From contig NZ_CP034157.1 in NCBI RefSeq assembly GCF_003860565.1, forward strand, positions 992,001 through 1,056,000: DNA of 64,000 nt, read 5' to 3'. This document shows, piece after piece, positions 1 to 64,000 of the stretch. This stretch comes from Cloacibacterium normanense (lineage in GTDB: Bacteria > Bacteroidota > Bacteroidia > Flavobacteriales > Weeksellaceae). The notes under the pieces are model-generated. The model worked only from the letters and a program-made list of their open reading frames with translations, was not told the origin of the DNA and ran no database searches. Position numbers and translations under genes: made by a program. The number at the start of each line of letters is the position of its first letter. Within the stretch, counting starts at the first letter, position 1.

Positions 1-345
1 ACTTCAGAGAAAATTCTAGATGGAGTTACTAGAGATAGTTTCCTTCAACTAGCAAAACATAGAGGAATTGACGTAAAAGTAGAGCCGGTAGAAGTAGCTA
101 AAGTTCTAGAAGCGCATTCAAAAGAAGAGTTAATTGAAGTTTGGGGAGTAGGAACTGCTGTAGTAACTAGCGTTTTCAAAGCGATTGGTTACAAAGACCA
201 AAAATTAACTTTACCAGAACTTTCAGAAGAAGAAAGTTTCGCTTTAACTCTTAAAAAAGCATTGGTGGATATTCAAACCAATAAAGCTGAAGATCCTTTT
301 GGATGGAGAGTGAAAGTAGAAAAGCATATTTTAGAAACTGCTTAG
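1..345 (+). CDS. ilvE: Branched-chain amino acid aminotransferase, C-terminal part (5' end outside window)
   Basis: The window opens inside this gene; 114 C-terminal residues are visible before TAG at 343-345. The segment matches the end of class IV PLP-dependent aminotransferases: a substrate-side region with ILDGVTRDSFLQLAK, a GIDVKVEPV strand and a loop with EVWGVGTAVV that lies near the cofactor in the family. The enzyme interconverts Leu, Ile and Val with their 2-oxo acids in the cytoplasm, using glutamate/2-oxoglutarate. The PLP lysine would lie upstream, outside the window. A strong hairpin terminator follows directly. The assignment rests only on the C-terminal third, so another class IV aminotransferase (for example D-alanine aminotransferase) is possible but less likely. 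Confidence 0.8.
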   Translation, partial: TSEKILDGVTRDSFLQLAKHRGIDVKVEPVEVAKVLEAHSKEELIEVWGVGTAVVTSVFKAIGYKDQKLTLPELSEEESFALTLKKALVDIQTNKAEDPFGWRVKVEKHILETA

Positions 346-367
346 AAATAAGACTTTAAATATTTTA

Positions 368-395
368 AACCGAGGAAATCTTTTCTCGGTTTTTT
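368..395 (+). terminator. Rho-independent terminator after ilvE
   Basis: A 7-bp stem (AACCGAG/CTCGGTT) around a 10-base loop is followed by a run of T. It separates ilvE from the isomerase pair downstream. Confidence 0.8.
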
Positions 396-435
396 CGTTG
401 TTATTTATTGAGTAATTAGTATTTTCGCAGTCAAT

Positions 436-945
436 ATGAAAAAGGTAGTTTTCATTTCATTATTATCACTTTTGTCTTGTGTTAAAAATTCACCAGCTCA
501 TCCTCCAGTTGGTGGTGTTTTGTCACAAGAAGACTTAAATGTATCTAAAAATAGAGCAAAAAATCTCAATTTATTAGAAAGAAAACAAATTCAAGATTGG
601 ATAAATCAACAAGATAAAAAATTCTATTCTACAGGACTAAATTATTGGACGGATATTAGTGATTCTGAATCTAGAACTAAGAAAAAAGATGGTGAATTGG
701 TTTCGTATGAATATGATTTGTATGATTTTAACCAAGAAAAATTATATGAAAAGCCTAACCAAAATATAGATGCTCCATTAGGAAAATTCGAAGAATTAAA
801 AGCGGTAGAAGATGCGGTGCGTTATATGAAAAAAGGAGAACAAGCTACACTTTTAGTACCTTCAGTTCTGGCTTTTGGAACTTATGGCGATGATGAAAAA
901 ATTCCAAATGACATGCCATTAATCATTAAAATTAAAATTTTATAA
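436..945 (+). CDS. gldI: GldI-like FKBP peptidyl-prolyl isomerase lipoprotein
   Basis: A 169-residue protein. The N-terminus MKKVVFISLLSLLSC is a lipoprotein signal with the acylated Cys at about residue 15, so the protein should sit on a membrane facing the periplasm. The C-terminal half has FKBP features: a GEQATLLVPS strand, the AFGTYGDD loop and a terminal I-rich strand. Known biology: GldI is an FKBP-type lipoprotein needed for gliding and T9SS function in Flavobacterium, and homologues occur in non-gliding relatives. The domain is short and some FKBP active-site aromatics are not obvious, so isomerase activity may be weak. A second isomerase lipoprotein begins 9 bases downstream, so the two are probably co-transcribed. 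Confidence 0.7.
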   Translation: MKKVVFISLLSLLSCVKNSPAHPPVGGVLSQEDLNVSKNRAKNLNLLERKQIQDWINQQDKKFYSTGLNYWTDISDSESRTKKKDGELVSYEYDLYDFNQEKLYEKPNQNIDAPLGKFEELKAVEDAVRYMKKGEQATLLVPSVLAFGTYGDDEKIPNDMPLIIKIKIL

Positions 946-954
946 ATCCATAAA

Positions 955-2031
955 ATGAAAAAAATATTTTTATTAACTATTGCAATTATTACTTTAATTA
1001 ATTGTACTCCAATTTATAAAAAAATGAATATAGACAAAGATTTTTACAACGGTCTTCAAGACGGTGTGTATGCTAAAATGGAAACTTCTAAAGGCGAATT
1101 GATTATCCAATTTTTTGATCAAGATGCGCCAGTTACAGTAGCTAATTTCGTAGGTCTTGCACAAGGAACTATTGAAAATAAAGCAAAAGCAAAAGGAGTT
1201 CCTTATTATGATGGAATTGTTTTTCACAGAGTAATAAAAAACTTTATGATTCAAGGAGGTGATCCTCAAGGAACAGGAATGGGAGATCCTGGTTATAAGT
1301 TTGATGATGAGAAAAACGACCTAAAACACGAAGGAAAAGGTTATCTTTCTATGGCAAATTCTGGACCTAACACAAATGGTTCTCAGTTTTTTATCACAGA
1401 AGTTCCTACGCCTTGGTTAGACGGAAGACATACTATTTTTGGTAAAGTAATTAAAGGAGAAGATGTAATTGATACGATTGCTAATTCTGAAACCGGTGCT
1501 CAAGATAGACCAAAAGAAGAAATTAAAATTGTAAAAGTGACTGTTTTCACTAAAGGTGATGCTTACGAAAAATATGATGCTGCTAAAATCTTCAATGAAG
1601 GGAAAGCGAAAATCCAAGAAAACAACAAAGCTTACATCGCTAAACAAGAAGCAGAAGCTGCTAAAAAATTAGAAGATTTAAAAGCTGGAATGACTAAAAC
1701 TGCTTCTGGTTTACTATATAAAATCACAAAAACTAATCCAGAAGGTAAAGCTCCAAAAGCTGGAGACATGGTTTCTGTACACTACGCTGGTAAATTAACA
1801 AACGGACAAGAATTTGATAATTCTTTCAAAAGAGGTGAGCCAATTGAGATTCCAATCGGTGTTGGTCAAGTAATCAAAGGTTGGGATGAAGGAATCCAAC
1901 TTCTAAAAGAAGGAGAAGCGGCTACTTTATTGATTCCATCTGAATTAGGTTACGGAACAAGAGGAGCAGGAGGTGTAATTCCACCAAATGCTTGGCTAAT
2001 CTTCGATGTGGAATTGGTGAAAGTAAAATAA
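955..2031 (+). CDS. Cyclophilin-FKBP fusion peptidyl-prolyl isomerase lipoprotein
   Basis: A 358-residue two-domain foldase. The leader ends in LINC (Cys about 17), a lipobox. Residues ~37-198 are a cyclophilin: the catalytic-Arg motif VFHRVI, FMIQGGDPQGTG, NGSQFFIT and WLDGRHTIFG are all present. A charged, probably helical linker (~200-250) leads to an FKBP domain (~266-358) with VSVHYAGKL, FDNSF, VIKGWDEGI and the YGTRG loop. Both active sites look intact. It probably assists folding of exported proteins in the periplasm. It forms an operon with the GldI-like gene just upstream. Fusions of the two isomerase classes are known in Bacteroidota, so this is unusual in architecture but not new. 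Confidence 0.88.
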   Translation: MKKIFLLTIAIITLINCTPIYKKMNIDKDFYNGLQDGVYAKMETSKGELIIQFFDQDAPVTVANFVGLAQGTIENKAKAKGVPYYDGIVFHRVIKNFMIQGGDPQGTGMGDPGYKFDDEKNDLKHEGKGYLSMANSGPNTNGSQFFITEVPTPWLDGRHTIFGKVIKGEDVIDTIANSETGAQDRPKEEIKIVKVTVFTKGDAYEKYDAAKIFNEGKAKIQENNKAYIAKQEAEAAKKLEDLKAGMTKTASGLLYKITKTNPEGKAPKAGDMVSVHYAGKLTNGQEFDNSFKRGEPIEIPIGVGQVIKGWDEGIQLLKEGEAATLLIPSELGYGTRGAGGVIPPNAWLIFDVELVKVK

Positions 2032-2052
2032 TATTACTCCTAATATATTTAA

Positions 2053-2083
2053 GAAAAACGTGCTTTTTAGCGCGTTTTTTATT
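2053..2083 (+). terminator. Weak terminator after the isomerase operon
   Basis: A short GC-containing stem (AACGTGC with GCGCGTT, one G-T pair) is followed by six or more T. The stem is imperfect. Confidence 0.5.
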
Positions 2084-2110
2084 TTATTTATTAACTATTA
2101 TTGAAAAAAA

Positions 2111-2152
2111 TAGACAAAAGTCTTTTTATTTTAGACAAAAGTCTTATATTTG
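2111..2152 (+). promoter_or_regulatory. Promoter with paired operator for the RES-Xre operon
   Basis: Two identical 14-bp copies of TAGACAAAAGTCTT begin at 2111 and 2132, exactly 21 bp (two helical turns) apart. Each contains a dyad AGAC-AAAA-GTCT. The second copy runs into a perfect -7 box, TATATTTG (2145-2152), so a protein bound here would block RNA polymerase. By analogy with Xre/ParS antitoxins, the product of the next gene is the likely repressor. Confidence 0.72.
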
Positions 2153-2168
2153 TGTAAATATTTATGAG

Positions 2169-2648
2169 ATGAAAAAGAATAAATTTTATACGCAAGAAGA
2201 AAAAGAAGTGCAACTTGTACAAGAAACTACTGCTTTCTATGGTACTTCCGTAGGTTTTACTTCTATTGATGACAGAAGCGTCTTTGCTATTATAGATTCT
2301 ATTAATAAAGGTATTTCTTTTACTGCTTTTGAAAATATTATAAAAAAATACAGTTTTACGCTCCAAAATTGGGCGGAGTTTTTACATATTTCTAATAAAA
2401 CCTTATCTCGCTACCAAAAAGAATCAAAAACTTTTGATGCTTTACAGTCAGAGCGTATTATGCAAATAGAAATTTTACACAGTAAAGGCGAAGAAGTTTT
2501 CGGCAGTAGAGAGAATTTTTCTACTTGGCTAGAAACAGAAAACCTTGCTCTAGGAAACATTATACCAAGGGATTTACTTAAAAATTCTTTTGGCATAAAT
2601 TTATTAATGGATGAATTAGTTAGAATTGAGCATGGTGTTTTAGCTTAA
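2169..2648 (+). CDS. Xre/MbcA/ParS-type antitoxin of a RES toxin-antitoxin pair
   Basis: A 159-residue protein starting at the ATG that follows the promoter at 2145-2152; the open frame extends further upstream but would then include the promoter and operator. The middle region (~50-90) is helical and Xre-like. The last ~50 residues fit the DUF2384 toxin-binding domain: a FSTWLETEN helix, an ALGNIIPRDLL turn and the terminal helix LLMDELVRIEHGVLA. In this family the protein neutralises the RES toxin and represses its own operon. The toxin gene starts 13 bases downstream. The dyad pair upstream supports autoregulation. Confidence 0.85.
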   Translation: MKKNKFYTQEEKEVQLVQETTAFYGTSVGFTSIDDRSVFAIIDSINKGISFTAFENIIKKYSFTLQNWAEFLHISNKTLSRYQKESKTFDALQSERIMQIEILHSKGEEVFGSRENFSTWLETENLALGNIIPRDLLKNSFGINLLMDELVRIEHGVLA

Positions 2649-2661
2649 GATAGATACAGAA

Positions 2662-3114
2662 ATGATTGTTTTTAGACTTTCAAAAGCACAATTTGCCAAT
2701 GATTTATCTGGAAAAGGAGCTGAATTGGTTGGAGGAAGATGGAATAGTAGAGGAAATGCTATGCTGTATACTTCTCAAAGTATTGCGCTTTGTGTTACAG
2801 AAATTGCAGTTCACGTTCCACTTGGGATTTTACCAAAAGATTATCAATTGGTACATATTGAAGTTCCTGATGAAGATTTTTTAGAATTGAAAAGATTACC
2901 AAAAGGTTGGCAAACATTTCCGCACTCTAATTCTACTCAAATGTTAGGAGATAAATTTCTGAAAGAGCAGAAATTTTTGGTACTGAAAGTTCCTTCTGCG
3001 ACAGTTCAAGGTGAATTTAATTATTTGGTGAATCCGAGACATAAAAATTTTAATCAAATTAAAATTTTGAAAATAGAAAGTTTTAGTTTTGATGAAAGGC
3101 TGTTTAGAAGATGA
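2662..3114 (+). CDS. RES-domain toxin (NAD+-consuming)
   Basis: A 150-residue single RES domain of typical size. The family signature is clear: GGRWNSRG (Arg26, Trp27), the YTS motif (Tyr36), then ALCVTEIAVH with Glu47. Arg, Tyr and Glu line the NAD-binding pocket in characterised RES toxins, which deplete NAD+. It lies immediately after the Xre-family antitoxin, the usual order. No truncation is seen, so the pair is probably functional. Confidence 0.87.
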   Translation: MIVFRLSKAQFANDLSGKGAELVGGRWNSRGNAMLYTSQSIALCVTEIAVHVPLGILPKDYQLVHIEVPDEDFLELKRLPKGWQTFPHSNSTQMLGDKFLKEQKFLVLKVPSATVQGEFNYLVNPRHKNFNQIKILKIESFSFDERLFRR

Positions 3115-3825
3115 TTATTGATAAATACCTTCTTTATATTTTAAAATTTGAGTTTTAAAAGATTTTAATACTTTTTCATTACAATCGCCAGTTTTTGAAT
3201 TTTTACCAGTTAAGAATCTTTTCTCAATTTTTGTTCTTATTTTTAAATTTTTGAAACCATTTGTCTCTGATTTTTCAAAAGAAATATACCCTGTTTTTTC
3301 TTCAAATTCTCCATTGCAATTCAAATCCCATTCTCCATGATATTCATTTATCGGATAATCTAGAATTCTTTTAATACTGTCTTTTTTCTCATAAAATAAT
3401 AAAAAATTTTGACTTGAATATGGGTTTGGTTGGCTATTATTTCTAAAATTTAATCTAATACCAAAAGCCTTTAAGTTTTGTTTGATTAAATAATTTGCTG
3501 TGTCAATTTCTGTTGAAGTTAAAGCTATTGCATCAGATGATATAGAGTTTATATCAATATATTTTTTTAAAATTTTTCCATTAATATCACAAATTATAAT
3601 TATTAAATTGTAGTTAATAAGTCCAATGTTTTGATTATTAATGATTGGTAAACATAAAATATAATTTGCTGAATTTGGTATTTTTTTTTCAGAATAAACA
3701 GTTTCATCAAAATTTTCAATTTTAATTTTTAATGATTTTAGAACATTTTCTTTTCTTTGATTTTCTTGAGAATAACAAATTATTGATATAAAATATATTG
3801 CGAAGATGAAAATTTTTCTTAATAT
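3115..3825 (-). CDS. Hypothetical exported protein without a normal start codon
   Basis: The minus strand is open for about 236 codons from an in-frame stop (3835-3837) to TAA at 3115-3117. The predicted start reads like a signal peptide (LRKIFIFAIYFISIICYSQ), followed by a soluble domain with Asp/Asn-rich turns and, near the end, a CNGEFEEKTGYISF segment. However, no ATG or GTG exists in frame, and the only TTG is at 3322-3324, near the C-terminus. The best N-terminal candidate is ATA at 3823-3825. This could be a gene whose ATG mutated to ATA, a rare ATA start, or a sequencing error. I do not recognise the family. The coordinates use the ATA; the strand and reading frame are firmer than the start. 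Confidence 0.55.
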   Translation of the reverse strand: MLRKIFIFAIYFISIICYSQENQRKENVLKSLKIKIENFDETVYSEKKIPNSANYILCLPIINNQNIGLINYNLIIIICDINGKILKKYIDINSISSDAIALTSTEIDTANYLIKQNLKAFGIRLNFRNNSQPNPYSSQNFLLFYEKKDSIKRILDYPINEYHGEWDLNCNGEFEEKTGYISFEKSETNGFKNLKIRTKIEKRFLTGKNSKTGDCNEKVLKSFKTQILKYKEGIYQ

Positions 3826-3888
3826 TTGGCGAGATTAATTTTTTTAAAATTTAAAAATGAATAACTTCGCTGAAATTACAAAATTTCT

Positions 3889-4986
3889 ATGATTTTAAAA
3901 GAATTTACTTCAGAATTAGATAAACTATTTTCGCTGAAACAAGCTGAAGATTTTGATAATGTAGGTTTGCTTTGTGGTAATCCTGCCAGAGAAGTTTCGG
4001 GTGTTTTGGTTTGTCATGATGCGCTAGAAAACGTTGTAGATGAGGCTATTTCGAAGAATTGTAATGTGATTGTAACGTTTCACCCTATTATTTTTTCTGG
4101 GTTAAAATCCATCACTGGCAAAAACTATGTAGAACGCGCAGTTCTAAAAGCCATCGAAAATAAAATTGCGATTTACGCGATTCACACAGCTTTTGATAAT
4201 GATTATTTCGGGGTGAATTATAGAATTTGTAATGAATTAGGCTTGAAAAATCAAAAAATTCTGATGCCAAAGTCAGAAAATCTTTTGCAATTGGTAGTTT
4301 ATGTTCCGTCTGATTATTCAGAGAAGGTGAAAAATGCTTTATTTGAAGCAGGTGCAGGAAATATTGGTTTCTATGATGAATGCAGTTTTTCGGTGAAAGG
4401 AAATGGAACTTTCAGACCGATTGAAGGTTCTAATCCATTTTTGGGAACTTATAATGTGAGAGAAAATGCTGATGAAGAAATGATTTCTGTGATTTTTGAA
4501 GGTTTCAAAAAGAATCAGATTTTGTCTGCGATGAAATCTGCACATCCATATGAAGAAGTGGCGTATCAACTTTATGCTTTAGAAAATGATAATCAATACG
4601 TTGGCTTAGGAAGATACGGAGAATTAGAACAAGAAATGGCAGAAAAAGATTTCTTAAAATTCGTGAAAGAAAAATTCAATTTAGAAGTGATTCGTCATTC
4701 GGAGTTTTTGAATAAAAAAATCAAAAAAGTAGGCGTTTTAGGTGGAAGTGGAGCAAGTGGAATTTCGGCAGCAAAAGCTTCTGGATGTGATGCTTACTTA
4801 ACGGGAGATGTAAAATACCACGATTTTTTCCAAAGCGAAAACCAAATGATCATCTGTGATATAGGACATTTCGAGTCAGAACAATTTGTTGCTGAGCAAT
4901 TAGTTGAGATTTTGTCGGAAAAATTTCCTACATTTGCATTCTCAAAATCCACAGAAAAAACCAACCCTGTAAATTATTTCTTTTAA
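3889..4986 (+). CDS. NIF3/YqfO-family dinuclear metal-centre protein
   Basis: A 365-residue protein of the long NIF3 form (YqfO type). The N-terminal half carries DNVGLLCGN and the metal-ligand motif TFHPIIFSGL. The C-terminal half carries GGSGASGIS, TGDVKYHDF and GHFESEQF, which supply the other ligands. Residues ~130-230 form the extra domain inserted between the halves (LQLVVYVPSDY ... SAHPYEEVAYQLY), related to the PII/CutA fold. Family members form toroidal hexamers with two metals per subunit; their biochemical role is still unclear. The next gene starts 3 bases downstream, an association common in Bacteroidota. Confidence 0.85.
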   Translation: MILKEFTSELDKLFSLKQAEDFDNVGLLCGNPAREVSGVLVCHDALENVVDEAISKNCNVIVTFHPIIFSGLKSITGKNYVERAVLKAIENKIAIYAIHTAFDNDYFGVNYRICNELGLKNQKILMPKSENLLQLVVYVPSDYSEKVKNALFEAGAGNIGFYDECSFSVKGNGTFRPIEGSNPFLGTYNVRENADEEMISVIFEGFKKNQILSAMKSAHPYEEVAYQLYALENDNQYVGLGRYGELEQEMAEKDFLKFVKEKFNLEVIRHSEFLNKKIKKVGVLGGSGASGISAAKASGCDAYLTGDVKYHDFFQSENQMIICDIGHFESEQFVAEQLVEILSEKFPTFAFSKSTEKTNPVNYFF

Positions 4987-4989
4987 GAT

Positions 4990-5769
4990 ATGGCAAAAAA
5001 AACTGTAGAAATTTCAGTAGAAGAAAAATTAAGAGCCCTTTATGATTTACAAATCATAGACTCTAGATTAGACGAAATCCGCAATACAAGAGGTGAATTA
5101 CCAATTGAGGTAGAAGATTTAGAAATCGAAATCGAAGGTCTTAACAAGAGAGCACAAAAATTCGAAAACGAAATTAAAGACTTAAATGATGACATTAATA
5201 ACAAAAAAGAAGTTATTAATCATTCTAAATCTTTGATGGAGAAATATAAATCTCAACAAGACAACGTAAGAAATAATAAAGAATTCGAAGCGCTTGCTAA
5301 AGAAATAGAATTTCAGGATTTAGAAGTTCAGTTGGCTGAAAAGAAAATCAAAGAATTTACTGCAAAAATCGCTCACAAAAATGAACTTTTAGATGAGTTG
5401 AAAGGTAAAATCGGAGAGCTAGAAAATCACTTAAACTTCAAGAAAAACGAACTTGATGCTTTAATTTCTGAAACTCAAAAAGAAGAAGATTATTTATTAG
5501 AAAAATCTAAAGAATTTGCAGAAAAAATAGACGAAAGACTATTAGCTTCTTACAAAAGAATTAGAAATAATTCTGGAAACGGATTAGCAGTAGTAGGTCT
5601 AGAAAGAGGTGCGCCAAAAGGTTCATTCTTTACCATTCCGCCACAGAAACAAATGGAAATCGCTCAGCGTAAGAAAATTATCATCGATGAGCATTCTGGT
5701 AAAATCTTGGTAGACGATGAGTTGGTAATGGAAGAGAACGAAAAAATGGCTTCTATCATTAAATTCTAA
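4990..5769 (+). CDS. Coiled-coil protein of the C4 zinc-ribbon family (DUF164), cysteine-free
   Basis: A 259-residue protein. Residues ~10-190 are a long antiparallel coiled coil rich in E, K, L and N. The last ~60 residues align with the zinc ribbon of DUF164 proteins (an ERGA-x-x-G segment, then IPPQKQMEIAQRKKIIIDEH and SGKILVDDEL). In the family, two CxxC-type pairs in this region bind zinc; here the positions read APKGS and DEHSGK, and the whole protein has no cysteine. The fold may persist without metal. It is probably co-transcribed with the NIF3-like gene, which ends 3 bases upstream. Function is unknown; family members are suggested to act in RNA or DNA transactions. Confidence 0.8.
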   Translation: MAKKTVEISVEEKLRALYDLQIIDSRLDEIRNTRGELPIEVEDLEIEIEGLNKRAQKFENEIKDLNDDINNKKEVINHSKSLMEKYKSQQDNVRNNKEFEALAKEIEFQDLEVQLAEKKIKEFTAKIAHKNELLDELKGKIGELENHLNFKKNELDALISETQKEEDYLLEKSKEFAEKIDERLLASYKRIRNNSGNGLAVVGLERGAPKGSFFTIPPQKQMEIAQRKKIIIDEHSGKILVDDELVMEENEKMASIIKF

Positions 5770-5787
5770 AAATGTTAAATCAATATA

Positions 5788-5817
5788 AATTCCGTTCTTT
5801 TTGAGCGGAATTTTTTA
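5788..5817 (+). terminator. Terminator after the NIF3/DUF164 operon
   Basis: A 10-bp stem (AATTCCGTTC/GAGCGGAATT, one G-T pair) is followed by a T run. The T run merges with the next gene's promoter box. Confidence 0.85.
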
Positions 5818-5823
5818 TTTTTG
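5816..5823 (+). promoter_or_regulatory. -7 promoter box TATTTTTG
   Basis: An exact TAnnTTTG match that overlaps the T tract of the preceding terminator. It rules out the in-frame TTG at 5821 as a start codon and supports the ATG at 5839. Confidence 0.55.
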
Positions 5824-5838
5824 CCTAAAACTGATGAT

Positions 5839-6318
5839 ATGAAAGAATTTGCGAATGCCAAAATGGATAAATGGACTTTGTTTTACACCATTTTATACAT
5901 TTTTTTCTCTATTGGAATGGTGGTTTTCATGTTCGAAACAGAAGAATCTAAATTCCCAATAATTTTGGTGGGCAGTATTCTCTCAGGAGCTTTTATTTTT
6001 ACTTATTTCATGATTCCCAAAATCAGTTTGAGTGAAAATGCAATCCATGTAAAAAATGCTTTTGTTAATTTTAAAATTTCAATTCAAGATATTTCTTATG
6101 TTGAAAAAGTAGAAAAACTAGGATTAAACATCAGAACATTTGGAGCAGGAGGCGTTTTTGGTTATTTTGGCTATTTTAATGGCAATGATGTTTGGTACGT
6201 AACCAATATTTATAAAAAAGTAAAAATTACCATGAAATCTGGGAAAATCTATATGTTTTCACCAGAAAATACAGAAGATTTTATTCAACAAATCACAAAC
6301 CTAAAATCTAAAATTTAA
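5839..6318 (+). CDS. Small membrane protein with PH-like domain
   Basis: A 159-residue protein starting at ATG 5839 (MKEFANAKMDKWTLFY). Two closely spaced hydrophobic segments (about residues 14-32 and 40-60) form a hairpin in the membrane. A cytoplasmic beta-rich domain follows, with the pattern of bacterial PH-like domains: strands ISLSENAIHVKNAF and VNFKISIQDISYVEKV, a glycine-rich FGAGGVFGYFGYF turn, and KVKITMKSGKIYMFSP before a terminal helix. I cannot assign a specific role. kdsA follows 7 bases downstream, so the two are probably co-transcribed. Confidence 0.65.
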   Translation: MKEFANAKMDKWTLFYTILYIFFSIGMVVFMFETEESKFPIILVGSILSGAFIFTYFMIPKISLSENAIHVKNAFVNFKISIQDISYVEKVEKLGLNIRTFGAGGVFGYFGYFNGNDVWYVTNIYKKVKITMKSGKIYMFSPENTEDFIQQITNLKSKI

Positions 6319-6325
6319 AGTTATA

Positions 6326-7138
6326 ATGATACAATTACTTGATAAAATTCATCACAAAGATTCTAAAAATTTCTTTTTAATTGCTGGCCCTTGCGCTATT
6401 GAAGGCGAAGAAATGGCATTTGAAATTGCCGAAAAAATTGTTAATCTTTCAGATAAATATAAAATTCCTTACATTTTTAAAGGAAGTTTTAAAAAAGCCA
6501 ACAGAAGCAGAGTAGACAGTTTCACAGGAATTGGTGACGAAAAAGCTTTAGAAATTATCAAAAAAGTAGGAGAGCATTTTAATATTCCTACTACTACAGA
6601 TATTCACGAAAACGCTCATGCAGAACTCGCAGCTTCTTATGGAGTAGATGTTTTGCAAATTCCCGCGTTTTTGGTTCGTCAGACAGACTTGGTAGTAGCT
6701 GCAGCAAAAACTGGGAAAGCCGTAACTTTGAAAAAAGGACAATTTCTTTCACCAGAATCTATGAAATTTGCGGTACAAAAAGTATTAGATTCAGGAAATG
6801 ATAAAGTAGCGATTATCGAGAGAGGAAATTCTTTCGGATATACAGATTTGGTAGTAGATTTCAGAGGAATTCCTACCATGCAACATTATGCGCCAGTGAT
6901 TTTGGACGTTACGCACTCTCTTCAACAGCCTAATCAAAATTCAGGAGTAACAGGAGGAAGACCAGAATTGATAGAAACCATTGCCAAAGCTGGAATTGCA
7001 GTAGGAACAGACGGAATTTTCATTGAAACACATCCAGATCCTTCTTGTGCAAAATCAGACGGAGCGAATATGCTAAAACTGGATTTGCTCGATGATTTAT
7101 TAGGAAAACTAACTCGAGTAAGAGAAGCAATCTTATAA
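6326..7138 (+). CDS. kdsA: 3-deoxy-8-phosphooctulonate (Kdo-8-P) synthase
   Basis: A 270-residue enzyme of normal length that condenses PEP with D-arabinose 5-phosphate to Kdo-8-phosphate, the committed step toward the lipopolysaccharide inner-core sugar Kdo. Clear motifs: AGPCAIEGEE, KGSFKKANRSR, TTDIHE, IPAFLVRQTDL, TLKKGQF, FGYTDLVVDFRGIP and ETHPDPSCAKSDG. Cys23 in AGPCAIE is the metal ligand of the metal-dependent KdsA class (the metal-independent class has Asn there), so a divalent metal is expected. The partner arabinose-5-phosphate isomerase lies in this window at 12640-13599. Confidence 0.96.
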   Translation: MIQLLDKIHHKDSKNFFLIAGPCAIEGEEMAFEIAEKIVNLSDKYKIPYIFKGSFKKANRSRVDSFTGIGDEKALEIIKKVGEHFNIPTTTDIHENAHAELAASYGVDVLQIPAFLVRQTDLVVAAAKTGKAVTLKKGQFLSPESMKFAVQKVLDSGNDKVAIIERGNSFGYTDLVVDFRGIPTMQHYAPVILDVTHSLQQPNQNSGVTGGRPELIETIAKAGIAVGTDGIFIETHPDPSCAKSDGANMLKLDLLDDLLGKLTRVREAIL

Positions 7139-7143
7139 TATTG

Positions 7144-7169
7144 AACCAAGCAAAAATGCTTGGTTTTTT
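7144..7169 (+). terminator. Terminator after kdsA
   Basis: A perfect 9-bp stem (AACCAAGCA/TGCTTGGTT) with an AAAA loop is followed by a T run. Confidence 0.9.
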
Positions 7170-7267
7170 CTTTTGAAAAACACAAAAAATTCTTAAAATT
7201 TACCATTGAAATAATTCTTTATCAATTTGATTAAATTTTATAAATTTATCCTTTAAAATATAACCTT

Positions 7268-9673
7268 TTGAAAAAGCTCATATTATTCTTAGTTCTTACA
7301 TTTCCAGTCTTTATTTTTTCACAAATTAATTTGAAAATTTTAGACGATAACGGAAGTCCAGTTGCTGATGTAAAAGTCACTTATAACAATCAAAACTTTA
7401 CCACCAATGCGCAAGGTTTTGCTAAAATTCCTGTAGCTGAAACAGAACAAATATTGACGGCAGAAAAGGAATCTTATGTTTCTTTTACCAAGAAAATTAA
7501 TCCTAAATTAAGATACCAAAACTTAAATGTTTTGATGGTACTTTCCATTAAAACCAAAGAAATTAAAGAGATTACCTTCCGGGGAAAAGGAAAACCAAAA
7601 AATACTGACCTAACTTCTCTTGAAATTTCTGCAAAACAAGCTCAGATTGTAGCTTCGCTTTCTGGTGGTGTAGAAGGTTTGATTAAGTCTTTACCTTCGG
7701 TAAATTCTAATGCAGAATTGTCATCGCAATACATGGTGAGAGGTGGTAATTATGATGAAAATTTAATTTACATCAATGATATTGAGATTTACAGACCATT
7801 TTTAGTGAGAAATTCTCTACAGGAAGGAATGAGTATCATCAATCCAGATATGGTTTCTATGATTAACTTTTCTGCAGGTGGTTTCGAAGCGAAATATGGT
7901 GATAAAATGAGTTCTGCGCTTAATATTTATTACAGACAACCTTCAAAAACTGAAATTTCTGGCGAAGCAAGTCTTATAGGTGGAAGATTGTCTCTAGGTT
8001 TAGCTTCTAAGAATAAAAAATTATCTGCTTTATTCTCAGGAAGATACAGAAACACCAATTTGGTTCTGAATACGTTAAATGAAGATACAGATTTTAATCC
8101 TCAATATTTTGATTTTCAATCGTATATCAATTATTACATCAATGATAAATGGTCGGTTTCATTTTTAGGATATTGGTCAAAAAATGACTATGAAATGATT
8201 CCAAATTACAAGGAAGTAGATTTTGGAACCGTACAACAGCCGATAAAATTATTGGTAGGCTATGAAGGAAAAGAAGATGATTCTTATAAAAACATGATGG
8301 GAACTGCTTCTATCACGTATAAACCAAGCAAAAAATTAAGTGTAACGCTAGATAATTTTGCTTACCAAAACAGAGAAAGAGAATATTATACCATTGCTTC
8401 AGGTTATTTATTGCAAACCTTTGATCCTGTGACTGGAGACCCGAATTCTAGTTATGATGCAGGAGGACAAATAGATCAGGCAAGAAATGATTTATTAGCA
8501 AGAACGTATGGAAGTCAATTAAGAGTAAAATTTTCTCCAAATGCGAATACAGATATAGAAGTAGGTGCAAAATTCGAGAAAGAAATGCTTAAAGACCTTA
8601 CCAATGAATGGCAATTGGTAGATTCTTTAGGATACAGCACACCAAGAACTTATTTGAATCCAGGAGTTTTAGACGCGTCTGATTTAAAATTGAAATACAA
8701 TATTTCTGGAAATAACGAAATCAACCCTTCGAGAATTTCTGGGTATGCACAATTTTCCAAAAAATTATTTTGGGGAGAAAACAGAGTTTTCATTAATGGT
8801 GGAGTAAGAGCGCAACAATGGAGTTTTAACAAAGAAACTTTAATTTCACCAAGAGCACAATTTGCGATAAAACCAGATTGGGATGCAGATATGCTTTTCA
8901 GAATTTCGGGAGGAGTTTATTATCAAGCGCCTTATTACAAAGAAATCAAAGATTTAGACGGAACATTTAATGAAAATATTAAAGCTCAAAAATCAATTCA
9001 ACTTATCTTAGCAAATGATTATGAGTTCAAAATGGTTGACAGACCATTTAAATTGACCACAGAATTGTATTACAAAAAAATGAATGATTTAATTCCGTAT
9101 TATATTGATAATGTTAGGATTAGATATTCAGGAAAAAATAATTCCGAAGGTTATGCTTATGGAGTTGATACCAGATTGTTCGGTGAATTTGTTCCCGGTG
9201 TAGATTCTTGGATTTCTGTAAGTTATGCCAGAGCAAAAGAAAATATTGATGGAAGAGGCTATATTGCAAGACCAACTGACCAAAGATTTAGATTTTCGAT
9301 GTTTTATCAGGATTACATGCCGAAATTTCCAAGCATGAAAGTTAATCTTACTTTATTATTTGCAAGCGGTTTACCAAATGGAGCTTCATTATTTGCAGAC
9401 CCTTATGAATACACCAAAACTTTACCTTCTTATAAACGAGTAGACATTGGTTTAGAAAAAGTTTTTATCGACCAAAAAGACAATAAAGCAACGGGTGATT
9501 TCTGGAGAAAATGCAAAGAATTATCATTAGGTGTACAAATTTTTAATGCTTTCAATATTAATAATACTATTGCTAATCAATGGATTACTGATGTTAATTC
9601 AAGTTATATTTATCCAGTTCCTGTAAGATTAACGGGTAGGTTTTTTAATGTGAAATTAAATTTCAAATTTTAA
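7268..9673 (+). CDS. TonB-dependent outer membrane receptor
   Basis: An 801-residue protein starting at TTG (7268-7270). No ATG is near, and the TTG gives a clean signal peptide (MKKLILFLVLTFPVFIFSQ). Residues ~20-100 form a carboxypeptidase-regulatory-like beta domain, typical of Bacteroidota receptors. A plug domain (~110-220) follows with VEGLIKSLPSV, MVRGGNYDENLIYINDIEIYRP and FSAGGFEAKYGDKMSSAL. The rest is a beta-barrel ending in an aromatic residue (VKLNFKF). It imports an unknown substrate using TonB energy. No SusD partner lies beside it, so a SusC/D glycan role is unlikely. The gene is flanked by a terminator upstream and stands alone. Confidence 0.87.
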   Translation: MKKLILFLVLTFPVFIFSQINLKILDDNGSPVADVKVTYNNQNFTTNAQGFAKIPVAETEQILTAEKESYVSFTKKINPKLRYQNLNVLMVLSIKTKEIKEITFRGKGKPKNTDLTSLEISAKQAQIVASLSGGVEGLIKSLPSVNSNAELSSQYMVRGGNYDENLIYINDIEIYRPFLVRNSLQEGMSIINPDMVSMINFSAGGFEAKYGDKMSSALNIYYRQPSKTEISGEASLIGGRLSLGLASKNKKLSALFSGRYRNTNLVLNTLNEDTDFNPQYFDFQSYINYYINDKWSVSFLGYWSKNDYEMIPNYKEVDFGTVQQPIKLLVGYEGKEDDSYKNMMGTASITYKPSKKLSVTLDNFAYQNREREYYTIASGYLLQTFDPVTGDPNSSYDAGGQIDQARNDLLARTYGSQLRVKFSPNANTDIEVGAKFEKEMLKDLTNEWQLVDSLGYSTPRTYLNPGVLDASDLKLKYNISGNNEINPSRISGYAQFSKKLFWGENRVFINGGVRAQQWSFNKETLISPRAQFAIKPDWDADMLFRISGGVYYQAPYYKEIKDLDGTFNENIKAQKSIQLILANDYEFKMVDRPFKLTTELYYKKMNDLIPYYIDNVRIRYSGKNNSEGYAYGVDTRLFGEFVPGVDSWISVSYARAKENIDGRGYIARPTDQRFRFSMFYQDYMPKFPSMKVNLTLLFASGLPNGASLFADPYEYTKTLPSYKRVDIGLEKVFIDQKDNKATGDFWRKCKELSLGVQIFNAFNINNTIANQWITDVNSSYIYPVPVRLTGRFFNVKLNFKF

Positions 9674-9746
9674 TTCATTTTCTTCAAGATGAACTTTATT
9701 TAAAGAAGAAAATCAAAAAAACTGCAGAATTTTTTAAAAATATTGT

Positions 9747-9754
9747 TACTTTTG
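9747..9754 (+). promoter_or_regulatory. -7 promoter box TACTTTTG
   Basis: An exact TAnnTTTG match 19 bases before the ATG at 9774. No clear TTG box lies at the usual distance. Confidence 0.5.
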
Positions 9755-9773
9755 AAACTGTAAAAATTAATAA

Positions 9774-10274
9774 ATGAGAAGAATAGTTAAAGTTTTAAGT
9801 CTTTTGTCTTTTATTTTCTTGGGAACTCAAGTTGCCAAAGCACAATTGTATGATGTGGCAATTGGTGGACAAGTAGATACAGGTGTAGGAGAGTCTTTAG
9901 TAGGAGTTTCTATAAAATATCAACCTTTTCAGTTTGTAGCCATAGAATTTTCTGGAAATTATGGAGGTGGATTTACAGCTTTACAAGTTATTCCTCAGTT
10001 TGTTTATACTATAAGCGAACAAACAGACGGACTTGCAATTTATGTAGGAGCTGGTCCATCATATATTACAGGTGGTCATCCTGCGAAAGTTAAAGCCTTT
10101 AATATTGTAGGAGTTGCAGGAGCAGAATTTGAATTGGTAGATTATCCTATTAGTTTCTTTGCAGATTGGAGACCAAGATTTTACCAAGAAGACCCAGGCT
10201 TTTATAATACTATGCAAATAGAAAAAGGTTTCGAACCAGGAAGATTTAGTTTCGGTTTAAGATATACTTTCTAA
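9774..10274 (+). CDS. Small outer membrane beta-barrel protein, unknown function
   Basis: A 166-residue protein with a signal peptide ending in VAKAQ (about residue 24). The mature part is made of alternating amphipathic strands rich in G, Y and F (EFSGNYGGGFTALQVIPQF, AIYVGAGPSYITGGH, PISFFADWRPRFYQ) and ends RFSFGLRYTF, the aromatic terminus usual for barrel assembly. Length suggests an eight-strand barrel of the OmpA/PagP size class. No enzyme motif is visible. It has its own promoter and a shared terminator. Confidence 0.7.
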   Translation: MRRIVKVLSLLSFIFLGTQVAKAQLYDVAIGGQVDTGVGESLVGVSIKYQPFQFVAIEFSGNYGGGFTALQVIPQFVYTISEQTDGLAIYVGAGPSYITGGHPAKVKAFNIVGVAGAEFELVDYPISFFADWRPRFYQEDPGFYNTMQIEKGFEPGRFSFGLRYTF

Positions 10275-10286
10275 CAATTTTATAAA

Positions 10287-10320
10287 AAATAAAAGTCTTG
10301 AAATTTTTCAAGACTTTTTT
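10287..10320. terminator. Bidirectional terminator
   Basis: A 10-bp stem (AAAAGTCTTG/CAAGACTTTT) flanked by A and T runs on both sides serves the barrel gene (+) and the MATE operon (-). Confidence 0.85.
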
Positions 10321-10324
10321 ATTT

Positions 10325-11677
10325 TTAGTTGGACTGAGCTTTAATTCTTTTCTCAGAAAGATTTCTAAATCTTATCACCAAAAGCACCGCAGAAATGGTA
10401 AGTCCAATTCCCAGAGCTATCCACATTCCGAAAGCGCCCATCTTCATAGGAACCGTAAGATAATAACCTAATGGAATGGTGATGACCCAATAAGCGATAA
10501 AGGTAAGAATTGAAGGGATTTTCACGTCTTGTATTCCTCTAAGACAACCAAGTGCAGTCACCTGAATTCCGTCTGATAATTGAAATAATGCAGCAATAAT
10601 CATCAATTGAGACGCCAATTCTACTACAGCAATGTCTTCTTTTTTAGTGAAAAATGTTGGTAAAACATCTTTTCCAAGAATAAAAACCAATCCGCACATT
10701 AACATAAAGATAAAAGCGATTTTTAAGTTGTTAAAACCGACTTTTTCTAGATTTATAAAGTCTTTTTCGCCTAATTTTCTTCCAATCATTACCGTAGAAG
10801 CTACACTGAATCCTACACAAAGATTAAATGTGAAACTCGCCATAGATAGCGCAATTTGATGTGCAGCAATGTCTTTGGCAGAAATCAATCCGCAGATAAA
10901 AGCGGCACCAGCAAAAGCCGTTACTTCAAAAAACAATTGCAATGCAGTAGGAAAGCCTAATCTGATTAGTTTTTCGAACATTTCTTTGGTGAAATCCTTT
11001 ATTTTCAGAGAAAAATCTTTGATGTATCTTCTCGTTTTTTCTTCTTTAATCAAAACATAATACAAGAAAACCATCATGGCAACTCTTGCAATAAAAGTAG
11101 CCCAAGCTGAACCAGCAACTCCCATTTTAAAATGTTCTATAAAAACATAATTGAGGATAACATTAATAACATTCGCGAAAATCGTGGCTTTGGTTACTCC
11201 AATTGTAAAAGAAAGTCCTTCTGAAACTTCTCTCATCGTTTGAAAAATCATAAATGGAATGATACTTAAGGTTACGATGGAAAGAAAGGTAATGGTATCG
11301 GGTAAAATTTCTTTTGGCTGATTCAAATAAGGCATAAGTGGAATGATTCCAAAAATCAAAAGCATTAAAACAAAAGCCAAAATGATATTTACCACAAATC
11401 CATGTCGGAAAATGCTGTTAATTCTGTTGTGATCATGTTGAGAATGTGCTTCGGAAACTAATGGTGGAATCGCCAATGAAAAACCTAATCCAAAGATAAA
11501 AATAGAGAAAAACATAGCGTTTCCAAGAGAAACTGCTGCCAATGCTTTTGCGCCAAGAAGTTTCCCTACAATAATATTATCAAACAAGTTTACAGAAACT
11601 TGCCCTACTTGTGTAAGCATTACTGGGAGCGCAAGTTTTAAGGTTTCTTGCGTAAATTGTTTATTGAGAAATTTCAT
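10325..11677 (-). CDS. MATE-family multidrug/cation antiporter
   Basis: A 450-residue membrane protein with about 12 hydrophobic segments. The N-terminal lobe shows the MATE pattern (LALPVMLTQVGQVSVNLFDN, then IIVGKLLGAKALAAVSLGNA) and the C-terminal lobe repeats it (GFPTALQLFFEVTAFAGAAF, AAHQIALSMASFTF, GFSVASTVMIGRKLGEKDF). Members export organic cations or drugs using Na+ or H+. It lies 16 bases downstream of tatC on the same strand and may be co-transcribed with it. The substrate cannot be told from sequence. Confidence 0.9.
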   Translation of the reverse strand: MKFLNKQFTQETLKLALPVMLTQVGQVSVNLFDNIIVGKLLGAKALAAVSLGNAMFFSIFIFGLGFSLAIPPLVSEAHSQHDHNRINSIFRHGFVVNIILAFVLMLLIFGIIPLMPYLNQPKEILPDTITFLSIVTLSIIPFMIFQTMREVSEGLSFTIGVTKATIFANVINVILNYVFIEHFKMGVAGSAWATFIARVAMMVFLYYVLIKEEKTRRYIKDFSLKIKDFTKEMFEKLIRLGFPTALQLFFEVTAFAGAAFICGLISAKDIAAHQIALSMASFTFNLCVGFSVASTVMIGRKLGEKDFINLEKVGFNNLKIAFIFMLMCGLVFILGKDVLPTFFTKKEDIAVVELASQLMIIAALFQLSDGIQVTALGCLRGIQDVKIPSILTFIAYWVITIPLGYYLTVPMKMGAFGMWIALGIGLTISAVLLVIRFRNLSEKRIKAQSN

Positions 11678-11693
11678 TTGTTAATTTTAATGG

Positions 11694-12524
11694 TTAAGAC
11701 TTTCTTTTGGCCAATTCTTTTTGTTCTGCTTTTTGAATTTTTTTGTAAACATAAATGCTCATCAAAACACTAAATTCATACAAAACTAAAAGCGGAAATG
11801 CTGCAGCCAACATACTGAAAACATCTGCAGGAGTTACAATTGCGGCAACTACCATAATAACTACAATCGCGTGTCTTCTGTACGTTTTTAAAAATACAGG
11901 CGTCAAAATTCCTATCGTTGTCAAAAAATAAACGACTACTGGAAATAAGAAAACCAATCCCATTCCTAAAACCACTTGCAGGAATAGAGTAGTGTAATCT
12001 GACAAGTCAAATAATTGCGTGATAGAATCTGAAATGGTAAACAACATTCCAAAATTGATTGCTAATGGAAGGATAAGATAATAACCAACTAAAGCTCCTA
12101 TTAGAAATAAAATCCACACAAAATTAATCACAAAAGAAGAATTTTTTCTTTCTTTAGGATGAAGTGCTGGACTGATGAATCTCCACAATTCCCAAATAAT
12201 ATAAGGAAGTGCCAAAACCATTCCTCCGAAAATAGAAACAGACATCATTACATCAAATTGTTGCAATAATTTTTTCTGTTGAACTTGAAATGTATCTGGC
12301 AAAACGAAACTTTCGTGGCCAAAAAATTCCTGAGAATAATGATTGATCACTCTAAAAGTAATAAAATCATTTTTGGTAGGTGCAAAAAACACATGATCCA
12401 TTATCCAATTGATATTGAAACCTACAATTAGAGCTCCAATAATAATTGCGATAATACAACGAATAAGATGCGCTCTTAGTTCACCAACGTGCCCTAAAAA
12501 GGACATTTCTTTTTCTTCTGCCAT
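11694..12524 (-). CDS. tatC: Sec-independent protein translocase subunit TatC
   Basis: A 276-residue membrane protein with about six transmembrane segments. It begins with the TatC signature FLGHVGELRAHLIR, which binds the twin-arginine signal; later FISPALHPKERK and FLFPVVVYFLTTIGILTP match conserved periplasmic and transmembrane positions. TatC recognises folded, often cofactor-bearing cargo and recruits TatA pores. No tatA/E gene is seen beside it, so it must be elsewhere. An insert after the first membrane helix (about residues 45-95) is longer than in E. coli TatC. Confidence 0.93.
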   Translation of the reverse strand: MAEEKEMSFLGHVGELRAHLIRCIIAIIIGALIVGFNINWIMDHVFFAPTKNDFITFRVINHYSQEFFGHESFVLPDTFQVQQKKLLQQFDVMMSVSIFGGMVLALPYIIWELWRFISPALHPKERKNSSFVINFVWILFLIGALVGYYLILPLAINFGMLFTISDSITQLFDLSDYTTLFLQVVLGMGLVFLFPVVVYFLTTIGILTPVFLKTYRRHAIVVIMVVAAIVTPADVFSMLAAAFPLLVLYEFSVLMSIYVYKKIQKAEQKELAKRKS

Positions 12525-12639
12525 ATATTTAAGTTCCGAATTTTCGGATTTTATTTTTTATTATTTAAACTTACAGTCTAATTCTTTCTTATAAGAAATG
12601 TTTTTTTTCTTGATTCTTGGCTCTTGATTATTGTTTCTT

Positions 12640-13599
12640 CTAATTAATCCCTTCATCTAACAATCTATGTAAATCGATAATTCCGAAATAATTTCCATTA
12701 TCAGTTACAATCAATTGACCGATATTGTTTTGTTTCAAAACAGTCATCGCTTCTTTTGCAAGTGCATTTTTGTCAACCGTTTTTGGGTTTGCAGACATTA
12801 AATCTTTTGCTAAAATTCCGGTAAGATTTTCAGTTTTTAGAAGCATTCTTCTTAAATCTCCATCGGTAATTACACCAACTATTTTTTCTTGGTCTGTTAC
12901 CACCGTTATTCCATGCTTAGAACTTGAAATTGAAAAAATTACATCTTTTATACTAGAATTTACTTCAACTAAAGGTCTCTGTTCAGAAACGAATTGTTCT
13001 ACTCTTGCCGTTAAGTTTTTTCCTAAACTTCCACCTGGGTGAAACTTTGCAAAATCTTGGTCTTTGAAATTATTCAGTTCCATTAAACAAACTGCTAAAG
13101 CATCACCAATTGCCATTTGAACCGTAGTAGAACTTGTGGGCGCTAATTTATTAGGGCAAGCTTCCACTTTTACCGAAGAATCTAAAACCACATCAGAAGC
13201 TTCTGCCAATTTAGATTTTAAATTTCCTGTCATCCCGATGAATGCCGAAGAATAATCTTTTAAAAATGGCAATAAATACACTACTTCTGGCGAATTTCCA
13301 GAGTTAGAGATGCAAAGCACCACATCATTTTTCTGAATTACGCCTAAATCTCCGTGAATTGCTTCTGCAGCGTGTAAAAACTGAGAAGGAGTTCCTGTAG
13401 AATTTAAAGTTGCTACAATTTTATTTCCTACGTGTGCAGATTTACCGATGCCTACTACAATCAGTTTTCCTGTAGAATTATTGATGATGTTTACCGCTTT
13501 TTCGAACTGTTCATCAATTCTATTTTTAAGCGATTCTAGCTCAGTAACTTCTACTGCAATAGCGTTTTTGGCGAGGCTAATAATGTCTATTTTTTCCAA
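12640..13599 (-). CDS. kdsD: Arabinose-5-phosphate isomerase (KpsF/GutQ family)
   Basis: A 319-residue enzyme. Residues ~30-175 are a sugar-isomerase (SIS) domain with VVGIGKSAHVGNKIVATLNS, FLHAAEAIHGDLG and CISNSGNSPEVV. Residues ~200-319 hold two CBS modules (GITVVTDQEKIVGVITDGDL, IGQLIVTDNGNYFGIIDLH). It converts ribulose 5-phosphate to arabinose 5-phosphate, the substrate of KdsA (6326-7138), so both early Kdo steps are encoded within 7 kb. It lies upstream of tatC on the same strand (115-base gap). Divergent from recQ, with a 134-base promoter region between. Confidence 0.94.
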   Translation of the reverse strand: MEKIDIISLAKNAIAVEVTELESLKNRIDEQFEKAVNIINNSTGKLIVVGIGKSAHVGNKIVATLNSTGTPSQFLHAAEAIHGDLGVIQKNDVVLCISNSGNSPEVVYLLPFLKDYSSAFIGMTGNLKSKLAEASDVVLDSSVKVEACPNKLAPTSSTTVQMAIGDALAVCLMELNNFKDQDFAKFHPGGSLGKNLTARVEQFVSEQRPLVEVNSSIKDVIFSISSSKHGITVVTDQEKIVGVITDGDLRRMLLKTENLTGILAKDLMSANPKTVDKNALAKEAMTVLKQNNIGQLIVTDNGNYFGIIDLHRLLDEGIN

Positions 13600-13690
13600 A
13601 ATACAATTTCTTAGATTTATTTATTTTTAAGAAGACAAAAATTAAGATTTTTTAAATTTTTAAAAATTTTCAAATCTCATTAAAAAGTTT

Positions 13691-13698
13691 TATCTTTG
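13691..13698 (+). promoter_or_regulatory. -7 promoter box TATCTTTG for recQ
   Basis: An exact TAnnTTTG match 35 bases before the recQ ATG, in the divergent kdsD-recQ spacer. Confidence 0.6.
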
Positions 13699-13733
13699 GT
13701 AAGATGCAAATTTAGTAAAACTTACTTGAACAG

Positions 13734-15935
13734 ATGAAGACTAAACATGAAGATTTAACAAGTGCACTAAAAAAATATTTCGGATTTTCTACTTTTAAAG
13801 GAAGACAAGAAGAAATTATTTCCACCTTATTGAGTGGTAATGATGTTTTCGTATTAATGCCAACTGGCGGTGGTAAATCGTTGTGTTATCAACTTCCTGC
13901 ACTTCTTTCAGAAGGAACTGCTATTGTAGTTTCTCCGCTGATTGCTTTAATGAAAAACCAAGTAGATGCCATTAATGGTATCTCTGCCGAGGAAGGAGTA
14001 GGTCATGTCCTGAATTCTTCTCTCAATAAAACCCAAACAAAACAAGTTTTTGATGACATCAAAAGCGGCAAAACCAAGTTGCTCTATGTAGCTCCAGAAA
14101 GTTTAGTAAAAGAAGAGTACCTTAATTTTTTAAAAGAAATAAAAATTTCTTTCGTGGCGATAGACGAAGCGCACTGTATTTCGGAATGGGGACATGATTT
14201 CCGACCAGAATACAGAAATCTCAAATTAATTATTGATAAAATTGCAAAAGTTCCTGTAATTGCATTGACTGCAACTGCTACACCAAAAGTTCAGGATGAT
14301 ATTCAGAAAACTCTAGGAATGAACAATGCATTGGTTTTTAAAGATAGTTTTAATAGACCTAATCTTTACTACGAAATTCGTCCTAAAGTAAATGTAGACA
14401 GAGAAATCGTAAAATTTATCAATCAACACAAAGGCAAATCAGGAATTGTTTATTGTCTCAGCCGAAGAAAAGTAGAGGAATTCTCTCAGTTATTGCAGGT
14501 AAATGGAATCAATGCATTGCCATATCACGCTGGTCTTGACCAAAAAACCAGAGTAGCTAATCAAGATAAATTCTTGATGGAAGAAGCAGATGTAATTGTT
14601 GCTACCATTGCTTTCGGAATGGGAATTGACAAGCCAGATGTAAGATTTGTCATTCATTATGATATTCCAAAATCGCTAGAAAGTTATTATCAAGAAACAG
14701 GTAGAGCTGGTAGAGATGGAGGAGAAGGTCATTGCCTTGCTTTTTATGATCCAAAAGACATTGAAAAATTAGAAAAATTCTTAGCTCAAAAACCAGTTTC
14801 TGAACGTGAAATCGGACTTCAACTTTTGAATGAAGTAGTAGGTTATGCCGAAACTTCTATGAGCAGAAGACAATATTTACTCTATTATTTCGGAGAAGAA
14901 TTTGACCCAATCAATGGTGATGGTGCTAAAATGGATGATAATTCTGTAAACCCACCAAAACTGAAAGATGCTTCTAAAGATTTGAAAAAAGTCTTGGAAA
15001 TCGTAAAAGATTTGGAAGAAAAATTCAGAACTAAAGATTTAATTTCGATTATTTCGGGAAAAGAATCTGCCACTACCAAAGCTTACAAATTAGAGAATTC
15101 TAAACATTTCGGGATTGGGAAATCTGAAAATGACAATTATTGGAAATCCATCATCAGACAAGCTACTGTACAAGGTTATTTGACTAAAGATATAGAAACT
15201 TACGGCGTTCTGAAACTTTCTGAGAAAGCTAAAAATTTCCTTTCTGGAAAAGAAACTCCAGAATTTATGATTGCCGAAGATAGAGAATATGATTTGGCAG
15301 CGATAGCAGATGCAGAGCAAGTTCAAGTACAAGCTGGAGGTGGTCTTGACCAAAATCTTTTCGCTCAGTTAAAAGAATTGAGAAAAAAAGTAGCCAAAAA
15401 ACATGGCATTCCTCCTTATACGGTTTTTATGGATCCTAGTTTAGAAGATATGACTGTACAATATCCAATTACGGTAGACGAAATTGCAAAAGTTTACGGA
15501 GTTGGTGAAGGAAAAGCTAAAAAATACGGAAAAGAATTTGCAGAATTCATCGCGAAATATGTAGAAGATAACAACATTGAGAGAACTCAAGACATGGTAC
15601 TAAAAACAGTTGCCAATAAGTCTTCTCATAAGGTTTTTATCATCCAAAATACCGACAAAAAAATAGATTTAGAAGACATTGCCAAAGCGAAACATCTGAG
15701 CATGGATGATTTGCTTTCTGAAATGGAATCTATTGTTTATCAAGGGACTAAACTCAATATAGATTATTACATAGAAGAAAATTTTGACGAAGATATTGTA
15801 GATGATTTTATGGATTTTATGAAAGAATCTGAAAGTGATTCTATGAAAGTTATTTTATCAGAATTTGGCGATGATTTGTCTGATGAAGAAGTGAGAATGC
15901 TTCGAATTAAGTTTATTTCTGATGTAGCAAATTAA
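13734..15935 (+). CDS. recQ: RecQ-family ATP-dependent DNA helicase
   Basis: A 733-residue 3'-5' helicase. Motor motifs are intact: PTGGGKSLCYQLPAL (Walker A), DEAHCISEWGHDFRPEYRNL, ALTATATPKV, GIVYCLSRRKVEE, FGMGIDKPDVRFVIHYD and QETGRAGRDG. In the RQC zinc subdomain (~370-407), the usual CRR and CxxC cysteines are absent: the region reads SMSRRQYLLYYFGEEF and then NGDGAKMDDNSVNPP. A winged-helix region, an HRDC domain (~535-615) and an extra acidic helical tail (~620-733) follow. It acts in recombination repair and fork restart. Missing zinc ligands may be a clade trait rather than damage, since the rest is well conserved. Confidence 0.93.
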   Translation: MKTKHEDLTSALKKYFGFSTFKGRQEEIISTLLSGNDVFVLMPTGGGKSLCYQLPALLSEGTAIVVSPLIALMKNQVDAINGISAEEGVGHVLNSSLNKTQTKQVFDDIKSGKTKLLYVAPESLVKEEYLNFLKEIKISFVAIDEAHCISEWGHDFRPEYRNLKLIIDKIAKVPVIALTATATPKVQDDIQKTLGMNNALVFKDSFNRPNLYYEIRPKVNVDREIVKFINQHKGKSGIVYCLSRRKVEEFSQLLQVNGINALPYHAGLDQKTRVANQDKFLMEEADVIVATIAFGMGIDKPDVRFVIHYDIPKSLESYYQETGRAGRDGGEGHCLAFYDPKDIEKLEKFLAQKPVSEREIGLQLLNEVVGYAETSMSRRQYLLYYFGEEFDPINGDGAKMDDNSVNPPKLKDASKDLKKVLEIVKDLEEKFRTKDLISIISGKESATTKAYKLENSKHFGIGKSENDNYWKSIIRQATVQGYLTKDIETYGVLKLSEKAKNFLSGKETPEFMIAEDREYDLAAIADAEQVQVQAGGGLDQNLFAQLKELRKKVAKKHGIPPYTVFMDPSLEDMTVQYPITVDEIAKVYGVGEGKAKKYGKEFAEFIAKYVEDNNIERTQDMVLKTVANKSSHKVFIIQNTDKKIDLEDIAKAKHLSMDDLLSEMESIVYQGTKLNIDYYIEENFDEDIVDDFMDFMKESESDSMKVILSEFGDDLSDEEVRMLRIKFISDVAN

Positions 15936-15953
15936 TAATTGAAAAATATCTAA

Positions 15954-16016
15954 TTCCCACAGATTACACAGAAAACACAGATTAATTTCTGTGAAAATTT
16001 GTGAAATCTGTGGGAA
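15954..16016. repeat. Palindromic repeat of 9-bp CACAGATTN units
   Basis: The left arm reads CACAGATTA, CACAGAAAA, CACAGATTA at 9-base spacing; the right arm carries the reverse complement with the same period. The ends TTCCCACAGAT and ATCTGTGGGAA are exact inverted copies. It sits between recQ and the glycosyltransferase, 8 bases before the latter's ATG. Related elements lie at 17094-17273 and 18934-19010. Confidence 0.75.
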
Positions 16017-16024
16017 AATAATTT

Positions 16025-17107
16025 ATGAAAAAATCTATCCTTTTTATCCTTCCAGATCTTAATGCAGGTGGTGCAGAACGTATTGTGACGACCATTGCCA
16101 ATCATTTGCCTAGAGAAAAATTCTCTCTGAGCATTTTATTGTTGAGAAAGGAAGGTTTGTATTTAGATTTTTTACAAAATGATGTAGAAATTATCGACAT
16201 CAAAACACCAAGAATTAGAAATTCTCTAAAACCGATTTTACAACAAATTAAAAAAAGAAAACCAGACATCGTTTTCAGTGGTTTTGGGGAAGTAAATGCT
16301 TATTTATCATTATTTATTAAACTTTTTCCTAAAATTAAATTCATAGCCAGAGAAACCAATGTCGTTTCTCAACATGTTACCAGAAGAGAAATCAGATTTT
16401 TTTATAAATTTTATAATAACTATCAAAAAATCATTTGTCAGAGTGATGATATGATGAATGATTTGGTAGAAAATTTTAAGATTAAAAAAGAAAAAATCAT
16501 TAAAATCAACAATCCTGTAGATTTCAGTTTTATAGAAGAAAAATTAGAAAATGCTACGAAGCCTGAAAGCTATCGAGAAGGTTATAAAAATATTGTCGCC
16601 ATTGGAAATTTGTCTTCAAGAAAAGGTTTTGATAATTTATTGAAAGTATTTAATAATCTGAAAGATAATAATATTATATTACATATTTTAGGAGACGGTA
16701 AAGACAAAGAATTGCTTTATCTATTGAAGCAAGATTTAGGTTTAGAAAACGTGATTTTTCATGGAGTTCAAAAAAATCCTTATCCGTTCTTAAAGTTTGC
16801 AGATTTATTTGTGTTAAGTTCCAGATATGAAGGATTTCCGAATGTTTTGCTAGAAGCAGGAGCATGCGGAACGTATGCTTTAGCCAACAATTGCAAAGGT
16901 GGAATTAATGAAATTATTCAACCGAAAATCAACGGAGAAATTTCAGATATAGAAAATCATGAAGAATTTGCAACAAAAATTCTAGAAATTTTGAACGAAA
17001 ATCACGATTCGGAAGCGATTAAAAATTCAATACAATCTAGATTTTCTAAAGAAATGATTTTAGAGAAATATTTTGAGGCTTTTGAAAGTATTGTTTCTCA
17101 CAGATAA
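16025..17107 (+). CDS. Family 4 (GT-B) glycosyltransferase
   Basis: A 360-residue GT-B enzyme. The N-terminal domain has the acceptor-side glycine-rich turn LPDLNAGGAERIVTTIANHL. The C-terminal domain has the sugar-nucleotide pocket VAIGNLSSRKGFDNLLKVF, LHILGDGKDKELL and the E-x7-E type motif SSRYEGFPNVLLEAGACG. Such enzymes transfer sugars to lipopolysaccharide, capsule or glycoprotein acceptors at the inner membrane. It is not in a polysaccharide cluster, so the acceptor is unknown. The last codons (SHR and TAA) lie inside the repeat at 17094-17273, so the C-terminus appears to have been defined by the repeat. Confidence 0.87.
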   Translation: MKKSILFILPDLNAGGAERIVTTIANHLPREKFSLSILLLRKEGLYLDFLQNDVEIIDIKTPRIRNSLKPILQQIKKRKPDIVFSGFGEVNAYLSLFIKLFPKIKFIARETNVVSQHVTRREIRFFYKFYNNYQKIICQSDDMMNDLVENFKIKKEKIIKINNPVDFSFIEEKLENATKPESYREGYKNIVAIGNLSSRKGFDNLLKVFNNLKDNNIILHILGDGKDKELLYLLKQDLGLENVIFHGVQKNPYPFLKFADLFVLSSRYEGFPNVLLEAGACGTYALANNCKGGINEIIQPKINGEISDIENHEEFATKILEILNENHDSEAIKNSIQSRFSKEMILEKYFEAFESIVSHR

Positions 17108-17273
17108 CACAGATTTTCACAGAAAAATTTAACGAATGTTTAAAATCTTATAAATCTGTGCATCTAATAGAAATAAAATCAATTTGAAAAAAAATTAAGT
17201 ATTAATTTAAAAATCATATCATTTTTTTTTATCAATTCAAATTTGTAAAATCTGTGCAATCTGTGAGAGAAAA
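17094..17273. repeat. Large palindromic repeat, CACAGATT family
   Basis: The ends are inverted copies: TTTCTCACAGAT at 17094-17105 and ATCTGTGAGAGAAA ending near 17273. The left arm has CACAGATAA, CACAGATTTT and CACAGAAAA units; the right arm has TCTGTGCA and TCTGTGAG. The ~100-base AT-rich centre looks unstructured. The left end overlaps the stop of the glycosyltransferase gene. Confidence 0.7.
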
Positions 17274-17320
17274 ATTCCGTATTTTAGCAAAAATTAAGTT
17301 TTAATAAAAAATAATATAAA

Positions 17321-18724
17321 ATGTCACAATTTGATGTTACTGTAATTGGTTCTGGACCTGGAGGTTACGTAGCTGCATTAAGATGCGCACAATTAGGTTT
17401 CAAAACTGCTCTTATCGAGAAATATTCTACTTTGGGAGGAACTTGCTTAAATGTAGGTTGTATTCCGTCAAAAGCACTTTTAGACAGCTCAGAACATTTC
17501 GAAAATGCAAAACATAATTTTGCAAATCACGGAATTATTATCAACGAACCTCAAGCTGATTTGGCAAGAATGGTGGCTCGTAAAAACGAAGTAGTAGATC
17601 AAACTACCAAAGGAATTAATTTCTTGATGGACAAAAATAAAGTAACTGTTTTTGAAGGTTTGGGTAGTTTCGAATCTGCTACTCAAGTAAAAGTAACGAA
17701 AAATGATGGTTCTTCTGAAATTTTAGAAACCAAATATGCAATTGTTGCTACAGGTTCTAAACCATCTACTTTGCCTTTCATCACTATAGATAAAGAAAGA
17801 ATTATCACTTCTACGGAAGCGTTGAATTTAAAAGAAATTCCAAAACATTTGGTAGTAATCGGTGGTGGTGTTATTGGTCTAGAATTAGGCTCTGTTTATT
17901 TGAGATTAGGTTCTCAGGTAACCGTTGTAGAATATATGGACAAAATTATTCCCACAATGGATGGCGCTTTGTCTAAAGAATTGACTAAAGTTCTTAAAAA
18001 ACAAGGTATGAAATTCATGCTTTCAACTGGAGTTCAATCTGTAGAAAGAAACGGAGATTCTGTAAAAATTACAGCGAAAGACAAAAAAGGAGAAGAAGTA
18101 AGTGTAGAAGGAGATTATGTTTTAGTTTCTGTAGGTAGAAAACCTTACACAGAAGGTCTTGGCTTAGAAAAAGCTGGAGTAGAACTAGACGAAAGAGGAA
18201 GAGTAAAAGTAAACGACCATTTACAAACTAATGTTGCCAATATTTATGCAATCGGTGACGTAGTAAAAGGAGCTATGTTGGCTCACAAAGCGGAAGAAGA
18301 AGGCGTTTTCGTAGCTGAAACTTTAGCAGGTCAAAAACCACACATCAATTATAACTTAATTCCAGGAGTTGTTTACACTTGGCCAGAAGTTGCAGGAGTG
18401 GGTAAGACCGAAGAGCAATTAAAAGAAGAAGGAGCAGCTTATAAAGTAGGTTCTTTCCCAATGAGAGCTTTAGGAAGAAGCCGTGCTTCTGGAGATGTTG
18501 ACGGATTAATTAAAATTTTGGCTGATGAAAAAACAGACGAAGTTTTAGGTGTTCACATGATTGGTGCAAGAGCTGCAGACTTAATTGCAGAAGCTGTAAC
18601 TGCTATGGAATTCCGTGCTAGTGCAGAAGATATTTCTAGAATGTCTCATGCACATCCTACTTATGCAGAAGCGATTAAAGAAGCTGCATTAGACGCTACA
18701 GGAAAACGTGCGATTCACATGTAA
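17321..18724 (+). CDS. lpd: Dihydrolipoyl dehydrogenase (E3)
   Basis: A 467-residue flavoprotein. It has the FAD-binding VIGSGPGGYVAALRCAQLG, the redox disulfide GGTCLNVGCIPSKALL (Cys42, Cys47), the NAD-binding VVIGGGVIGLELGSVYLRLG, an FAD site NIYAIGDVVKGAMLAHKAEE, and the catalytic His in SHAHPTYAEAIKEAAL. It reoxidises dihydrolipoyl groups of 2-oxoacid dehydrogenase complexes and glycine cleavage in the cytoplasm, making NADH. The gene is monocistronic here, between two repeat elements and with a strong terminator, so it probably serves several complexes. Confidence 0.96.
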   Translation: MSQFDVTVIGSGPGGYVAALRCAQLGFKTALIEKYSTLGGTCLNVGCIPSKALLDSSEHFENAKHNFANHGIIINEPQADLARMVARKNEVVDQTTKGINFLMDKNKVTVFEGLGSFESATQVKVTKNDGSSEILETKYAIVATGSKPSTLPFITIDKERIITSTEALNLKEIPKHLVVIGGGVIGLELGSVYLRLGSQVTVVEYMDKIIPTMDGALSKELTKVLKKQGMKFMLSTGVQSVERNGDSVKITAKDKKGEEVSVEGDYVLVSVGRKPYTEGLGLEKAGVELDERGRVKVNDHLQTNVANIYAIGDVVKGAMLAHKAEEEGVFVAETLAGQKPHINYNLIPGVVYTWPEVAGVGKTEEQLKEEGAAYKVGSFPMRALGRSRASGDVDGLIKILADEKTDEVLGVHMIGARAADLIAEAVTAMEFRASAEDISRMSHAHPTYAEAIKEAALDATGKRAIHM

Positions 18725-18763
18725 TTTTTGATTGAAAAATTTAAAAATTAAATAATTAAAGAT

Positions 18764-18792
18764 AAAAGAGAAGTTTCGGCTTCTCTTTTTTA
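18764..18792 (+). terminator. Terminator after lpd
   Basis: A 10-bp stem (AAAAGAGAAG/CTTCTCTTTT) with a six-base loop is followed by T residues. Confidence 0.85.
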
Positions 18793-18795
18793 TTT

Positions 18796-18882
18796 GGGCA
18801 GCAATTTCCTCGTTCCGCTCCCGCTTTTTTGTTTCGCTTCGCTACACAAAAAGAGCTCCGCTCAACTCGGGCTGCAATTCGG
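18796..18882. repeat. GC-rich dispersed palindromic repeat
   Basis: About 87 bases that are far more GC-rich than the surroundings. It contains CGTTCCGCTCCCGC and GAGCTCCGCTCAACTCGGG blocks around a hairpin (TTTTTTGT facing ACAAAAAG), and GGGCAGCAATT/GGGCTGCAATT at its ends. It resembles the short non-coding GC-rich repeats scattered in flavobacterial genomes. No ORF is likely. Confidence 0.55.
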
Positions 18883-18933
18883 TTATCATTTAGAAAATTT
18901 CTGCAACTTTTTTTTGTACATTTGATTTTTATG

Positions 18934-19010
18934 TTTCTCGCAGATTGCGCAGATTTTGCAGATGATTGAAAATAAAAAATCTTTTGAATCAGCCAAATCA
19001 GCGAGAGAAA
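18934..19010. repeat. Palindromic repeat of 9-bp CGCAGATTN units
   Basis: Units CGCAGATTG, CGCAGATTT and TGCAGATGA follow each other at 9-base spacing after the end sequence TTTCTC; the other end reads AAATCAGCGAGAGAAA. Same design as the elements at 15954 and 17094 but a different unit. Confidence 0.7.
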
Positions 19011-19053
19011 GTGAAAAATTCTAAAATATCACCATTTCAAAAAAATTAAAAAT

Positions 19054-19488
19054 ATGATTACAAAACCTATATTTCCATGTCTTTGGTACGATGGAAAAGC
19101 CAGAGAAGCTGCAGATTTTTATTGCCAAATTTTCCCTAATTCTAAAATCCTTTCGGATAATGGAATGGTCGTGAAATTTGAACTGAACGGAAGAGAATTC
19201 ATGGGATTAAATGGCGGCCCGAATTTCAAATTTGATGAAGCCGTTTCTTTTTGCATAGAATGCGAAACACAAGAAGAAATAGATTACTATTGGGAAAATT
19301 TACTGAAAAATGGAGGAAACGAAAAAGTTTGCGGTTGGCTTACAGACCAGTTCGGAATGTGTTGGCAAGTCTATCCAAAGATTTTAGTTGATATGATGAA
19401 TGACGCCGAAAAAGCACCAAAAGCAGTAGAAGCATTTCAGAAAATGATAAAATTTGATATACAAGCTTTACTTGATGCTGTGAAATAA
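19054..19488 (+). CDS. VOC-family (PhnB-like) metalloprotein
   Basis: A 144-residue protein of the vicinal-oxygen-chelate superfamily, PhnB/DUF-type branch. Typical features: an N-terminal PCLWYDGKAREAADFYCQIF strand-helix, VVKFELNGREFMGLNGGP, a FCIECETQEEIDYYWENL helix and the ending LTDQFGMCWQVYPKIL. Members include glyoxalase-like and antibiotic-binding proteins, often dimeric, but this branch has no established substrate. It is sometimes annotated as a demethylubiquinone methyltransferase, which the sequence does not support. It stands alone between a repeat and the next promoter. Confidence 0.78.
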   Translation: MITKPIFPCLWYDGKAREAADFYCQIFPNSKILSDNGMVVKFELNGREFMGLNGGPNFKFDEAVSFCIECETQEEIDYYWENLLKNGGNEKVCGWLTDQFGMCWQVYPKILVDMMNDAEKAPKAVEAFQKMIKFDIQALLDAVK

Positions 19489-19501
19489 AACCTTACCTTT
19501 G
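19472..19501 (+). promoter_or_regulatory. Promoter (TTG - 19 bp - TACCTTTG)
   Basis: TTG at 19472-19474 and TACCTTTG at 19494-19501 are 19 bases apart, the canonical Bacteroidota spacing. It starts inside the end of the VOC gene and drives the S1-domain gene at 19530. Confidence 0.75.
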
Positions 19502-19529
19502 CAAAACTTACCAATTATCAATTATAAAA

Positions 19530-20366
19530 ATGCAGTTAGGAAAAACTCAAACTTTAAAAATCGCAGAAAAAAACACCTCTGGACTTTTCTTAGAATCTCA
19601 AACCGGTGAAAGAGCTTTTTTGCCTAAAATTTTTGCAGACGAAAATGCAGAAATAGGTGATGAAATATCAGTTTTCGTGTATCAAGATGATTCTGCTTTG
19701 AAAGCTACTACAGAAATTCCGCTTTGCGAAGTAGGAGAGTTTGCAGTGATGACTTGCGTGCAATCTTTGCCAAGTGGCGCTTTTATGGACTGGGGAATTA
19801 TCAAAGATTTATTTATTCCTTACAAGCAACAAAAAGGTAAAATTCTCGAAGGAAAACGTTATTTGGTGTACGTTTATGTAGATGATGTTTCAGACAGAAT
19901 TACAGGAACCACTAAGTTTAAGAGAAATCAATCTTACGATAATGTTCCTTTCAAAAAAGGGGAAGAAGTAAATCTTATCATTGCAGGAGAATCAGAAATT
20001 GGTTTCAATGTAGTGGTAAATAAAAAATATTTGGGCTTAATTTACAGTTCGGATGTTTTCAAAAAATTATATCCGTTGTCTGAAGAAACAGGCTACATCA
20101 AAACCATCAGAGAAGACGGTAAAATAGATGTTACCCTTCAAAAACAAGGTTATGAAAACAATCATGATGAATTTCAACAAAAAATTCTTCAGAAATTAGA
20201 AGAAAATTACGGAATTCTCTATCTCTCAGACAAATCAGAACCAGAAGAAATAAAACAAGAACTGCAAATGAGTAAAAAGAATTTCAAAAAGGCAATTGGC
20301 GGTTTATACAAAGACCAAGTCATAGAAATTCTGGAAGACAAAATCAGACTCATCAACGAAGAATAA
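19530..20366 (+). CDS. CvfB-like S1 RNA-binding protein
   Basis: A 278-residue protein of the CvfB/YitL type. It consists of consecutive OB-fold S1 modules: residues ~5-60, ~65-135 (GAFMDWGIIKDLFIPYKQQ is the clearest S1 pattern), ~140-215 (LGLIYSSDVFKKLYPL, DGKIDVTLQKQGY), then a C-terminal winged-helix-like region (KILQKLEENYGILYL, KKNFKKAIGGLYKDQVIEI). Family members bind RNA and affect virulence gene expression in Staphylococcus; the exact role in Bacteroidota is unknown. It has its own promoter (19472-19501) and a terminator shared with the convergent T9SS gene. Confidence 0.82.
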   Translation: MQLGKTQTLKIAEKNTSGLFLESQTGERAFLPKIFADENAEIGDEISVFVYQDDSALKATTEIPLCEVGEFAVMTCVQSLPSGAFMDWGIIKDLFIPYKQQKGKILEGKRYLVYVYVDDVSDRITGTTKFKRNQSYDNVPFKKGEEVNLIIAGESEIGFNVVVNKKYLGLIYSSDVFKKLYPLSEETGYIKTIREDGKIDVTLQKQGYENNHDEFQQKILQKLEENYGILYLSDKSEPEEIKQELQMSKKNFKKAIGGLYKDQVIEILEDKIRLINEE

Positions 20367-20370
20367 AACA

Positions 20371-20396
20371 AAAAGAGCAGAAATTTCTGCTCTTTT
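20371..20396. terminator. Bidirectional terminator
   Basis: A perfect 13-bp inverted repeat (AAAAGAGCAGAAA/TTTCTGCTCTTTT) flanked by A and T runs lies between two convergent genes and ends at the base before the stop codon of the minus-strand gene. Confidence 0.88.
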
Positions 20397-23300
20397 TTAG
20401 TTTCTATTTTTAATTAAAACATAACCTTGTAAAATTCGTCCGTCTGAAACTTTCAGAACATACCAATACGTTCCAGTTGGTAAAATTCTGCTATTAATTT
20501 GTCCGTTCCATTCAAAAGTACCATTAATTATTTTTTTCAAAACAGCAGTGCCAAATCTGTCTAAAATAGTGATTTCTGAGTTAAGATAATTTTCCATTCC
20601 TGTGATTTTCCAAGTGTCATTTATACCATCAGAATTAGGAGTGAAAGTATTCGGAATATCAAAAATGGTAAAATTCATTTCGCCAATAATACAGCCCAAT
20701 TTTGTTTTTACATAAACCGTATAACTTCCATTATTTAAATTCGTAAATTCTGGGTTATTTTGCCAATTTGAATTATCTAAAGAATAAACGAAATCACCAT
20801 TTGCCGAAAGTAAAACTTTCGCATCATTATTCGTGATTTCCACTTTTAAAATATTGGCTAAAATAGATTGATTGACTAGAGTAGAACTTGTATTTTTACA
20901 ATCAGAATTATTGGTTACTTCTACGGTGTATTTGCCAACTTCTGAAACATTTAAAATCTGAGCATTAGAAATAGGAGTTGGGGTTCCTTCTTTTGTCCAA
21001 ACATAAGATTTAAAGCCAGAACCAGCGTCTAAATTTACCGAAAGTCCTCTACAAAATTCTGCATTCACAGGAAGATTAACAACAGGTTTTGGATTGAGTT
21101 GAAGCTTTAATTGAACCATTTTCCAACAACCATCTGCACTTTTCACTTTTACATTGAAAATATTAAAACCAATGATGAGATTTGTATTGGCAAAATCAGC
21201 AATTGGATTGTTGTTTTGGTCATAATATTCAAAAATATAAGCTGAAGAACCTGTGATGATATTTTCTTGATATTTTCTTAAATCTTCGGTTTTAGAATTG
21301 GCGGTAGTATCATTGCAAAAGGTTAACTGATAATCATTTGCAGGAAGTGAATTGGCAGTTAAAGTGACTTTAATTTCTAGTTTTGGACTTTCGCAATTAT
21401 TTAAAGTTTGTGTAACAAAATACGATGTATTGTTTTGAAGAACAGTTGTGTTAGACAAGACATTTCCTAAGTTATCATAAAACTTCAACGAAGTTCCTGT
21501 TACAGCCAAATCTTTAATCTGAGCATTTCTGGAATTACAAAAATCTTGATTTGTATTTCCTGTAGGAAGTGGAGTAGCATTTACTTTTACTTGAATAGAA
21601 ATCTTATCACTTTCGCAACCATTAATGGTTTGTGAAGCGTAATAAGTAGTTCCATCAATCAATGGAGTTGCAGTATTTAAAACATTTCCAGAGTTATCAT
21701 ACCAAATAATATTATGGCCAGTTATCTGAATGTCTGAAATTTTTGGAGCATCAATCGCACAAAAAGTTTGTGACGAACTAGCAGTTGGTAAAGCAGGAGA
21801 AGTAATAATTACTTTTTGAGTTTGCGAGAAAGTATTTCCGTTTTCATCATCGTATTTCCAAGTGATGTTGTAAGTTCCGGGAATAGAATATTGCAAAGCA
21901 TCTGTAGTAGTAGCCGTAATTTTACCAGAACAATTATCTGTTGCAGTAGGAATAGTAGAAACTACAGTATGACAGTCTCCTGTAATATCTGGTAAATTTG
22001 TAATATCTGGATTTGGAGGTGTTTTGTCTTCTACTTTAACTTCTACGGTATAAGTTCCGTCACAATCGCCAGTTCCAGAAATGGTACAAGAATATGTTCC
22101 AGAATTTGCAGAAGTAGCATTCGGTATAATTGGATTTTGGTCTGTAGAAGTGAAACCATTTGGTCCAGTCCAAGAATAAGAAGTTCCGCCAGAAGCTTCA
22201 AGTTTTATAGCTGTGTTTGGGCAAACTGGGGAGTTGGAAGTCACAAAAACATTATTGGTGCAATCTTGGAATTTACTAACAAAGTATGAAGTTCCATATT
22301 CTGGTTGTGTCATAAACACGCCAGAAGTAGCATTAACAGTTCGTCCTTCTCCAAAAAGATAGATAAAATTGTTTTTGTAATAAATACTGTAACTAGGTGT
22401 ATAATAACTTCCCCAAATTAATGTACCGTTGGTATCAAATTTCGAGAAAAATCCGTTATGATTACCAATATCTTTATAATAAGCATTAGGAGTAGAAATA
22501 TCTGTTGAGTTATGAGAAGTTCCAGATATGTAAACAGTTCCATTATTAGTTACATTTAGAGAAAGAACTACATCTTCATAACGTGTATTTGCACCATAAT
22601 ATGTTCCCCAAATTCTTTTTCCATTTTCATCAATTTTTGCTATAAAAATATCACTCTCATTTCCTCCAAAAACACTTTTATGAGAACCAGATGTAGCAAT
22701 ATTGGCATCTGCACTAGTATTTCCTGCTATGTAAATGTTTTTATTTCGATCTGTTCCAATCCCATATATAAAATTATTTTTATCATGAACGCCACTTACG
22801 GGAAACAAAAGATTTCCGCCATAATACGTTCCCCATTGTTTTTTAAAATTAGAATCAAATTTTATAATGAGTGAATTATAGTTACCAATTATATTTGGTT
22901 GATGAGTTCCTACAGTACCTTCATTAGAATTCCAAAAATTAGTAACCCAACCAGAAATAAAATAATTATTATCAATATCCACAGCTGTATGATAAACAGG
23001 TCCTATAAGATAACTCCCGTAAATATGATTTCCTGTTTTTGAAAATTTTGCAAAAAAACCATTATTCCAATTACCAAGGGAAGTAATATAACCATCCGTA
23101 GTAGCAATTCCGGTTTTGCTATTTGCCTTTCCGCCAATAAATAAATCTTCATTCATATCCAGACTTAGCGAGTAGATGTCGTCAAACCCATCATCTCCAA
23201 AATAAGTTCCCCAAATTCTTTGACCAGTATTATTAAATTTCATAATTATTCCTTCTCTAGTTGAGATAGAAGCAAATTGTTTATGAGATCCTGGAGTTGT

Positions 23301-24443
23301 TATATTGTTGGGAATTGTTCTTAAATCATCCGCAGCATTACCTACTATATAAATTTCTCCAGAGGAATTAATTTGAAAGTCATTAATAATACTAGAAAAT
23401 GCACCACTTGTGTAGATTGTTGAAGGATTACCAATTAGAGTTGCCCAATTTCTACTTCCATCTGGATTGAATTTTGTTAAACTAGCATATTCATCTAAAT
23501 AATATCCAGAAGATTGAAATGCACCAGTAGTTGCAAAATTATTTATATACCTTACACAAGTTGTTACAAAAATATTATTCTGGTAATCTGCTCTAATTTT
23601 TTTTATACGACTATAATAGGAATCTCCATAATAAAATGTCCCCCAAATCCTTGTAGGAACTGGGTCTATAACCACTGTTTTATCAAAAGAATCTTGTGGA
23701 GCAGCAAACCCGAAAACTCCGTTTTCCATTTCCCTGAACTGAACAGATAAATCTGTTTTTTTAGAAGGTTCTTCCATCCAAGAATGCGGTATGTTTTCTT
23801 GCATCTCTCCAAATCTTAGATTCATAGAGAGTTTTCCATCTTTGAGTTTGGTTTTTGCTCCTTTAAATTTGAGTTTAATGTCAGAAATTTTTCCTTTTGG
23901 ATGGATGATGAAGTTATATTCTATGGTTTTAGCACTATCTTTTGGTTTGAAGAAAACCAAATCTATATTGGGATAGATGTTTTTATAAGTAATTTTTTGG
24001 TAACGGTGAACTTCTGTTACGCCTTCTGGTTTATGGGGAATGTTGTAGTAGTTTTCATAATCCGTAGATTTTCCTTCTGCTATGATTTCAGGGTTTTTAT
24101 TGGCATTTAGAAAGTCTATGTCCACTCTATGAAACTTAAATTTATAGTCAAACTCATCTTTTGGTTTTCTATCAAGAGCAGTTAAAGAATTTTCGACTTT
24201 AGATTTTTTCTTTTTCGTTTTTTCTACTTCGTAAACGTCGTAAGAAAATCCTTCTTTTTTGATTTGAACATTTAGTCCACCAGAATTGAATAAATATTTA
24301 ACTTTAGAATTGGCATTTCCCTTTTGGTCAATGATTTGACCTTTGTTTTCATAAAAATAAAAATCAGATTGCGATTGCAATTTTTGCTGAGAAAACACAG
24401 AAATAAAAAACGAAAATATAAAAAGAAAATAGATTTTTTTCAT
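20397..24443 (-). CDS. Large T9SS type B cargo protein with beta-propeller and Ig-like modules
   Basis: A 1348-residue secreted protein. A signal peptide (MKKIYFLFIFSFFISVFSQ) leads to an N-terminal beta-rich domain common in such proteins (~25-270), then a propeller-like region of SBBP repeats (~270-760) recognisable by recurring RIWGTYFGDD or KQWGTYYGGN blocks. Ig/PKD-like modules follow (SYSWTGPNGFTSTDQNP; a HYR-like DNCSGKITATTTD; two copies of an FC-x-A ... YYASQTINGCES module). The last ~85 residues are the type B sorting domain (FTPNSDGINDTWKI, FEWNGQ, LPTGTYWYVLKVSDG). It is exported by the T9SS and probably attached to or released from the cell surface. Module content suggests adhesion or surface structure. 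Confidence 0.88.
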   Translation of the reverse strand: MKKIYFLFIFSFFISVFSQQKLQSQSDFYFYENKGQIIDQKGNANSKVKYLFNSGGLNVQIKKEGFSYDVYEVEKTKKKKSKVENSLTALDRKPKDEFDYKFKFHRVDIDFLNANKNPEIIAEGKSTDYENYYNIPHKPEGVTEVHRYQKITYKNIYPNIDLVFFKPKDSAKTIEYNFIIHPKGKISDIKLKFKGAKTKLKDGKLSMNLRFGEMQENIPHSWMEEPSKKTDLSVQFREMENGVFGFAAPQDSFDKTVVIDPVPTRIWGTFYYGDSYYSRIKKIRADYQNNIFVTTCVRYINNFATTGAFQSSGYYLDEYASLTKFNPDGSRNWATLIGNPSTIYTSGAFSSIINDFQINSSGEIYIVGNAADDLRTIPNNITTPGSHKQFASISTREGIIMKFNNTGQRIWGTYFGDDGFDDIYSLSLDMNEDLFIGGKANSKTGIATTDGYITSLGNWNNGFFAKFSKTGNHIYGSYLIGPVYHTAVDIDNNYFISGWVTNFWNSNEGTVGTHQPNIIGNYNSLIIKFDSNFKKQWGTYYGGNLLFPVSGVHDKNNFIYGIGTDRNKNIYIAGNTSADANIATSGSHKSVFGGNESDIFIAKIDENGKRIWGTYYGANTRYEDVVLSLNVTNNGTVYISGTSHNSTDISTPNAYYKDIGNHNGFFSKFDTNGTLIWGSYYTPSYSIYYKNNFIYLFGEGRTVNATSGVFMTQPEYGTSYFVSKFQDCTNNVFVTSNSPVCPNTAIKLEASGGTSYSWTGPNGFTSTDQNPIIPNATSANSGTYSCTISGTGDCDGTYTVEVKVEDKTPPNPDITNLPDITGDCHTVVSTIPTATDNCSGKITATTTDALQYSIPGTYNITWKYDDENGNTFSQTQKVIITSPALPTASSSQTFCAIDAPKISDIQITGHNIIWYDNSGNVLNTATPLIDGTTYYASQTINGCESDKISIQVKVNATPLPTGNTNQDFCNSRNAQIKDLAVTGTSLKFYDNLGNVLSNTTVLQNNTSYFVTQTLNNCESPKLEIKVTLTANSLPANDYQLTFCNDTTANSKTEDLRKYQENIITGSSAYIFEYYDQNNNPIADFANTNLIIGFNIFNVKVKSADGCWKMVQLKLQLNPKPVVNLPVNAEFCRGLSVNLDAGSGFKSYVWTKEGTPTPISNAQILNVSEVGKYTVEVTNNSDCKNTSSTLVNQSILANILKVEITNNDAKVLLSANGDFVYSLDNSNWQNNPEFTNLNNGSYTVYVKTKLGCIIGEMNFTIFDIPNTFTPNSDGINDTWKITGMENYLNSEITILDRFGTAVLKKIINGTFEWNGQINSRILPTGTYWYVLKVSDGRILQGYVLIKNRN

Positions 24444-24468
24444 GGTTAATTTTAGACCTTCAAATCTA

Positions 24469-24822
24469 CTAATTTTCCTCTTTTCTTACAATCAGAATAA
24501 AATCTTCTTCTAAAAATTTATACCCAAAATCATACACAAAATAATATTGAGCGCCGTTTTTATAGGTTTTAATATTGGTGAAATATTCGAAATCAAAACC
24601 AGCAACCGAAAGTTTATTTCTAGTAGTTTTGGCTTTGTTTTCTACAAAATTTTGTTCAGAGAGAATCTTGAAATTCTTGCGCAGTTTATTGTTAATATTG
24701 CGCATAAGGTTGGTTTGGTCTTTGTTCTGTTTATTGTTATAGGCATTTCTACAGGCATCACTGCAGAATTTCTTATCTATTCTGCCCATGATTTTTTCGC
24801 CACATTCTAGACAGTTTTGCAT
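24469..24822 (-). CDS. Small protein with N-terminal C4 zinc finger
   Basis: A 117-residue protein. Residues 4-24 hold CLECGEKIMGRIDKKFCSDAC, a Cx2C...Cx3C knuckle likely to bind zinc, followed by RNAYNNKQN. The rest is a helical linker (residues ~35-65) and a short beta domain (FDFEYFTNIKTYKNGAQYYF, VYDFGYKFLEEDFILIV). This arrangement is widespread in Flavobacteriia with no known function; nucleic-acid binding is possible. It lies 25 bases upstream of the T9SS gene on the same strand. Confidence 0.75.
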   Translation of the reverse strand: MQNCLECGEKIMGRIDKKFCSDACRNAYNNKQNKDQTNLMRNINNKLRKNFKILSEQNFVENKAKTTRNKLSVAGFDFEYFTNIKTYKNGAQYYFVYDFGYKFLEEDFILIVRKEEN

Positions 24823-24843
24823 GGTATTAGTTTTTAGTAAAGA

Positions 24844-24868
24844 TAAAAAAATCCGTTTGTAAACGGAT
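24844..24868 (-). terminator. Terminator (minus strand), first of two copies
   Basis: An 8-bp stem (ATCCGTTT/AAACGGAT) followed on the minus strand by a T run. Nearly the same sequence, with its flank, recurs at 25604-25629. Confidence 0.7.
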
Positions 24869-24928
24869 AATATTTTTAAGAAAGATTTATTTCGATTTTT
24901 TTAAATACCGCAGTTTTAAAATAATTTA

Positions 24929-25582
24929 TTACCTGCGCTTTCTTTTCATAAAAATTATGAAGATGAGGAATATTAATATTGCAAAAACTGAATAGAGAAA
25001 GATTTTGAGTAATCCATTTTGATGCATCAGTAAGTCTATATCTCGTTTTTGTCTTTCAGTCTGTTTATTTGGAACATTTCCTTCATAATTTAAGTCAAAT
25101 ATTACTTTATCCTCTTGATTCGCTTTTTCAACTTCTATTTCATGCTCTTTCTCTAGTTTTTCTAATAATTCTAAATCTTTTTGAGTTACTTCTGAAAAGG
25201 GTTTAGTTTTAAAACAATATTCTGAATAGATAAATCCTGTGTCAGGTTCTATGTAACCAAATATTAGATACTCTTTATTTTGGTCAAAAAATAAATCACA
25301 AGATCTTAGTTGAGAAGAAAATATAGTTGCCGAAGTATTTTCTAGATATAAACCATCATAATAATCAAGTTTATAAATTTTTCCTATTCTTACATTACTT
25401 AATTGATTCTGAAGCGTTTTAAAACCTGAAGGAACTTTTTTAATGTCATTTATTTTTCCAATAAAAACAATCTCAGCATATTTAAATGATTGCTTAATAT
25501 CTAAGTCTTCGCATTTGCATCCAAAAATACTTATTGAAGTCATTATAAAACAAAGTGAAAATATTTTGATAATTGTTTTCAT
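24929..25582 (-). CDS. Hypothetical exported protein anchored by a C-terminal membrane helix
   Basis: A 217-residue protein. A signal sequence (residues 1-21) ends just before GCKCEDLDI, so the mature protein may start near a CxC pair. The CxC-start, the AEIVFIGKI strand and later paired cysteines (LRSCDLFF, YCFKTKPF) resemble NTR/TIMP-like domains; this is only a pattern match. A charged E/K-rich segment (~140-180) leads to a hydrophobic helix (~192-210) and a KRKRR stop-transfer tail. The protein is therefore likely held in the inner membrane with its domain outside. Function unknown. A terminator lies on either side, so it is transcribed alone. Confidence 0.65.
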   Translation of the reverse strand: MKTIIKIFSLCFIMTSISIFGCKCEDLDIKQSFKYAEIVFIGKINDIKKVPSGFKTLQNQLSNVRIGKIYKLDYYDGLYLENTSATIFSSQLRSCDLFFDQNKEYLIFGYIEPDTGFIYSEYCFKTKPFSEVTQKDLELLEKLEKEHEIEVEKANQEDKVIFDLNYEGNVPNKQTERQKRDIDLLMHQNGLLKIFLYSVFAILIFLIFIIFMKRKRR

Positions 25583-25603
25583 AGCAATTAGTTTTTAATA
25601 AAG

Positions 25604-25629
25604 ATAAAAAAATCCGTTTGTAAAGGGAT
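25604..25629 (-). terminator. Terminator (minus strand), second copy
   Basis: Stem ATCCGTTT/AAAGGGAT (one mismatch) with a T run on the minus strand. The flanking TTAGTTTTTAATAAAGAT also matches the first copy at 24844. Confidence 0.6.
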
Positions 25630-25707
25630 AATTTTTTTTGATTTTTAATATTCGATATAAATTAGAATGTTTCAGAGTTTGTTTTTGACCCAAAATTTTA
25701 TCTTAAG

Positions 25708-26340
25708 TTATATTACATAAGTCTGTCTTAAAGTTTCAATTAATTCTCCAGTTTCTGTAATATTTTCGAAATGAAGATTTATATTTTCTCGAACTTTTGG
25801 ATATTCATCAATAAATTCAAGATTCTCAATCTCACTTAAATTAAATTGATTCATTATATTTCTGAACTTCTCTTCATTATTTCCCCAATATTTTAGATAT
25901 TTACTTTCATCTACATATATTTCTGTTAAATTCTCATTATCATGATAAATTAATCCCCAAATTAACAAAGTGTCATGAATTAACTCCGTTTTATAATCTT
26001 CTAAATATTTTAAAATTTCAAATTTATTTTCATAAAATCCGTAATTGATTTCAGAATCTATATATCCAAAAATTAAAGCACAGTTTTCTGGAAGAGTTTC
26101 TTCAGACAAAGTAATTATTAAACTCCAAAGCTGCGGATTATCAATATTTATTTCAGCATAAAATTCAAATGGTAAATCAATGTTGTCAGGATTGTCATCT
26201 TTAGGCTTAAAAACATAACCTGGAACAATATTCGCATTTTTGCTTTCTCTTAATCTTTCCAATACAGATGAATTCATAGGAAATTCATTTTCTTCTGGGA
26301 ATCTTATTGTTTTTGGTAATACTAGCGTTGGTTTTGTCAT
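25708..26340 (-). CDS. Hypothetical cytoplasmic acidic protein
   Basis: A 210-residue protein without a signal peptide or membrane segment. It is acidic (many E, D, N) with predicted alternating strands and helices: FEFYAEINIDNPQLWSLIIT, CALIFGYIDSEINYGF, then LLIWGLIYHDNENLTEIYV. The pattern recalls uncharacterised Bacteroidota proteins often found near toxin immunity genes, but I see no defining motif and make no functional claim. ATG at 26338-26340 is the first start. No clear promoter was found upstream. Confidence 0.6.
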   Translation of the reverse strand: MTKPTLVLPKTIRFPEENEFPMNSSVLERLRESKNANIVPGYVFKPKDDNPDNIDLPFEFYAEINIDNPQLWSLIITLSEETLPENCALIFGYIDSEINYGFYENKFEILKYLEDYKTELIHDTLLIWGLIYHDNENLTEIYVDESKYLKYWGNNEEKFRNIMNQFNLSEIENLEFIDEYPKVRENINLHFENITETGELIETLRQTYVI

Positions 26341-26420
26341 AATTACTGATGAAAATCAAATATACACAATAATCACAAAAATTTAAAAAACATATAAATA
26401 ATTGATTTTCAATTTTAAAA

Positions 26421-26470
26421 ACTCATACAAACGACTACAAATGGATATAAATGACTAAATACCGACTAAT
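26421..26470. repeat. Five 10-bp units (consensus AYGACTAMAA) upstream of ssb
   Basis: Blocks beginning at 26421, 26431, 26441, 26451 and 26461 (ACTCATACAA, ACGACTACAA, ATGGATATAA, ATGACTAAAT, ACCGACTAAT) are aligned at 10-bp spacing, one helical turn. They lie 88-137 bases before the ssb start. Helical phasing suggests cooperative protein binding or DNA curvature. Confidence 0.55.
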
Positions 26471-26557
26471 ATTTCGCTTTCGTCACAACTTTGCCACAGA
26501 GATTCGAGGGGAATACAGAACGACTCGTTTCTAACGTTTAATTTAAAATTTAGTATT

Positions 26558-26887
26558 ATGTCTTTAAGAAACAAAGTGACGCTTATTGGTCACACCGGAA
26601 AAGAAGTAGAAATCGTAAATTTCGAAAAAGGAATGAAAGCTACAGTTTCATTAGCAACCAACGATTATTACACCAATTCTCTTGGCGAAAAAGTAGAAGA
26701 AACTCAATGGCACAATTTGGTTGCTTTTGGTAAAACGGCAGAGATTTTTCAAAAATACGTGCAAAAAGGAAAAGAAATTGCCATCGAAGGAAAACTTACC
26801 TACAGAACGTATGATGATAAAGACGGACAAAAACGCTACATCACCGAAATTAGAGTAGAAGAAGTCTTGCTTCTAGGAACTAAATAA
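26558..26887 (+). CDS. ssb: Short single-stranded DNA-binding protein lacking the C-terminal tail
   Basis: A 109-residue OB-fold protein: LRNKVTLIGHTGKEVEIVNF, ATVSLATNDYY, ETQWHNLVAFGKTAEIF, VQKGKEIAIEGKLTYRTYD and YITEIRVEEVLLL are standard SSB motifs. The protein ends at GTK; the disordered linker and acidic DDDIPF-type tip, through which SSB recruits repair enzymes, are missing. Replicative SSBs are usually ~150-180 residues, so this is more likely a second, specialised SSB. It has an isolated transcription unit with a 216-base leader containing a 10-bp phased array. Confidence 0.87.
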   Translation: MSLRNKVTLIGHTGKEVEIVNFEKGMKATVSLATNDYYTNSLGEKVEETQWHNLVAFGKTAEIFQKYVQKGKEIAIEGKLTYRTYDDKDGQKRYITEIRVEEVLLLGTK

Positions 26888-26901
26888 AGGAGAACACACA
26901 A

Positions 26902-27012
26902 ATGAAATTACAGCCTTGTCATTTTTTGGCAAGGCTTTTTTTTATTTGTAAAATTTTTGTCATTTTGAGCGCAACGAAGTGGAGTCGAAAAATCTTAATT
27001 GATTTTAATTAG
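26902..27012 (+). CDS. Possible 36-residue micro-ORF overlapping the ssb terminator
   Basis: ATG at 26902 follows AAAGGAGAACACACAA, a good ribosome-binding sequence that is rare in this phylum. The reading frame MKLQPCHFLARLFFICK runs through the terminator hairpin and into the repeat at 26959. A similar AAAGGAGAA...CACAAATGA context starts another micro-ORF at 32318. Translation is unproven; the reading frame may be fortuitous. Confidence 0.25.
   Translation: MKLQPCHFLARLFFICKIFVILSATKWSRKILIDFN
26912..26944 (+). terminator. Terminator after ssb
   Basis: A 7-bp stem (AGCCTTG/CAAGGCT) with an 11-base loop, followed by at least eight T. Confidence 0.85.
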
Positions 27013-27289
27013 ATTAAGCTCTAGTCATTATATAAAATTTAAACGCAAAGACGCAAAATATTTTTTTTCAAATGATTGCGTTTTTAAGACGCAAAGTTTT
27101 CACAGACTTCGTCTGTATTAAAATTGAAAATCTTTGATTTTCTTGCGCCTTAAAAACAATTTTAATGAAAATTTTAATTGCGCCTTTGCGTATTTTGATA
27201 TAAATGAATTATTTACAAAATTTTTGATAATATACTACGAGTTAGATTCTTCATTGCATAATGCTTCACAAAATTTCATTCAGAATGAC
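26959..27289. repeat. Nested palindromic intergenic element
   Basis: Outer arms: GTCATTTTGAGCGCAACGAA at 26959 and, inverted, GTCATTCTGAATG ending at 27289, each followed inward by a GAA-AATCT-like end. Inner arms: ACGCAAAGACGCAAAAT at 27042 and its inverted partner GCGCCTTTGCGT at 27179-27190. The centre carries CAGACTTCGTCTG, a hairpin. No convincing ORF; it fills the 552-base ssb-acetyltransferase gap. Confidence 0.65.
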
Positions 27290-27427
27290 AAAAAAAATTA
27301 GAAAAATTGTAAATATCAGCTTGATAAATTTGCCAAAGCAAATAAATCTTTGCTTACTTTCAATAGTCATAAAATTATAAAATCTTTGCGTTTTTTTGAA
27401 ATCAAAATATTTAGAAAAAATTTTCAC

Positions 27428-27435
27428 TATTTTTG
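27428..27435 (+). promoter_or_regulatory. -7 promoter box TATTTTTG
   Basis: An exact TAnnTTTG match ending 4 bases before the ATG at 27440. The transcript would have almost no 5' leader. Confidence 0.55.
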
Positions 27436-27439
27436 AAAT

Positions 27440-27937
27440 ATGAAAATCAATATCAGACCTATTCAACCATCAGACAATGCTATTTTAGCCAAAATCATCA
27501 GAAGTTGTTTCCATGATTTCGAAGTAAAATGTACTGCAGGAACTGTTTACACAGATCCTACAACAGATGATTTGTATTCGCTTTTTCAAACGCCTAAATC
27601 TCAACTTTGGGTAGCAGAAGCAGAGGATAAAATCGTAGGTTGTTGCGGAATTTTTCCCACCGAAAATCTACCGAAAGGTTGTACAGAACTTGTGAAATTC
27701 TACATTTCTAATGAAGGAAGAGGAAAAGGAATTGGCAGATTATTATTAGAAAAAACCATAGAAACCGCTCAAGAATTGGGATATTCGCAGATATATTTAG
27801 AAAGCATTCCCGAGTTTTCTACCGCTGTTTCCATTTACGAAAAACAAGGTTTCCAATACCTGAATCAACCACTGGGAAATACAGGTCATGATGGTTGCAA
27901 TCTTTGGATGCTGAAAGAAATGAGCAATGAACAATAA
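27440..27937 (+). CDS. GNAT-family N-acetyltransferase
   Basis: A 165-residue acetyltransferase. It contains the acetyl-CoA pyrophosphate loop GRGKGIGRLLLEKTIETAQE, the preceding beta-4 strand ELVKFYISNEG, and the C-terminal FSTAVSIYEKQGFQYL. The acceptor cannot be told. Position and size fit small-molecule or amino-acid acetyltransferases. The last residues (MSNEQ and TAA) are encoded by the start of the 7-bp repeat element at 27920-28014, so the C-terminus was probably altered by the repeat. Likely a near-leaderless mRNA from the promoter at 27428. Confidence 0.85.
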   Translation: MKINIRPIQPSDNAILAKIIRSCFHDFEVKCTAGTVYTDPTTDDLYSLFQTPKSQLWVAEAEDKIVGCCGIFPTENLPKGCTELVKFYISNEGRGKGIGRLLLEKTIETAQELGYSQIYLESIPEFSTAVSIYEKQGFQYLNQPLGNTGHDGCNLWMLKEMSNEQ

Positions 27938-28014
27938 GCAATGAGTAATTGTTTTAAAATCGTTATTTTTGCATAAATTTTCAGATTACTTATTACTCAT
28001 TACCAATTACTCAT
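27920..28014. repeat. Palindromic repeat of 7-bp AATGAGY units
   Basis: The left arm (27920-27949) reads ATGAGCA, ATGAACA, ATAAGCA, ATGAGTA; the right arm (27985-28014) is the inverted set ATGAGTA, ATTGGTA, ATGAGTA, ATAAGTA. The hisS promoter box lies between the arms. Confidence 0.7.
27964..27971 (+). promoter_or_regulatory. -7 promoter box TATTTTTG for hisS
   Basis: An exact TAnnTTTG match 48 bases before the hisS ATG, in the loop of the palindromic repeat at 27920-28014. Confidence 0.5.
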
Positions 28015-28019
28015 AAAAA

Positions 28020-29363
28020 ATGAAGCCAAGTTTAGCGAAAGGAACCAGAGATTTTACAGCGCAGGAAGTTTACCGTAGAAAATATATTATCAATACTTTA
28101 CAGAAGAATTTTGAACTCTTCGGATTCCAACCTTTGGAAACGCCAAGTTTTGAAAATTTATCAACTTTGACGGGGAAATACGGAGAAGAAGGAGACCGAT
28201 TGATTTTTAAAATCCTCAATTCTGGAGACTATGCTGCGAAAACAAAAGACGAAGATTGGAATGCTAAAAACTCTCAAAAACTCATCGCTCAGATTTCAGA
28301 GAAAGCTTTAAGATATGATTTAACCGTTCCTTTTGCACGTTTTGTAGCCATGAATCAAGGAACGCTTACTTTTCCTTTTAAACGTTATCAGATTCAACCA
28401 GTTTGGAGAGCAGACAGACCTCAAAAAGGACGTTTCAGAGAGTTTTATCAGTGCGATGCAGATGTAGTTGGTTCAGAAAGTCTTTGGCAGGAAGTAGAAT
28501 TGGTTCAATTGTATTTAAAGTCTTTCAAAGAATTACAAATTCCTGTAAAAATCCATATCAACAATCGTAAAATCCTTTCTGGATTAGCAGAATTTGCCAA
28601 CATTTCTGAGCAATTGATTGATTTTACCGTGGCTTTGGATAAATTAGATAAAATCGGGAAAGATGGTGTAGTGAAAGAACTTCAAGAGAAAAATATTTCT
28701 GATGAAGCGATAGAAAAATTGTCTTTTCTTTTCGAAAATAAACCTCAATCTGAAGTTTTAGAAATTCTTAAAACCAATTTTGAAAATGTAGAAATAGGTA
28801 AAAATGGAGTAGAAGAACTGGAATTTGTTTTAGAAAACTGTAAAAATTTAGGAATTGAAGATGAATTGGTGTTCAACATCACTTTGGCGCGTGGTTTAGA
28901 TTATTATACAGGTGCTATTTTCGAAGTGAAAGCGCAAGGTGTAGAAATGGGTTCTATTGGTGGTGGTGGTAGATACAACAACCTTACCGAAGTTTTCGGG
29001 GTGAAAAATGTTCCAGGAATTGGGATTTCTTTTGGCTTAGATAGAATTTATCTCGTGATAGAAGAACTGAATCTTTTCCCACAAAATTCTGAAAGAAAAA
29101 TAGAATATCTTTTTGCCAATTATGGTGAAAAAGAAGCTGCAGAAGCCATGAAGGTTTTAGCAAAACTTCGTGAGAAGGGAATCGCTGCAGAAATCTATCC
29201 TGAAAGTGCCAAACTGAAAAAACAATTTACCTACGCCGAAAAGAAAGGCATAGAAAACCTTATTTTCCTTGGTGAACAAGAAATTGCGGAAGGAAATATC
29301 ACCATTAAAAATTTAACTTCAGGTGAACAAAAAACAATGAAAATTGAAGAGTTCTTATCATAA
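28020..29363 (+). CDS. hisS: Histidyl-tRNA synthetase
   Basis: A 447-residue class II aminoacyl-tRNA synthetase. Motif 1 region: [20 protein letters not shown]; motif 2: [20 protein letters not shown] with [15 protein letters not shown]; histidine-specific [14 protein letters not shown]; motif 3: [11 protein letters not shown]. The C-terminal anticodon-binding domain begins near 345 ([19 protein letters not shown]). It charges tRNA-His with histidine in the cytoplasm. The residue count is within the family range. The gene is followed by a strong bidirectional terminator. Confidence 0.96.
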
Positions 29364-29392
29364 AAAAAGCCATCGTAAAGATGGCTTTTTTG
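29362..29392. terminator. Bidirectional terminator between hisS and the helical protein
   Basis: A 6-bp GC-rich stem (GCCATC/GATGGC) extended by A-T pairs, with A and T runs on the two sides. Confidence 0.85.
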
Positions 29393-29393
29393 T

Positions 29394-29675
29394 TTATGCT
29401 TGTGGAGCGTTTTCTACTTTTTCTTCAACTACTTCTTTTGCTTCTTCCATTTTGGTTTCCGCTTGAGATTTTAAATCATTGAATTTTTCTTCGGCTTTGT
29501 CTTTTAATTCCTCAGCCTTAGATTTTAAATCATTACCGTATTTGGTAAGGTTGTCTTTTGCGTTATTCAATAGGTCCTTAACTTTTTGTTTTTCTTCAGG
29601 AGTTGCTTTTTTATATCTCCAAAAAGCTAGTGCTCCAAGACCTAAAAGTGCCAATAGTTTAGAACTGTTTTTCAT
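29394..29675 (-). CDS. Small YtxH/LEA-like amphipathic helical protein
   Basis: A 93-residue protein. Residues ~5-20 (SKLLALLGLGALAFWRY) are a short hydrophobic segment that may anchor it in the membrane. The rest is a continuous K/E/A-rich amphipathic helix with an 11-residue-like periodicity (DLLNNAKDNLTKYGNDLKSK, AEELKDKAEEKFNDLKS), ending in ENAPQA. The features fit YtxH-type or LEA-like stress proteins. No enzymatic motif. It is transcribed alone from the strand opposite hisS. Confidence 0.7.
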   Translation of the reverse strand: MKNSSKLLALLGLGALAFWRYKKATPEEKQKVKDLLNNAKDNLTKYGNDLKSKAEELKDKAEEKFNDLKSQAETKMEEAKEVVEEKVENAPQA

Positions 29676-29792
29676 AATTTTGGTATTTAGTGATTAATAT
29701 TGTTTGGTTGTTGTGATTACAAAATTATTGTATTATCACCCATTAAAGTTACAAAATTAAATTAAAACGTTATAGTTTTTACGTATTTAATT

Positions 29793-29800
29793 TATCTTTG
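29793..29800 (+). promoter_or_regulatory. -7 promoter box TATCTTTG
   Basis: An exact TAnnTTTG match 16 bases before the methyltransferase ATG (29817). Confidence 0.6.
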
Positions 29801-29816
29801 AACAAATTAAAAAACA

Positions 29817-30617
29817 ATGGATTATATCAATATCAATAAAAATTCTTGGAACGCCAAAGTAGATTATCACCTAAAATCTGATTTCTATTTTGTAGAAGAA
29901 TTTATTGCAGGACGAACTTCTCTTAATGAGCCAGAATTAGAACTTTTAGGAGATATTAAAGGAAAGAAAATTCTGCATTTGCAATGTCATTTTGGTCAAG
30001 ATTCTATTTCTTTGGCGAGAATGGGAGCCGAAGTTACTGCAGTAGATTTATCAGACAAAGCCATTGTTGAAGCCAGAATATTGGCCGAAAAATGTGGAGT
30101 TGATGTCAAATTTATAGAATCTAATGTGTATGATTTACCAAATGTTTTAGAGGAGAAATTTGACATCGTTTTTACCAGTTATGGCGTGATTGGTTGGTTG
30201 CCAGATTTAGAAAAATGGGCAAAAGTGATTCAGCATTTTCTTAAACCCAATGGCGAATTCATCATGGTAGAGTTTCATCCTGTCATTTGGATGTTTGATG
30301 ATGATTTTACCAAAATTGCTTATGATTACCAATCTACAGAATCCATTGTAGAAACCTACGAAGGAACTTATGCAGATAGAGAAGCCAATATTTCCCAAGA
30401 ATATGTCATGTGGAATCATGCGCTTTCTGAAGTTTTTCAAAGTTTAATCAACCAAAATATAGAGATTAAACAATTTCTAGAATACGATTGGTCACCGTAT
30501 GCATGTTTTAAACACACCGTAGAAGTAGAAAAAGGGAAGTATAGAATCAGTAAATTTGATAAAAAAGTGCCTTTAGTCTTCTCTATAAAGGCGATGAATA
30601 AGGAATTTTCAAATTAA
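29817..30617 (+). CDS. Class I SAM-dependent methyltransferase
   Basis: A 266-residue protein with a Rossmann-like methyltransferase fold. Motif I is HLQCHFGQDSISLARMGAEV (~56-75), followed by TAVDLSDKAIVEAR; motif II region KFDIVFTSYGVIGWLP; motif III region VIQHFLKPNGEFIMVEFHPV. The extended C-terminus is probably the substrate cap. Homologues occur widely in Bacteroidota, annotated only as class I methyltransferases. The substrate is unknown and no pathway genes are adjacent. Confidence 0.85.
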   Translation: MDYININKNSWNAKVDYHLKSDFYFVEEFIAGRTSLNEPELELLGDIKGKKILHLQCHFGQDSISLARMGAEVTAVDLSDKAIVEARILAEKCGVDVKFIESNVYDLPNVLEEKFDIVFTSYGVIGWLPDLEKWAKVIQHFLKPNGEFIMVEFHPVIWMFDDDFTKIAYDYQSTESIVETYEGTYADREANISQEYVMWNHALSEVFQSLINQNIEIKQFLEYDWSPYACFKHTVEVEKGKYRISKFDKKVPLVFSIKAMNKEFSN

Positions 30618-30630
30618 TGATTATTTTGTT

Positions 30631-30659
30631 TTGATTTTTACAAATATTTTCTATATTTG
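30631..30659 (+). promoter_or_regulatory. Promoter of a short transcription unit
   Basis: TTG at 30631 and TATATTTG at 30652-30659, 18 bases apart. It is followed about 45 bases later by a terminator, so it may drive a small RNA rather than the FadL-like gene. Confidence 0.6.
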
Positions 30660-30665
30660 TTTCAT

Positions 30666-30731
30666 AATCGATATGATTAATGAAAAACCTATGAAAAAAT
30701 GTGCCTCTCGTGAAAGCGAGAGGTTTTTTTT
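30666..30731 (+). ncRNA. Candidate small RNA ending in a strong terminator
   Basis: Between the promoter at 30631-30659 and the terminator (stem CCTCTCG/CGAGAGG at 30704-30723 plus eight T) only ~66 bases are transcribed. Alternatively it encodes a 43-residue ORF (30673-30804) whose codons pass through the hairpin as ASRESERFF. A similar arrangement occurs at 32242-32364, also with a CCTCTC/GAGAGG stem. The 5' end is estimated from the -7 box. Confidence 0.45.
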
Positions 30732-30867
30732 GTGTTTTTATGCATCCTTACAAATGGTAATAATTATTCAGCAAGTGGTAGTTTTTACTGAACATGACAA
30801 ATGACAGTAAGTATTTTAAAATCAGTAATATAACCCGTCGTAACTTTATGAAACAAAAAATAACTTT

Positions 30868-32136
30868 ATGAAAAGAATTATTATTACTCTTGGTGTATTA
30901 TGTTCAGGAGTTATGATGGCTCAAGTAGGTCATCTTATGCAAGGTATAGGTTCAGTAAATATGAGTATGGGTGGTGCAGCAACTGGTCAACCTATTGACA
31001 TTAGCGGTGCGTTACAGTGGAATCCTGCGGGAATTACAGATTTTAATGGAAATACCGTTTCTGTAAATGCTGGTTTATTTATGTCTAACCCAGAAATATC
31101 TTCTTCTTATGGACCAATGTCTGGAGTGACTAAAGACGAAAAAGCCAACTCTATCATGCCTACTGTTGCAGTAACTTTTGGTAAAAATCCTCATCATAAA
31201 TTTGGTATTTCTGTTTTCGGAGTGAGTGGTTTTGGTGTAGAATATCCAGAAAGCACCACCAATCCTATTCTCATGTCTCAACAATATGGTGGTTTTGGTA
31301 AAGTAGAATCTAATTATATGCTGATGCAAGTTGGTTTTGCTTATGCTTATAAATTCAATGAAAATTTCTCTATGGCCATACAGCCTAATGTAAATTATTC
31401 TGCTCTAAAAATTCATCCTAATCCATTGGCTAATCCAAGCATGACTGCAGGTTATCCTAATTCTGATAATGCTTCTGCAATTGGTTTTGGAGCACAAGTA
31501 GGTATGTATTACAAAACCAACAATGGTTTTAAACTCGGTTTATCTTATAAATCACCGGTATATTTTAATGAATTTAAATTTGAAAACACTTATCTAGACA
31601 ATACTAAAGGAGAAAACAAATTTACGATGAATTACCCTGCGATTTATTCAGTAGGTGGTGGTTATTCTCATCGTTTATTTGATTTGGCTTTAGATTACAG
31701 ATATGTAGACTATGCTAATACAGAAGGTTTCTTAGCCAACGGATGGAGCAATTATGGCGCTGTAAAAGGTTTCGGATGGGAAAGCATCGATGTAATTTCT
31801 GCCGGCATTCAAATCAAAGCCATTGAAAAAATGCCAATTAGATTAGGATATACTTACAGTTCTAATCCTATTAATCCAGAATTGACAATGTTCTCTGTTC
31901 CAGCTTCTGCTATCATTAGAGATGCATACGAAATAGGGGTAGGATATAAATTAAACGACAAATTCACCATCAATGCCAATTACCATTATGGAGCGAGTGA
32001 TGGCAAAACTTCTGGAGCATTACTTAATCCTATGATGGCATCACCATCTAATCCTTATGGAGCAATTCCAGGAAGTACTGTGGCGTATGAAATGACCACT
32101 TCTATGGCTCAAATAGGAGTAGATTTCAAATTTTAA
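30868..32136 (+). CDS. Outer membrane transport protein, OMPP1/FadL/TodX family
   Basis: A 422-residue barrel protein with a signal peptide (MKRIIITLGVLCSGVMMAQ). The family's N-terminal hatch motif is clear: MQGIGSVNMSMGGAATGQPI and GALQWNPAGI (the NPA motif). The remainder has alternating strands (ISVFGVSGFGVEYPES, FAYAYKFNENFSMAIQPNVN, LGLSYKSPVYFNEFKF) and ends MAQIGVDFKF. Members pass hydrophobic molecules such as fatty acids across the outer membrane. A fatty-acyl-CoA ligase lies in this window at 62914, but not close enough to argue for coupling. Confidence 0.88.
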   Translation: MKRIIITLGVLCSGVMMAQVGHLMQGIGSVNMSMGGAATGQPIDISGALQWNPAGITDFNGNTVSVNAGLFMSNPEISSSYGPMSGVTKDEKANSIMPTVAVTFGKNPHHKFGISVFGVSGFGVEYPESTTNPILMSQQYGGFGKVESNYMLMQVGFAYAYKFNENFSMAIQPNVNYSALKIHPNPLANPSMTAGYPNSDNASAIGFGAQVGMYYKTNNGFKLGLSYKSPVYFNEFKFENTYLDNTKGENKFTMNYPAIYSVGGGYSHRLFDLALDYRYVDYANTEGFLANGWSNYGAVKGFGWESIDVISAGIQIKAIEKMPIRLGYTYSSNPINPELTMFSVPASAIIRDAYEIGVGYKLNDKFTINANYHYGASDGKTSGALLNPMMASPSNPYGAIPGSTVAYEMTTSMAQIGVDFKF

Positions 32137-32157
32137 AAAATATATTAATTTGACTTG

Positions 32158-32189
32158 AACTCTCCACTATAAAAGGTGGAGAGTTTTTT
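32158..32189 (+). terminator. Terminator after the FadL-like gene
   Basis: A 9-bp stem (ACTCTCCAC/GTGGAGAGT) with an 8-base loop and six T. Confidence 0.88.
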
Positions 32190-32241
32190 GTACTTTTTAT
32201 TCAATTAGTGGTAATATTTAGAGAAGTACATGTATTTCATT

Positions 32242-32271
32242 TTGAAATCTAATTAACAAATGATAACTTTG
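32242..32271 (+). promoter_or_regulatory. Promoter (TTG - 19 bp - TAACTTTG) of a short unit
   Basis: TTG at 32242-32244 and TAACTTTG at 32264-32271 with the ideal 19-base spacer. Only a short transcript can follow before the terminator at 32333-32364. Confidence 0.72.
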
Positions 32272-32277
32272 TCCTCA

Positions 32278-32364
32278 GAAAATGAACTTATTTTCTCTCC
32301 GAAAGGAGAAAACACAAATGATGAAAAGGAAACGCCTCTCAAAATACTTTGAGAGGCGTTTTTT
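32278..32364 (+). ncRNA. Candidate ~87-nt small RNA with two hairpins and a micro-ORF
   Basis: The predicted transcript has a first hairpin (TTTTCTCTCC/GGAGAAAA, GAAA-type loop) and a terminal hairpin with an 11-bp stem (CGCCTCTCAAA/TTTGAGAGGCG) plus six T. A 16-codon ORF, ATG ATG AAA to TGA (32318-32368, MMKRKRLSKYFERRFL), overlaps the second hairpin and is preceded by AAAGGAG, which is itself paired in the first hairpin. That could make translation structure-controlled. Convergent pruA lies just downstream. The start point is estimated from the promoter. Confidence 0.5.
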
Positions 32365-32382
32365 ATGATATTGAAATAATTC

Positions 32383-34008
32383 TTAACCTAAGAACGGATA
32401 CTTGTAATCGGTAGGAGATAAGAAGTTTTCTTTGATACTTCTTGCAGAAACCCAACGAAGAAGATTCATTTTAGAACCTGCTTTGTCATTGGTTCCAGAA
32501 GCTCTCGCTCCACCAAAAGGTTGTTGACCAACTACAGCACCTGTCGGTTTATCATTGATGTAGAAGTTTCCAGCTGCATTTTCTAAGGCTTTAGTCGCCT
32601 CGTTAATCGCATATCTGTCTTGAGCAAATACAGCGCCTGTTAATGCATAAGGAGAAGTTTCATCTACTAATTGTAGCGTAGCTTTCCAATCTTGGTCTTC
32701 ATATACATAAATGGTAAGAATTGGGCCAAAGATTTCTTCTTCCATACTTTCGTAGTGAGGATTTTTGGCTTGAATAACGGTAGGTTGTACAAACCAACCT
32801 TTGCTGTCATCACAACCACCACCGAAGATTACTTCTGCATCATTCGCATTTTGAGCTCTTTCGATGTAGCCTTTGCATTTTTCAAATGAAGCTTTATCAA
32901 TTACCGCATTTACGAAATTAGAAGGATCTTCTGGACTTCCCATTTTAATTTCAGCCAATTGTTCTCCCATAATTCTTTTTACTTCTCCCCAAAGTGATTG
33001 CGGAACGTAAGCTCTAGAAGCAGCAGAACATTTTTGACCTTGATATTCGAAAGCACCTCTTACCAAAGCAGTAGCAACTTGACTAGGAACAGCAGAAGGA
33101 TGGGCTACTACAAAGTCTTTACCGCCAGTTTCTCCTACAATTCTAGGGTAAGTTTTATATTTATGAATATTTTCGCCGATTTGTCTCCATAACGATTGGA
33201 AAACTTCTGTAGAACCTGTAAAATGGATTCCAGAGAAATCTGGGTGTTCTAGAATTTGCTTAGAAGTTTCTGCACCACCAGAGAAAACCATGTTGATAAC
33301 ACCTGCTGGTAAACCCGCTTCTATCAATACATCCATAATAACCTTAGCAGAATAAATCTGTGTAGCAGATGGTTTCCAAACCACTACATTTCCCATCATC
33401 GCCATAGAAGTTGGCAAGTTAAGAGAAATTGCGGTAAAGTTAAATGGCGTAATCGCATACGTAAAACCTTCTAATGGTCTATATTCTGCTCTGTTCCAGA
33501 TACCTGCATCAGAAACCGGTTGTTCAGAATATAATTCCGTCATAAATTGCACGTTAAAACGTAAGAAATCTATCGCTTCACAAGCTGAATCTATTTCTGC
33601 CTGCATTGCATTTTTACTTTGACCAATCATCGTAGCAGCGTTGATTTTATCTCTGTAAGGACCAGCCAATAAATCAGCCGCTTTTAAGAAAATTGAAGCA
33701 CGTTGCTCCCATGGTAAATTAGCCCATTCTGCTCTTGCTTTCAGACATGAATTGATGGCATCATCTACATGTTGTTTATTTCCTTTGTGGTAATATCCTA
33801 ACGTGTGTTGATGATCTTGAGGAGAGTGTAGTGATACCTTTTCACCAGTTTTCACTTCTTTTCCGTCAATAACCATAGGGATTTCTACTTCTTCTGACCA
33901 CATTTTTTGGTAAGTAGCAATCAGGGATTTAATTTCTGCAGAACCAGGAGCATAGCTTCTTACAGGTTCGTTTTTAGGAGTAGGAACTTGCGAAATTGCG
34001 AATGACAT
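32383..34008 (-). CDS. pruA: L-glutamate gamma-semialdehyde (1-pyrroline-5-carboxylate) dehydrogenase
   Basis: A 541-residue aldehyde dehydrogenase of the PruA branch. It shows FTAISLNLPTSMAMMGNVVVWKPS, the cofactor-site GIHFTGSTEVFQSLW, the catalytic Glu in RIVGETGGKDFVV, the nucleophile in YQGQKCSAASRAYVP, and the family ending QQPFGGARASGTNDKAG. It oxidises glutamate semialdehyde to glutamate with NAD+, the second step of proline breakdown. Length fits the single-function form; no proline dehydrogenase domain is fused and putA/prodh is not in the window. Transcribed alone. Confidence 0.95.
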   Translation of the reverse strand: MSFAISQVPTPKNEPVRSYAPGSAEIKSLIATYQKMWSEEVEIPMVIDGKEVKTGEKVSLHSPQDHQHTLGYYHKGNKQHVDDAINSCLKARAEWANLPWEQRASIFLKAADLLAGPYRDKINAATMIGQSKNAMQAEIDSACEAIDFLRFNVQFMTELYSEQPVSDAGIWNRAEYRPLEGFTYAITPFNFTAISLNLPTSMAMMGNVVVWKPSATQIYSAKVIMDVLIEAGLPAGVINMVFSGGAETSKQILEHPDFSGIHFTGSTEVFQSLWRQIGENIHKYKTYPRIVGETGGKDFVVAHPSAVPSQVATALVRGAFEYQGQKCSAASRAYVPQSLWGEVKRIMGEQLAEIKMGSPEDPSNFVNAVIDKASFEKCKGYIERAQNANDAEVIFGGGCDDSKGWFVQPTVIQAKNPHYESMEEEIFGPILTIYVYEDQDWKATLQLVDETSPYALTGAVFAQDRYAINEATKALENAAGNFYINDKPTGAVVGQQPFGGARASGTNDKAGSKMNLLRWVSARSIKENFLSPTDYKYPFLG

Positions 34009-34185
34009 ATACTTTTAAATTTTAGATTTTAATTTGTTGATGAAGATAAGAAACAGTTCTTATTCATATCCTACAAAAATACAATATAAACCTTCACCCA
34101 CCAAAACACTTCGGTTACATTTTATGGAACTACTAGAAAATAAGTCTAATAGACAAATAAAATAAAAACATTTCCCACAATTCTA

Positions 34186-34193
34186 TAATTTTG
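34186..34193 (+). promoter_or_regulatory. -7 promoter box TAATTTTG
   Basis: An exact TAnnTTTG match 40 bases before the lipocalin ATG. Confidence 0.5.
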
Positions 34194-34233
34194 CTTCACT
34201 GATTTAACCGAAATTTGTAGTTAAATAAAGACA

Positions 34234-34764
34234 ATGAAAATCATAAAAGGAATTGCCATCATGGCAGTAGTAGCCACCATTTTTACTTCATGTGTAGGAA
34301 TTCCAGATGGAGTAACGGCGGTACAAAACTTTAACAAAGACAAATATCTAGGCAAATGGTATGAAATCGCTAGGTTTGATTTCCGTTTTGAAAGAAATTT
34401 AGACAATACTACAGCGCAATATTCTATCAATCCAGATGGAAGCATCAAAGTACTGAACCAAGGCTACAACTATGTAAAAAAAGAATGGGATTCTGCCGAA
34501 GGAAAAGCTAAATTTGTAGGCTCTGAATCTGAAGCGAGACTCAAAGTTTCTTTCTTTGGCCCATTTTATGGCGGATATAACGTAGTAGATATTGACGAAA
34601 ATTATCAGAATGCTTTGATTTATGGTAATTCTACAGAATACATGTGGATTCTATCAAGAACGAAGACCATAGACGAAGCCACCAAAAAAAGATTCATTGA
34701 AAAAGCCAAAAAAGACGGTTTCGATGTTTCAAAACTCATCTGGGTAAATCACAACAAAGACTAA
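34234..34764 (+). CDS. Bacterial lipocalin (Blc-like) lipoprotein
   Basis: A 176-residue protein. The leader MKIIKGIAIMAVVATIFTSC ends in a lipobox, with Cys20 acylated. The lipocalin GxW motif is present (KYLGKWYEIARFDFRFER), followed by barrel strands (AQYSINPDGSIKVLNQGYN, AKFVGSESEARLKVSFFGP, YNVVDIDENYQNALIYG) and the terminal helix with the conserved YMWILSRTKTIDEATKKRF. Bacterial lipocalins are outer-membrane lipoproteins that bind lysophospholipids or fatty acids and are often stress-induced. Own promoter and terminator. Confidence 0.93.
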   Translation: MKIIKGIAIMAVVATIFTSCVGIPDGVTAVQNFNKDKYLGKWYEIARFDFRFERNLDNTTAQYSINPDGSIKVLNQGYNYVKKEWDSAEGKAKFVGSESEARLKVSFFGPFYGGYNVVDIDENYQNALIYGNSTEYMWILSRTKTIDEATKKRFIEKAKKDGFDVSKLIWVNHNKD

Positions 34765-34782
34765 AAGTCATTTCAATAAAAA

Positions 34783-34812
34783 AAAACTCGAGACTAGAAC
34801 TCGAGTTTTTCT
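34783..34812 (+). terminator. Terminator after the lipocalin
   Basis: A 10-bp stem (AAAACTCGAG/CTCGAGTTTT) with a 7-base loop and a following T run. Confidence 0.85.
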
Positions 34813-34825
34813 TGACTTTAATATT

Positions 34826-34896
34826 AACCTCAACCTTTACCTCAACCTTTACCTCAACCTTTACCTCAACCTTTACCTTTACCTCAACCTTTACCT
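34826..34896. repeat. Tandem 12-bp (two 6-bp) repeat, AACCTC-AACCTT/TACCTY
   Basis: About six copies of ACCTCAACCTTT run in direct tandem, with one shortened copy (CTTTACCTTTACC). The unit splits into hexamers of consensus WACCTY. It abuts the stop codon of the oxidoreductase (34895-34897). Copy number is likely to vary between strains. Confidence 0.85.
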
Positions 34897-36097
34897 ATCT
34901 CCCAAATCGATAATATTGGGCTAAAGTATTTTCTTTTTTTTGTAAAAGGTCAACGATAATTTTTCTTCCTTGTGCAGAAAAGGTAATTCCATTTCCACCA
35001 AAACCTAAGCAAAACAAACAGTTTTTGTATTCTGGAGATTCCCCAATATAAGGCAAACCATCTTTGGTGGTTCCGAAAATTCCACCCCAAGAAATATCTT
35101 CGATGAAGTCTAAATCGGGTAAGGTTTTCTTGAGTTTTTTAATGAGCATTTTGCTTTTTTCTTCTTTAATATTTTGTTGAAGTATGGTGTCTACATACAC
35201 AGAATCTTCGCCGCCAACTAAAAATCTACCATCATCCGTAGTTCTCATATACAGATAAGGATCTTGCGTGTCCCAAATCAAAATCTTTTCTAGACGTTTA
35301 TTATAGGTCTGCGTGGGTTCACTCACGGTTGCGTAAGTATAAATCAAATCGGCAACTTTTTCTTTGAGTAAATTCAAAGATTCAAAACCAGTGCAGAAAA
35401 CTATTTTTTGAGCATTGATGGTATAATTTTCTTGAGTAATGACTTTCGGAAATTTACCTTGATCTTGAATGCTTTTAATTTCGGTTTGGTCAAAAACTTT
35501 CATCCCTCTTTTTACATTAAAAGCGATAAGTTCATGCGCCATTTGATATGCATCTACACTGGCTGCAGTATCACTTAGAATGCCACCCTGAGAAACAATA
35601 CCATAAGTTTTTTTAATGGCATCTGGCTCTAACCATTTTACGCCCAGTTGATGTTTTTTTCTAATTTCAAATTCCTGATAAAGTTCTTTTGCAGCGGTTT
35701 TATTGTGCGCAATATAAAGGGATTTCTTCATTTGGAAACCACAATTTAATTTTTTGGTTTTCACCAATTGTTCTAAATCTTGAATAGCAGTGATGCCTTC
35801 TTGATAACAAAGTGCAGCAGCTTCTTCGCCAATTTTCTTTGCTAAATCTTTTAATGGTTCATCTATTTCGTATTGCAACATGCTGGTAGTAGCACTCGTG
35901 CTTCCTTGTCCGATGTCTCGTCTGTCGATGAGAGTTACTTCATAACCTGCATCCATTAATGCATCAGAAATTAGAGCGCCAGTAATACCGCCACCAATCA
36001 CCAAAATTTCTGTTTTTATATTTTTTTGTAAAGTAGGATAGGTGTAGAGTAAGCCGTTTTTGAGCAGCCAAAAAGATTCAAAGGTTCTTAGTCTCAT
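34895..36097 (-). CDS. FAD-dependent oxidoreductase, D-amino acid/glycine oxidase (DAO) family
   Basis: A 400-residue flavoenzyme. The dinucleotide-binding motif EILVIGGGITGALISDALMDAG starts near residue 29 and continues VTLIDRRDIGQGSTSATTSM. The middle has a substrate domain, and the C-terminal FAD motif reads CLGFGGNGITFSAQGRKIIV. Members oxidise amino acids or sarcosine-type amines using oxygen or a quinone. The substrate cannot be assigned. The stop codon overlaps the end of a variable tandem repeat. A small lipoprotein and dps lie upstream on the same strand and could be co-transcribed stress genes. Confidence 0.83.
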   Translation of the reverse strand: MRLRTFESFWLLKNGLLYTYPTLQKNIKTEILVIGGGITGALISDALMDAGYEVTLIDRRDIGQGSTSATTSMLQYEIDEPLKDLAKKIGEEAAALCYQEGITAIQDLEQLVKTKKLNCGFQMKKSLYIAHNKTAAKELYQEFEIRKKHQLGVKWLEPDAIKKTYGIVSQGGILSDTAASVDAYQMAHELIAFNVKRGMKVFDQTEIKSIQDQGKFPKVITQENYTINAQKIVFCTGFESLNLLKEKVADLIYTYATVSEPTQTYNKRLEKILIWDTQDPYLYMRTTDDGRFLVGGEDSVYVDTILQQNIKEEKSKMLIKKLKKTLPDLDFIEDISWGGIFGTTKDGLPYIGESPEYKNCLFCLGFGGNGITFSAQGRKIIVDLLQKKENTLAQYYRFGR

Positions 36098-36127
36098 ATC
36101 ATTTGTGTTTAAGTGTTTGCAATGAGT

Positions 36128-36292
36128 TTATTTCTTTCCTCTTGAGAATAGCCAAAATATAACAACTACCACAAAGGCAATTAAGAAAAATCCCCAATAC
36201 ATTCCTGCTTTGAAAACGGTTTCTACCGCTTCACAACTCGTCAATAAGGTCAATAAAAATAAAGCTACGGTGGATAAGATATACTTTTTCAT
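36128..36292 (-). CDS. 54-residue lipoprotein with one transmembrane helix
   Basis: The start is ATG at 36290-36292, giving MKKYILSTVALFLLTLLTSC, a lipobox leader. The short mature part (EAVETVFKAGMYWGF) runs into a transmembrane segment (FLIAFVVVVIFWLF) and a basic end SRGKK. Small proteins of this form are common next to stress genes in Bacteroidota and are sometimes misannotated as phosphatidate cytidylyltransferase. The gene lies 16 bases after dps, so the two are probably co-transcribed. Confidence 0.65.
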   Translation of the reverse strand: MKKYILSTVALFLLTLLTSCEAVETVFKAGMYWGFFLIAFVVVVIFWLFSRGKK

Positions 36293-36308
36293 AGGGTAAA
36301 ATTTTAGG

Positions 36309-36782
36309 TTAAACGAAATATTGTCTAAGTTGCCAAGCCATTTTTTCATGGTCTTGCATTAACCCGGTTAAAAAATCTGCGGTTCCTTTGTCTTCATATT
36401 TTTCTTCACAGTCGTCTATGGAAGTTCTGAGAGATTTTACAATACTCTCATGGTCTTGCAAAAGTTCTTTTGCCATTTCCAGAGGAGATGGGCATTTTCC
36501 GGGACTTTCTTTTAGCTTTGAGAGTTCTGCAAACTCTATAGTAGTACCTACTGCCATTCCGCCAAGCGTAGAGATGCGTTCGGCTACTTCATCAATGGCT
36601 TTTTCTATTGCCTCATACTGTTCTTCGAAGAGGCGGTGAAATTGCATGAAGTCTGGTCCTTTCAGATTCCAATGAAATTTTCTGAGTTTTAAGTATAACA
36701 CATTGCCATCTGCTAAAACAACGTTTAGGTTATCACATACTTTCTTGAGGTTTGCGGCACTGATGCCGATGTCTACTTTCAT
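36309..36782 (-). CDS. dps: Dps-family DNA-protection/mini-ferritin protein
   Basis: A 157-residue protein; the ATG at 36782 (MKVDIGISAANLKKV) is chosen because the upstream in-frame extension is AT-rich and unlike the family. The di-iron site residues are visible in KFHWNLKGPDFMQFHRLFEEQYEAIEKAIDEVAERI (His in HWNLKG, then Asp and Glu), and the terminal helix ADFLTGLMQDHEKMAWQLRQ is typical. Dps dodecamers oxidise and store iron using peroxide and shield DNA in starvation. Confidence 0.93.
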   Translation of the reverse strand: MKVDIGISAANLKKVCDNLNVVLADGNVLYLKLRKFHWNLKGPDFMQFHRLFEEQYEAIEKAIDEVAERISTLGGMAVGTTIEFAELSKLKESPGKCPSPLEMAKELLQDHESIVKSLRTSIDDCEEKYEDKGTADFLTGLMQDHEKMAWQLRQYFV

Positions 36783-37064
36783 AATGATTATATTTTGTAT
36801 TGATATTGATACAAAAATAGAATACAATGAAGTTGAAGGAGTTATAATATCATGACCATTTGTTATAAGATTTAGAGGTCATCTGTATCGTATTGTTCCC
36901 CGACATCAAATACTTCTCACCGACATATTTCATACACTATCTATGCTTTATCTATGCTTTATCTAGGGAGAAGCGGGGGATATGTGTCGTCCTAAAATAA
37001 CTATACAGGTTATTTAATAAATCCTATTTTAGTTATACAAATATAATTCTTAATCCTAAATTTA

Positions 37065-37967
37065 CTATACCATTGTTTTTTTATCATTAAATTTTTTATT
37101 GTATTTTTTCCATCTTTTCTTTAATTGTTCAGATTTTAGATGGGCTTGATGAGGGGTTAAATAATCACAACTTGCATGAGGCCTGAGTTGGTTATATGAC
37201 AAAATGCTTGCATTCACCTGTCTCTTCGTTTGTTCAAAACCTAATGCGCTTGTATAAAGATTAAATTCTTTCTTTATAATGCCATTTACTCTTTCTGCTA
37301 ATGCGTTTTCATAAGGATTACCATTTTCTGTCATACTGATGGCAATATTATTTTTTAATAATAAATCTACATAATTCTGGGAACAGTATTGCGAACCTCT
37401 ATCGGAATGATGTATGAGAGGATGATGATACAATCGATTATGAAGTGCCATTTTCAAAGCATCAATACATCCTTCTGCCGATAGGTCTTGACGAAAACTG
37501 TAGCCCATAATTTTTCGAGAATAGGCATCGGTAATTAAACTCAAATAGCCCCATTGATGGGTTAATCGGATATAGGTAATATCACTTACCCATACTTGTT
37601 CTGGCCGATTTATGACCATTCCTTTGATGAGATTACTGTATTTTCGCATCCAATGTCTTGAATCTGTTGTTATGACTTTACGTTTCCGTTTTCTAATCAA
37701 CAATTGATGCGCTGCCAATAAATCAAATAAATAGTCTCTGCCAAAACTGATGGCATGAGATTTTAGTTGATTTTGAAGCATATAGTGTAGTTTACGGGTC
37801 CCTACTTGTGGCAGATCCCGACGAATAGTACGAACTTCTTGAAGGATTATGTCTTCTTTTATCAGACTGTTTTCTTTTCGCCAAAGCCCATCGTAATAGG
37901 CATGTCTTGTTTTGCCAAACAATCTACACAAGAACCCTATTCCCAATTTAGGATAGAATTCTTTCAT
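37065..37967 (-). CDS. IS3-family transposase OrfB (DDE integrase core)
   Basis: A 300-residue protein. It starts with the IS3 OrfB linker (MKEFYPKLGIGFLCRLFGKT, RHAYYDGLWRKEN) and an HTH_21 region (VRTIRRDLPQVGTRKLHYML). The rve core carries the catalytic acids: D in WVSDITYIRL, D in LIHHSDRGSQYCS and E in ALAERVNGIIKKEF. It begins 2 bases after the OrfA stop, with a CATAACAATG junction that suggests translational coupling or frameshift to an OrfAB product. It looks intact and potentially active. Confidence 0.93.
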   Translation of the reverse strand: MKEFYPKLGIGFLCRLFGKTRHAYYDGLWRKENSLIKEDIILQEVRTIRRDLPQVGTRKLHYMLQNQLKSHAISFGRDYLFDLLAAHQLLIRKRKRKVITTDSRHWMRKYSNLIKGMVINRPEQVWVSDITYIRLTHQWGYLSLITDAYSRKIMGYSFRQDLSAEGCIDALKMALHNRLYHHPLIHHSDRGSQYCSQNYVDLLLKNNIAISMTENGNPYENALAERVNGIIKKEFNLYTSALGFEQTKRQVNASILSYNQLRPHASCDYLTPHQAHLKSEQLKKRWKKYNKKFNDKKTMV

Positions 37968-37969
37968 TG

Positions 37970-38512
37970 TTATGACTGCTTGGCACCAGACTTTTTTCTA
38001 ATATCTATTTTGAGCTGTTCTTCGGCTACATCAATAAGCGTATTGAGGGCTTTAATTTTAAGCTCCGCTTCTTTTAATGCTTTCTCCAAAGACTCTTTTT
38101 CTGGTTCTTTCCTAGGTGTGGTTTTATTTCCCATTATAGAACTATTTCCAATACAAAGTTCGACTTTTTCTGATTTGTACTGTGTTATCCAATTACGAAT
38201 TACTTTGTCTGTCTTTATGTTATAGGCTATCTTGGCTTCTTGTATCGTTAATAGACCTTGTTCTATCGCTGTAACTATTGTACGTTTTTCTAGTCCTGTG
38301 TACGTTCGACGTTTCAAATTTTCTAGGTAGTTAGGCGAACCAAAATCTCGCATCCAACTATCTAAGGTGGATTGGCCTAAATTATAGAGCCGAATCGCCT
38401 CCTTTCTCGGTAATCCTGATTCTACCTCTTGAACAATTTGTTTTTTTAATCGTTTGTCGTAATGACTCTGTTTACTCTCGCGAGCTAAAAATCTCTCTTC
38501 TTTTGATTGCAT
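37970..38512 (-). CDS. IS3-family OrfA (helix-turn-helix)
   Basis: A 180-residue protein with two HTH segments: KKQIVQEVESGLPRKEAIRL followed by YNLGQSTLDSWMRDFG, and KRTIVTAIEQGLLTIQEAKI followed by YNIKTDKVIRNWITQYK. A C-terminal helical region (LEKALKEAELKIKALNTLID) likely forms the leucine zipper that joins OrfA to OrfB. It binds the IS ends. OrfA is upstream of and adjacent to OrfB, as usual for the family. Confidence 0.9.
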   Translation of the reverse strand: MQSKEERFLARESKQSHYDKRLKKQIVQEVESGLPRKEAIRLYNLGQSTLDSWMRDFGSPNYLENLKRRTYTGLEKRTIVTAIEQGLLTIQEAKIAYNIKTDKVIRNWITQYKSEKVELCIGNSSIMGNKTTPRKEPEKESLEKALKEAELKIKALNTLIDVAEEQLKIDIRKKSGAKQS

Positions 38513-38555
38513 ATACTCTATTTTTGTGTATAGCTATTTCAGGACAAGACAATAG

Positions 38556-38595
38556 GTGATGTAGTGATGAAGTGATGAGGTTATGAGGTAAAGCG
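38556..38595. repeat. Five 8-bp units, consensus GTGATGAG
   Basis: GTGATGTA, GTGATGAA, GTGATGAG, GTTATGAG and GTAAAGCG follow each other exactly, starting 10 bases outside the IS right end. The same unit recurs at 53050-53080, where GTGATGAGGTTATGA is identical. Confidence 0.6.
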
Positions 38596-38612
38596 ATTGT
38601 TTTATAAAAATT

Positions 38613-38787
38613 TTTTATAACACAAAGTTCACGGAGATTTTGTGAAATGATAGCGTTATTGAGCTCCCAAAGGAACATCAGAGATGTTCTAGAAAGCACA
38701 CGGATTTTTAATGCAAAAAATGTTTAGAAAATAAAGTTGGTGGCTGAGCACAGACTGAAAGTCTGAGAACGAAGTTCACGAAGCCAC
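38613..38787. repeat. Dispersed repeat, copy A (~175 bp)
   Basis: Non-coding element with ACACAAAGTTCACGGAGATT, TTTTGTGAAATGATAGCG, CAAAGGAACATCAGAGATG and a terminal GGTGGCTGAGCACAGACTG ... GAAGCCAC inverted end. Copy B lies 199 bases downstream with a few per cent differences; diverged, shorter copies lie at 40815 and 41252. It fills the IS-transporter gap. Confidence 0.8.
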
Positions 38788-38810
38788 TGTGTGTGGATTT
38801 TTTGTGTTTG

Positions 38811-38986
38811 TTTTTATATCACAAAGTCCACGGAGATTTTGTAAAATGATGGCGTTTTTGAGTTCCCAAAGGAACATCATAGATGTTCTAGAAAGCACAC
38901 GGATTTTTAATGCAAAAAATGTTTAGAAAATAAAGTTGGTGGCTGAGCACAGACTGAAGGTCTGCGAACGAAGTTCACGAAGCCAC
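38811..38986. repeat. Dispersed repeat, copy B
   Basis: Direct tandem copy of 38613-38787 (offset 199 bases), same orientation, with mostly single-base changes. Together with copy A and the unremarkable sequence 38987-39240 (which includes a degenerate CCTGAGCCTGTCGAGGGC end repeat), it accounts for most of the 867-base gap before the transporter. Confidence 0.8.
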
Positions 38987-39246
38987 AGATTCAAAGATAA
39001 ACTTTGCCTGAGCCTGTCGAGGGCAACGTGCAATAAAAAATGTTGTGCCAGAATATAGTCGAAGGCATAAAGTAGATGAATTCTATTTTCTAATTTTTGA
39101 GATATTTTTAGAGAAAGAGGAGAGGTAAAGTAAATGTTGGGGTATTGAAAAAGGAAATGGAAGAAGTATTTTTATTCTTTAATTTTTAGAAATCAAGGAG
39201 TTAAAAGGCTGTGTTGATGGTCTATGAGGGCGATTGATAGATTGTA

Positions 39247-39278
39247 TTTGGTTCGTTGGGAGATAATGATTACTTTTG
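39247..39278 (+). promoter_or_regulatory. Promoter (TTTG - 20 bp - TACTTTTG)
   Basis: TTTG at 39247-39250 and TACTTTTG at 39271-39278 are at canonical distance. Transcription would begin near 39285, exactly where the riboswitch-like fold starts. Confidence 0.75.
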
Positions 39279-39285
39279 CCGCCTA

Positions 39286-39365
39286 TTATCAGGAACCTCT
39301 ACGGGAGGTAGCAACCTGCAACAACAAGCAAGGTGCTAAAGCGATAAGCCAAACTTTTTGGAAAA
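39286..39365 (+). promoter_or_regulatory. Candidate minimal SAM-I-type riboswitch
   Basis: The SAM-I core strings are present in order: TTATCA (P1, 39286-39291), a small P2 hairpin ACCTC-TACGG-GAGGT (39295-39309), GCAACCTGC (39311-39319), AAGGTGCTAAA (39330-39340) and the P1 partner GATAAG (39343-39348). P3 pairs CC-TGC with GCA-A-GG around an 8-base loop. The usual P4 helix and the long kink-turn part of P2 are missing, so the aptamer is ~62 bases. A further hairpin (CCAAA/TTTGG) follows. The transcript starts just before it and the next gene is an NhaC-family transporter, a class known to be under SAM-riboswitch control as a probable methionine transporter (MetT). Confidence 0.65.
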
Positions 39366-39413
39366 AATGTTGTCTATCTTTTGTAAAGTTCCTGTGTTAA
39401 ATTTTTAAATTTT

Positions 39414-40733
39414 ATGAACCATACAAAAGCAAATTTTCTCAGTTTACTTCCTTTTTTAATTTTCGTAGGTACATTTTTAGGTGCCGGAATCGTTTTGCAA
39501 GATTTTTATGCCTTGCCATCGCCTATTGCCGTGAGTATCGGTATTATTGCCGCCTTTGCCATGTCTAGGTTGCCTCATCAAGAAAAAATCAAAACTTTCT
39601 TACACGGTTGTGGAGAATCCAGTGTACTCACCATGTGTATTATTTATCTTTTGGCAGGGGCTTTTTCTACCGTAGCACAAGTTTCGGGGAGTGTAGATGC
39701 GGTGGTGAATATCGGTTTAACCTATATCTCTGCAGATTATTATGCTCTAGGGATTTTCCTTTTGGCCTCATTTCTTTCCTTGTCTTCTGGAACCTCGGTT
39801 GGCGCTATTGTCGCATTAGGGCCTATCGCGATACAGTTGGCTCAAAAAAGTGGAGCAGACCTTAACCTGATTGGGGCAAGTCTTTTGGGTGGTGCCATGT
39901 TTGGCGACAATCTTTCGGTGATTTCTGATACTACCATTGCAGCAGCTCAAACGTTGGGCAGCAGCATGAAAGATAAGTTCAGAACCAATTTTTATTTGGC
40001 TGCCCCTGCAGTAGTATTGACGGTGGTGATCTTACTTTTTATAGGTTTCAGCAATCCTGTGGCGCCTATTACTTACACTCCAACTCCAATTTCTTGGGAA
40101 CTTATTTTCCCCTATTTGGTGGTTTTGGTTTTAGCCTTTTTAGGGTTAGATGTATTTCTTGTTTTGGTGATTGGGATATTTTTAGCGGGAGCCATTGGTT
40201 TGTGGCAAGGCAACCTTACGTGGTTGAGTTTTGCCAAAGCCAGTTATGAAGGCTTCACGTCTATGACCGAAATTTTCCTATTGTCTTTGCTTACAGGTGG
40301 TTTGGCTGCCTTAGTAGAAAAAGCAGGGGGGATTCAATATTTATTGAATAAAATAGAAGCTAAGATTAGCTCAGCCAAATCTGCACAATTGGGAGCAGGT
40401 TTGATTACAGGTTTGGTAAATCTCTGTATTGCCAATAATACGGTGTCGATTTTAATCTCTGGGAAAGTGTTGAGACCTATTTCTGAACGTTTTGAAGTTC
40501 CTGCCCGAAAGATGGCTTCTGTGATTGATATTTTTGCGTGTATCGTTCAAGGGTTACTTCCTTATGGCGCTCAGGTTTTATTGATTATCGGATACAGTAA
40601 AAATAAAATCAATTATGTGGATATGCTCTCGCATTCTTATTATTTAGGGCTTTTATTGGTGATGGTATTGGGTTCTATGTTTTTGGGAAAGTCAAGGAAT
40701 AAGGTGCCTTCGATAGGCTCAGGTATTTGTTGA
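39414..40733 (+). CDS. NhaC-family transporter, probable methionine transporter (MetT-like)
   Basis: A 439-residue membrane protein with about 11-12 hydrophobic segments. Conserved NhaC-superfamily features: FLSLSSGTSVGAIVALGPIA, GGAMFGDNLSVISDTTIAAA (the GDNLSxISDT motif), and GLVNLCIANNTVSILISGKV. Automatic annotation would call it a Na+/H+ antiporter. The SAM-I-like leader (39286-39365) argues instead for methionine uptake, because NhaC-type MetT proteins are known SAM-riboswitch targets. The last residues (KVPSIGSGIC) are encoded by a copy of the GTGCCTTCGA-GGCTCAGG repeat, so the natural C-terminus was probably replaced. Substrate is inferred, not shown. Confidence 0.8.
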   Translation: MNHTKANFLSLLPFLIFVGTFLGAGIVLQDFYALPSPIAVSIGIIAAFAMSRLPHQEKIKTFLHGCGESSVLTMCIIYLLAGAFSTVAQVSGSVDAVVNIGLTYISADYYALGIFLLASFLSLSSGTSVGAIVALGPIAIQLAQKSGADLNLIGASLLGGAMFGDNLSVISDTTIAAAQTLGSSMKDKFRTNFYLAAPAVVLTVVILLFIGFSNPVAPITYTPTPISWELIFPYLVVLVLAFLGLDVFLVLVIGIFLAGAIGLWQGNLTWLSFAKASYEGFTSMTEIFLLSLLTGGLAALVEKAGGIQYLLNKIEAKISSAKSAQLGAGLITGLVNLCIANNTVSILISGKVLRPISERFEVPARKMASVIDIFACIVQGLLPYGAQVLLIIGYSKNKINYVDMLSHSYYLGLLLVMVLGSMFLGKSRNKVPSIGSGIC

Positions 40734-40746
40734 GAAAAATTCTTTT

Positions 40747-40989
40747 CCCCGACCCTGCCTTCGACTACGCTCAGGCACCGTGGGTGGAATTTTTCTATTT
40801 GGTTTTGGAGTTTCTATAACACAAAGTTCACGGAGATTTTGTGAAATAATGCCGTTTTTGAGCTCCCAAAGGAACATCAGAGATGTTCTAGAGAGTGCAC
40901 GGATTTTAATGCAATAGAAATAATGTGCCTTCGACTACGCTCAGGCACCGTGTAATGGAATAATTGGTGGCTGAGCTTGTCGAAGCCAC
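40747..40989. repeat. End-repeat (CCTTCGACTACGCTCAGGC) and dispersed repeat copy C
   Basis: TGCCTTCGACTACGCTCAGG occurs at 40751 and again at 40928, both in the same direction. Between and around them, 40815-40989 is a diverged copy of the 38613 element (ACAAAGTTCACGGAGATTTT, CAAAGGAACATCAGAGATG) with the same GGTGGCTGAG ... GAAGCCAC end. It has no ORF. Confidence 0.72.
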
Positions 40990-41026
40990 AGCATCAACAA
41001 ATAAACTCTGCTTTTCAGATTTAATG

Positions 41027-41200
41027 TTCTTTTGTCTTGAAACAAAAGAACCAAAAGTTCAAGTCTGGAAATCCTCAGCTAAAAATAAATAACCTTTTCT
41101 AAAAACTCTGAAACTCACTCGGCAGAATGCCGAGCTTAAACAGCAGACTTTTTTAACGAAAAGGTTATTCATTTTTTTTACGCTTGCGGTTTCCTAGGAC
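41027..41200. repeat. Structured intergenic element with inverted blocks
   Basis: Starts with TTCTTTTGTCTTGAAACAAA and AGAACCAAAAGTTCAAG (paired blocks), followed by AATAACCTTTTC at 41087 and its inverse GAAAAGGTTATT near 41158, enclosing the hairpin CTCGGCA-GAA-TGCCGAG. It ends GCGGTTTCCTAGGAC. It resembles short dispersed elements seen in Flavobacteriia; a non-coding RNA is also possible. Confidence 0.55.
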
Positions 41201-41251
41201 ATCAATTAAAATAGGTAATTTTTCAACGTCTATGTTCCTAGGTTAAAAGTT

Positions 41252-41363
41252 TTAATATCACAAAGTTCGCAGAGAGTTGTTGAAATGATAGCGTTTTTGA
41301 GTTCTCAAAGGAACATCGGAGATGTTCTATAGAGTGCACGGATTTTAATGCAATAGATATAAA
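41252..41363. repeat. Dispersed repeat, copy D (truncated)
   Basis: The 5' ~110 bases of the 38613 element, with more changes (ATCACAAAGTTCGCAGAGAG, CAAAGGAACATCGGAGATG, TGCACGGATTTTAATGCAA). It lacks the right-hand GGTGGCTGAG part. The rest of 41364-41520 holds only AT-rich sequence before the HTH gene. Confidence 0.7.
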
Positions 41364-41520
41364 ACTTTATTATAATTTTTTTCACACCCTTACTTGTTGA
41401 TAACTTTTATCGATGTTGTTTGCAAGTTTTTTTCATATTACCTATTATTGTACTATTAATTAATTAAAAAACTAATAATTATGCCTTATCAAATTAACAT
41501 TAAATCGTTTTTATATTGTT

Positions 41521-41727
41521 ATGTCCGACCAAAAAAGACACACCAAAAGCTTAAGCGAGCCGTTATTTTATGATAATGCGGACATGAAAAGGCTTTTTAA
41601 TTTTAGCGACAAAACTTTGCAGCGCATGAGAAGCAATAAAAGTATTCCCTTTGTTAGAATAGGGAAGAAATACTTTTATCCTGTACAGTATTTTAAAAAT
41701 CTTGCAGACCAAAGCTGCCAAGATTAG
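41521..41727 (+). CDS. Small helix-turn-helix (excisionase-like) DNA-binding protein
   Basis: A 68-residue protein. Residues ~15-60 match HTH_17/excisionase winged-helix domains: LFYDNADMKRLFNFSDKTLQ (HTH), RMRSNKSIPFVRIGKKYFYP (wing) and VQYFKNLADQ. Such proteins control excision or act as small regulators in Bacteroidota mobile elements. No integrase, phage or transfer gene is adjacent, so it may be a remnant of a lost element. Flanked by repeat-filled intergenic DNA. Confidence 0.78.
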   Translation: MSDQKRHTKSLSEPLFYDNADMKRLFNFSDKTLQRMRSNKSIPFVRIGKKYFYPVQYFKNLADQSCQD

Positions 41728-41898
41728 TCGCTCATTTACATCATCAGTTTTTCTATATCTGCAAAAAAGCATTTTTGCTTTAATATTTCTATTACTTATT
41801 TGCAGGAACTGGTGATTCACTCATTATTATCTTTCCCAGTAAATTTTTTTACTCTCAGTCACTCAACTGATTCTTGAACTGATGCCTAAAACTGTCTT

Positions 41899-42140
41899 TG
41901 GTGGCTGAGCCTGTCGATGGTGGCTGAGCCTGTCGAAGCCACAATATTTCACTTAGACTGGCTCAATGAGCCAAAGATTTCTGAACCGATGCCTGAGCTT
42001 GTCGAAGGCAGAAGGCAAAATTCATGGTATAAGAAAATGATTTTTTCCACTCCACTTGTCATTCCGTAGGAATCTAAATTATTTTTAAATCCAACATGAA
42101 AATTTTTCACCTTCGATGCTTTCGACAGGCTCAATCAACG
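41899..42140. repeat. Cluster of CTGAGCCTGTCGA-type repeats
   Basis: GGTGGCTGAGCCTGTCGAT is repeated back to back (41900-41940), ending GAAGCCAC. Related pieces: GCCTGAGCTTGTCGAAGGC near 41991 and, inverted, CTTTCGACAGGCTCAATC near 42119. These are the same end sequences as in the 38613/40815 repeats. The gap 41728-42310 holds no convincing ORF. Confidence 0.65.
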
Positions 42141-42310
42141 ACTTAGAAATATAATCGATGACTTAACTGCTACCAGAACCGATGCTTTTGCATAGTCGAA
42201 AGCAGAAGGCAGTTTTCTTTTACTCTTCTTTTGGTCTTCTTCGGAAAAAGTACCTTTTTTCCGAAGGAGTATGGGAGGATTCTCGAAGAACACTCGAAGG
42301 AATGTAAAAC

Positions 42311-42430
42311 TTAGGTGGTCAAAAGTGGACATTTCTGGACAAAAAAAGACAAACAGAGACGAATTGGGATATTCTGAGTCATTGGCAGACTTTTATAGAC
42401 AAAAAAGGTCAAAAATAGTCAAATAAAGAC
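42311..42430. repeat. Twelve 10-bp units each ending in GAC/GTC, exactly phased
   Basis: In twelve consecutive 10-base units from 42311 to 42430, the last three bases are GTC, GAC, GAC, GAC, GAC, GAT, GTC, GAC, GAC, GTC, GTC, GAC. Unit consensus is roughly WAAANNRGWC, with A tracts in most. The array lies upstream of the promoter at 42471 and the DUF6266 gene. One-turn phasing suggests an array of sites on one face of the helix, or intrinsically bent DNA. Confidence 0.75.
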
Positions 42431-42470
42431 ATGTAACTATAAGAATATCAATGTTTTAAAAATTTGTTTC

Positions 42471-42478
42471 TACTTTTG
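42471..42478 (+). promoter_or_regulatory. -7 promoter box TACTTTTG
   Basis: An exact TAnnTTTG match 28 bases before the DUF6266 ATG and about 40 bases after the phased array. Confidence 0.55.
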
Positions 42479-42506
42479 ACCTGTATAACAAATAAATATA
42501 AATGCC

Positions 42507-43148
42507 ATGGCAGAAATTAAAAAAGGAATCCTTGGTGGATTTTCCGGAAAAGTAGGGCCCGTAGTTGGAGCCAATTGGCGCGGTAAAGACATTATCCGCA
42601 GTACCCCAAAATCTTCTTCGAGACCGAAGACGGATAAGCAAATTTTGCAACAACTGAAGTTTAAAACTACTATCACGTTTTTGCACCCTTTGCGCAATAT
42701 CCAAAATCGGTTTTTTGGAACAGATGCGGGAGCAAAATCTAAGGTAAACTTAGCTGCTTCTTATTTCATTAACAATGCAATAGAAATAGTAGATGGTTTA
42801 CCCGCAGTAATCTATAATAAAGTGCTCATCACTAGAGGAGACCTTACAGGTTTTCAAAATGTGGAAGCACAAGCTGCAACAGGTGGCGTGATAAATCTCA
42901 CTTGGGAAGATAATGGATTACAAGGCAACGCTTTAGCCACCGACAAAGTAAGTGTGGTATGTTATTTTGAGGCGGTCTCTGCATTTGAGATTTTTGAAGG
43001 TGTGGCGTTCCGCAGTGATGCAGAAGCCAGCATTACGCTCCACAGCTCCTATCAAGGTATGGAAGCGCAAGTCTACGCTTTTATCGCTAACGAAGCCGAA
43101 ACACAAGCCTGCAACAGTGTCTATCTGGGCTTAGTAACCTTAGGGTAA
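42507..43148 (+). CDS. DUF6266 family protein
   Basis: A 213-residue protein with the characteristic DUF6266 start MAEIKKGILGGFSGKVGPVV and GANWRGKDIIRSTPK, then FLHPLRNIQNRFFGTDAGAK and a beta-rich second half (INLTWEDNGLQGNALATDKV, VYAFIANEAETQACNSVYLG). The C-terminal half looks like an Ig-like or fibronectin-like fold. The family is restricted largely to Flavobacteriia/Bacteroidota and its function is unknown; no signal peptide is visible. Immediately upstream is the unusual 10-bp phased array. A terminator follows, and the next unit is the restriction operon. Confidence 0.85.
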   Translation: MAEIKKGILGGFSGKVGPVVGANWRGKDIIRSTPKSSSRPKTDKQILQQLKFKTTITFLHPLRNIQNRFFGTDAGAKSKVNLAASYFINNAIEIVDGLPAVIYNKVLITRGDLTGFQNVEAQAATGGVINLTWEDNGLQGNALATDKVSVVCYFEAVSAFEIFEGVAFRSDAEASITLHSSYQGMEAQVYAFIANEAETQACNSVYLGLVTLG

Positions 43149-43151
43149 GAG

Positions 43152-43177
43152 AATCCACTCGAAAGGGTGGATTTTTT
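43152..43177 (+). terminator. Terminator after the DUF6266 gene
   Basis: A 7-bp stem (AATCCAC/GTGGATT) followed by T residues. Confidence 0.85.
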
Positions 43178-43190
43178 ATTTGTTATATTC

Positions 43191-43220
43191 TTGAATAAAA
43201 TGAAGTTTTGTTTATATTTG
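43191..43220 (+). promoter_or_regulatory. Promoter of the restriction-modification operon
   Basis: TTG at 43191-43193 and TATATTTG at 43213-43220 are 19 bases apart, a full match to the phylum consensus, 29 bases before the methylase ATG. Confidence 0.78.
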
Positions 43221-43249
43221 ATGAAAATTAAGTAGACGGAAATTAAACG

Positions 43250-44167
43250 ATGATAGCAAAACCTTTTTTAAAATGGGCAGGAGGAAAGACGCAGTTGATA
43301 GAACAAATAAAAGATGGTCTTCCAAAAAGTATTAACAATAAAAAATTTACTTATATAGAACCATTTGTTGGAAGTGGTGCAGTTTTATTTTGGATGATTA
43401 ATAACTTTCCAAAAATGGAAAAAGCTATTATTAATGATATTAATGAAGACTTGATTAACACCTATAAAACAATAGCTTCTAACCCTAAAGAATTAATTTC
43501 TGTCTTAGAAATTTTTCAAAATGAATATCATTCTTTTTTGAATGACGAAGAAAAGAAGAAAGAATATTTTTATGATAAAAGAATAATTTATAATGCTAGA
43601 AATGAAAATAACATTTATCAAGCTGCATTGTTTATTTTTTTAAATAGAACTTGTTTTAATGGATTGTATAGAGTTAATAGAAATAACGAATTCAATGTGC
43701 CAATAGGAAGTTATAAAAAACCGACAATTTGTGATAGTGACAATATTTTGGCAGTAAGTGAAGCGTTGCAAAAAGTGGAAATTTTAAGTGGAGATTATGA
43801 GCAAACTCTAGATTATGCTGCTAAAAATAGTTTTTTTTATTTTGATCCTCCTTATAAACCATTGAGTAATACTTCTAGTTTTAATTCTTATGCAAAAGAT
43901 GAATTTAATGATGCTGAACAAATACGATTAAGAGATTTTTGTACTAAACTAGAACAAAAAGGGCATAAATGGATGTTGAGCAACTCAGATGTTAAAGGGA
44001 AAAATCCTGAAGATAACTTCTTTGATGAACTTTATGCAAAATTTAAAATTGAAAGAGTTAAAGCAAAAAGAATTATAAATGCCAACTCCGCAAAAAGAGG
44101 AGCATTAAATGAACTACTAATAACTAATTATAAACATGAACAAACTCACAACCTTGTTGAATCTTGA
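43250..44167 (+). CDS. dpnM: DpnM-type adenine-N6 DNA methyltransferase (Dam family, GATC)
   Basis: A 305-residue alpha-class methylase. It has the SAM-binding start PFLKWAGGKTQLIEQIKDGL (residues 5-24), FVGSGAVLFWMI, the DpnM/Dam-specific RTCFNGLYRVNRNNEFNVPI and the catalytic DPPY (199-202) in FFYFDPPYKPLS. The match to M.DpnII/MboI-type enzymes implies methylation of the A in GATC to protect host DNA. It is the first gene of an operon; its last 32 bases overlap the nuclease gene, keeping methylase first in translation. Confidence 0.93.
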   Translation: MIAKPFLKWAGGKTQLIEQIKDGLPKSINNKKFTYIEPFVGSGAVLFWMINNFPKMEKAIINDINEDLINTYKTIASNPKELISVLEIFQNEYHSFLNDEEKKKEYFYDKRIIYNARNENNIYQAALFIFLNRTCFNGLYRVNRNNEFNVPIGSYKKPTICDSDNILAVSEALQKVEILSGDYEQTLDYAAKNSFFYFDPPYKPLSNTSSFNSYAKDEFNDAEQIRLRDFCTKLEQKGHKWMLSNSDVKGKNPEDNFFDELYAKFKIERVKAKRIINANSAKRGALNELLITNYKHEQTHNLVES

Positions 44168-45035
44168 GAGTGATGATGAACTTTTTAAACTCATAACATC
44201 TACCTTTAAAGAAAAAATTACGCAATGGGATTATTTTGTAGACTGGAACAAAGTTTTTAGAAATATTACCCCTATTGAAAAAGAGCTTAATCTTCTTAAT
44301 GTACTTATAGGAAAAGAAAATATAGAGGAAGAAGCTTTTGCGCTTATCAAAGAATATCCTCAGGTTCTTAGAGCTTTTCCTACGCTTATTGCCATTAGAG
44401 AAAATTCTATTGACATTCTTATAGAAACCAAAAATTTTATTTATAAAAGATTTTCTTTTACCAATAGTCTTCTCACTGATGAAGATTGCGAAGAAGCAGT
44501 AGAGTTTCTGATGAAATCTGGTATTGGAGAACTGTTAAGAGATAAAAAAATTAAAAATCTAGTAGATTACGCTACTGGTGTAGAAGTAGGTCTAGATAGT
44601 AATGGTAGAAAGAATAGAGGTGGTACGCTCATGGAAAGTTTGGTGGAGGATTTTGTGGCAGAAACTTGTAATGAACTGAATATTGGTTATATGGCACAAG
44701 CCACAGCAAGTAAAATAAAACGTGACTGGAACATTGATGTGAAGGTAGATAAATCTTCTAGAATTATAGATTTTGCAATTAACAAAAACGGGAAACTTTA
44801 TTTTATAGAATGTAATTTTTATGGAGGTGGCGGTTCTAAACTGAAATCTACCGCAACAGAATATGTAGAAATGAATAAATTCTGGACAGAGCAAGGAATA
44901 GAATTTATCTGGATAACTGATGGTGCAGGTTGGAAAAGTACGCTGAAACCTTTAAGAGAATATTTTGATAAGACTGATTATTTATTGAATCTAGAGATGT
45001 TGAAGAAATATTTTTTAAACATTATTAAGAATTAA
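44136..45035 (+). CDS. dpnB: DpnII/MboI-type restriction endonuclease (GATC)
   Basis: A 299-residue nuclease of the DpnII family. The N-terminal helical region (ITQWDYFVDWNKVFRNITPI) and GGTLMESLVEDFVAE are family features. The core is a PD-(D/E)XK variant around residues 209-230 (RIIDFAINKNGKLYFIECNF, then YGGGGSKLKST), where the family has E-x-N in place of E-x-K. It cuts unmethylated GATC. Coding overlaps dpnM by 32 bases and the next gene follows after 4 bases. Target assignment comes from family membership. Confidence 0.92.
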   Translation: MNKLTTLLNLESDDELFKLITSTFKEKITQWDYFVDWNKVFRNITPIEKELNLLNVLIGKENIEEEAFALIKEYPQVLRAFPTLIAIRENSIDILIETKNFIYKRFSFTNSLLTDEDCEEAVEFLMKSGIGELLRDKKIKNLVDYATGVEVGLDSNGRKNRGGTLMESLVEDFVAETCNELNIGYMAQATASKIKRDWNIDVKVDKSSRIIDFAINKNGKLYFIECNFYGGGGSKLKSTATEYVEMNKFWTEQGIEFIWITDGAGWKSTLKPLREYFDKTDYLLNLEMLKKYFLNIIKN

Positions 45036-45039
45036 TAAT

Positions 45040-47328
45040 ATGACCGCAGATATTCGAATTTCACTTCTTGGTAAACTTGTTAATCATGAAGAAGCACAAA
45101 AATTATTAAAGGAAAAAAGGAATGAGTATTTTTTTGAGACTATAAAACCTCATTTTCAAGAAGCCTACCTAAAAGATGGGTGGATAATTGAAAAAGAATT
45201 CAAAAATTCTATAAAAGTCAAGAAACCTAAATCTTTTGATGTTGCTTTTGAAGATGAAGTGTGGTCACTTTTTGCACTTATGGGTTATCGATTTTTAAAC
45301 AGAGATAGAAAATTTAATTTACCCTATGACAAAAGTGAAATATCCTTAACAAAACAAATTGATGTTTTTGCTAAGGATGATGAAACCATACTAATTATTG
45401 AATGTAAATCTTCTGAAACTAATACTAGAGGAGATTTTAAAAAAGATTTGGAGAGTTACCAAGGGATAATGGACGGACTAAGAAAATCTTTACAACATTT
45501 ATTTCCAAATGAAAAATTGAAATTTAAATTCATTCTTGCAACTAGAAATTTATCTATATCTGATGAAGATTTAGAGAGATTGAAAAATATTGGAGGACTC
45601 CATTTAAATGATGAAAATATAGAATATTTTTTTGAATTATATTCTCAGATTGGACAGGCAAGTAGATATCAATTTTTAGGAAATATATTTGATGGTCAAG
45701 ATATTCCTCAAATGGAAAATAAGGTTCCTGCTGTCAGAGGGAAAATGGGAGGGCATACTTATTATTCTTTTTCAATAGAACCTGAAAAACTTTTGAAAAT
45801 AGGGTATGTACTTCATAGAAATAGGGCAAATGTTAATATGATGCCAACCTATCAAAGATTAATAAAAAAATCAAGATTAAAATCAGTTGAAGATTTTATT
45901 GAAAATAATAATGGTTATTTTCCAAACTCAATAGTTATAAGTGTTGATGCAAAAAATTGTCAATTTGATCGCGCAGATACTCAAGTTAAAAGTACAATTT
46001 CTGATGTCGGAATATTGCATCTTCCAAAAAAATATAAGTCTGCGTATATAATTGATGGGCAGCATAGACTTTATGGATATTCAAACACAAGTTATAAAGA
46101 TACTAATACGATACCAGTTGTAGCATTTGTAAATTTAAGTAGAGAAGAACAAGTTAAATTGTTTATGCAAATAAATGAGAATCAAAAAGCGGTATCAAAA
46201 GACTTAAAAGAAACGTTAAAAGCTGACTTATTATGGACTTCAGAGAGATATGATGAACAAATTGATGCCTTAACATCTAGAATTGCTATAACTTTAGGCG
46301 AAAGCAGAAATTCTCCTTTATATGGAAAAATTAATATCGGTCAAGATAAAGCAGAATTAACAATACAAAATATCAAATTAGCTCTCAAGCGAAGTAAATT
46401 TATTGGAAAAGTTTCTAAAAATAAAATTGAAGAACTTGGATTAGTATATAATGGTAATTTAGATTTTACTTTTGATTGGTTAAAAAATTTCTTTATAAAG
46501 TCATTAGATTATTTAGCAAGTAATATTGAAGAGGATTGGAAAAGTGATAAATCTTTAATAGTCAGTAATAATGGAATTTATGGAATAATTTTAATTCTTA
46601 GTGATGTATTATATCATTTAAAACAAAAAGATATAATAGAAATTAAAGCAAATAATATAAATACGGTGGTTAGTGAAATCCTAACATATATTGACCCAAT
46701 TATTAATTATATCAAAACTATTGACTTTGAAGAATATGAATCTTTAAAAAAAGCATATGGTGCAGGTGGTCAAACAAAATTCTGGAGAGTTTTTCAAGAA
46801 AAAATAAGAGAGACTCATCAAAATTTTAACCCTGAGGGCTTAGATGAATATTTAAAAAAACAAGAAAGAGAATACAATGACAAAGCTTTTTCAATAATTA
46901 GAGAAATTGAAACCCATTTTAAAAAAGATTTTCGGTTAAAACTTGAAGAACATTTTGGTAAAAAATGGTTTGAAAAGGGAGTGCCACCAAAAATTGCAGA
47001 TAAAGCAATCGTAGATGCCTTGACAAAAAACAGAAGTCTTGAAGATGATGAGGAAGAAGTAGAGCATTGGGACTGCTTAACTATAATAGCATACCGTGAA
47101 ATTGCTTTAAAAAATTGGCAAACAATTTTTGAAAAAGAATATACAAAACCTGGAGAGGAAAAAATAAGTGGTGGTAAAGAGGAGAAAACCAAATGGATGG
47201 TTAAACTTGAGCATTTAAGAAATCAAAATGTACATTCTTACTATGTGAAAGAAGAAGAACTTTCATTTCTTGAAGAACTTAATGATTGGCTTATAAAAAA
47301 AGAATTAAAAAATAAGTTTCAAAAATAA
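45040..47328 (+). CDS. Composite PD-(D/E)XK - DGQHR - HEPN-like protein inside the DpnII operon
   Basis: A 762-residue protein. Residues ~70-175 look like a PD-(D/E)XK nuclease: Glu73, then KQIDVFAKDDETILIIECKS with Asp108, Glu121 and Lys123. The central part (~235-450) is a DGQHR domain (IIDGQHRLYGYS, motif at 339-343), related to DndB and the ParB/sulfiredoxin fold. The C-terminus (~690-755) is helical with KLEHLRNQNVHSYYV: Arg727 to His732 matches the RX4H motif (RNxxVH) of HEPN ribonucleases. The start lies 4 bases after the nuclease stop, and the DpnA-like methylase begins at the base after its own stop, so it is translated as part of the operon. No dnd genes are present, so a phosphorothioation role is not implied. 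Domain calls are by motif and untested. Confidence 0.8.
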   Translation: MTADIRISLLGKLVNHEEAQKLLKEKRNEYFFETIKPHFQEAYLKDGWIIEKEFKNSIKVKKPKSFDVAFEDEVWSLFALMGYRFLNRDRKFNLPYDKSEISLTKQIDVFAKDDETILIIECKSSETNTRGDFKKDLESYQGIMDGLRKSLQHLFPNEKLKFKFILATRNLSISDEDLERLKNIGGLHLNDENIEYFFELYSQIGQASRYQFLGNIFDGQDIPQMENKVPAVRGKMGGHTYYSFSIEPEKLLKIGYVLHRNRANVNMMPTYQRLIKKSRLKSVEDFIENNNGYFPNSIVISVDAKNCQFDRADTQVKSTISDVGILHLPKKYKSAYIIDGQHRLYGYSNTSYKDTNTIPVVAFVNLSREEQVKLFMQINENQKAVSKDLKETLKADLLWTSERYDEQIDALTSRIAITLGESRNSPLYGKINIGQDKAELTIQNIKLALKRSKFIGKVSKNKIEELGLVYNGNLDFTFDWLKNFFIKSLDYLASNIEEDWKSDKSLIVSNNGIYGIILILSDVLYHLKQKDIIEIKANNINTVVSEILTYIDPIINYIKTIDFEEYESLKKAYGAGGQTKFWRVFQEKIRETHQNFNPEGLDEYLKKQEREYNDKAFSIIREIETHFKKDFRLKLEEHFGKKWFEKGVPPKIADKAIVDALTKNRSLEDDEEEVEHWDCLTIIAYREIALKNWQTIFEKEYTKPGEEKISGGKEEKTKWMVKLEHLRNQNVHSYYVKEEELSFLEELNDWLIKKELKNKFQK

Positions 47329-48603
47329 ATGCTTAAACCTTATTTCAAATCAGATGATAAAATGTTCTATCTTCTTCACGGAGATACAATGAAGCTATTA
47401 TCACAATTTGAACATCAATTTGATATGGTTTTTGCAGATCCGCCTTACTTTCTTTCCAACAATGGTTTATCTATACAAAGTGGAAAAGTGGTTTCTGTTA
47501 ATAAAGGCAATTGGGATAAATCTCACGGTTTTGATTATATTAATAATTTTAATAGAACTTGGTTGCAACTGATTCGTGAAAAATTAAAGGATGATGGTAC
47601 TATTTGGATTAGTGGTACTTATCACAATATTTTTTCGGTGGGACAGATTTTGCAAGAATTAGGATTTAAGATATTAAATGTAATTACTTGGGAGAAAAAC
47701 AATCCACCACCTAATTTTTCTTGCAGATATTTTACACATTCAGCAGAGCTTATTATTTGGGCAAGAAAAAGTGAGAAAATCCCACATTATTACAATTATG
47801 AACTGATGAAACAATTGAATGGAGACAAACAAATGAAAGATGTTTGGAAACTTCCTGCAATTGCTCGTTGGGAAAAAAGTTGTGGAAAACATCCCACTCA
47901 AAAACCTTTGTCTGTCTTAACTCGTATTATATTGGCTTCAACAAAACCAGGTGCTTGGATTTTAGATCCATTTGCTGGTAGTTCTACAACAGGCATTGCT
48001 GCCAATTTAGCCAATAGAAGATATTTAGGAATAGATTTAGAAAAAGAGTTCCTAGAAATCAGTAAAAATAGAAAATTGGAAATTCTAGATTCACAAGTTG
48101 CAGAAAATTACAGAAAAAAGATAAGCGGATTTGAGACTAAAAACCAATTAAAAGAATATTTATCAGCAGAGCCTCAACCAAAAGAAAAAGTGGCTTTAGG
48201 ATATGTAAGAAGCAAAGATTTAGGTAAACTGAAAAAGACAAACACTTTTTATTTTCACGCAACAGATAAACAAGGTCATTTTATAGATTTCCCTTACGAA
48301 ATAAATAATGCTAAAAAGCTCATCATCTATTCAGGAGGAAGAACTAAACCTTTTTATCTTACAAGTTATTGTGCAGAAATTGAAAGTATAAAAATTAAGC
48401 ATAAATCTAAAATAGAAGGTAAAGAAAACTCAAAAACGGAATATTACTTTGAGGTGCAATTAAAAGAACAGTTTGTAGAAAATAATAACGTTAATTTAGA
48501 TATTGATCTTAAAAAACTTATTAAACAATATTGCAAAGAAAATCAAATAAAGTCAGCAGACTATAAACCTATTTTATTAGATGAAGTTTTTGTATACAAG
48601 TAA
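47329..48603 (+). CDS. DpnA-like DNA methyltransferase with an extra C-terminal domain
   Basis: A 424-residue beta-class N6/N4 methylase. The catalytic motif FADPPYFLS is at ~35-43 and the SAM-binding FAGSSTTGIAA at ~214-224, in the order of beta-class enzymes; HPTQKPLSVLTRIIL precedes it. In DpnII systems, DpnA (~270 residues) methylates GATC, including single-stranded DNA. Residues ~270-424 here are an extension (KVALGYVRSKDLGKLKKTNT, PFYLTSYCAEIESIKIKHKS) not found in DpnA, possibly a PUA-like or other recognition module. The start codon directly abuts the preceding stop. Confidence 0.86.
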   Translation: MLKPYFKSDDKMFYLLHGDTMKLLSQFEHQFDMVFADPPYFLSNNGLSIQSGKVVSVNKGNWDKSHGFDYINNFNRTWLQLIREKLKDDGTIWISGTYHNIFSVGQILQELGFKILNVITWEKNNPPPNFSCRYFTHSAELIIWARKSEKIPHYYNYELMKQLNGDKQMKDVWKLPAIARWEKSCGKHPTQKPLSVLTRIILASTKPGAWILDPFAGSSTTGIAANLANRRYLGIDLEKEFLEISKNRKLEILDSQVAENYRKKISGFETKNQLKEYLSAEPQPKEKVALGYVRSKDLGKLKKTNTFYFHATDKQGHFIDFPYEINNAKKLIIYSGGRTKPFYLTSYCAEIESIKIKHKSKIEGKENSKTEYYFEVQLKEQFVENNNVNLDIDLKKLIKQYCKENQIKSADYKPILLDEVFVYK

Positions 48604-48671
48604 TTTCCTGTACATAAAAAATCTCTGAAATTGAGTAATCATTAAAATAATAACTAAAACTATATATCAAT

Positions 48672-50417
48672 ATGTCGAAACTTAATGTTGATCAAAAAAC
48701 AATAATGCTACTTTTCTCAGATAAAAAATCTGATTTTCTAATTCCTGATTATCAAAGACCTTACGCATGGGAAGAAGGACAATGTCAAACTCTTTGGGAT
48801 GACATTTTTTCTTTTGCTTTTCCAGACAATAACAGTGATAAATTTGATAGTAATGAAGAATACTTCTTGGGTTCAATTGTGACTTTTGAAAATGATAACA
48901 ATAAAAAAGAAGTAATTGATGGGCAGCAACGTTTAACTACTCTAATGCTGCTATTACGAGCTTTCTATGCAAAATTTGGAAATATGCAAGATGAGAACTC
49001 TAAAAGTACTCGTGAAAGAATTGCACAATGCTTATGGAAAACAAATGAATTTGGACAACCTAATCTAAACATACTAAAAATTGATTCCGAGGTAGCAACT
49101 GATAATGACAAAGACGAGTTTTTGGAAATACTTAAAACGGGTATTGTAAACAAAGACCAAAAAAGCAACTATGCTAAGAACTATCGTTTTTTTCAAGAGA
49201 AAATAGATAATTTTTTAAGTGAATATCCTTCATATTTTGCATATTTACCAGCAAGGATTTTAGGCAATTGCATTCTTTTGCCGATTGAAGCAGAATCTCA
49301 AGACACTGCTTTGAGAATTTTTTCAACATTAAATGATAGAGGTCTACCATTATCAGATGCTGACATTTTTAAAGCACAATTTTACAAGCATTACTCAACA
49401 AAAAATCAAAAAGACAAATTCATTGAACAATGGAAAGAACTTGAAGAAATTACAGGTAGAATTTTCAAGCCATTAAACGGCACTCCAATGGACGAACTTT
49501 TCACAAGATATATGTATTTTATTCGTGCGAAACAAGGAATAAAATCAAGCACAACAGAAGCATTACGTAAGTTTTACGAAAAAGGTAAATACTCAATTCT
49601 CAAACAAGATGATACATTATCAAATCTCAAAATTCTAGTTGATTTTTGGCATGATGTTTACAATCAAAATCAAGAAAGATTTTCAACTAAGATTCTCAGA
49701 AAACTATTCATTCTTAATTCTGCACCAAATGGTATGTGGACCTATTTTTTGTCGGTATATTTTCTACAAAATAAAAATGAAAACAATCAACTGGAAGAAA
49801 ATAAATTAGACGAATTCCTAAACAAAACAATTGCTTTTGTTTGGGCATTTGCATTTACTAATCCTGGTGTTAATGCATTGAGAACTCCTATTTATGCTGA
49901 GATGGTAAATATCGTAACAGATAAAACTGTCAATTTTGATGAACATAAATTTGACGAACATACTTTACGTACAGCAATGAATAATTTTGAGTTTAAAAAT
50001 GGTAGACCAATTACTAGATCGATGCTTACGTGGTGGGCATTCAAAGATGACCAGCAAGAAATTCCTTTTCTCAATACGAATTTTGATATAGAGCATATTT
50101 TTGCAAGAAAACGTCAAGAAAATGACAAGTCATTAAGTAATACAAAGCTACTAGAGGCTCTGGGTAATAAATCTTTACTTGAAGACAAAATAAATATCAG
50201 AGCATCTGATTATAGATTTAGTGATAAAATTAAATATTATAAAGGTTTTACAACGGATAAAGGACAACATAAAGCGGGTTCAATTATTTCTGAATTGGTT
50301 AATATCGCAGATAATAAAACCGACTTTACAGAACAAGACATAATTAGCAGAAGCGAAAAAATAGTCAGTGAATTTATTGAATTTCTAAAAGAAAAAAAAT
50401 TAATAAAAGAATATTAG
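48672..50417 (+). CDS. GmrSD-type DUF262-DUF1524 protein (type IV restriction-like)
   Basis: A 581-residue single-chain protein. The N-terminal DUF262 domain has IPDYQRPYAWEEGQ (~24-37) and the DGQQR motif (83-87, VIDGQQRLTTLMLLL). A helical middle region follows. The C-terminal DUF1524 part carries the HNH-type signature FDIEHIFARKR (~471-481), and LGNKSLLEDKIN (~497-508) in place of the usual GN-L-LL. Fused GmrS-GmrD enzymes cleave modified (for example glucosylated hydroxymethylcytosine) phage DNA, using NTPs bound by DUF262. It lies 68 bases after the DpnA-like gene on the same strand, then a terminator. Confidence 0.88.
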   Translation: MSKLNVDQKTIMLLFSDKKSDFLIPDYQRPYAWEEGQCQTLWDDIFSFAFPDNNSDKFDSNEEYFLGSIVTFENDNNKKEVIDGQQRLTTLMLLLRAFYAKFGNMQDENSKSTRERIAQCLWKTNEFGQPNLNILKIDSEVATDNDKDEFLEILKTGIVNKDQKSNYAKNYRFFQEKIDNFLSEYPSYFAYLPARILGNCILLPIEAESQDTALRIFSTLNDRGLPLSDADIFKAQFYKHYSTKNQKDKFIEQWKELEEITGRIFKPLNGTPMDELFTRYMYFIRAKQGIKSSTTEALRKFYEKGKYSILKQDDTLSNLKILVDFWHDVYNQNQERFSTKILRKLFILNSAPNGMWTYFLSVYFLQNKNENNQLEENKLDEFLNKTIAFVWAFAFTNPGVNALRTPIYAEMVNIVTDKTVNFDEHKFDEHTLRTAMNNFEFKNGRPITRSMLTWWAFKDDQQEIPFLNTNFDIEHIFARKRQENDKSLSNTKLLEALGNKSLLEDKINIRASDYRFSDKIKYYKGFTTDKGQHKAGSIISELVNIADNKTDFTEQDIISRSEKIVSEFIEFLKEKKLIKEY

Positions 50418-50461
50418 CAATCGTATCTCGACACAAAGTCATTAACTTTAACTAATATATT

Positions 50462-50494
50462 AAAAGCACGGAATTACACTCCGTGCTTTTTCAT
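50462..50494 (+). terminator. Terminator at the end of the defence island
   Basis: An 11-bp stem (AAAAGCACGGA/TCCGTGCTTTT) with a 7-base loop, followed by T residues. Confidence 0.88.
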
Positions 50495-50595
50495 TCGTTA
50501 TATTTCATCCACAAAATATTGATAATCTGGCATTTCTTTTGTAAATTTAGGGTATCAATAAAATAAAAATTATATTGGTCTTTAATCTTAATGGC

Positions 50596-51504
50596 ATGAA
50601 CTGTTTTATAAGCTTTATTTGTCTTATCGGTGTGTTCTTGTTGGTTCAGTGCAATAAAAGCGCTGGAGAAGAGGAAGTGCATTATGATACGATTCAGCAG
50701 CAACAGAAAGCAGATACCGTCCAAAAAGATACGGTGGTGAAAAAAGAAATAAAGTATCATGCTTTTGTGGTTAAAAATAAAAATAAAGACTTTAAAACTT
50801 TAGAGAAAATGTATTCTCAAGAAGAACTGCATGCAATTTTAGCCATCAATCGATTGGATTATAAAAACAAATGGAGAGCCGATACCTTAGTGGTTCCAGA
50901 CGTTTTGGAAAAAGATTTTACAGTGTACAGTCCTTTTCCTAAAAACGTTTCTGCGGCTAGAAACATTCAGAAATTAGCGATGTTCAGTTATTCCATTCAT
51001 GCCTATGCCTTGTATGAAAAAGGGAGTCTCATCAAGTGGGGACCTACCAGTATGGGCAAAAAAGCAACGCCTACCAAAATGGGACTCACCTTTACCAATT
51101 GGAAGAAGGAAGTCGCCATCAGTACCGTGAATTCTGATTGGAAACTGAGATGGAACTTTAATTTGTATAATTATTTGGGCATCGGTTGGCATCAGTATGA
51201 TTTGCCGGGGCATCATGCTTCACACTCTTGTGTTCGTTTGTTGGAAGAAGATGCCTACTTTATGTACACTTGGGCAGAACAATGGATTCTGAACAAAAAA
51301 GGGACAGTAGTCTTGGCTAAAGGTACACCTGTGATTATTTTTGGACCGCCGGTATTCAATAAAAAACCTTGGTTACAGCTCATCAAATCTCCTCATGCCA
51401 ATGATTATACCGAGGCTGAAATCAACCATGAGATTCAACCGTTCTTACCAGAAATTCTGAAACAACAAAACATTAAAAGACAATATCTAGAACACGTTCC
51501 ATAG
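50596..51504 (+). CDS. L,D-transpeptidase (YkuD) lipoprotein
   Basis: A 302-residue protein starting at ATG 50596, which gives the lipobox leader MNCFISFICLIGVFLLVQC. A linker with D/T/V/K-rich sequence (AGEEEVHYDTIQQQQKADTV) precedes a YkuD-like domain (~115-260). The catalytic motif HHASHSCVRLLEEDAY contains the nucleophile Cys near residue 210; the substrate His precedes it in GHHASH. Such enzymes make 3-3 cross-links or attach proteins to peptidoglycan. The lipid anchor places it in the periplasm. The usual HGT-type strand is less clear than in other family members. Confidence 0.85.
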   Translation: MNCFISFICLIGVFLLVQCNKSAGEEEVHYDTIQQQQKADTVQKDTVVKKEIKYHAFVVKNKNKDFKTLEKMYSQEELHAILAINRLDYKNKWRADTLVVPDVLEKDFTVYSPFPKNVSAARNIQKLAMFSYSIHAYALYEKGSLIKWGPTSMGKKATPTKMGLTFTNWKKEVAISTVNSDWKLRWNFNLYNYLGIGWHQYDLPGHHASHSCVRLLEEDAYFMYTWAEQWILNKKGTVVLAKGTPVIIFGPPVFNKKPWLQLIKSPHANDYTEAEINHEIQPFLPEILKQQNIKRQYLEHVP

Positions 51505-51620
51505 TCATTTGCTTTTTCAATGTTAAGCATTAAAAGCATTTCATGTAGCATCAGAAGAAAATTTATATTAAGATTTAATCCGTCATTTTTATACATCAAC
51601 AGAAGCTTTCTTGGCTTTTT

Positions 51621-51650
51621 TTGAAAGCATTTTAAGTTTTACTACCTTTG
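51621..51650 (+). promoter_or_regulatory. Promoter of mnmE (TTG - 19 bp - TACCTTTG)
   Basis: TTG at 51621-51623 and TACCTTTG at 51643-51650 with a 19-base spacer. The ATG begins 4 bases after the box, so the mRNA should have little or no leader. Confidence 0.75.
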
Positions 51651-51654
51651 CAGT

Positions 51655-53040
51655 ATGAATCAAGACACTATTTGTGCACTCGCCACTGCCAATGGAATTG
51701 GAGCGATAGGAATTATTAGAGTTTCTGGAGAACAAGCCATAGAAATCTGTGAAAAATGCTTTGACGGGAAAGCACTTACCCAACAGAAATCTCATACGGT
51801 ACATTATGGTTTCATTAAAGATGGAGATGAAGTCATCGATGAAGTAATGGTTTCTATCTTTCTGGCTCCCAAATCTTTCACTACCGAAAATTCTGTGGAA
51901 ATTTCTTTCCATGGTTCTCCACATATTGGCAAAAGAATTTTAGAAGTCTTGATTAAAAATGGTGCAAGAATGGCAAAAGCAGGTGAGTTTACCATGCGTG
52001 CATTTATGAACGGTAGAATAGACCTCAGTCAAGCCGAATCCATTGCAGACCTTATTGCTTCGGAGAATGAAGCTTCCAGAAAAGTGGCCCTTCAACAACT
52101 GAAAGGTGGCATTTCTCAGGAGATTTCTGTGTTGAGAAATGACTTGCTCAATTTTGTTTCACTCATTGAATTAGAATTAGATTTTGCGGAAGAAGATGTA
52201 GAATTTGCAGATAGAACTGCATTGGTACAACTGCTTCAAAAAATAGAAAGCAAACTGAAATCTTTGATTGACAGTTTCCAATACGGAAATGCCATTAAAA
52301 GTGGAGTTGCAGTAGCCATCATCGGAAAACCTAATGCAGGGAAATCTACTTTACTGAATGCCCTTTTAAAAGAAGAAAGAGCCATCGTTTCTGATATTGC
52401 TGGAACTACGCGTGATACGATAGAAGAAGTGTTGCATATTAAAGGAAATGCTTTTCGACTCATTGATACCGCAGGTTTGCGTGAAACGGAAGATGCCATA
52501 GAAGCGATAGGCGTGGTGAAAGCCAAAGAAAAAGTGGCTAAAGCTGATGTTTTGGTGTATTTGATTGATGTTGCGACTACCGATTTAAAAGACGACCTTG
52601 CGATGCTACAGGAATTGGCAAGAGAAGATTTGAAAATCATCATTTGTCTTACCAAAATTGATGAAGTAGACGAGGCTGATCAAAAAGCAAAAGCGATTGC
52701 CAAAACCCTTCAATCTGATATTCCTTCGCATGAGTTGTTACAAATTTCGGCTAAGGAAAATATTCATCTTCAGGATTTAAAAGATGAACTTTCTACCTAT
52801 GTAGAACATCTAAAATCTGAAAGCAACGTAGTGATTACCAACCAAAGACACTACGAATCTCTTCAAAAATCTATTGACGCTGTTTATAAGGTAAAAGAAG
52901 CCATTACCCATCAAATTTCTACTGAATTATTAGCCTATGAGCTTAGAAATGCTCTGGAACATCTGGGCGAAATCTCAGGTGAATTTACCAACGATGAAGT
53001 ATTGGGGAATATTTTTTCTAAGTTCTGTATCGGGAAGTAG
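51655..53040 (+). CDS. mnmE: tRNA modification GTPase MnmE
   Basis: A 461-residue protein. The N-terminal formyl-THF-binding domain (ICALATANGIGAIGIIRVSG, VEISFHGSPHIGKRILEVLI) leads to a central helical region, then a G domain with G1 GKPNAGKST (~224-232), G2/G3 GTTRDTIEEV ... DTAGLRETEDAIE and a G4-like TKID. It ends with the signature GNIFSKFCIGK, whose Cys is required for activity. With MnmG it installs the carboxymethylaminomethyl group on U34 of tRNAs. Probably translated from a near-leaderless mRNA. Confidence 0.96.
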   Translation: MNQDTICALATANGIGAIGIIRVSGEQAIEICEKCFDGKALTQQKSHTVHYGFIKDGDEVIDEVMVSIFLAPKSFTTENSVEISFHGSPHIGKRILEVLIKNGARMAKAGEFTMRAFMNGRIDLSQAESIADLIASENEASRKVALQQLKGGISQEISVLRNDLLNFVSLIELELDFAEEDVEFADRTALVQLLQKIESKLKSLIDSFQYGNAIKSGVAVAIIGKPNAGKSTLLNALLKEERAIVSDIAGTTRDTIEEVLHIKGNAFRLIDTAGLRETEDAIEAIGVVKAKEKVAKADVLVYLIDVATTDLKDDLAMLQELAREDLKIIICLTKIDEVDEADQKAKAIAKTLQSDIPSHELLQISAKENIHLQDLKDELSTYVEHLKSESNVVITNQRHYESLQKSIDAVYKVKEAITHQISTELLAYELRNALEHLGEISGEFTNDEVLGNIFSKFCIGK

Positions 53041-53049
53041 GTTATATAG

Positions 53050-53080
53050 GTATGAGGTGATGAGGTTATGAAGGGATAGA
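53050..53080. repeat. Short 8-bp unit repeat, GTGATGAG type
   Basis: GTATGAG, GTGATGAG, GTTATGAA and GGGATAGA follow the mnmE stop. The same unit occurs at 38556-38595. Confidence 0.5.
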
Positions 53081-53198
53081 GTGAAAATTTGCTTGTTTTC
53101 GGTTGAATAAAATGAAATGTCAAAGATTGCAACTTCTCGAGATCTGACATCTTAGACCAAATATCATATTCTAATAAATAACAAATACGAAGATAAAA

Positions 53199-53384
53199 AT
53201 GATAGACTTTATTTTTGGGTTTTTCGGATTATTTATCAGACTTGCTTTTGTGTATAAGGTTGATTTAAAAAAAATGAATGCAAATAACTCTCCTGAAGAA
53301 AGTCATAAAAACACAATAGCAGGATTACTTTTGATACTTATCGTCAATATTATAGGAGTTATTCTTTTTTTTATAGAAAAATAA
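53199..53384 (+). CDS. Small membrane protein, unknown
   Basis: A 61-residue protein with two hydrophobic segments (MIDFIFGFFGLFIRLAFVY and IAGLLLILIVNIIGVILFFI) separated by a charged loop with SPEESHKN. ATG at 53199 is preceded by an A-rich stretch typical of this phylum. No homology recognised. Coding is likely from composition and the two clean helices. Confidence 0.55.
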   Translation: MIDFIFGFFGLFIRLAFVYKVDLKKMNANNSPEESHKNTIAGLLLILIVNIIGVILFFIEK

Positions 53385-53528
53385 AGGCTCACTCTCTCAA
53401 TTTTTAAGTTTGTTTAAGATGAGATTTATTTGACAAAAAAAATTGTGCCGTAAAAAAATCTAAATTGAAATAAATTTAATCATAACTAGAAAAATAAATC
53501 TAGATTTTTCTTACCTTTAAAAGAAAAA

Positions 53529-53993
53529 ATGAAAGCCTTTTTATCTTTTGTAATCCTCCTTTCATTTTTGGTTTCTTGCCAAAATAAATCTTCTGAACAA
53601 GCATCAGAACGCATGAAAACAGATACTATTCTCCAAAAAAACGGTCAGGTTTTGAGTTATACCGTTTTTGATAAACAACTCTTTAAAATGAAGCGAGACC
53701 GCACTGTATATAGTGATGCTTACCAAAAAAGAATTGCTAAACTCGTAGAATATTATCTGGATAAAAATAACCAAACTGGTGTACAATTTCAACTTAAAAA
53801 TCCTGAAGCGAAGCTGGGCTATTCTGTAGAAGAAACCGATTGGGAAGGCGTAGTTTATACCCAAATTGGCCTTTTTACAATGGGAAATACCAATATGAAA
53901 ACTTTTCAATGGTTATTTTACAATGCAAAAACTCAAGAACTTTATGAATTTGACGTTCCTAAAAATACACCCATCTTATTTAAGTACCGATAA
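53529..53993 (+). CDS. Hypothetical lipoprotein
   Basis: A 154-residue protein with the lipobox leader MKAFLSFVILLSFLVSC (Cys17). The mature part is basic and contains a beta-rich domain (QVLSYTVFDKQLFKMKR, YSVEETDWEGVVYTQIGLFT, FQWLFYNAKTQELYEFDVPK). I do not recognise the family. It lies between a small membrane protein and the large adhesin, on the same strand but with its own upstream gap. Confidence 0.6.
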   Translation: MKAFLSFVILLSFLVSCQNKSSEQASERMKTDTILQKNGQVLSYTVFDKQLFKMKRDRTVYSDAYQKRIAKLVEYYLDKNNQTGVQFQLKNPEAKLGYSVEETDWEGVVYTQIGLFTMGNTNMKTFQWLFYNAKTQELYEFDVPKNTPILFKYR

Positions 53994-54309
53994 TTTTCAC
54001 CTTTTCTATTCGTAATCTGTATATATGAGGTTAATCAGTATATACTGCTCTAAAAATTAATGAAATACTGGTAAAAAAATGTATATTTAGGACTTGAAAT
54101 TCATCTATTTTTAAGGGTAATTTCTCATTTGTGTTTTTCATACCAATTATCAATTATTTTAAAAATTAATCAACAAATTATCATGAAATGGCTCCATAAA
54201 AAGCTCACATAAATTTTTATTTCTATCATTATTGCAATGGAATTTTCTTCCATTTTTTTTCATCTAATAACCATTTTTATTTTTTATCACTTGAAATAAG
54301 TATTTTCTT
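53994..54309. other. 316-base AT-rich spacer upstream of the large adhesin
   Basis: No ORF, repeat or terminator was recognised. One perfect 12-bp palindrome, CAGTATATACTG, lies at 54036-54047 and could be a regulator site for the adhesin gene, though no promoter box of the standard form was found. Confidence 0.4.
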
Positions 54310-57300
54310 ATGAAGTATTTTTATTCTTTAGTCCTCTTTTTTTCTTTATTTGTTTCAAAAGAAACTTTTGCTCAAAATTCCCCAGAAATTTCTGTTCCTA
54401 AAATTTATGATGATGCGAATGGTGAAATCATTACCAATCCTCAACTCATCGAAAGTATTATTGCCAAAAGGAAAAGTGCAATGGCTCAAGCGCAAAAAAA
54501 AATCTCTAAAACTAGCGCAGCACAAACCGCAGTAGAAATGTGTTCTAACGGAGGATTTGAGCAGCATGAAACTACCGCAGGAAATACTCATCTTAAACAT
54601 TTTTTATATACTACAGGTGATCAATCAGGACCTACAGAATGTAAAGCCATTACCAATGTTGCTGATCAAAACATCAATATTTTTGATCCTAACAACACTA
54701 ATATTATGGCGACTACGGTTCCTGCTAATTATATCGACAAATATATAGGTGATATTAAAGCATTTGACCAATATGCGCTAAAAGTGAATTACTCTGATTC
54801 GTACAGCATGAGTTCTTCTGTACAAGGAAAAAGATATAAAACGAATAATGAAAATTTCTTAAAATTTAATTTTAAAGTTGTTTTACAAACGGTTTATGAT
54901 AGTGGTCACAAAGATAATCAGCCTTTCTTTAAAGCTAGAGTTCTCAATAAAAATAGGGAAGTAGTAAGTGAATTTTGTTTAACTGGTGACGAGAAAAACT
55001 GTATTTACACCAAAATTCCAGACGGAGGAAGTAGCTATGTAACTTTATATACCGCCAATTGGCAGTCTGGTATGCTGGATATTTCCGCGATTCCTAATAA
55101 TGAAGAATTCACCGTTGAGTTTATAGCTTCAAGATGTGGTTTGATGGGACATTTTGGATATGCTTATATCGATGATATTTGTTTTTTGCATTCTAATGAA
55201 AATGTACAAGGTACTGTAGAACTAGACCCTCTAAATAAAATCTGTCCTACCACTCCAGTAAGCGTTTGTGGATCTTATACCATTCCTAATTCGGGAGGAA
55301 TAAGCGCTACAGTTAAAAAAATTACTTTAAATCTGTACGATTCAAGCAATAAAATCATCTATAGCTCCTCTGTTCCTAGTACACATGACCAAGTGAATAA
55401 GAAGTTTTGTTTTAATCTCAATGCCTCTGATTTCCCTAATGTTACCAGTGCTAATTATAATGTAGGCGCAGTAGTAGAATATGATATTTCTGGAACAACT
55501 TGTAGTGGTACTAACTTTGGCTCTGCCAGTGATCCAGATGCAAATCCTGGTTGGGATATTTCTTTTATGAACTGTAGCTCAGACTGTACTATTGATTTAC
55601 AAAGCGCAAAAATATATCGATGTGATACCAATGGAGATGGTACGGAAATATTCAACTTAACGGATTTAGAGAGTAAATTGGTTTCCTCAAGTTCTGGGCT
55701 AAGTTTTAGCTACTTTAAAAATTACAATGATGCTTTTTCAAATATTAATAGTATAACCAATTACACCAGTTTTAATTCTCCTTCAGCTACTATCTATGTA
55801 AGAGTTAATAAGAGTGAGAGTTGTTTTAAAATCATTCATGCCAATGTAGAGGTTAAAAACCCTACCGTAAATATTTCTGGGATACTTAATGTTTGTTCAG
55901 GAAGTACTGTTCTTACTGCATCTGCAGGAAGTTCGTATCTATGGAGCACTGGCGAAAAGACTCAGAGCATTACGGTAAACGCTATTGGTACATATAGTGT
56001 TACGGTAACCGATTCGTATGGATGTGTCAATACGGGAAGCGTAGTGATAGAGACGTCTCAAACCGCAGTTTTGCCTACCTTAGAAGTGAAACAACCGAGC
56101 TGTAATAGTTCTACTGGTGAAATTAAAGTGACTTCACCTGCTTCTGAATACAGTTTTGACAATGGAGTTACTTGGGTTAAGAACAATACATGGTCTAATG
56201 TATCTCCCGGAACGTATAAAGTAAAAGTAAAAACAGTGAATGGCTGTATTTCTTACGCACAAGTCGTGACCATCGTTTTGCCTGCATCTACCTATCCCAA
56301 TTACACCTATAAAAATCCTCTTTTTTGTGGAGATAAAGGAAGCATTACCATTACAACATCCGCTGCTTATTATAGTTTTGATGGTGGAGCAACTTGGGGA
56401 AGTAGTAACACACAAGATGGTCTAGATCCTGGTATTTATAAAATTATGACTAAGGATATCAATGGTTGTCTGTCTTACATTAATAATGTGTATATTAATG
56501 GGGTATCTTTAGGTTATCCACAATATAGTTTTGTAAGGCCTGCATGTACTACTAAAGGTTCTATTACTATAGAAAATCAAGGAGATTTATATACTTTTGA
56601 TGGAGGTGCAACTTGGGTTACCAGCAATACTCTTAGCAATCTTTCTCCGGGAACCTATTCTATTGCGTTTAAAAATAATTTAGGATGTTTATCAGACTAT
56701 CAATATGTTTATTTAAATGATTATTCTGATATGTATCCTGACTATGAAATTATACAACCTGTTTGTGGTACAGGAGGAAGTATTATTATCAATACGCCAG
56801 GAAAAGAATTTAGTTTTGATGGAGGTGTCACTTGGATTACCACCAATCAAAAAGATGATTTAAAACCAGGGAGCTATCAAATTCAAGTAAAAGATGAAAA
56901 TGGCTGTTTGTCTCAAAAGAATTGGGCTTACATTAACACCCCATACTTAGATTATCCTCAGATAACTTTAGTTCAGCCTACTTGTACTACTAATGGAACT
57001 ATTACCGTAAATACTTTAAATGATTTTTATAGTTTTGATGGAGGAGCCACTTGGACTACGGTTAATCAAAAAAGTTTACCTCCTGGTTCTTATCAAGTAC
57101 TCGTTAAAAATAATTTAGGTTGTATTTCGCAAGAAAATAATGTTTATCTAGATAATCCAGTTATTCCATTAGCGGATTATACCGTAGTACAGCCTACCTG
57201 TGATACCAAAGGAAGTATCACAATCAATACAGTTGCTAAAGAATACAGTTTTGACGGTGGTAATACTTGGAGCAGCAGTAATACCATCAATAATATAAGT

Positions 57301-60300
57301 TCCAGTACCACTTATTCATTGCGTATAAAATCTGCAAATGGATGTATGTCTCAGATTGTATATATTTATATTAGTGAGTCCAAGTTACCTGTACCAGATT
57401 ATGATGTTACTAATCCTAGCTGTGGGAATATTGGAAGTATAAAATTTAATACCGTTGCAGATTTTTACAGTATAGATAATGGGGCTAATTGGAGTAGTAA
57501 TCCTGTTTTTAGTCCGCTCAAAGAAGGATATTACTATCTATTGATTAAAAATAAAAATGGATGTATATCTGAAACACAATATGTTTATTTAGATTCAAAA
57601 AATTCATACATGCCAAAAGTTACCGTTACCCAACCTTCTTGTGGGACTAATGGCAGCATTGTTATTAATACAGTTGCAGAGTTTTATAGTATTAATAGGG
57701 GTAACACTTGGGTTACAAGCAATACTTTTACCAATTTACAACCGGGCTATTATTATGTTCAGACCAAAGATAAAAACGATTGTATTTCTAATCAAAATAT
57801 TGTTTATCTAAAAGAATTTTACTTGCCAGAACCTAAATTTACCTCTACGCAGCCCACTTGTGGAGTAGGTGGCAGTATTACCTTTACAACAACTTCGGAT
57901 TTTTATAGTGTAGATGGTGGTAATACCTGGAGTACTTCTAATACTTTTACCAATCTAAAAGCAGGATATTATAACCCAAGAATAAAAAATAGTTTAGGAT
58001 GTACCTCATATTATTCAAGTGTTTCCCTCAATGAGTTTTATTTAGATAGACCAGATTATTCTGTAGTGCAACCTACTTGTGGAAATACTGGTTCTATTAC
58101 CATTGCTACTGTTGCAGACCAATATAGTTTTGATGGAGGAAATACTTGGACTACTAATCCTAAATTAACCGGACTTAAGAGTGGCTACTATAACATTGTT
58201 ATCAAAAATGCTAAAGGCTGCACTTCTTATCCTTATGGCTTGTCTGTAAACATTAAAGAATATTTCTTACCAAAACCTTTAATAAAAGTAGTTCAGCCTA
58301 GTTGTGGTAAAAGTGGAAGTATCAGTATAGGGACTTCTGCTTCACAATATAGTTTTGATGGAGGAAAAACTTTTACAACGAATCCTATACTCACAGCGCC
58401 TACTCCTGGAGGTTATTCTATTGTTATCAAAAATGATTTAGGATGTGTATCTTATCCTTATTACGTATATATTCAAAAATATTTAACACAATCTCCAAGA
58501 GTAAGTGTAGTGCAACCTACTTGTAGCAATCCATACGGAACTATTTATGTAAACACTCCAGCAGACCAATACAGTTATGATAATGGAAAAACATGGACTA
58601 CTGATAATACTAAGACCAATTTATCAGTTGGTACTTATTATATTTTAACTAAAAATGCACAAGGTTGTATATCTGATGCAACATATACTTATGTGAATAC
58701 TCCGCCATCTATTCCTGCAGCTCCTTTAGTTACAGTGAAACAGCCTTCGGCTTGTGGTGTTACCGATGGAAGTATTACCATTAATACCACTGCTTCCAGC
58801 TATAGTTTTAACGATGGAGCCAGTTGGTCTTCCGTCAATACCAAAACCAATTTAGGAGCAGGAACTTATATCATTAAAATAAAATCAAATTCTTACAGTT
58901 GTGAATCTCTCACCACTGTAGTCAATTTAGATTCTGGAGTTCTTATTGCTGCACCTACATATACTGCAACACAGCCTACCTGTAGTGTTTCTACGGGAAG
59001 TATTGCCATTACTTCTGATGGTGACAGCTATAGTTTTGACAATGGCTTGAGTTATATCTATGGAAATACTAAAACAGATTTACTTCCCGGAACTTATTAC
59101 ATAAAATACAGAAGTAAAAACGGATGTACTTCTGAAGCCCAAAAAGTAATCATTCAGAAACCTTCAGATTTGCCAGCTCCACAGTATACAGTGGCTCAAC
59201 CAGACTGTAGTAATCCTCTTGGAAGCATTACCATTACTACTTCTGGAGCGCTTTATAGTTTTGATAAAGGCGTTACTTTTTCTACTTCTAATGTGGCTAA
59301 AAATCTTGGCCCAGGAACGTATGATTTGATGATTAAAGATGCTGCAGGATGTATTTCTTTCATTTCTTCGGTAACGGTTATTGCTAAGCCCAATATAACA
59401 GAAACGCCAAAATTTATCGTTACTCATCCTACAGGATGTAGCTCTAATATGGGTTCCATTAAAATTACCACTACAGCTAATGAATATAGTTTTGATGATG
59501 GTAAAACTTGGGTAAACACTTCTTCCATGTCATTACCAAGTGGTAGTTATTATTTAAGAATAAAAATTGGTGCAGATTGTCCATCTGAAAAAGTTTTAGC
59601 AGTTATTAATGCTCCTTCAGATGCACCGAAGGCTCCAAAATATACGGTCAGTCAACCTTTGTCATGTATGAATGCATTTGGAAGCATTACGATTACCGAT
59701 TCTGCTGCTGAATATAGTTTTGATGATGGAAAAACGTATTCTACCAATCCATCTTCAGGAAATTTAGCTCCTGGAACTTATTTGATTAAAGTAAAAAACG
59801 CCACAGGTTGCGAATCTAACGCAGTAACTGTTACAATTAATAAACCTACGGATTATCCGCCATTGCCAACAGTTAGTGTGCAACAAATAGATTGTTTAAA
59901 TGCTAGTGCAAGTATTACCGTAACCAATTCTGGCGCAAAATTCAGTATTGACAATGGTCTCACTTGGCAAACTTCAAATATTTTTAAAAATCTGAGTCCT
60001 AACCAGTACAAAGTTTTAATTCAAAACAGTAAAGGTTGTATTTCGGAAGTGACAGAAGTGACCATTGATACCTTTGTAAATCCAACGCCAAAACCAACAG
60101 CACCATCAAAACAAGAATTTTGTATTCAAGATAATGCTAAAATTTCTAATCTTTTAGCTACCGGAAATCATCTTACTTGGTACGATTCTTTGACTGGAGG
60201 AAATGTTTTAAATGCGAATACTCTTTTAACTAATGGCAATACGTATTATGTTTCACAGAAAATAGGAGATTGTGAAGGAGAGAGAATTCCAGTTTCAGTA

Positions 60301-61497
60301 ATTATTTTTCAAACTCCTGCGCCAAGTTCTGATGCTACTCAGACTTTCTGCATCAGTGAAAATGCCAACCTAAGTAAAATTACTATTACAGGAAATCAAA
60401 TAAAATGGTACGATGCTGTTTCTGGCGGAAATCTACTGTCTAGTTCTACCGTTTTGGAAAATGCTAAAACTTATTATGCCACTCAAACGCTTAATAATTG
60501 TGAAAGTGTGAGCAGAACTCCTGTTACGGTGAGTCTAGTTACGTCTACTATTGTGGCCAATGATTATGTGGAAAAACTCTGTGACTTAGGAAATGACAAA
60601 AAAGAAGTCATCAATCTTACTCAATATGAATCTAAACTTTTGGCGAATACTTCTGGATATCAATTCAAATATTATAATGCCAAAATGCAAGTTATCTCTA
60701 CGATTTCTACATATTCTATCGCTTTAGGAAATACCGATATCTATGTTAATATTTCTACTTCTAAAGGCTGTGATAAAATGGTGAAACTTTCATTCATTTT
60801 GAATGAAGTTCCAACGGTGGAATTACCGAAAGAAATAGAACTTTGCTCTGTTAATGACATCACTCTCGATGCAGGAAGTGGATATTCACAATACGAATGG
60901 ACCTATAATGGTAAATTCTATAGTGACCAACAATGGATTAAGCCTACAAATACTGGAAATTATTCGGTAAAAGTTACCAATGCTTCAGGTTGTAGTTTTA
61001 GAACTTCTACTCAAATTATTTCCCCTGTGATTCCGAAAATTGCGACGATCAATATTACGAATGATACCGCGATTATCATCATGGAATCTAATAATGCTTA
61101 TGAATATTCTTTAGATGGAATTCATTGGCAAAATAACAACCTATTCTCTAATTTAAATAATGGAGTACACTCTGTATATGTAAGAATTAAAGGTAAAATT
61201 TGCAGCATTACTCAAGGTTCTTTTACTATTTTTGATATTCCACACGTTATTACTCCTAATGGTGACCACGTGAATGATACATGGAAAATAGAGGGTATAG
61301 AGGTTTATAAAGGTTCTACTGTACAAGTATTTAATCGTCATGGTGAAATCGTGCTTCAAACCGTGATTGCCTCTTCATTTGAATGGAATGGGAAATTAGC
61401 AGGTAGACCTTTACCGACCGATAATTATTTCTATGTCATCAAACTATCAGATGGCAGAGTGCTCACAGGAAATTTATTGATTAAAAACCGAAATTAA
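54310..61497 (+). CDS. Giant SprB-like repetitive adhesin with T9SS type B sorting domain
   Basis: A 2395-residue secreted protein. Signal peptide ends near residue 21 (KETFAQ). Residues ~70-300 form a beta-sandwich-like N-terminal domain; ~390-590 include a short Ig/PKD-like module (SYLWSTGEKTQSITVNA). From ~590 to ~1920, 18 repeats of ~74 residues share QPTCGxxGSITI, YSFDGGxTW, LxPGxY and KNxxGC. Two Ig-like modules (FCIQDNAKISNLLATG, FCISENANLSKITITG) and the type B sorting domain (ITPNGDHVNDTWKIEG, FEWNGK, YVIKLSDGR) end it. Such proteins are surface adhesins; SprB itself drives gliding in Flavobacterium. It shares its C-terminal modules with the T9SS protein at 20397. Confidence 0.9.
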   Translation: MKYFYSLVLFFSLFVSKETFAQNSPEISVPKIYDDANGEIITNPQLIESIIAKRKSAMAQAQKKISKTSAAQTAVEMCSNGGFEQHETTAGNTHLKHFLYTTGDQSGPTECKAITNVADQNINIFDPNNTNIMATTVPANYIDKYIGDIKAFDQYALKVNYSDSYSMSSSVQGKRYKTNNENFLKFNFKVVLQTVYDSGHKDNQPFFKARVLNKNREVVSEFCLTGDEKNCIYTKIPDGGSSYVTLYTANWQSGMLDISAIPNNEEFTVEFIASRCGLMGHFGYAYIDDICFLHSNENVQGTVELDPLNKICPTTPVSVCGSYTIPNSGGISATVKKITLNLYDSSNKIIYSSSVPSTHDQVNKKFCFNLNASDFPNVTSANYNVGAVVEYDISGTTCSGTNFGSASDPDANPGWDISFMNCSSDCTIDLQSAKIYRCDTNGDGTEIFNLTDLESKLVSSSSGLSFSYFKNYNDAFSNINSITNYTSFNSPSATIYVRVNKSESCFKIIHANVEVKNPTVNISGILNVCSGSTVLTASAGSSYLWSTGEKTQSITVNAIGTYSVTVTDSYGCVNTGSVVIETSQTAVLPTLEVKQPSCNSSTGEIKVTSPASEYSFDNGVTWVKNNTWSNVSPGTYKVKVKTVNGCISYAQVVTIVLPASTYPNYTYKNPLFCGDKGSITITTSAAYYSFDGGATWGSSNTQDGLDPGIYKIMTKDINGCLSYINNVYINGVSLGYPQYSFVRPACTTKGSITIENQGDLYTFDGGATWVTSNTLSNLSPGTYSIAFKNNLGCLSDYQYVYLNDYSDMYPDYEIIQPVCGTGGSIIINTPGKEFSFDGGVTWITTNQKDDLKPGSYQIQVKDENGCLSQKNWAYINTPYLDYPQITLVQPTCTTNGTITVNTLNDFYSFDGGATWTTVNQKSLPPGSYQVLVKNNLGCISQENNVYLDNPVIPLADYTVVQPTCDTKGSITINTVAKEYSFDGGNTWSSSNTINNISSSTTYSLRIKSANGCMSQIVYIYISESKLPVPDYDVTNPSCGNIGSIKFNTVADFYSIDNGANWSSNPVFSPLKEGYYYLLIKNKNGCISETQYVYLDSKNSYMPKVTVTQPSCGTNGSIVINTVAEFYSINRGNTWVTSNTFTNLQPGYYYVQTKDKNDCISNQNIVYLKEFYLPEPKFTSTQPTCGVGGSITFTTTSDFYSVDGGNTWSTSNTFTNLKAGYYNPRIKNSLGCTSYYSSVSLNEFYLDRPDYSVVQPTCGNTGSITIATVADQYSFDGGNTWTTNPKLTGLKSGYYNIVIKNAKGCTSYPYGLSVNIKEYFLPKPLIKVVQPSCGKSGSISIGTSASQYSFDGGKTFTTNPILTAPTPGGYSIVIKNDLGCVSYPYYVYIQKYLTQSPRVSVVQPTCSNPYGTIYVNTPADQYSYDNGKTWTTDNTKTNLSVGTYYILTKNAQGCISDATYTYVNTPPSIPAAPLVTVKQPSACGVTDGSITINTTASSYSFNDGASWSSVNTKTNLGAGTYIIKIKSNSYSCESLTTVVNLDSGVLIAAPTYTATQPTCSVSTGSIAITSDGDSYSFDNGLSYIYGNTKTDLLPGTYYIKYRSKNGCTSEAQKVIIQKPSDLPAPQYTVAQPDCSNPLGSITITTSGALYSFDKGVTFSTSNVAKNLGPGTYDLMIKDAAGCISFISSVTVIAKPNITETPKFIVTHPTGCSSNMGSIKITTTANEYSFDDGKTWVNTSSMSLPSGSYYLRIKIGADCPSEKVLAVINAPSDAPKAPKYTVSQPLSCMNAFGSITITDSAAEYSFDDGKTYSTNPSSGNLAPGTYLIKVKNATGCESNAVTVTINKPTDYPPLPTVSVQQIDCLNASASITVTNSGAKFSIDNGLTWQTSNIFKNLSPNQYKVLIQNSKGCISEVTEVTIDTFVNPTPKPTAPSKQEFCIQDNAKISNLLATGNHLTWYDSLTGGNVLNANTLLTNGNTYYVSQKIGDCEGERIPVSVIIFQTPAPSSDATQTFCISENANLSKITITGNQIKWYDAVSGGNLLSSSTVLENAKTYYATQTLNNCESVSRTPVTVSLVTSTIVANDYVEKLCDLGNDKKEVINLTQYESKLLANTSGYQFKYYNAKMQVISTISTYSIALGNTDIYVNISTSKGCDKMVKLSFILNEVPTVELPKEIELCSVNDITLDAGSGYSQYEWTYNGKFYSDQQWIKPTNTGNYSVKVTNASGCSFRTSTQIISPVIPKIATINITNDTAIIIMESNNAYEYSLDGIHWQNNNLFSNLNNGVHSVYVRIKGKICSITQGSFTIFDIPHVITPNGDHVNDTWKIEGIEVYKGSTVQVFNRHGEIVLQTVIASSFEWNGKLAGRPLPTDNYFYVIKLSDGRVLTGNLLIKNRN
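56074..60070 (+). repeat. 18 coding repeats (~220 bp) within the adhesin gene
   Basis: Each unit encodes P-x-C, GSI-I, YSFDGG-TW, a PGxY turn and a GC-S end. Units 4-11 are the most regular; the first and last units diverge. The DNA copies differ at many positions, so they are old duplications rather than recent ones. Confidence 0.82.
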
Positions 61498-61499
61498 AG

Positions 61500-61892
61500 A
61501 TGAAAATCAAACAACTACAAAGCATTTTAGACCAGCAACCTTCTGTTTCTGGAAACACTTATTTTATCTTCATTGTTTGGGGAATATCTTGGCTGTTTGC
61601 ACTGGTCTTTTTACTCTTGGGCATTGGACTTTTGCTCGAAAGTTTGCTTCATTATAAAATATTTTTAGATACAGTTGCCCAAAAATTACATCTTGTGCTT
61701 ACTGATGAACAGCGCTGGAACATTTCTACGAGTTTGGGATGGCTCTCATTGATTCTCGCTTTTGTTTTTGGAGCGATGATTTATATCTGCAAAATGGTTT
61801 TGGTAAGAAATCACTTCATTATTTTATTAGAAGAATGGCTCATTTCTGAAATAAAAGAAGTAGAAATAAATCGTAAAATTTCAAAAAAATAA
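61500..61892 (+). CDS. Small membrane protein downstream of the adhesin
   Basis: A 130-residue protein with two long hydrophobic stretches (YFIFIVWGISWLFALVFLLL with GIGLLLESLL, and LGWLSLILAFVFGAMIYICK) separated by a soluble segment (~55-78). It starts 2 bases after the adhesin stop, so it may be translated with it and could help secretion or anchoring; this is inference. No homologue recognised. Confidence 0.6.
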   Translation: MKIKQLQSILDQQPSVSGNTYFIFIVWGISWLFALVFLLLGIGLLLESLLHYKIFLDTVAQKLHLVLTDEQRWNISTSLGWLSLILAFVFGAMIYICKMVLVRNHFIILLEEWLISEIKEVEINRKISKK

Positions 61893-61920
61893 CTAAATTT
61901 ACTCTTATAAATACCAAATT

Positions 61921-62268
61921 ATGAACACTATTATTAAACTAATTATTACCGCTGTTGCAGCTTTCGGAATTTCTAAACTGTTAAATCCTCATGTAGAAAT
62001 CACTGATTTTACTTCTGCGCTTATTTTTGCAGTAGTTTTAGGTTTGCTTAACCTTATTGTAAAGCCTATTATTTCTTTATTCTCGTTGCCAATTACCATT
62101 CTTACATTAGGATTATTTTCTTTGGTAATTAATGCTATAATTGTTCTTATTGCAGATTATTTTATAGACGGAATTAATATTGATGGATTTTTATGGGCAC
62201 TTATATTCAGTGTGGCTTTATCTATTGTCACTTCTGTTTTAGAAAGTATTTTTATCAGCAAAGAATAA
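61921..62268 (+). CDS. Phage holin family (holin superfamily IV-like) membrane protein
   Basis: A 115-residue protein with about four hydrophobic segments and the family pattern FAVVLGLLNLIVKPIISLFS, LPITILTLGLFSLVINAIIV and ALIFSVALSIVTSVLESIF. Homologues are widespread in non-phage genomes, usually as lone genes with unclear function. No phage gene lies near, so it should not be read as evidence of a prophage. It is followed by a terminator. Confidence 0.8.
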   Translation: MNTIIKLIITAVAAFGISKLLNPHVEITDFTSALIFAVVLGLLNLIVKPIISLFSLPITILTLGLFSLVINAIIVLIADYFIDGINIDGFLWALIFSVALSIVTSVLESIFISKE

Positions 62269-62293
62269 ATTCATTTCATTTTAAATATAATGC

Positions 62294-62317
62294 AAACCTC
62301 AAGAAATTGAGGTTTTT
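62294..62317 (+). terminator. Terminator after the holin-like gene
   Basis: A 9-bp stem (AAACCTCAA/TTGAGGTTT) with a GAAA loop and T residues. Confidence 0.85.
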
Positions 62318-62433
62318 CTTTTGTCTAAAAATTTTGAAAATCCTCTTCAAAATTCTGTAAATATTTTTACCCTTGACTTTTACATCTTTACAAAAAATTA
62401 AAAACAACACCATCACCTTAAAAATATAAAGTC

Positions 62434-62877
62434 ATGAGCAGAATATTATTTATTTTTTTATTTCTTATTTTCGGAAATTTGAGTGCTACCAATCCTGATG
62501 ATCTTTTGGGAACTTGGATGAGCACAGATAATAGTGTAAAAGTAGAAGTATATAAAGTCAATCATCAATTTAAGGCCAAAGTTCTTTGGTTTAATCATCT
62601 TTTAAGCGAAAGCAAAACGCCCATGCATTTATCTTTGGACACGAACAATCCCAATCCTGCATTGAGAAACAGAAAAATTCTAGGCATGGAAATTTTAGAT
62701 GGATTGCGCTATGATCCTCAGAAAAAAGAATGGGTTAATGGGAAAATTTATGACGCTTCTAGTGGAAGATATTGGAGTTCTTGTGCCAAGTTGCTCCAAA
62801 ACGGAATCTTAAAAGTTCGCGGTTTCTGGAAGGTAGAATGGATAGGAAAATCTATATCTTTTAGAAAAGTATCTTAA
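62434..62877 (+). CDS. DUF2147 family exported protein
   Basis: A 147-residue protein. The signal peptide (MSRILFIFLFLIFGNLSA) is followed by the DUF2147 pattern: DLLGTWMSTDNSVKVEVYKV, FKAKVLWFNHLL, RNRKILGMEILDGLRYDPQK, WVNGKIYDASSGRYWSSCAK and LKVRGFWKVEWIGKSISFRK. The fold is a small lipocalin-like beta barrel; the function is unknown, with a suggested role in lipid or ligand binding. It is monocistronic with a strong terminator. Confidence 0.85.
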   Translation: MSRILFIFLFLIFGNLSATNPDDLLGTWMSTDNSVKVEVYKVNHQFKAKVLWFNHLLSESKTPMHLSLDTNNPNPALRNRKILGMEILDGLRYDPQKKEWVNGKIYDASSGRYWSSCAKLLQNGILKVRGFWKVEWIGKSISFRKVS

Positions 62878-62880
62878 AAA

Positions 62881-62908
62881 AAAGACCTCCTAAAATTGGA
62901 GGTCTTTT
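62881..62908. terminator. Bidirectional terminator
   Basis: A 10-bp stem (AAAGACCTCC/GGAGGTCTTT) with A and T runs serving both convergent genes. Confidence 0.88.
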
Positions 62909-62913
62909 TTGAT

Positions 62914-64000
62914 TTATGCTCTGTCGTATAATTTTTCGTAAAGGTTAAAGAATTTTTCTTTTACCGCTTTACGTTTTAATTTCATCGTTGGAGTAAGTAA
63001 ACCATCTTCAATCGTCCAGAGCGTAGGAGTAAGCTCTATTTTCTTAATTTGCTCCCATTTTCCTAAAGTAGCATTCAGCAAATTAATATCTTTCATAATT
63101 CTTGCTTTTAGCTCAGGAGAATTCGCCATTTCTTCTGGAGTTTTGCCTATTTTAAGATGTTTTCTCTCTGCCCAAAGTTTTGCAAATGCATAGTCTGGTT
63201 GTACTAAAGCACACGGCATTTTTTCGCCGTCACCTACTACCATAATTTGTTCGATAAATTTAGAACCTTTCGCTAAATTTTCTAAAACCTGAGGCGCAAC
63301 ATATTTACCACCAGAAGTTTTGAACATTTCTTTTTTACGGTCTGTAATGTGTAAGAAACCTTCTGCATCTATATGACCGATGTCTCCCGTCATGAAGTAA
63401 CCATCTTCTGTAAATGCTTCTTTGGTTTTTTCCTCGTCTTTATAATATCCTTGGAAAACAGAAGGTCCTTTTACGGTGATTTCTCCATCTGCTTGGATTT
63501 TTACATCTAAATTATCTAAAACGTGACCTACAGTTCCTATTTTCACTCTTTCGAAAGAGTTTACCGCAATTACTGGAGACGTTTCTGTAAGCCCGTAACC
63601 TTCTAAAATAGGAATTCCAGCACCGTGGAAACTTCTGTTCAGTTTGGTAGATAGGGCAGCAGAACCACTTACTAAAGTAATCATATTGCCTCCTAAACCT
63701 TCTCTCCATTTAGAGAACACCAATTTATCTGCAATTCTATGTTTTAAAGATTTAGGTTTCTTAATATCATAATTATCTAATAAAGATAATGCCCAATAGA
63801 AAATTTTGGTTTTCAAACCACCAGCTGCAGCTCCTTTGTCTACAATTTTATCATATACTTTCTCTACCAATCTTGGTACTACAGTCATGTAATGAGGTTT
63901 CACTTCTTTTACATTATCCCCAATTTTATCAATACTTTCTGCAAAGTGAATCGAAAAACCGTTGTACATAAATAGATAAGAAATCATTCTCTCAAAAATA
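62914..64000 (-). CDS. Long-chain fatty-acyl-CoA ligase (AMP-binding), C-terminal part
   Basis: The frame is open to the window edge (upstream codons read IFER before MISYLFMYNG), so the true start lies outside; about 362 residues are visible of an expected ~590. Motifs: VSGSAALSTKLNRSFHGAGI, the adenylate motif LEGYGLTETSPVIAVN, YFMTGDIGHIDAEGFLHITD and RKKEMFKTSGGKYVAPQVLE. The ending has the catalytic-Lys region (LTPTLWTIEDGLLTPTMKLK, then RKAVKEKF). It activates fatty acids to acyl-CoA at the membrane for degradation or lipid synthesis. Confidence 0.92.
   Translation of the reverse strand, partial: IFERMISYLFMYNGFSIHFAESIDKIGDNVKEVKPHYMTVVPRLVEKVYDKIVDKGAAAGGLKTKIFYWALSLLDNYDIKKPKSLKHRIADKLVFSKWREGLGGNMITLVSGSAALSTKLNRSFHGAGIPILEGYGLTETSPVIAVNSFERVKIGTVGHVLDNLDVKIQADGEITVKGPSVFQGYYKDEEKTKEAFTEDGYFMTGDIGHIDAEGFLHITDRKKEMFKTSGGKYVAPQVLENLAKGSKFIEQIMVVGDGEKMPCALVQPDYAFAKLWAERKHLKIGKTPEEMANSPELKARIMKDINLLNATLGKWEQIKKIELTPTLWTIEDGLLTPTMKLKRKAVKEKFFNLYEKLYDRA

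What the first reader, a model, noticed from the sequence alone, without database searches (positions are those of the whole stretch)
45040..47328. Three-domain PD-(D/E)XK - DGQHR - HEPN-like protein embedded in a DpnII operon
Seen: Glu73/Asp108/Glu121/Lys123 in a nuclease-like core, DGQHR at 339-343, and RNQNVH at 727-732. Known: each module occurs in separate defence or DNA-modification proteins (Mrr-like nucleases, DndB, HEPN RNases). Inference: one polypeptide that could sense DNA state through the DGQHR domain, cut DNA with the first module and RNA with the last. The gene lies between the DpnII nuclease (4-base gap) and a second methylase (0-base gap), so it is made with the restriction system and could be a backup or abortive-infection arm that is triggered when GATC restriction fails. 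I know of no described system with this arrangement.
Basis: partly seen in the sequence, partly recalled or inferred. Interest (0 to 1): 0.85.

Follow-up and report, generated by a model that had tools for sequence, protein, structure and literature searches.

The report
Triple-domain nuclease partnered with DNA methylases
A bacterial protein that joins a DNA-cutting domain, a DNA/nucleotide-sensing domain and a probable RNA-cutting domain is usually found beside a DNA-marking enzyme, and in this genome it has been built into a classic GATC restriction operon, so it looks like the attack arm of a compact, little-described immune system.

Summary
The ORF (45040-47328, 762 aa), motifs and gene gaps are real: a PD-(D/E)XK nuclease, DGQHR (DndB/ParB-like) and Swt1-like HEPN protein. 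Correction: the conserved nuclease acid is E71, not E73. The architecture recurs in 27 collected full-length members, down to 28% identity with the window protein.

In 24 of 27 loci the gene runs with a Dam-family adenine methylase, and 18 of those lack DpnII; the other three have a radical-SAM-like gene. Only 3 of 45 control DGQHR loci have such a methylase. So it is most likely the effector of its own methylase-effector module. One clade, with this window, exchanged the original methylase for a DpnM-DpnII-methylase set without visible change in any block of the effector. A same-genus genome carries DpnI-DpnD and a leftover of the second methylase at the same spot.

A HEPN-ParB fusion (Saro_3948, probably a member) was tabulated in 2013. 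My searches found no description of the nuclease-DGQHR-HEPN plus Dam module. All activities are inferred, and HEPN rests on a conserved motif and weak matches. New variant of a known kind (R-M with linked HEPN effector).

The parts
43250..44167 (+). M1, Dam-family adenine methylase of DpnM type (motif DPPYKPL)
   Evidence: Pfam MethyltransfD12 E 1.6e-67, TIGR00571 dam E 8.3e-92; best solved relative M.DpnII 2dpm E 7.4e-58; motif
44136..45035 (+). DpnII restriction endonuclease (predicted GATC cutter)
   Evidence: Pfam DpnII E 1e-97
45040..47328 (+). three-domain effector, 762 aa (the finding)
   Evidence: 27 full-length members aligned
45217..45684 (+). PD-(D/E)XK nuclease domain, about residues 60-215
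   Evidence: model block pLDDT 87-96 over this range; Foldseek hits to Cdn1, Card1, EndoMS, AF1548, McrBC with probability 0.80-1.00, aligned range not given by the tool; PADLOC CARF_PDDEXK E 3.5e-5 on residues 91-190 of relative L061
45250..45252 (+). codon of E71, the conserved helix acid (E in 24 of 27)
45361..45363 (+). codon of D108 (D in 26 of 27)
45400..45408 (+). codons of E121-C122-K123 (E 23, C 27, K 22 of 27)
45721..46608 (+). DGQHR (DndB/ParB-like) domain, about residues 228-523
   Evidence: TIGR03187 E 4.9e-47, Pfam DndB E 4.6e-19, structural hits to viral GmrSD_N, ParB-like and DndB proteins
46054..46068 (+). codons of DGQHR 339-343, invariant in 27 of 27
46840..47295 (+). probable HEPN domain, about residues 601-752
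   Evidence: all-helical model, pLDDT 86.6; PF18731 HEPN_Swt1 E 0.0017 (below cut-off) and PDC-M34B E 1.1e-10 on relative L061; top PDB match AbiF 8vz6, weak
47218..47235 (+). codons of the R727-x4-H732 HEPN motif (R and H each 25 of 27)
47329..48603 (+). M2, second methylase (N6_N4_Mtase family), candidate DpnA counterpart; 424 aa, against 292 aa in L002, L004, L007 and 299 aa in L005 (L003 runs to the contig end)
   Evidence: Pfam N6_N4_Mtase E 2.7e-60; found in 6 of 6 DpnII-bearing loci and in none of the other 21 within the flanks held; lengths
48672..50417 (+). neighbouring GmrSD (DUF262) gene; not a conserved part of the module
   Evidence: PF03235 E 1.5e-41 and PF07510 E 8.7e-8; no BLAST match of it among the ORFs of the relatives' loci

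Best explanation
The protein is the effector ('R') arm of a compact two-gene restriction-like system whose other gene is an adenine DNA methylase (shown by gene order, not by experiment). The methylase marks self DNA. The DGQHR domain acts as an NTP/DNA-sensing switch (inferred from DndB/ParB relatives). When unmarked DNA is sensed, the N-terminal PD-(D/E)XK domain cuts DNA, and the C-terminal HEPN domain cuts RNA and stops the cell if that fails (inferred). In this genome's clade the module's original methylase has been replaced by a DpnM-DpnII-M2 set (supported by trees), so DpnM-type GATC methylation now stands in as the self mark (inferred) and the operon holds two restriction arms.
For: (1) 24 of 27 full-length members have a Dam-family methylase on the same strand: 18 directly adjacent or overlapping (gaps -50 to +67 with mechanical start codons), 6 separated only by DpnII. 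Control DGQHR loci: 3 of 45.
(2) Identities of effector and methylase correlate over 23 pairs (r 0.43) and over the 17 pairs without DpnII (r 0.61), 0 of 10,000 permutations as high in each; L062, a near copy of L061, was left out.
(3) The methylase lies upstream in 14 of the 18 DpnII-less pairs and downstream in 4, which form one clade, so the association survived a rearrangement.
(4) The three exceptions each have a radical-SAM-type gene nearby: annotated so in L034 and L035, a neighbour of L065; all three are below the Pfam cut-off.
(5) PD-(D/E)XK structural matches, DGQHR, HEPN residues.
(6) DpnII-bearing effectors are one clade (100/99) nested among methylase-only effectors, while their methylases form a separate clade (95/95) with DPPYKPL against DPPYT[VI]xH in the other 18 (89/99). 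Four of the methylase-only partners (L036, L037, L061, L064) have PADLOC profile PDLC03266 as best match; M1's best is another, PDLC03735.
(7) A DndB-like protein binds ATP and GTP in vitro (PMC12704722, passages).
Against: No activity has been measured. The nuclease site is altered in 6 of 27 members and the HEPN site in 2 of 27, so neither is universal; no member has lost both, which these numbers do not make significant. The effector shows no diverged block when its methylase changes (ratio of between- to within-group identity 0.72-1.14 over the windows, 5 diagnostic positions), which is not expected of a site-specific enzyme keyed to one methylase. HEPN rests on a motif and weak matches (PF18731 below cut-off; AbiF match E 1.4, probability 0.51). 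No PDB structural match of the whole model reached E 0.001, and unrelated proteins (ABC transporters, aIF5B) stand among the hits with low probability. Ten loci of methylase-only pairs show GATC at 0.47-1.16 of expectation, so their target is probably not GATC and is unknown. The methylase ORF in L060 is only 175 aa and covers the second half. The methylase tree holds two very long branches. Relatives were gathered by similarity, not drawn at random.
Confidence: 0.58

Rival explanations
1. Guard or second-line effector: held inactive while the neighbouring R-M machinery works, released when restriction fails or is inhibited by a phage, and then stops the cell through HEPN (and DNA cutting).
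For: The effector kept the same sequence pattern when its methylase partner changed, which fits sensing a general state and not one site. In this window it sits inside a DpnII operon. HEPN-R-M coupling of this kind was proposed in PMC3710099 (section 10).
Against: In 18 of 27 loci no DpnII was found and the methylase-effector pair stands directly together; I did not survey every neighbour for other restriction enzymes. No inhibitory partner comparable to Hsd subunits was seen in the window operon.
Confidence: 0.25
2. Type IV-like enzyme that attacks modified DNA (for example methylated or hypermodified phage DNA), like GmrSD/SspE relatives of the DGQHR fold.
For: The DGQHR fold resembles GmrSD_N and ParB-like proteins (PMC4619093 passages). 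A GmrSD gene lies just downstream in the window. DpnI, an enzyme for methylated GATC, occupies the same spot in a same-genus genome.
Against: It travels with a methylase in 24 of 27 loci; an enzyme that attacked that mark would be suicidal. G080, which has DpnI, shows no D12 methylase, while the window has M1. Against this argument: G089 has a D12 methylase and a DpnI-family gene side by side.
Confidence: 0.09
3. Regulator: a DndB-like repressor or titrator of the methylase operon, with the flanking nuclease and HEPN domains mainly structural.
For: DndB was described as an ATP-dependent negative regulator of the dnd genes (PMC10853773 and PMC12704722 passages). The nuclease site is altered in 6 of 27 members.
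Against: HEPN R and H are kept in 25 of 27 and a full nuclease site in 21 of 27 down to 28% identity. A repressor would not need them.
Confidence: 0.08

Closest known systems
HEPN-ParB fusion proteins prototyped by Saro_3948 (Anantharaman et al. 2013, PMC3710099, Table 1)
   Same: ParB-type domain fused to a HEPN domain, listed apparently under the Abi2/Swt1 group (passages). My relative L034 is a Novosphingobium aromaticivorans pNL1 protein (SARO_RS17535) and is probably the same gene; the old locus tag was not checked.
   Different: The table row names only ParB and HEPN. In the passages and the one section that I read there is no PD-(D/E)XK domain and no Dam-methylase pairing for this family.
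DpnII (DpnM-DpnA-DpnB) system and the pneumococcal DpnI/DpnII alternative
   Same: M1 is DpnM-type, DpnII is present, M2 is a candidate DpnA, and DpnI-DpnD occupies the same locus in a same-genus genome. Pneumococci hold either DpnI or DpnII (PMC3573125, start of abstract and passages); that the two share one chromosomal place there is recalled.
   Different: An extra three-domain effector lies between DpnII and the second methylase.
PrrC/EcoprrI and RloC (HEPN anticodon nucleases linked to or independent of R-M)
   Same: HEPN RNase tied to restriction; possible abortive second line (PMC3710099 section 10).
   Different: No ABC ATPase found; DNase, sensor and RNase are in one chain; the partner is a Type II-like methylase and not a Type I complex.
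DndB, DpdB, SspE and GmrSD (DGQHR/DUF262 family)
   Same: DGQHR or DGQQR domain of ParB-like fold; DpdB profile E 2.6e-25 over 228-532.
   Different: Scores lie far below the curated cut-offs for DpdB (87.3 of 300) and DGQHR_dnd_1 (94.8 of 450); PD-(D/E)XK and HEPN are fused on.
PD-Lambda-5 (Vassallo et al. 2022, PMC9519451)
   Same: Called by its authors a compacted prophage version of an RM+Abi system (passage); M1 matches PD-Lambda-5_B at E 1.4e-15.
   Different: The window effector has no match to a PD-Lambda-5 profile at E up to 1.

Membership tests
DGQHR domain (TIGR03187) | score above the curated cut-off | tested here: met
   161 bits, cut-off 58.85; DGQHR 27 of 27
DpdB (NF041060) | score above the curated cut-off | tested here: not met
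   87.3 bits, cut-off 300
Dnd-associated DGQHR protein 1 (TIGR04172) | score above the curated cut-off | tested here: not met
   94.8 bits, cut-off 450
PD-(D/E)XK nuclease superfamily | fold | tested here: met
   Foldseek hits to Cdn1, Card1, EndoMS, AF1548, McrBC (their membership is recalled) with probability 0.80-1.00; best E 0.0016, none at or below 0.001
PD-(D/E)XK nuclease superfamily | conserved acid, D and ExK residues | tested here: met
   window protein E71, D108, E121, K123; the set with K or R at 123 in 21 of 27 members
HEPN | R-x4-6-H motif (recalled definition) in a helical domain | tested here: met
   R727-x4-H732, 25 of 27; all-helical model
HEPN | structural match to a solved HEPN protein | tested here: inconclusive
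   AbiF 8vz6 is the top hit but E 1.4, probability 0.51
HEPN_Swt1 (PF18731) | score above the Pfam cut-off | tested here: not met
   not listed for the window protein; 19.0 of 27.5 bits for the C-terminus of relative L061 and 23.3 of 27.5 for stand-alone L077
HEPN | RNase activity | not testable with these tools
   needs an assay
Type II R-M system | cognate methylase encoded next to the restriction protein | tested here: met
   24 of 27 loci
Type II R-M system | site-specific cleavage blocked by the cognate methylation | not testable with these tools
   no block of the effector tracks the methylase change, which speaks against strict site specificity
DpnII R-M system (window operon) | DpnM-type methylase, DpnII nuclease and second methylase in one operon | tested here: met
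   M2 as DpnA is inferred from family and co-occurrence in 6 of 6 loci
PrrC-like guard | inactive complex with the restriction enzyme, released on its inhibition | not testable with these tools
   needs biochemistry

The most novel reading that the evidence does not exclude
One effector protein that works with interchangeable DNA-modifying partners (two Dam-family clades, and perhaps radical-SAM enzymes): the DGQHR domain would read the presence of a self mark or the state of the modification enzyme and not a particular sequence, so new self marks can be adopted without changing the effector. This would be a modification-agnostic restriction effector with combined DNA and RNA attack.
Probability: 0.2. 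Interest if true: 0.85.

Novelty: new variant of a known kind. Interest (0 to 1): 0.6.

Why it matters
If right, a module found here in Bacteroidota MAGs, alphaproteobacterial plasmids and viral contigs joins DNA cutting, self/non-self sensing and RNA cutting in one chain and can change its methylase partner. That makes a long-standing question testable: how an R-M effector stays safe when its methylase is exchanged, and whether DGQHR/ParB domains read DNA marks directly. It also points to a DpnI/DpnII-type exchange in this (probably Bacteroidota) genus, with an extra effector on the DpnII side.

Tried and rejected
Rejected: (a) 'embedded in DpnII operons' as the defining context, because only 6 of 27 members have DpnII. 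(b) E73 as catalytic. (c) The GmrSD gene as a part of the module: no BLAST match among ORFs of the relatives' loci; in G080 an Mrr gene sits there instead. (d) GATC as the target of the methylase-only pairs: 10 of their loci show GATC observed/expected 0.47-1.16, against 0.17-0.26 in four loci of the window's genus and 0.29-0.46 in three DpnII-bearing MAG loci. The ranges nearly touch (L074 0.47, L006 0.54), the loci are about 20 kb and acquisition may be recent, so this is not decisive. (e) A recognition block in the effector that changes with the methylase: none seen. (f) PDB matches by sequence: none useful.

Led nowhere: viral scan with the Novosphingobium protein (no match); viral scans gave no new full-length member; E. 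coli genomes by distant DNA search (no match); L009 was an unrelated hit; the promoter scan was below the shuffled mean (31 found, 42.0 expected); a paired-GATC pattern in the own genome (0 matches, 12 and 12 for the reversed control) was not pursued.

Dropped before counts: L001, L010-L012, L023, L041-L045 and L080-L087 are re-finds of loci already counted; of 5 plasmid records with full-length hits I used 2 (the others appear to be the same elements). L061 and L062 are 96% alike and both counted among the 27. L066 has a second, upstream D12 methylase without the shared motifs, left out of the motif count and of the correlation. The 45 control loci hold six re-finds of the same genome place, so 39 distinct places; 2 of the 3 positives (L071, L072) look alike. 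L004 lacks its first residues (in-frame stop at codon 18 of the MAG). The Fisher value ignores relatedness and is not used as evidence. Genome tallies are lower bounds, since only the best two or three candidates per genome were scored.
Full report
What is there. The window ORF 45040-47328 (+) encodes 762 aa. It lies in a run of same-strand genes: M1 (43250-44167, Dam family), DpnII (44136-45035), the finding (45040-47328), M2 (47329-48603, N6/N4 methylase), then a GmrSD gene (48672-50417). A terminator-like stem (43148-43177) follows the gene upstream, and none was reported on the + strand between M1 and the end of M2. G+C is about 27-32% from 43.0 to 51.0 kb, against 33-42% over 38-43 kb and 37-38% over 50.5-53 kb. 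This would suit acquired DNA, but 53-55 kb is as low (29%), so composition alone proves nothing.

The three domains. Middle: DGQHR/DndB (TIGR03187 E 4.9e-47, Pfam DndB E 4.6e-19). An AlphaFold2 model from 17 sequences has mean pLDDT 85.1 and pTM 0.55, so the domains are good and their arrangement is uncertain. Foldseek against the PDB lists Cdn1, VC1899, Card1, EndoMS, AF1548 and McrBC with probability 0.80-1.00 (best E 0.0016). I read these as matches of the N-terminal domain; that they are PD-(D/E)XK proteins is recalled, and the tool does not give the aligned range. Lower-probability hits include unrelated large proteins. Against viral models it lists GmrSD_N, ParB-like and DndB proteins (16 hits at E up to 0.001). 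The C-terminal part alone models as all-helical (pLDDT 86.6); its top PDB match is the HEPN protein AbiF (8vz6), but weak (E 1.4, probability 0.51). By sequence the same region of relative L061 matches HEPN_Swt1 (E 0.0017, below the cut-off) and the PADLOC candidate PDC-M34B (E 1.1e-10; 0.0098 for the window protein). A stand-alone 217-aa relative of this domain sits beside a KAP NTPase on a Phyllobacterium plasmid (49% identity to relative L037). I accept HEPN as likely, not proven.

Relatives and residues. I collected 27 full-length members including the window: 7 from genome contigs, 8 from genome searches, 2 plasmid representatives and 9 viral contigs. Full-length members in sampled genomes, own genome included, as lower bounds: 4 of 296 in the family, 3 of 395 in the phylum and 7 of 395 in the order with the profile. 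In all 27, DGQHR is invariant. R727 and H732 are in 25 (absent together in L059 and L060). E71 is in 24, D108 in 26, E121 in 23 and K123 in 22. Six members have an altered nuclease site and two an altered HEPN site; none has both, but with these numbers that is not significant.

The partner. In 24 of 27 loci a Dam-family methylase lies on the same strand. In 18 it is directly adjacent or overlapping, with no DpnII found; in 6 DpnII lies between. In L060 the methylase ORF is a 175-aa piece. The three exceptions carry a radical-SAM-type gene. In L034 and L035 it comes with a small DGQHR gene, GHKL-type ATPases and a PIN-like gene; in L065 it is next door, with B12-binding and radical-SAM matches below cut-off. 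Control: 45 loci of other DGQHR proteins (39 distinct places), 3 with such a methylase within 1.3 kb. Those positives include a methylase / 165-178-aa protein, membrane-like by eye / DGQHR arrangement (L071, L026). Effector and methylase identities correlate (r 0.43 over 23 pairs, 0.61 over the 17 without DpnII, 0 of 10,000 permutations in each).

Exchange of the methylase. The 18 partner methylases without DpnII group together (89/99) and share DPPYT[VI]xH; the six DpnII-linked ones form another group (95/95) with DPPYKPL, as E. coli Dam has DPPYAPL. The tree holds two very long branches (E. coli Dam and the second methylase of L066). At the position of E. coli Dam Y138 the 18 have R or K and the six have Y; its role in contacting the first base pair is recalled. 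PADLOC's best profile is PDLC03266 for four methylase-only partners tested and PDLC03735 for M1. In the effector tree the DpnII-bearing members are one clade (100/99) nested inside the methylase-only members. So one clade most likely exchanged its methylase for a DpnM-DpnII-M2 set. M2 occurs in those six loci and was found in none of the other 21. Between DpnII-bearing effectors and the nearest methylase-only ones no block is specially diverged, and only 5 positions are diagnostic. Either the recognised state is not the exact methylation site, or the change of site was small.

The locus. In G080, same genus, the flanks match (DUF6266 protein 99%, YkuD 91%), but from the M1 start codon (window 43253) to window 47962, inside M2, the sequence is replaced by DpnI (PF06044 E 1.3e-79, PF17726 E 1e-33) and DpnD (PF14207 E 3.9e-10), with a 175-aa leftover of M2's C-terminus at 97.7% identity; GmrSD is replaced by Mrr. 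No D12 methylase and no DpnII was found in G080. Near ykuD, G056 has McrBC, an AAA protein and a Type I R subunit, G070 has McrBC and an AAA protein behind a transposase (its 1062-aa gene was not scanned), and G039 has a transposase. This looks like a restriction hot spot with a DpnI/DpnII-type exchange; pneumococci hold either DpnI or DpnII (PMC3573125, start of abstract and passages). GATC is avoided in the window (43 found, 184 expected, lowest of 16 palindromes) and in four same-genus loci (0.17-0.26), but GGCC and CCGG are low too, and GATC is the lowest in only one of those four.

How it probably works. Shown: architecture, conservation, pairing. Supported by trees: exchange. Inferred: the methylase marks self; the DGQHR domain is an NTP- and DNA-dependent switch (a DndB-like protein binds ATP and GTP in vitro, PMC12704722 passages); unmarked DNA triggers DNA cutting, with RNA cutting as growth arrest. 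The guard reading stays open because the effector did not visibly change with its methylase.

Prior art. PMC3710099 lists HEPN-ParB fusions (Saro_3948) and proposes HEPN as a second-line effector of R-M systems (passages and section 10). My searches for DGQHR, DndB+HEPN, HEPN+ParB with R-M or fusion terms, Swt1, DpnII+HEPN and DndB-like listed no paper whose title or shown abstract start describes the full module. I read passages of 7 papers in all and one section of one of them; most subscription journals and preprints are not covered.

Verdict. Real, conserved and more interesting in its partner than in its DpnII setting. New variant of a known kind: R-M with a linked HEPN effector. Interest 0.6.

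Noticed in passing
L114 (G080) 4625-6423, against window 43250-48603: A same-genus genome has DpnI-DpnD at the place of DpnM-DpnII-effector, sharing the start-codon position, with a C-terminal leftover of M2: a DpnI/DpnII-type cassette exchange.
   Followed up: yes
L115/L118 (G089), e.g. L118 674-2283: A Dam-type methylase (DPPYHPI, GRYK) and a DpnI-family gene overlap by one base on one strand; if both were active on GATC this should be self-destructive. Unexplained.
   Followed up: no
window whole; loci L111-L114: GATC is about 4-fold under-represented (43 found, 184 expected in the window; observed/expected 0.17-0.26 in four same-genus loci), also in three genomes where neither DpnI nor DpnII was found; GGCC and CCGG are low as well.
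   Followed up: partly
L071 1689-4160, L072, L026: Dam-family methylase, a small protein of 165-178 aa (membrane-like by eye; L072 not read in detail) and a stand-alone DGQHR gene in a row: possibly the same sensor idea with a membrane effector.
   Followed up: partly
L034 11347-19391 and L035 5185-15573: On alphaproteobacterial plasmids the effector sits with a small DGQHR protein, a radical-SAM protein, two ATP-binding proteins (GHKL-type where scanned) and a PIN-like protein: a possible unknown DNA-modification system.
   Followed up: partly
L102 7977-8630: Stand-alone HEPN-like 217-aa protein, 49% identical to the C-terminal domain of relative L037, beside a KAP NTPase gene on a Phyllobacterium plasmid.
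   Followed up: partly
window 48190-48603 (end of M2): M2 has a C-terminal extension with no Pfam match; L002, L004 and L007 stop at 292 aa and L005 at 299, while L003 is cut by the contig end.
   Followed up: no
L002 8157-8981: The DpnII of the closest relative is only 35% identical to the window's, while its effector is 74% identical: the nuclease gene itself seems to have been exchanged within the operon.
   Followed up: no
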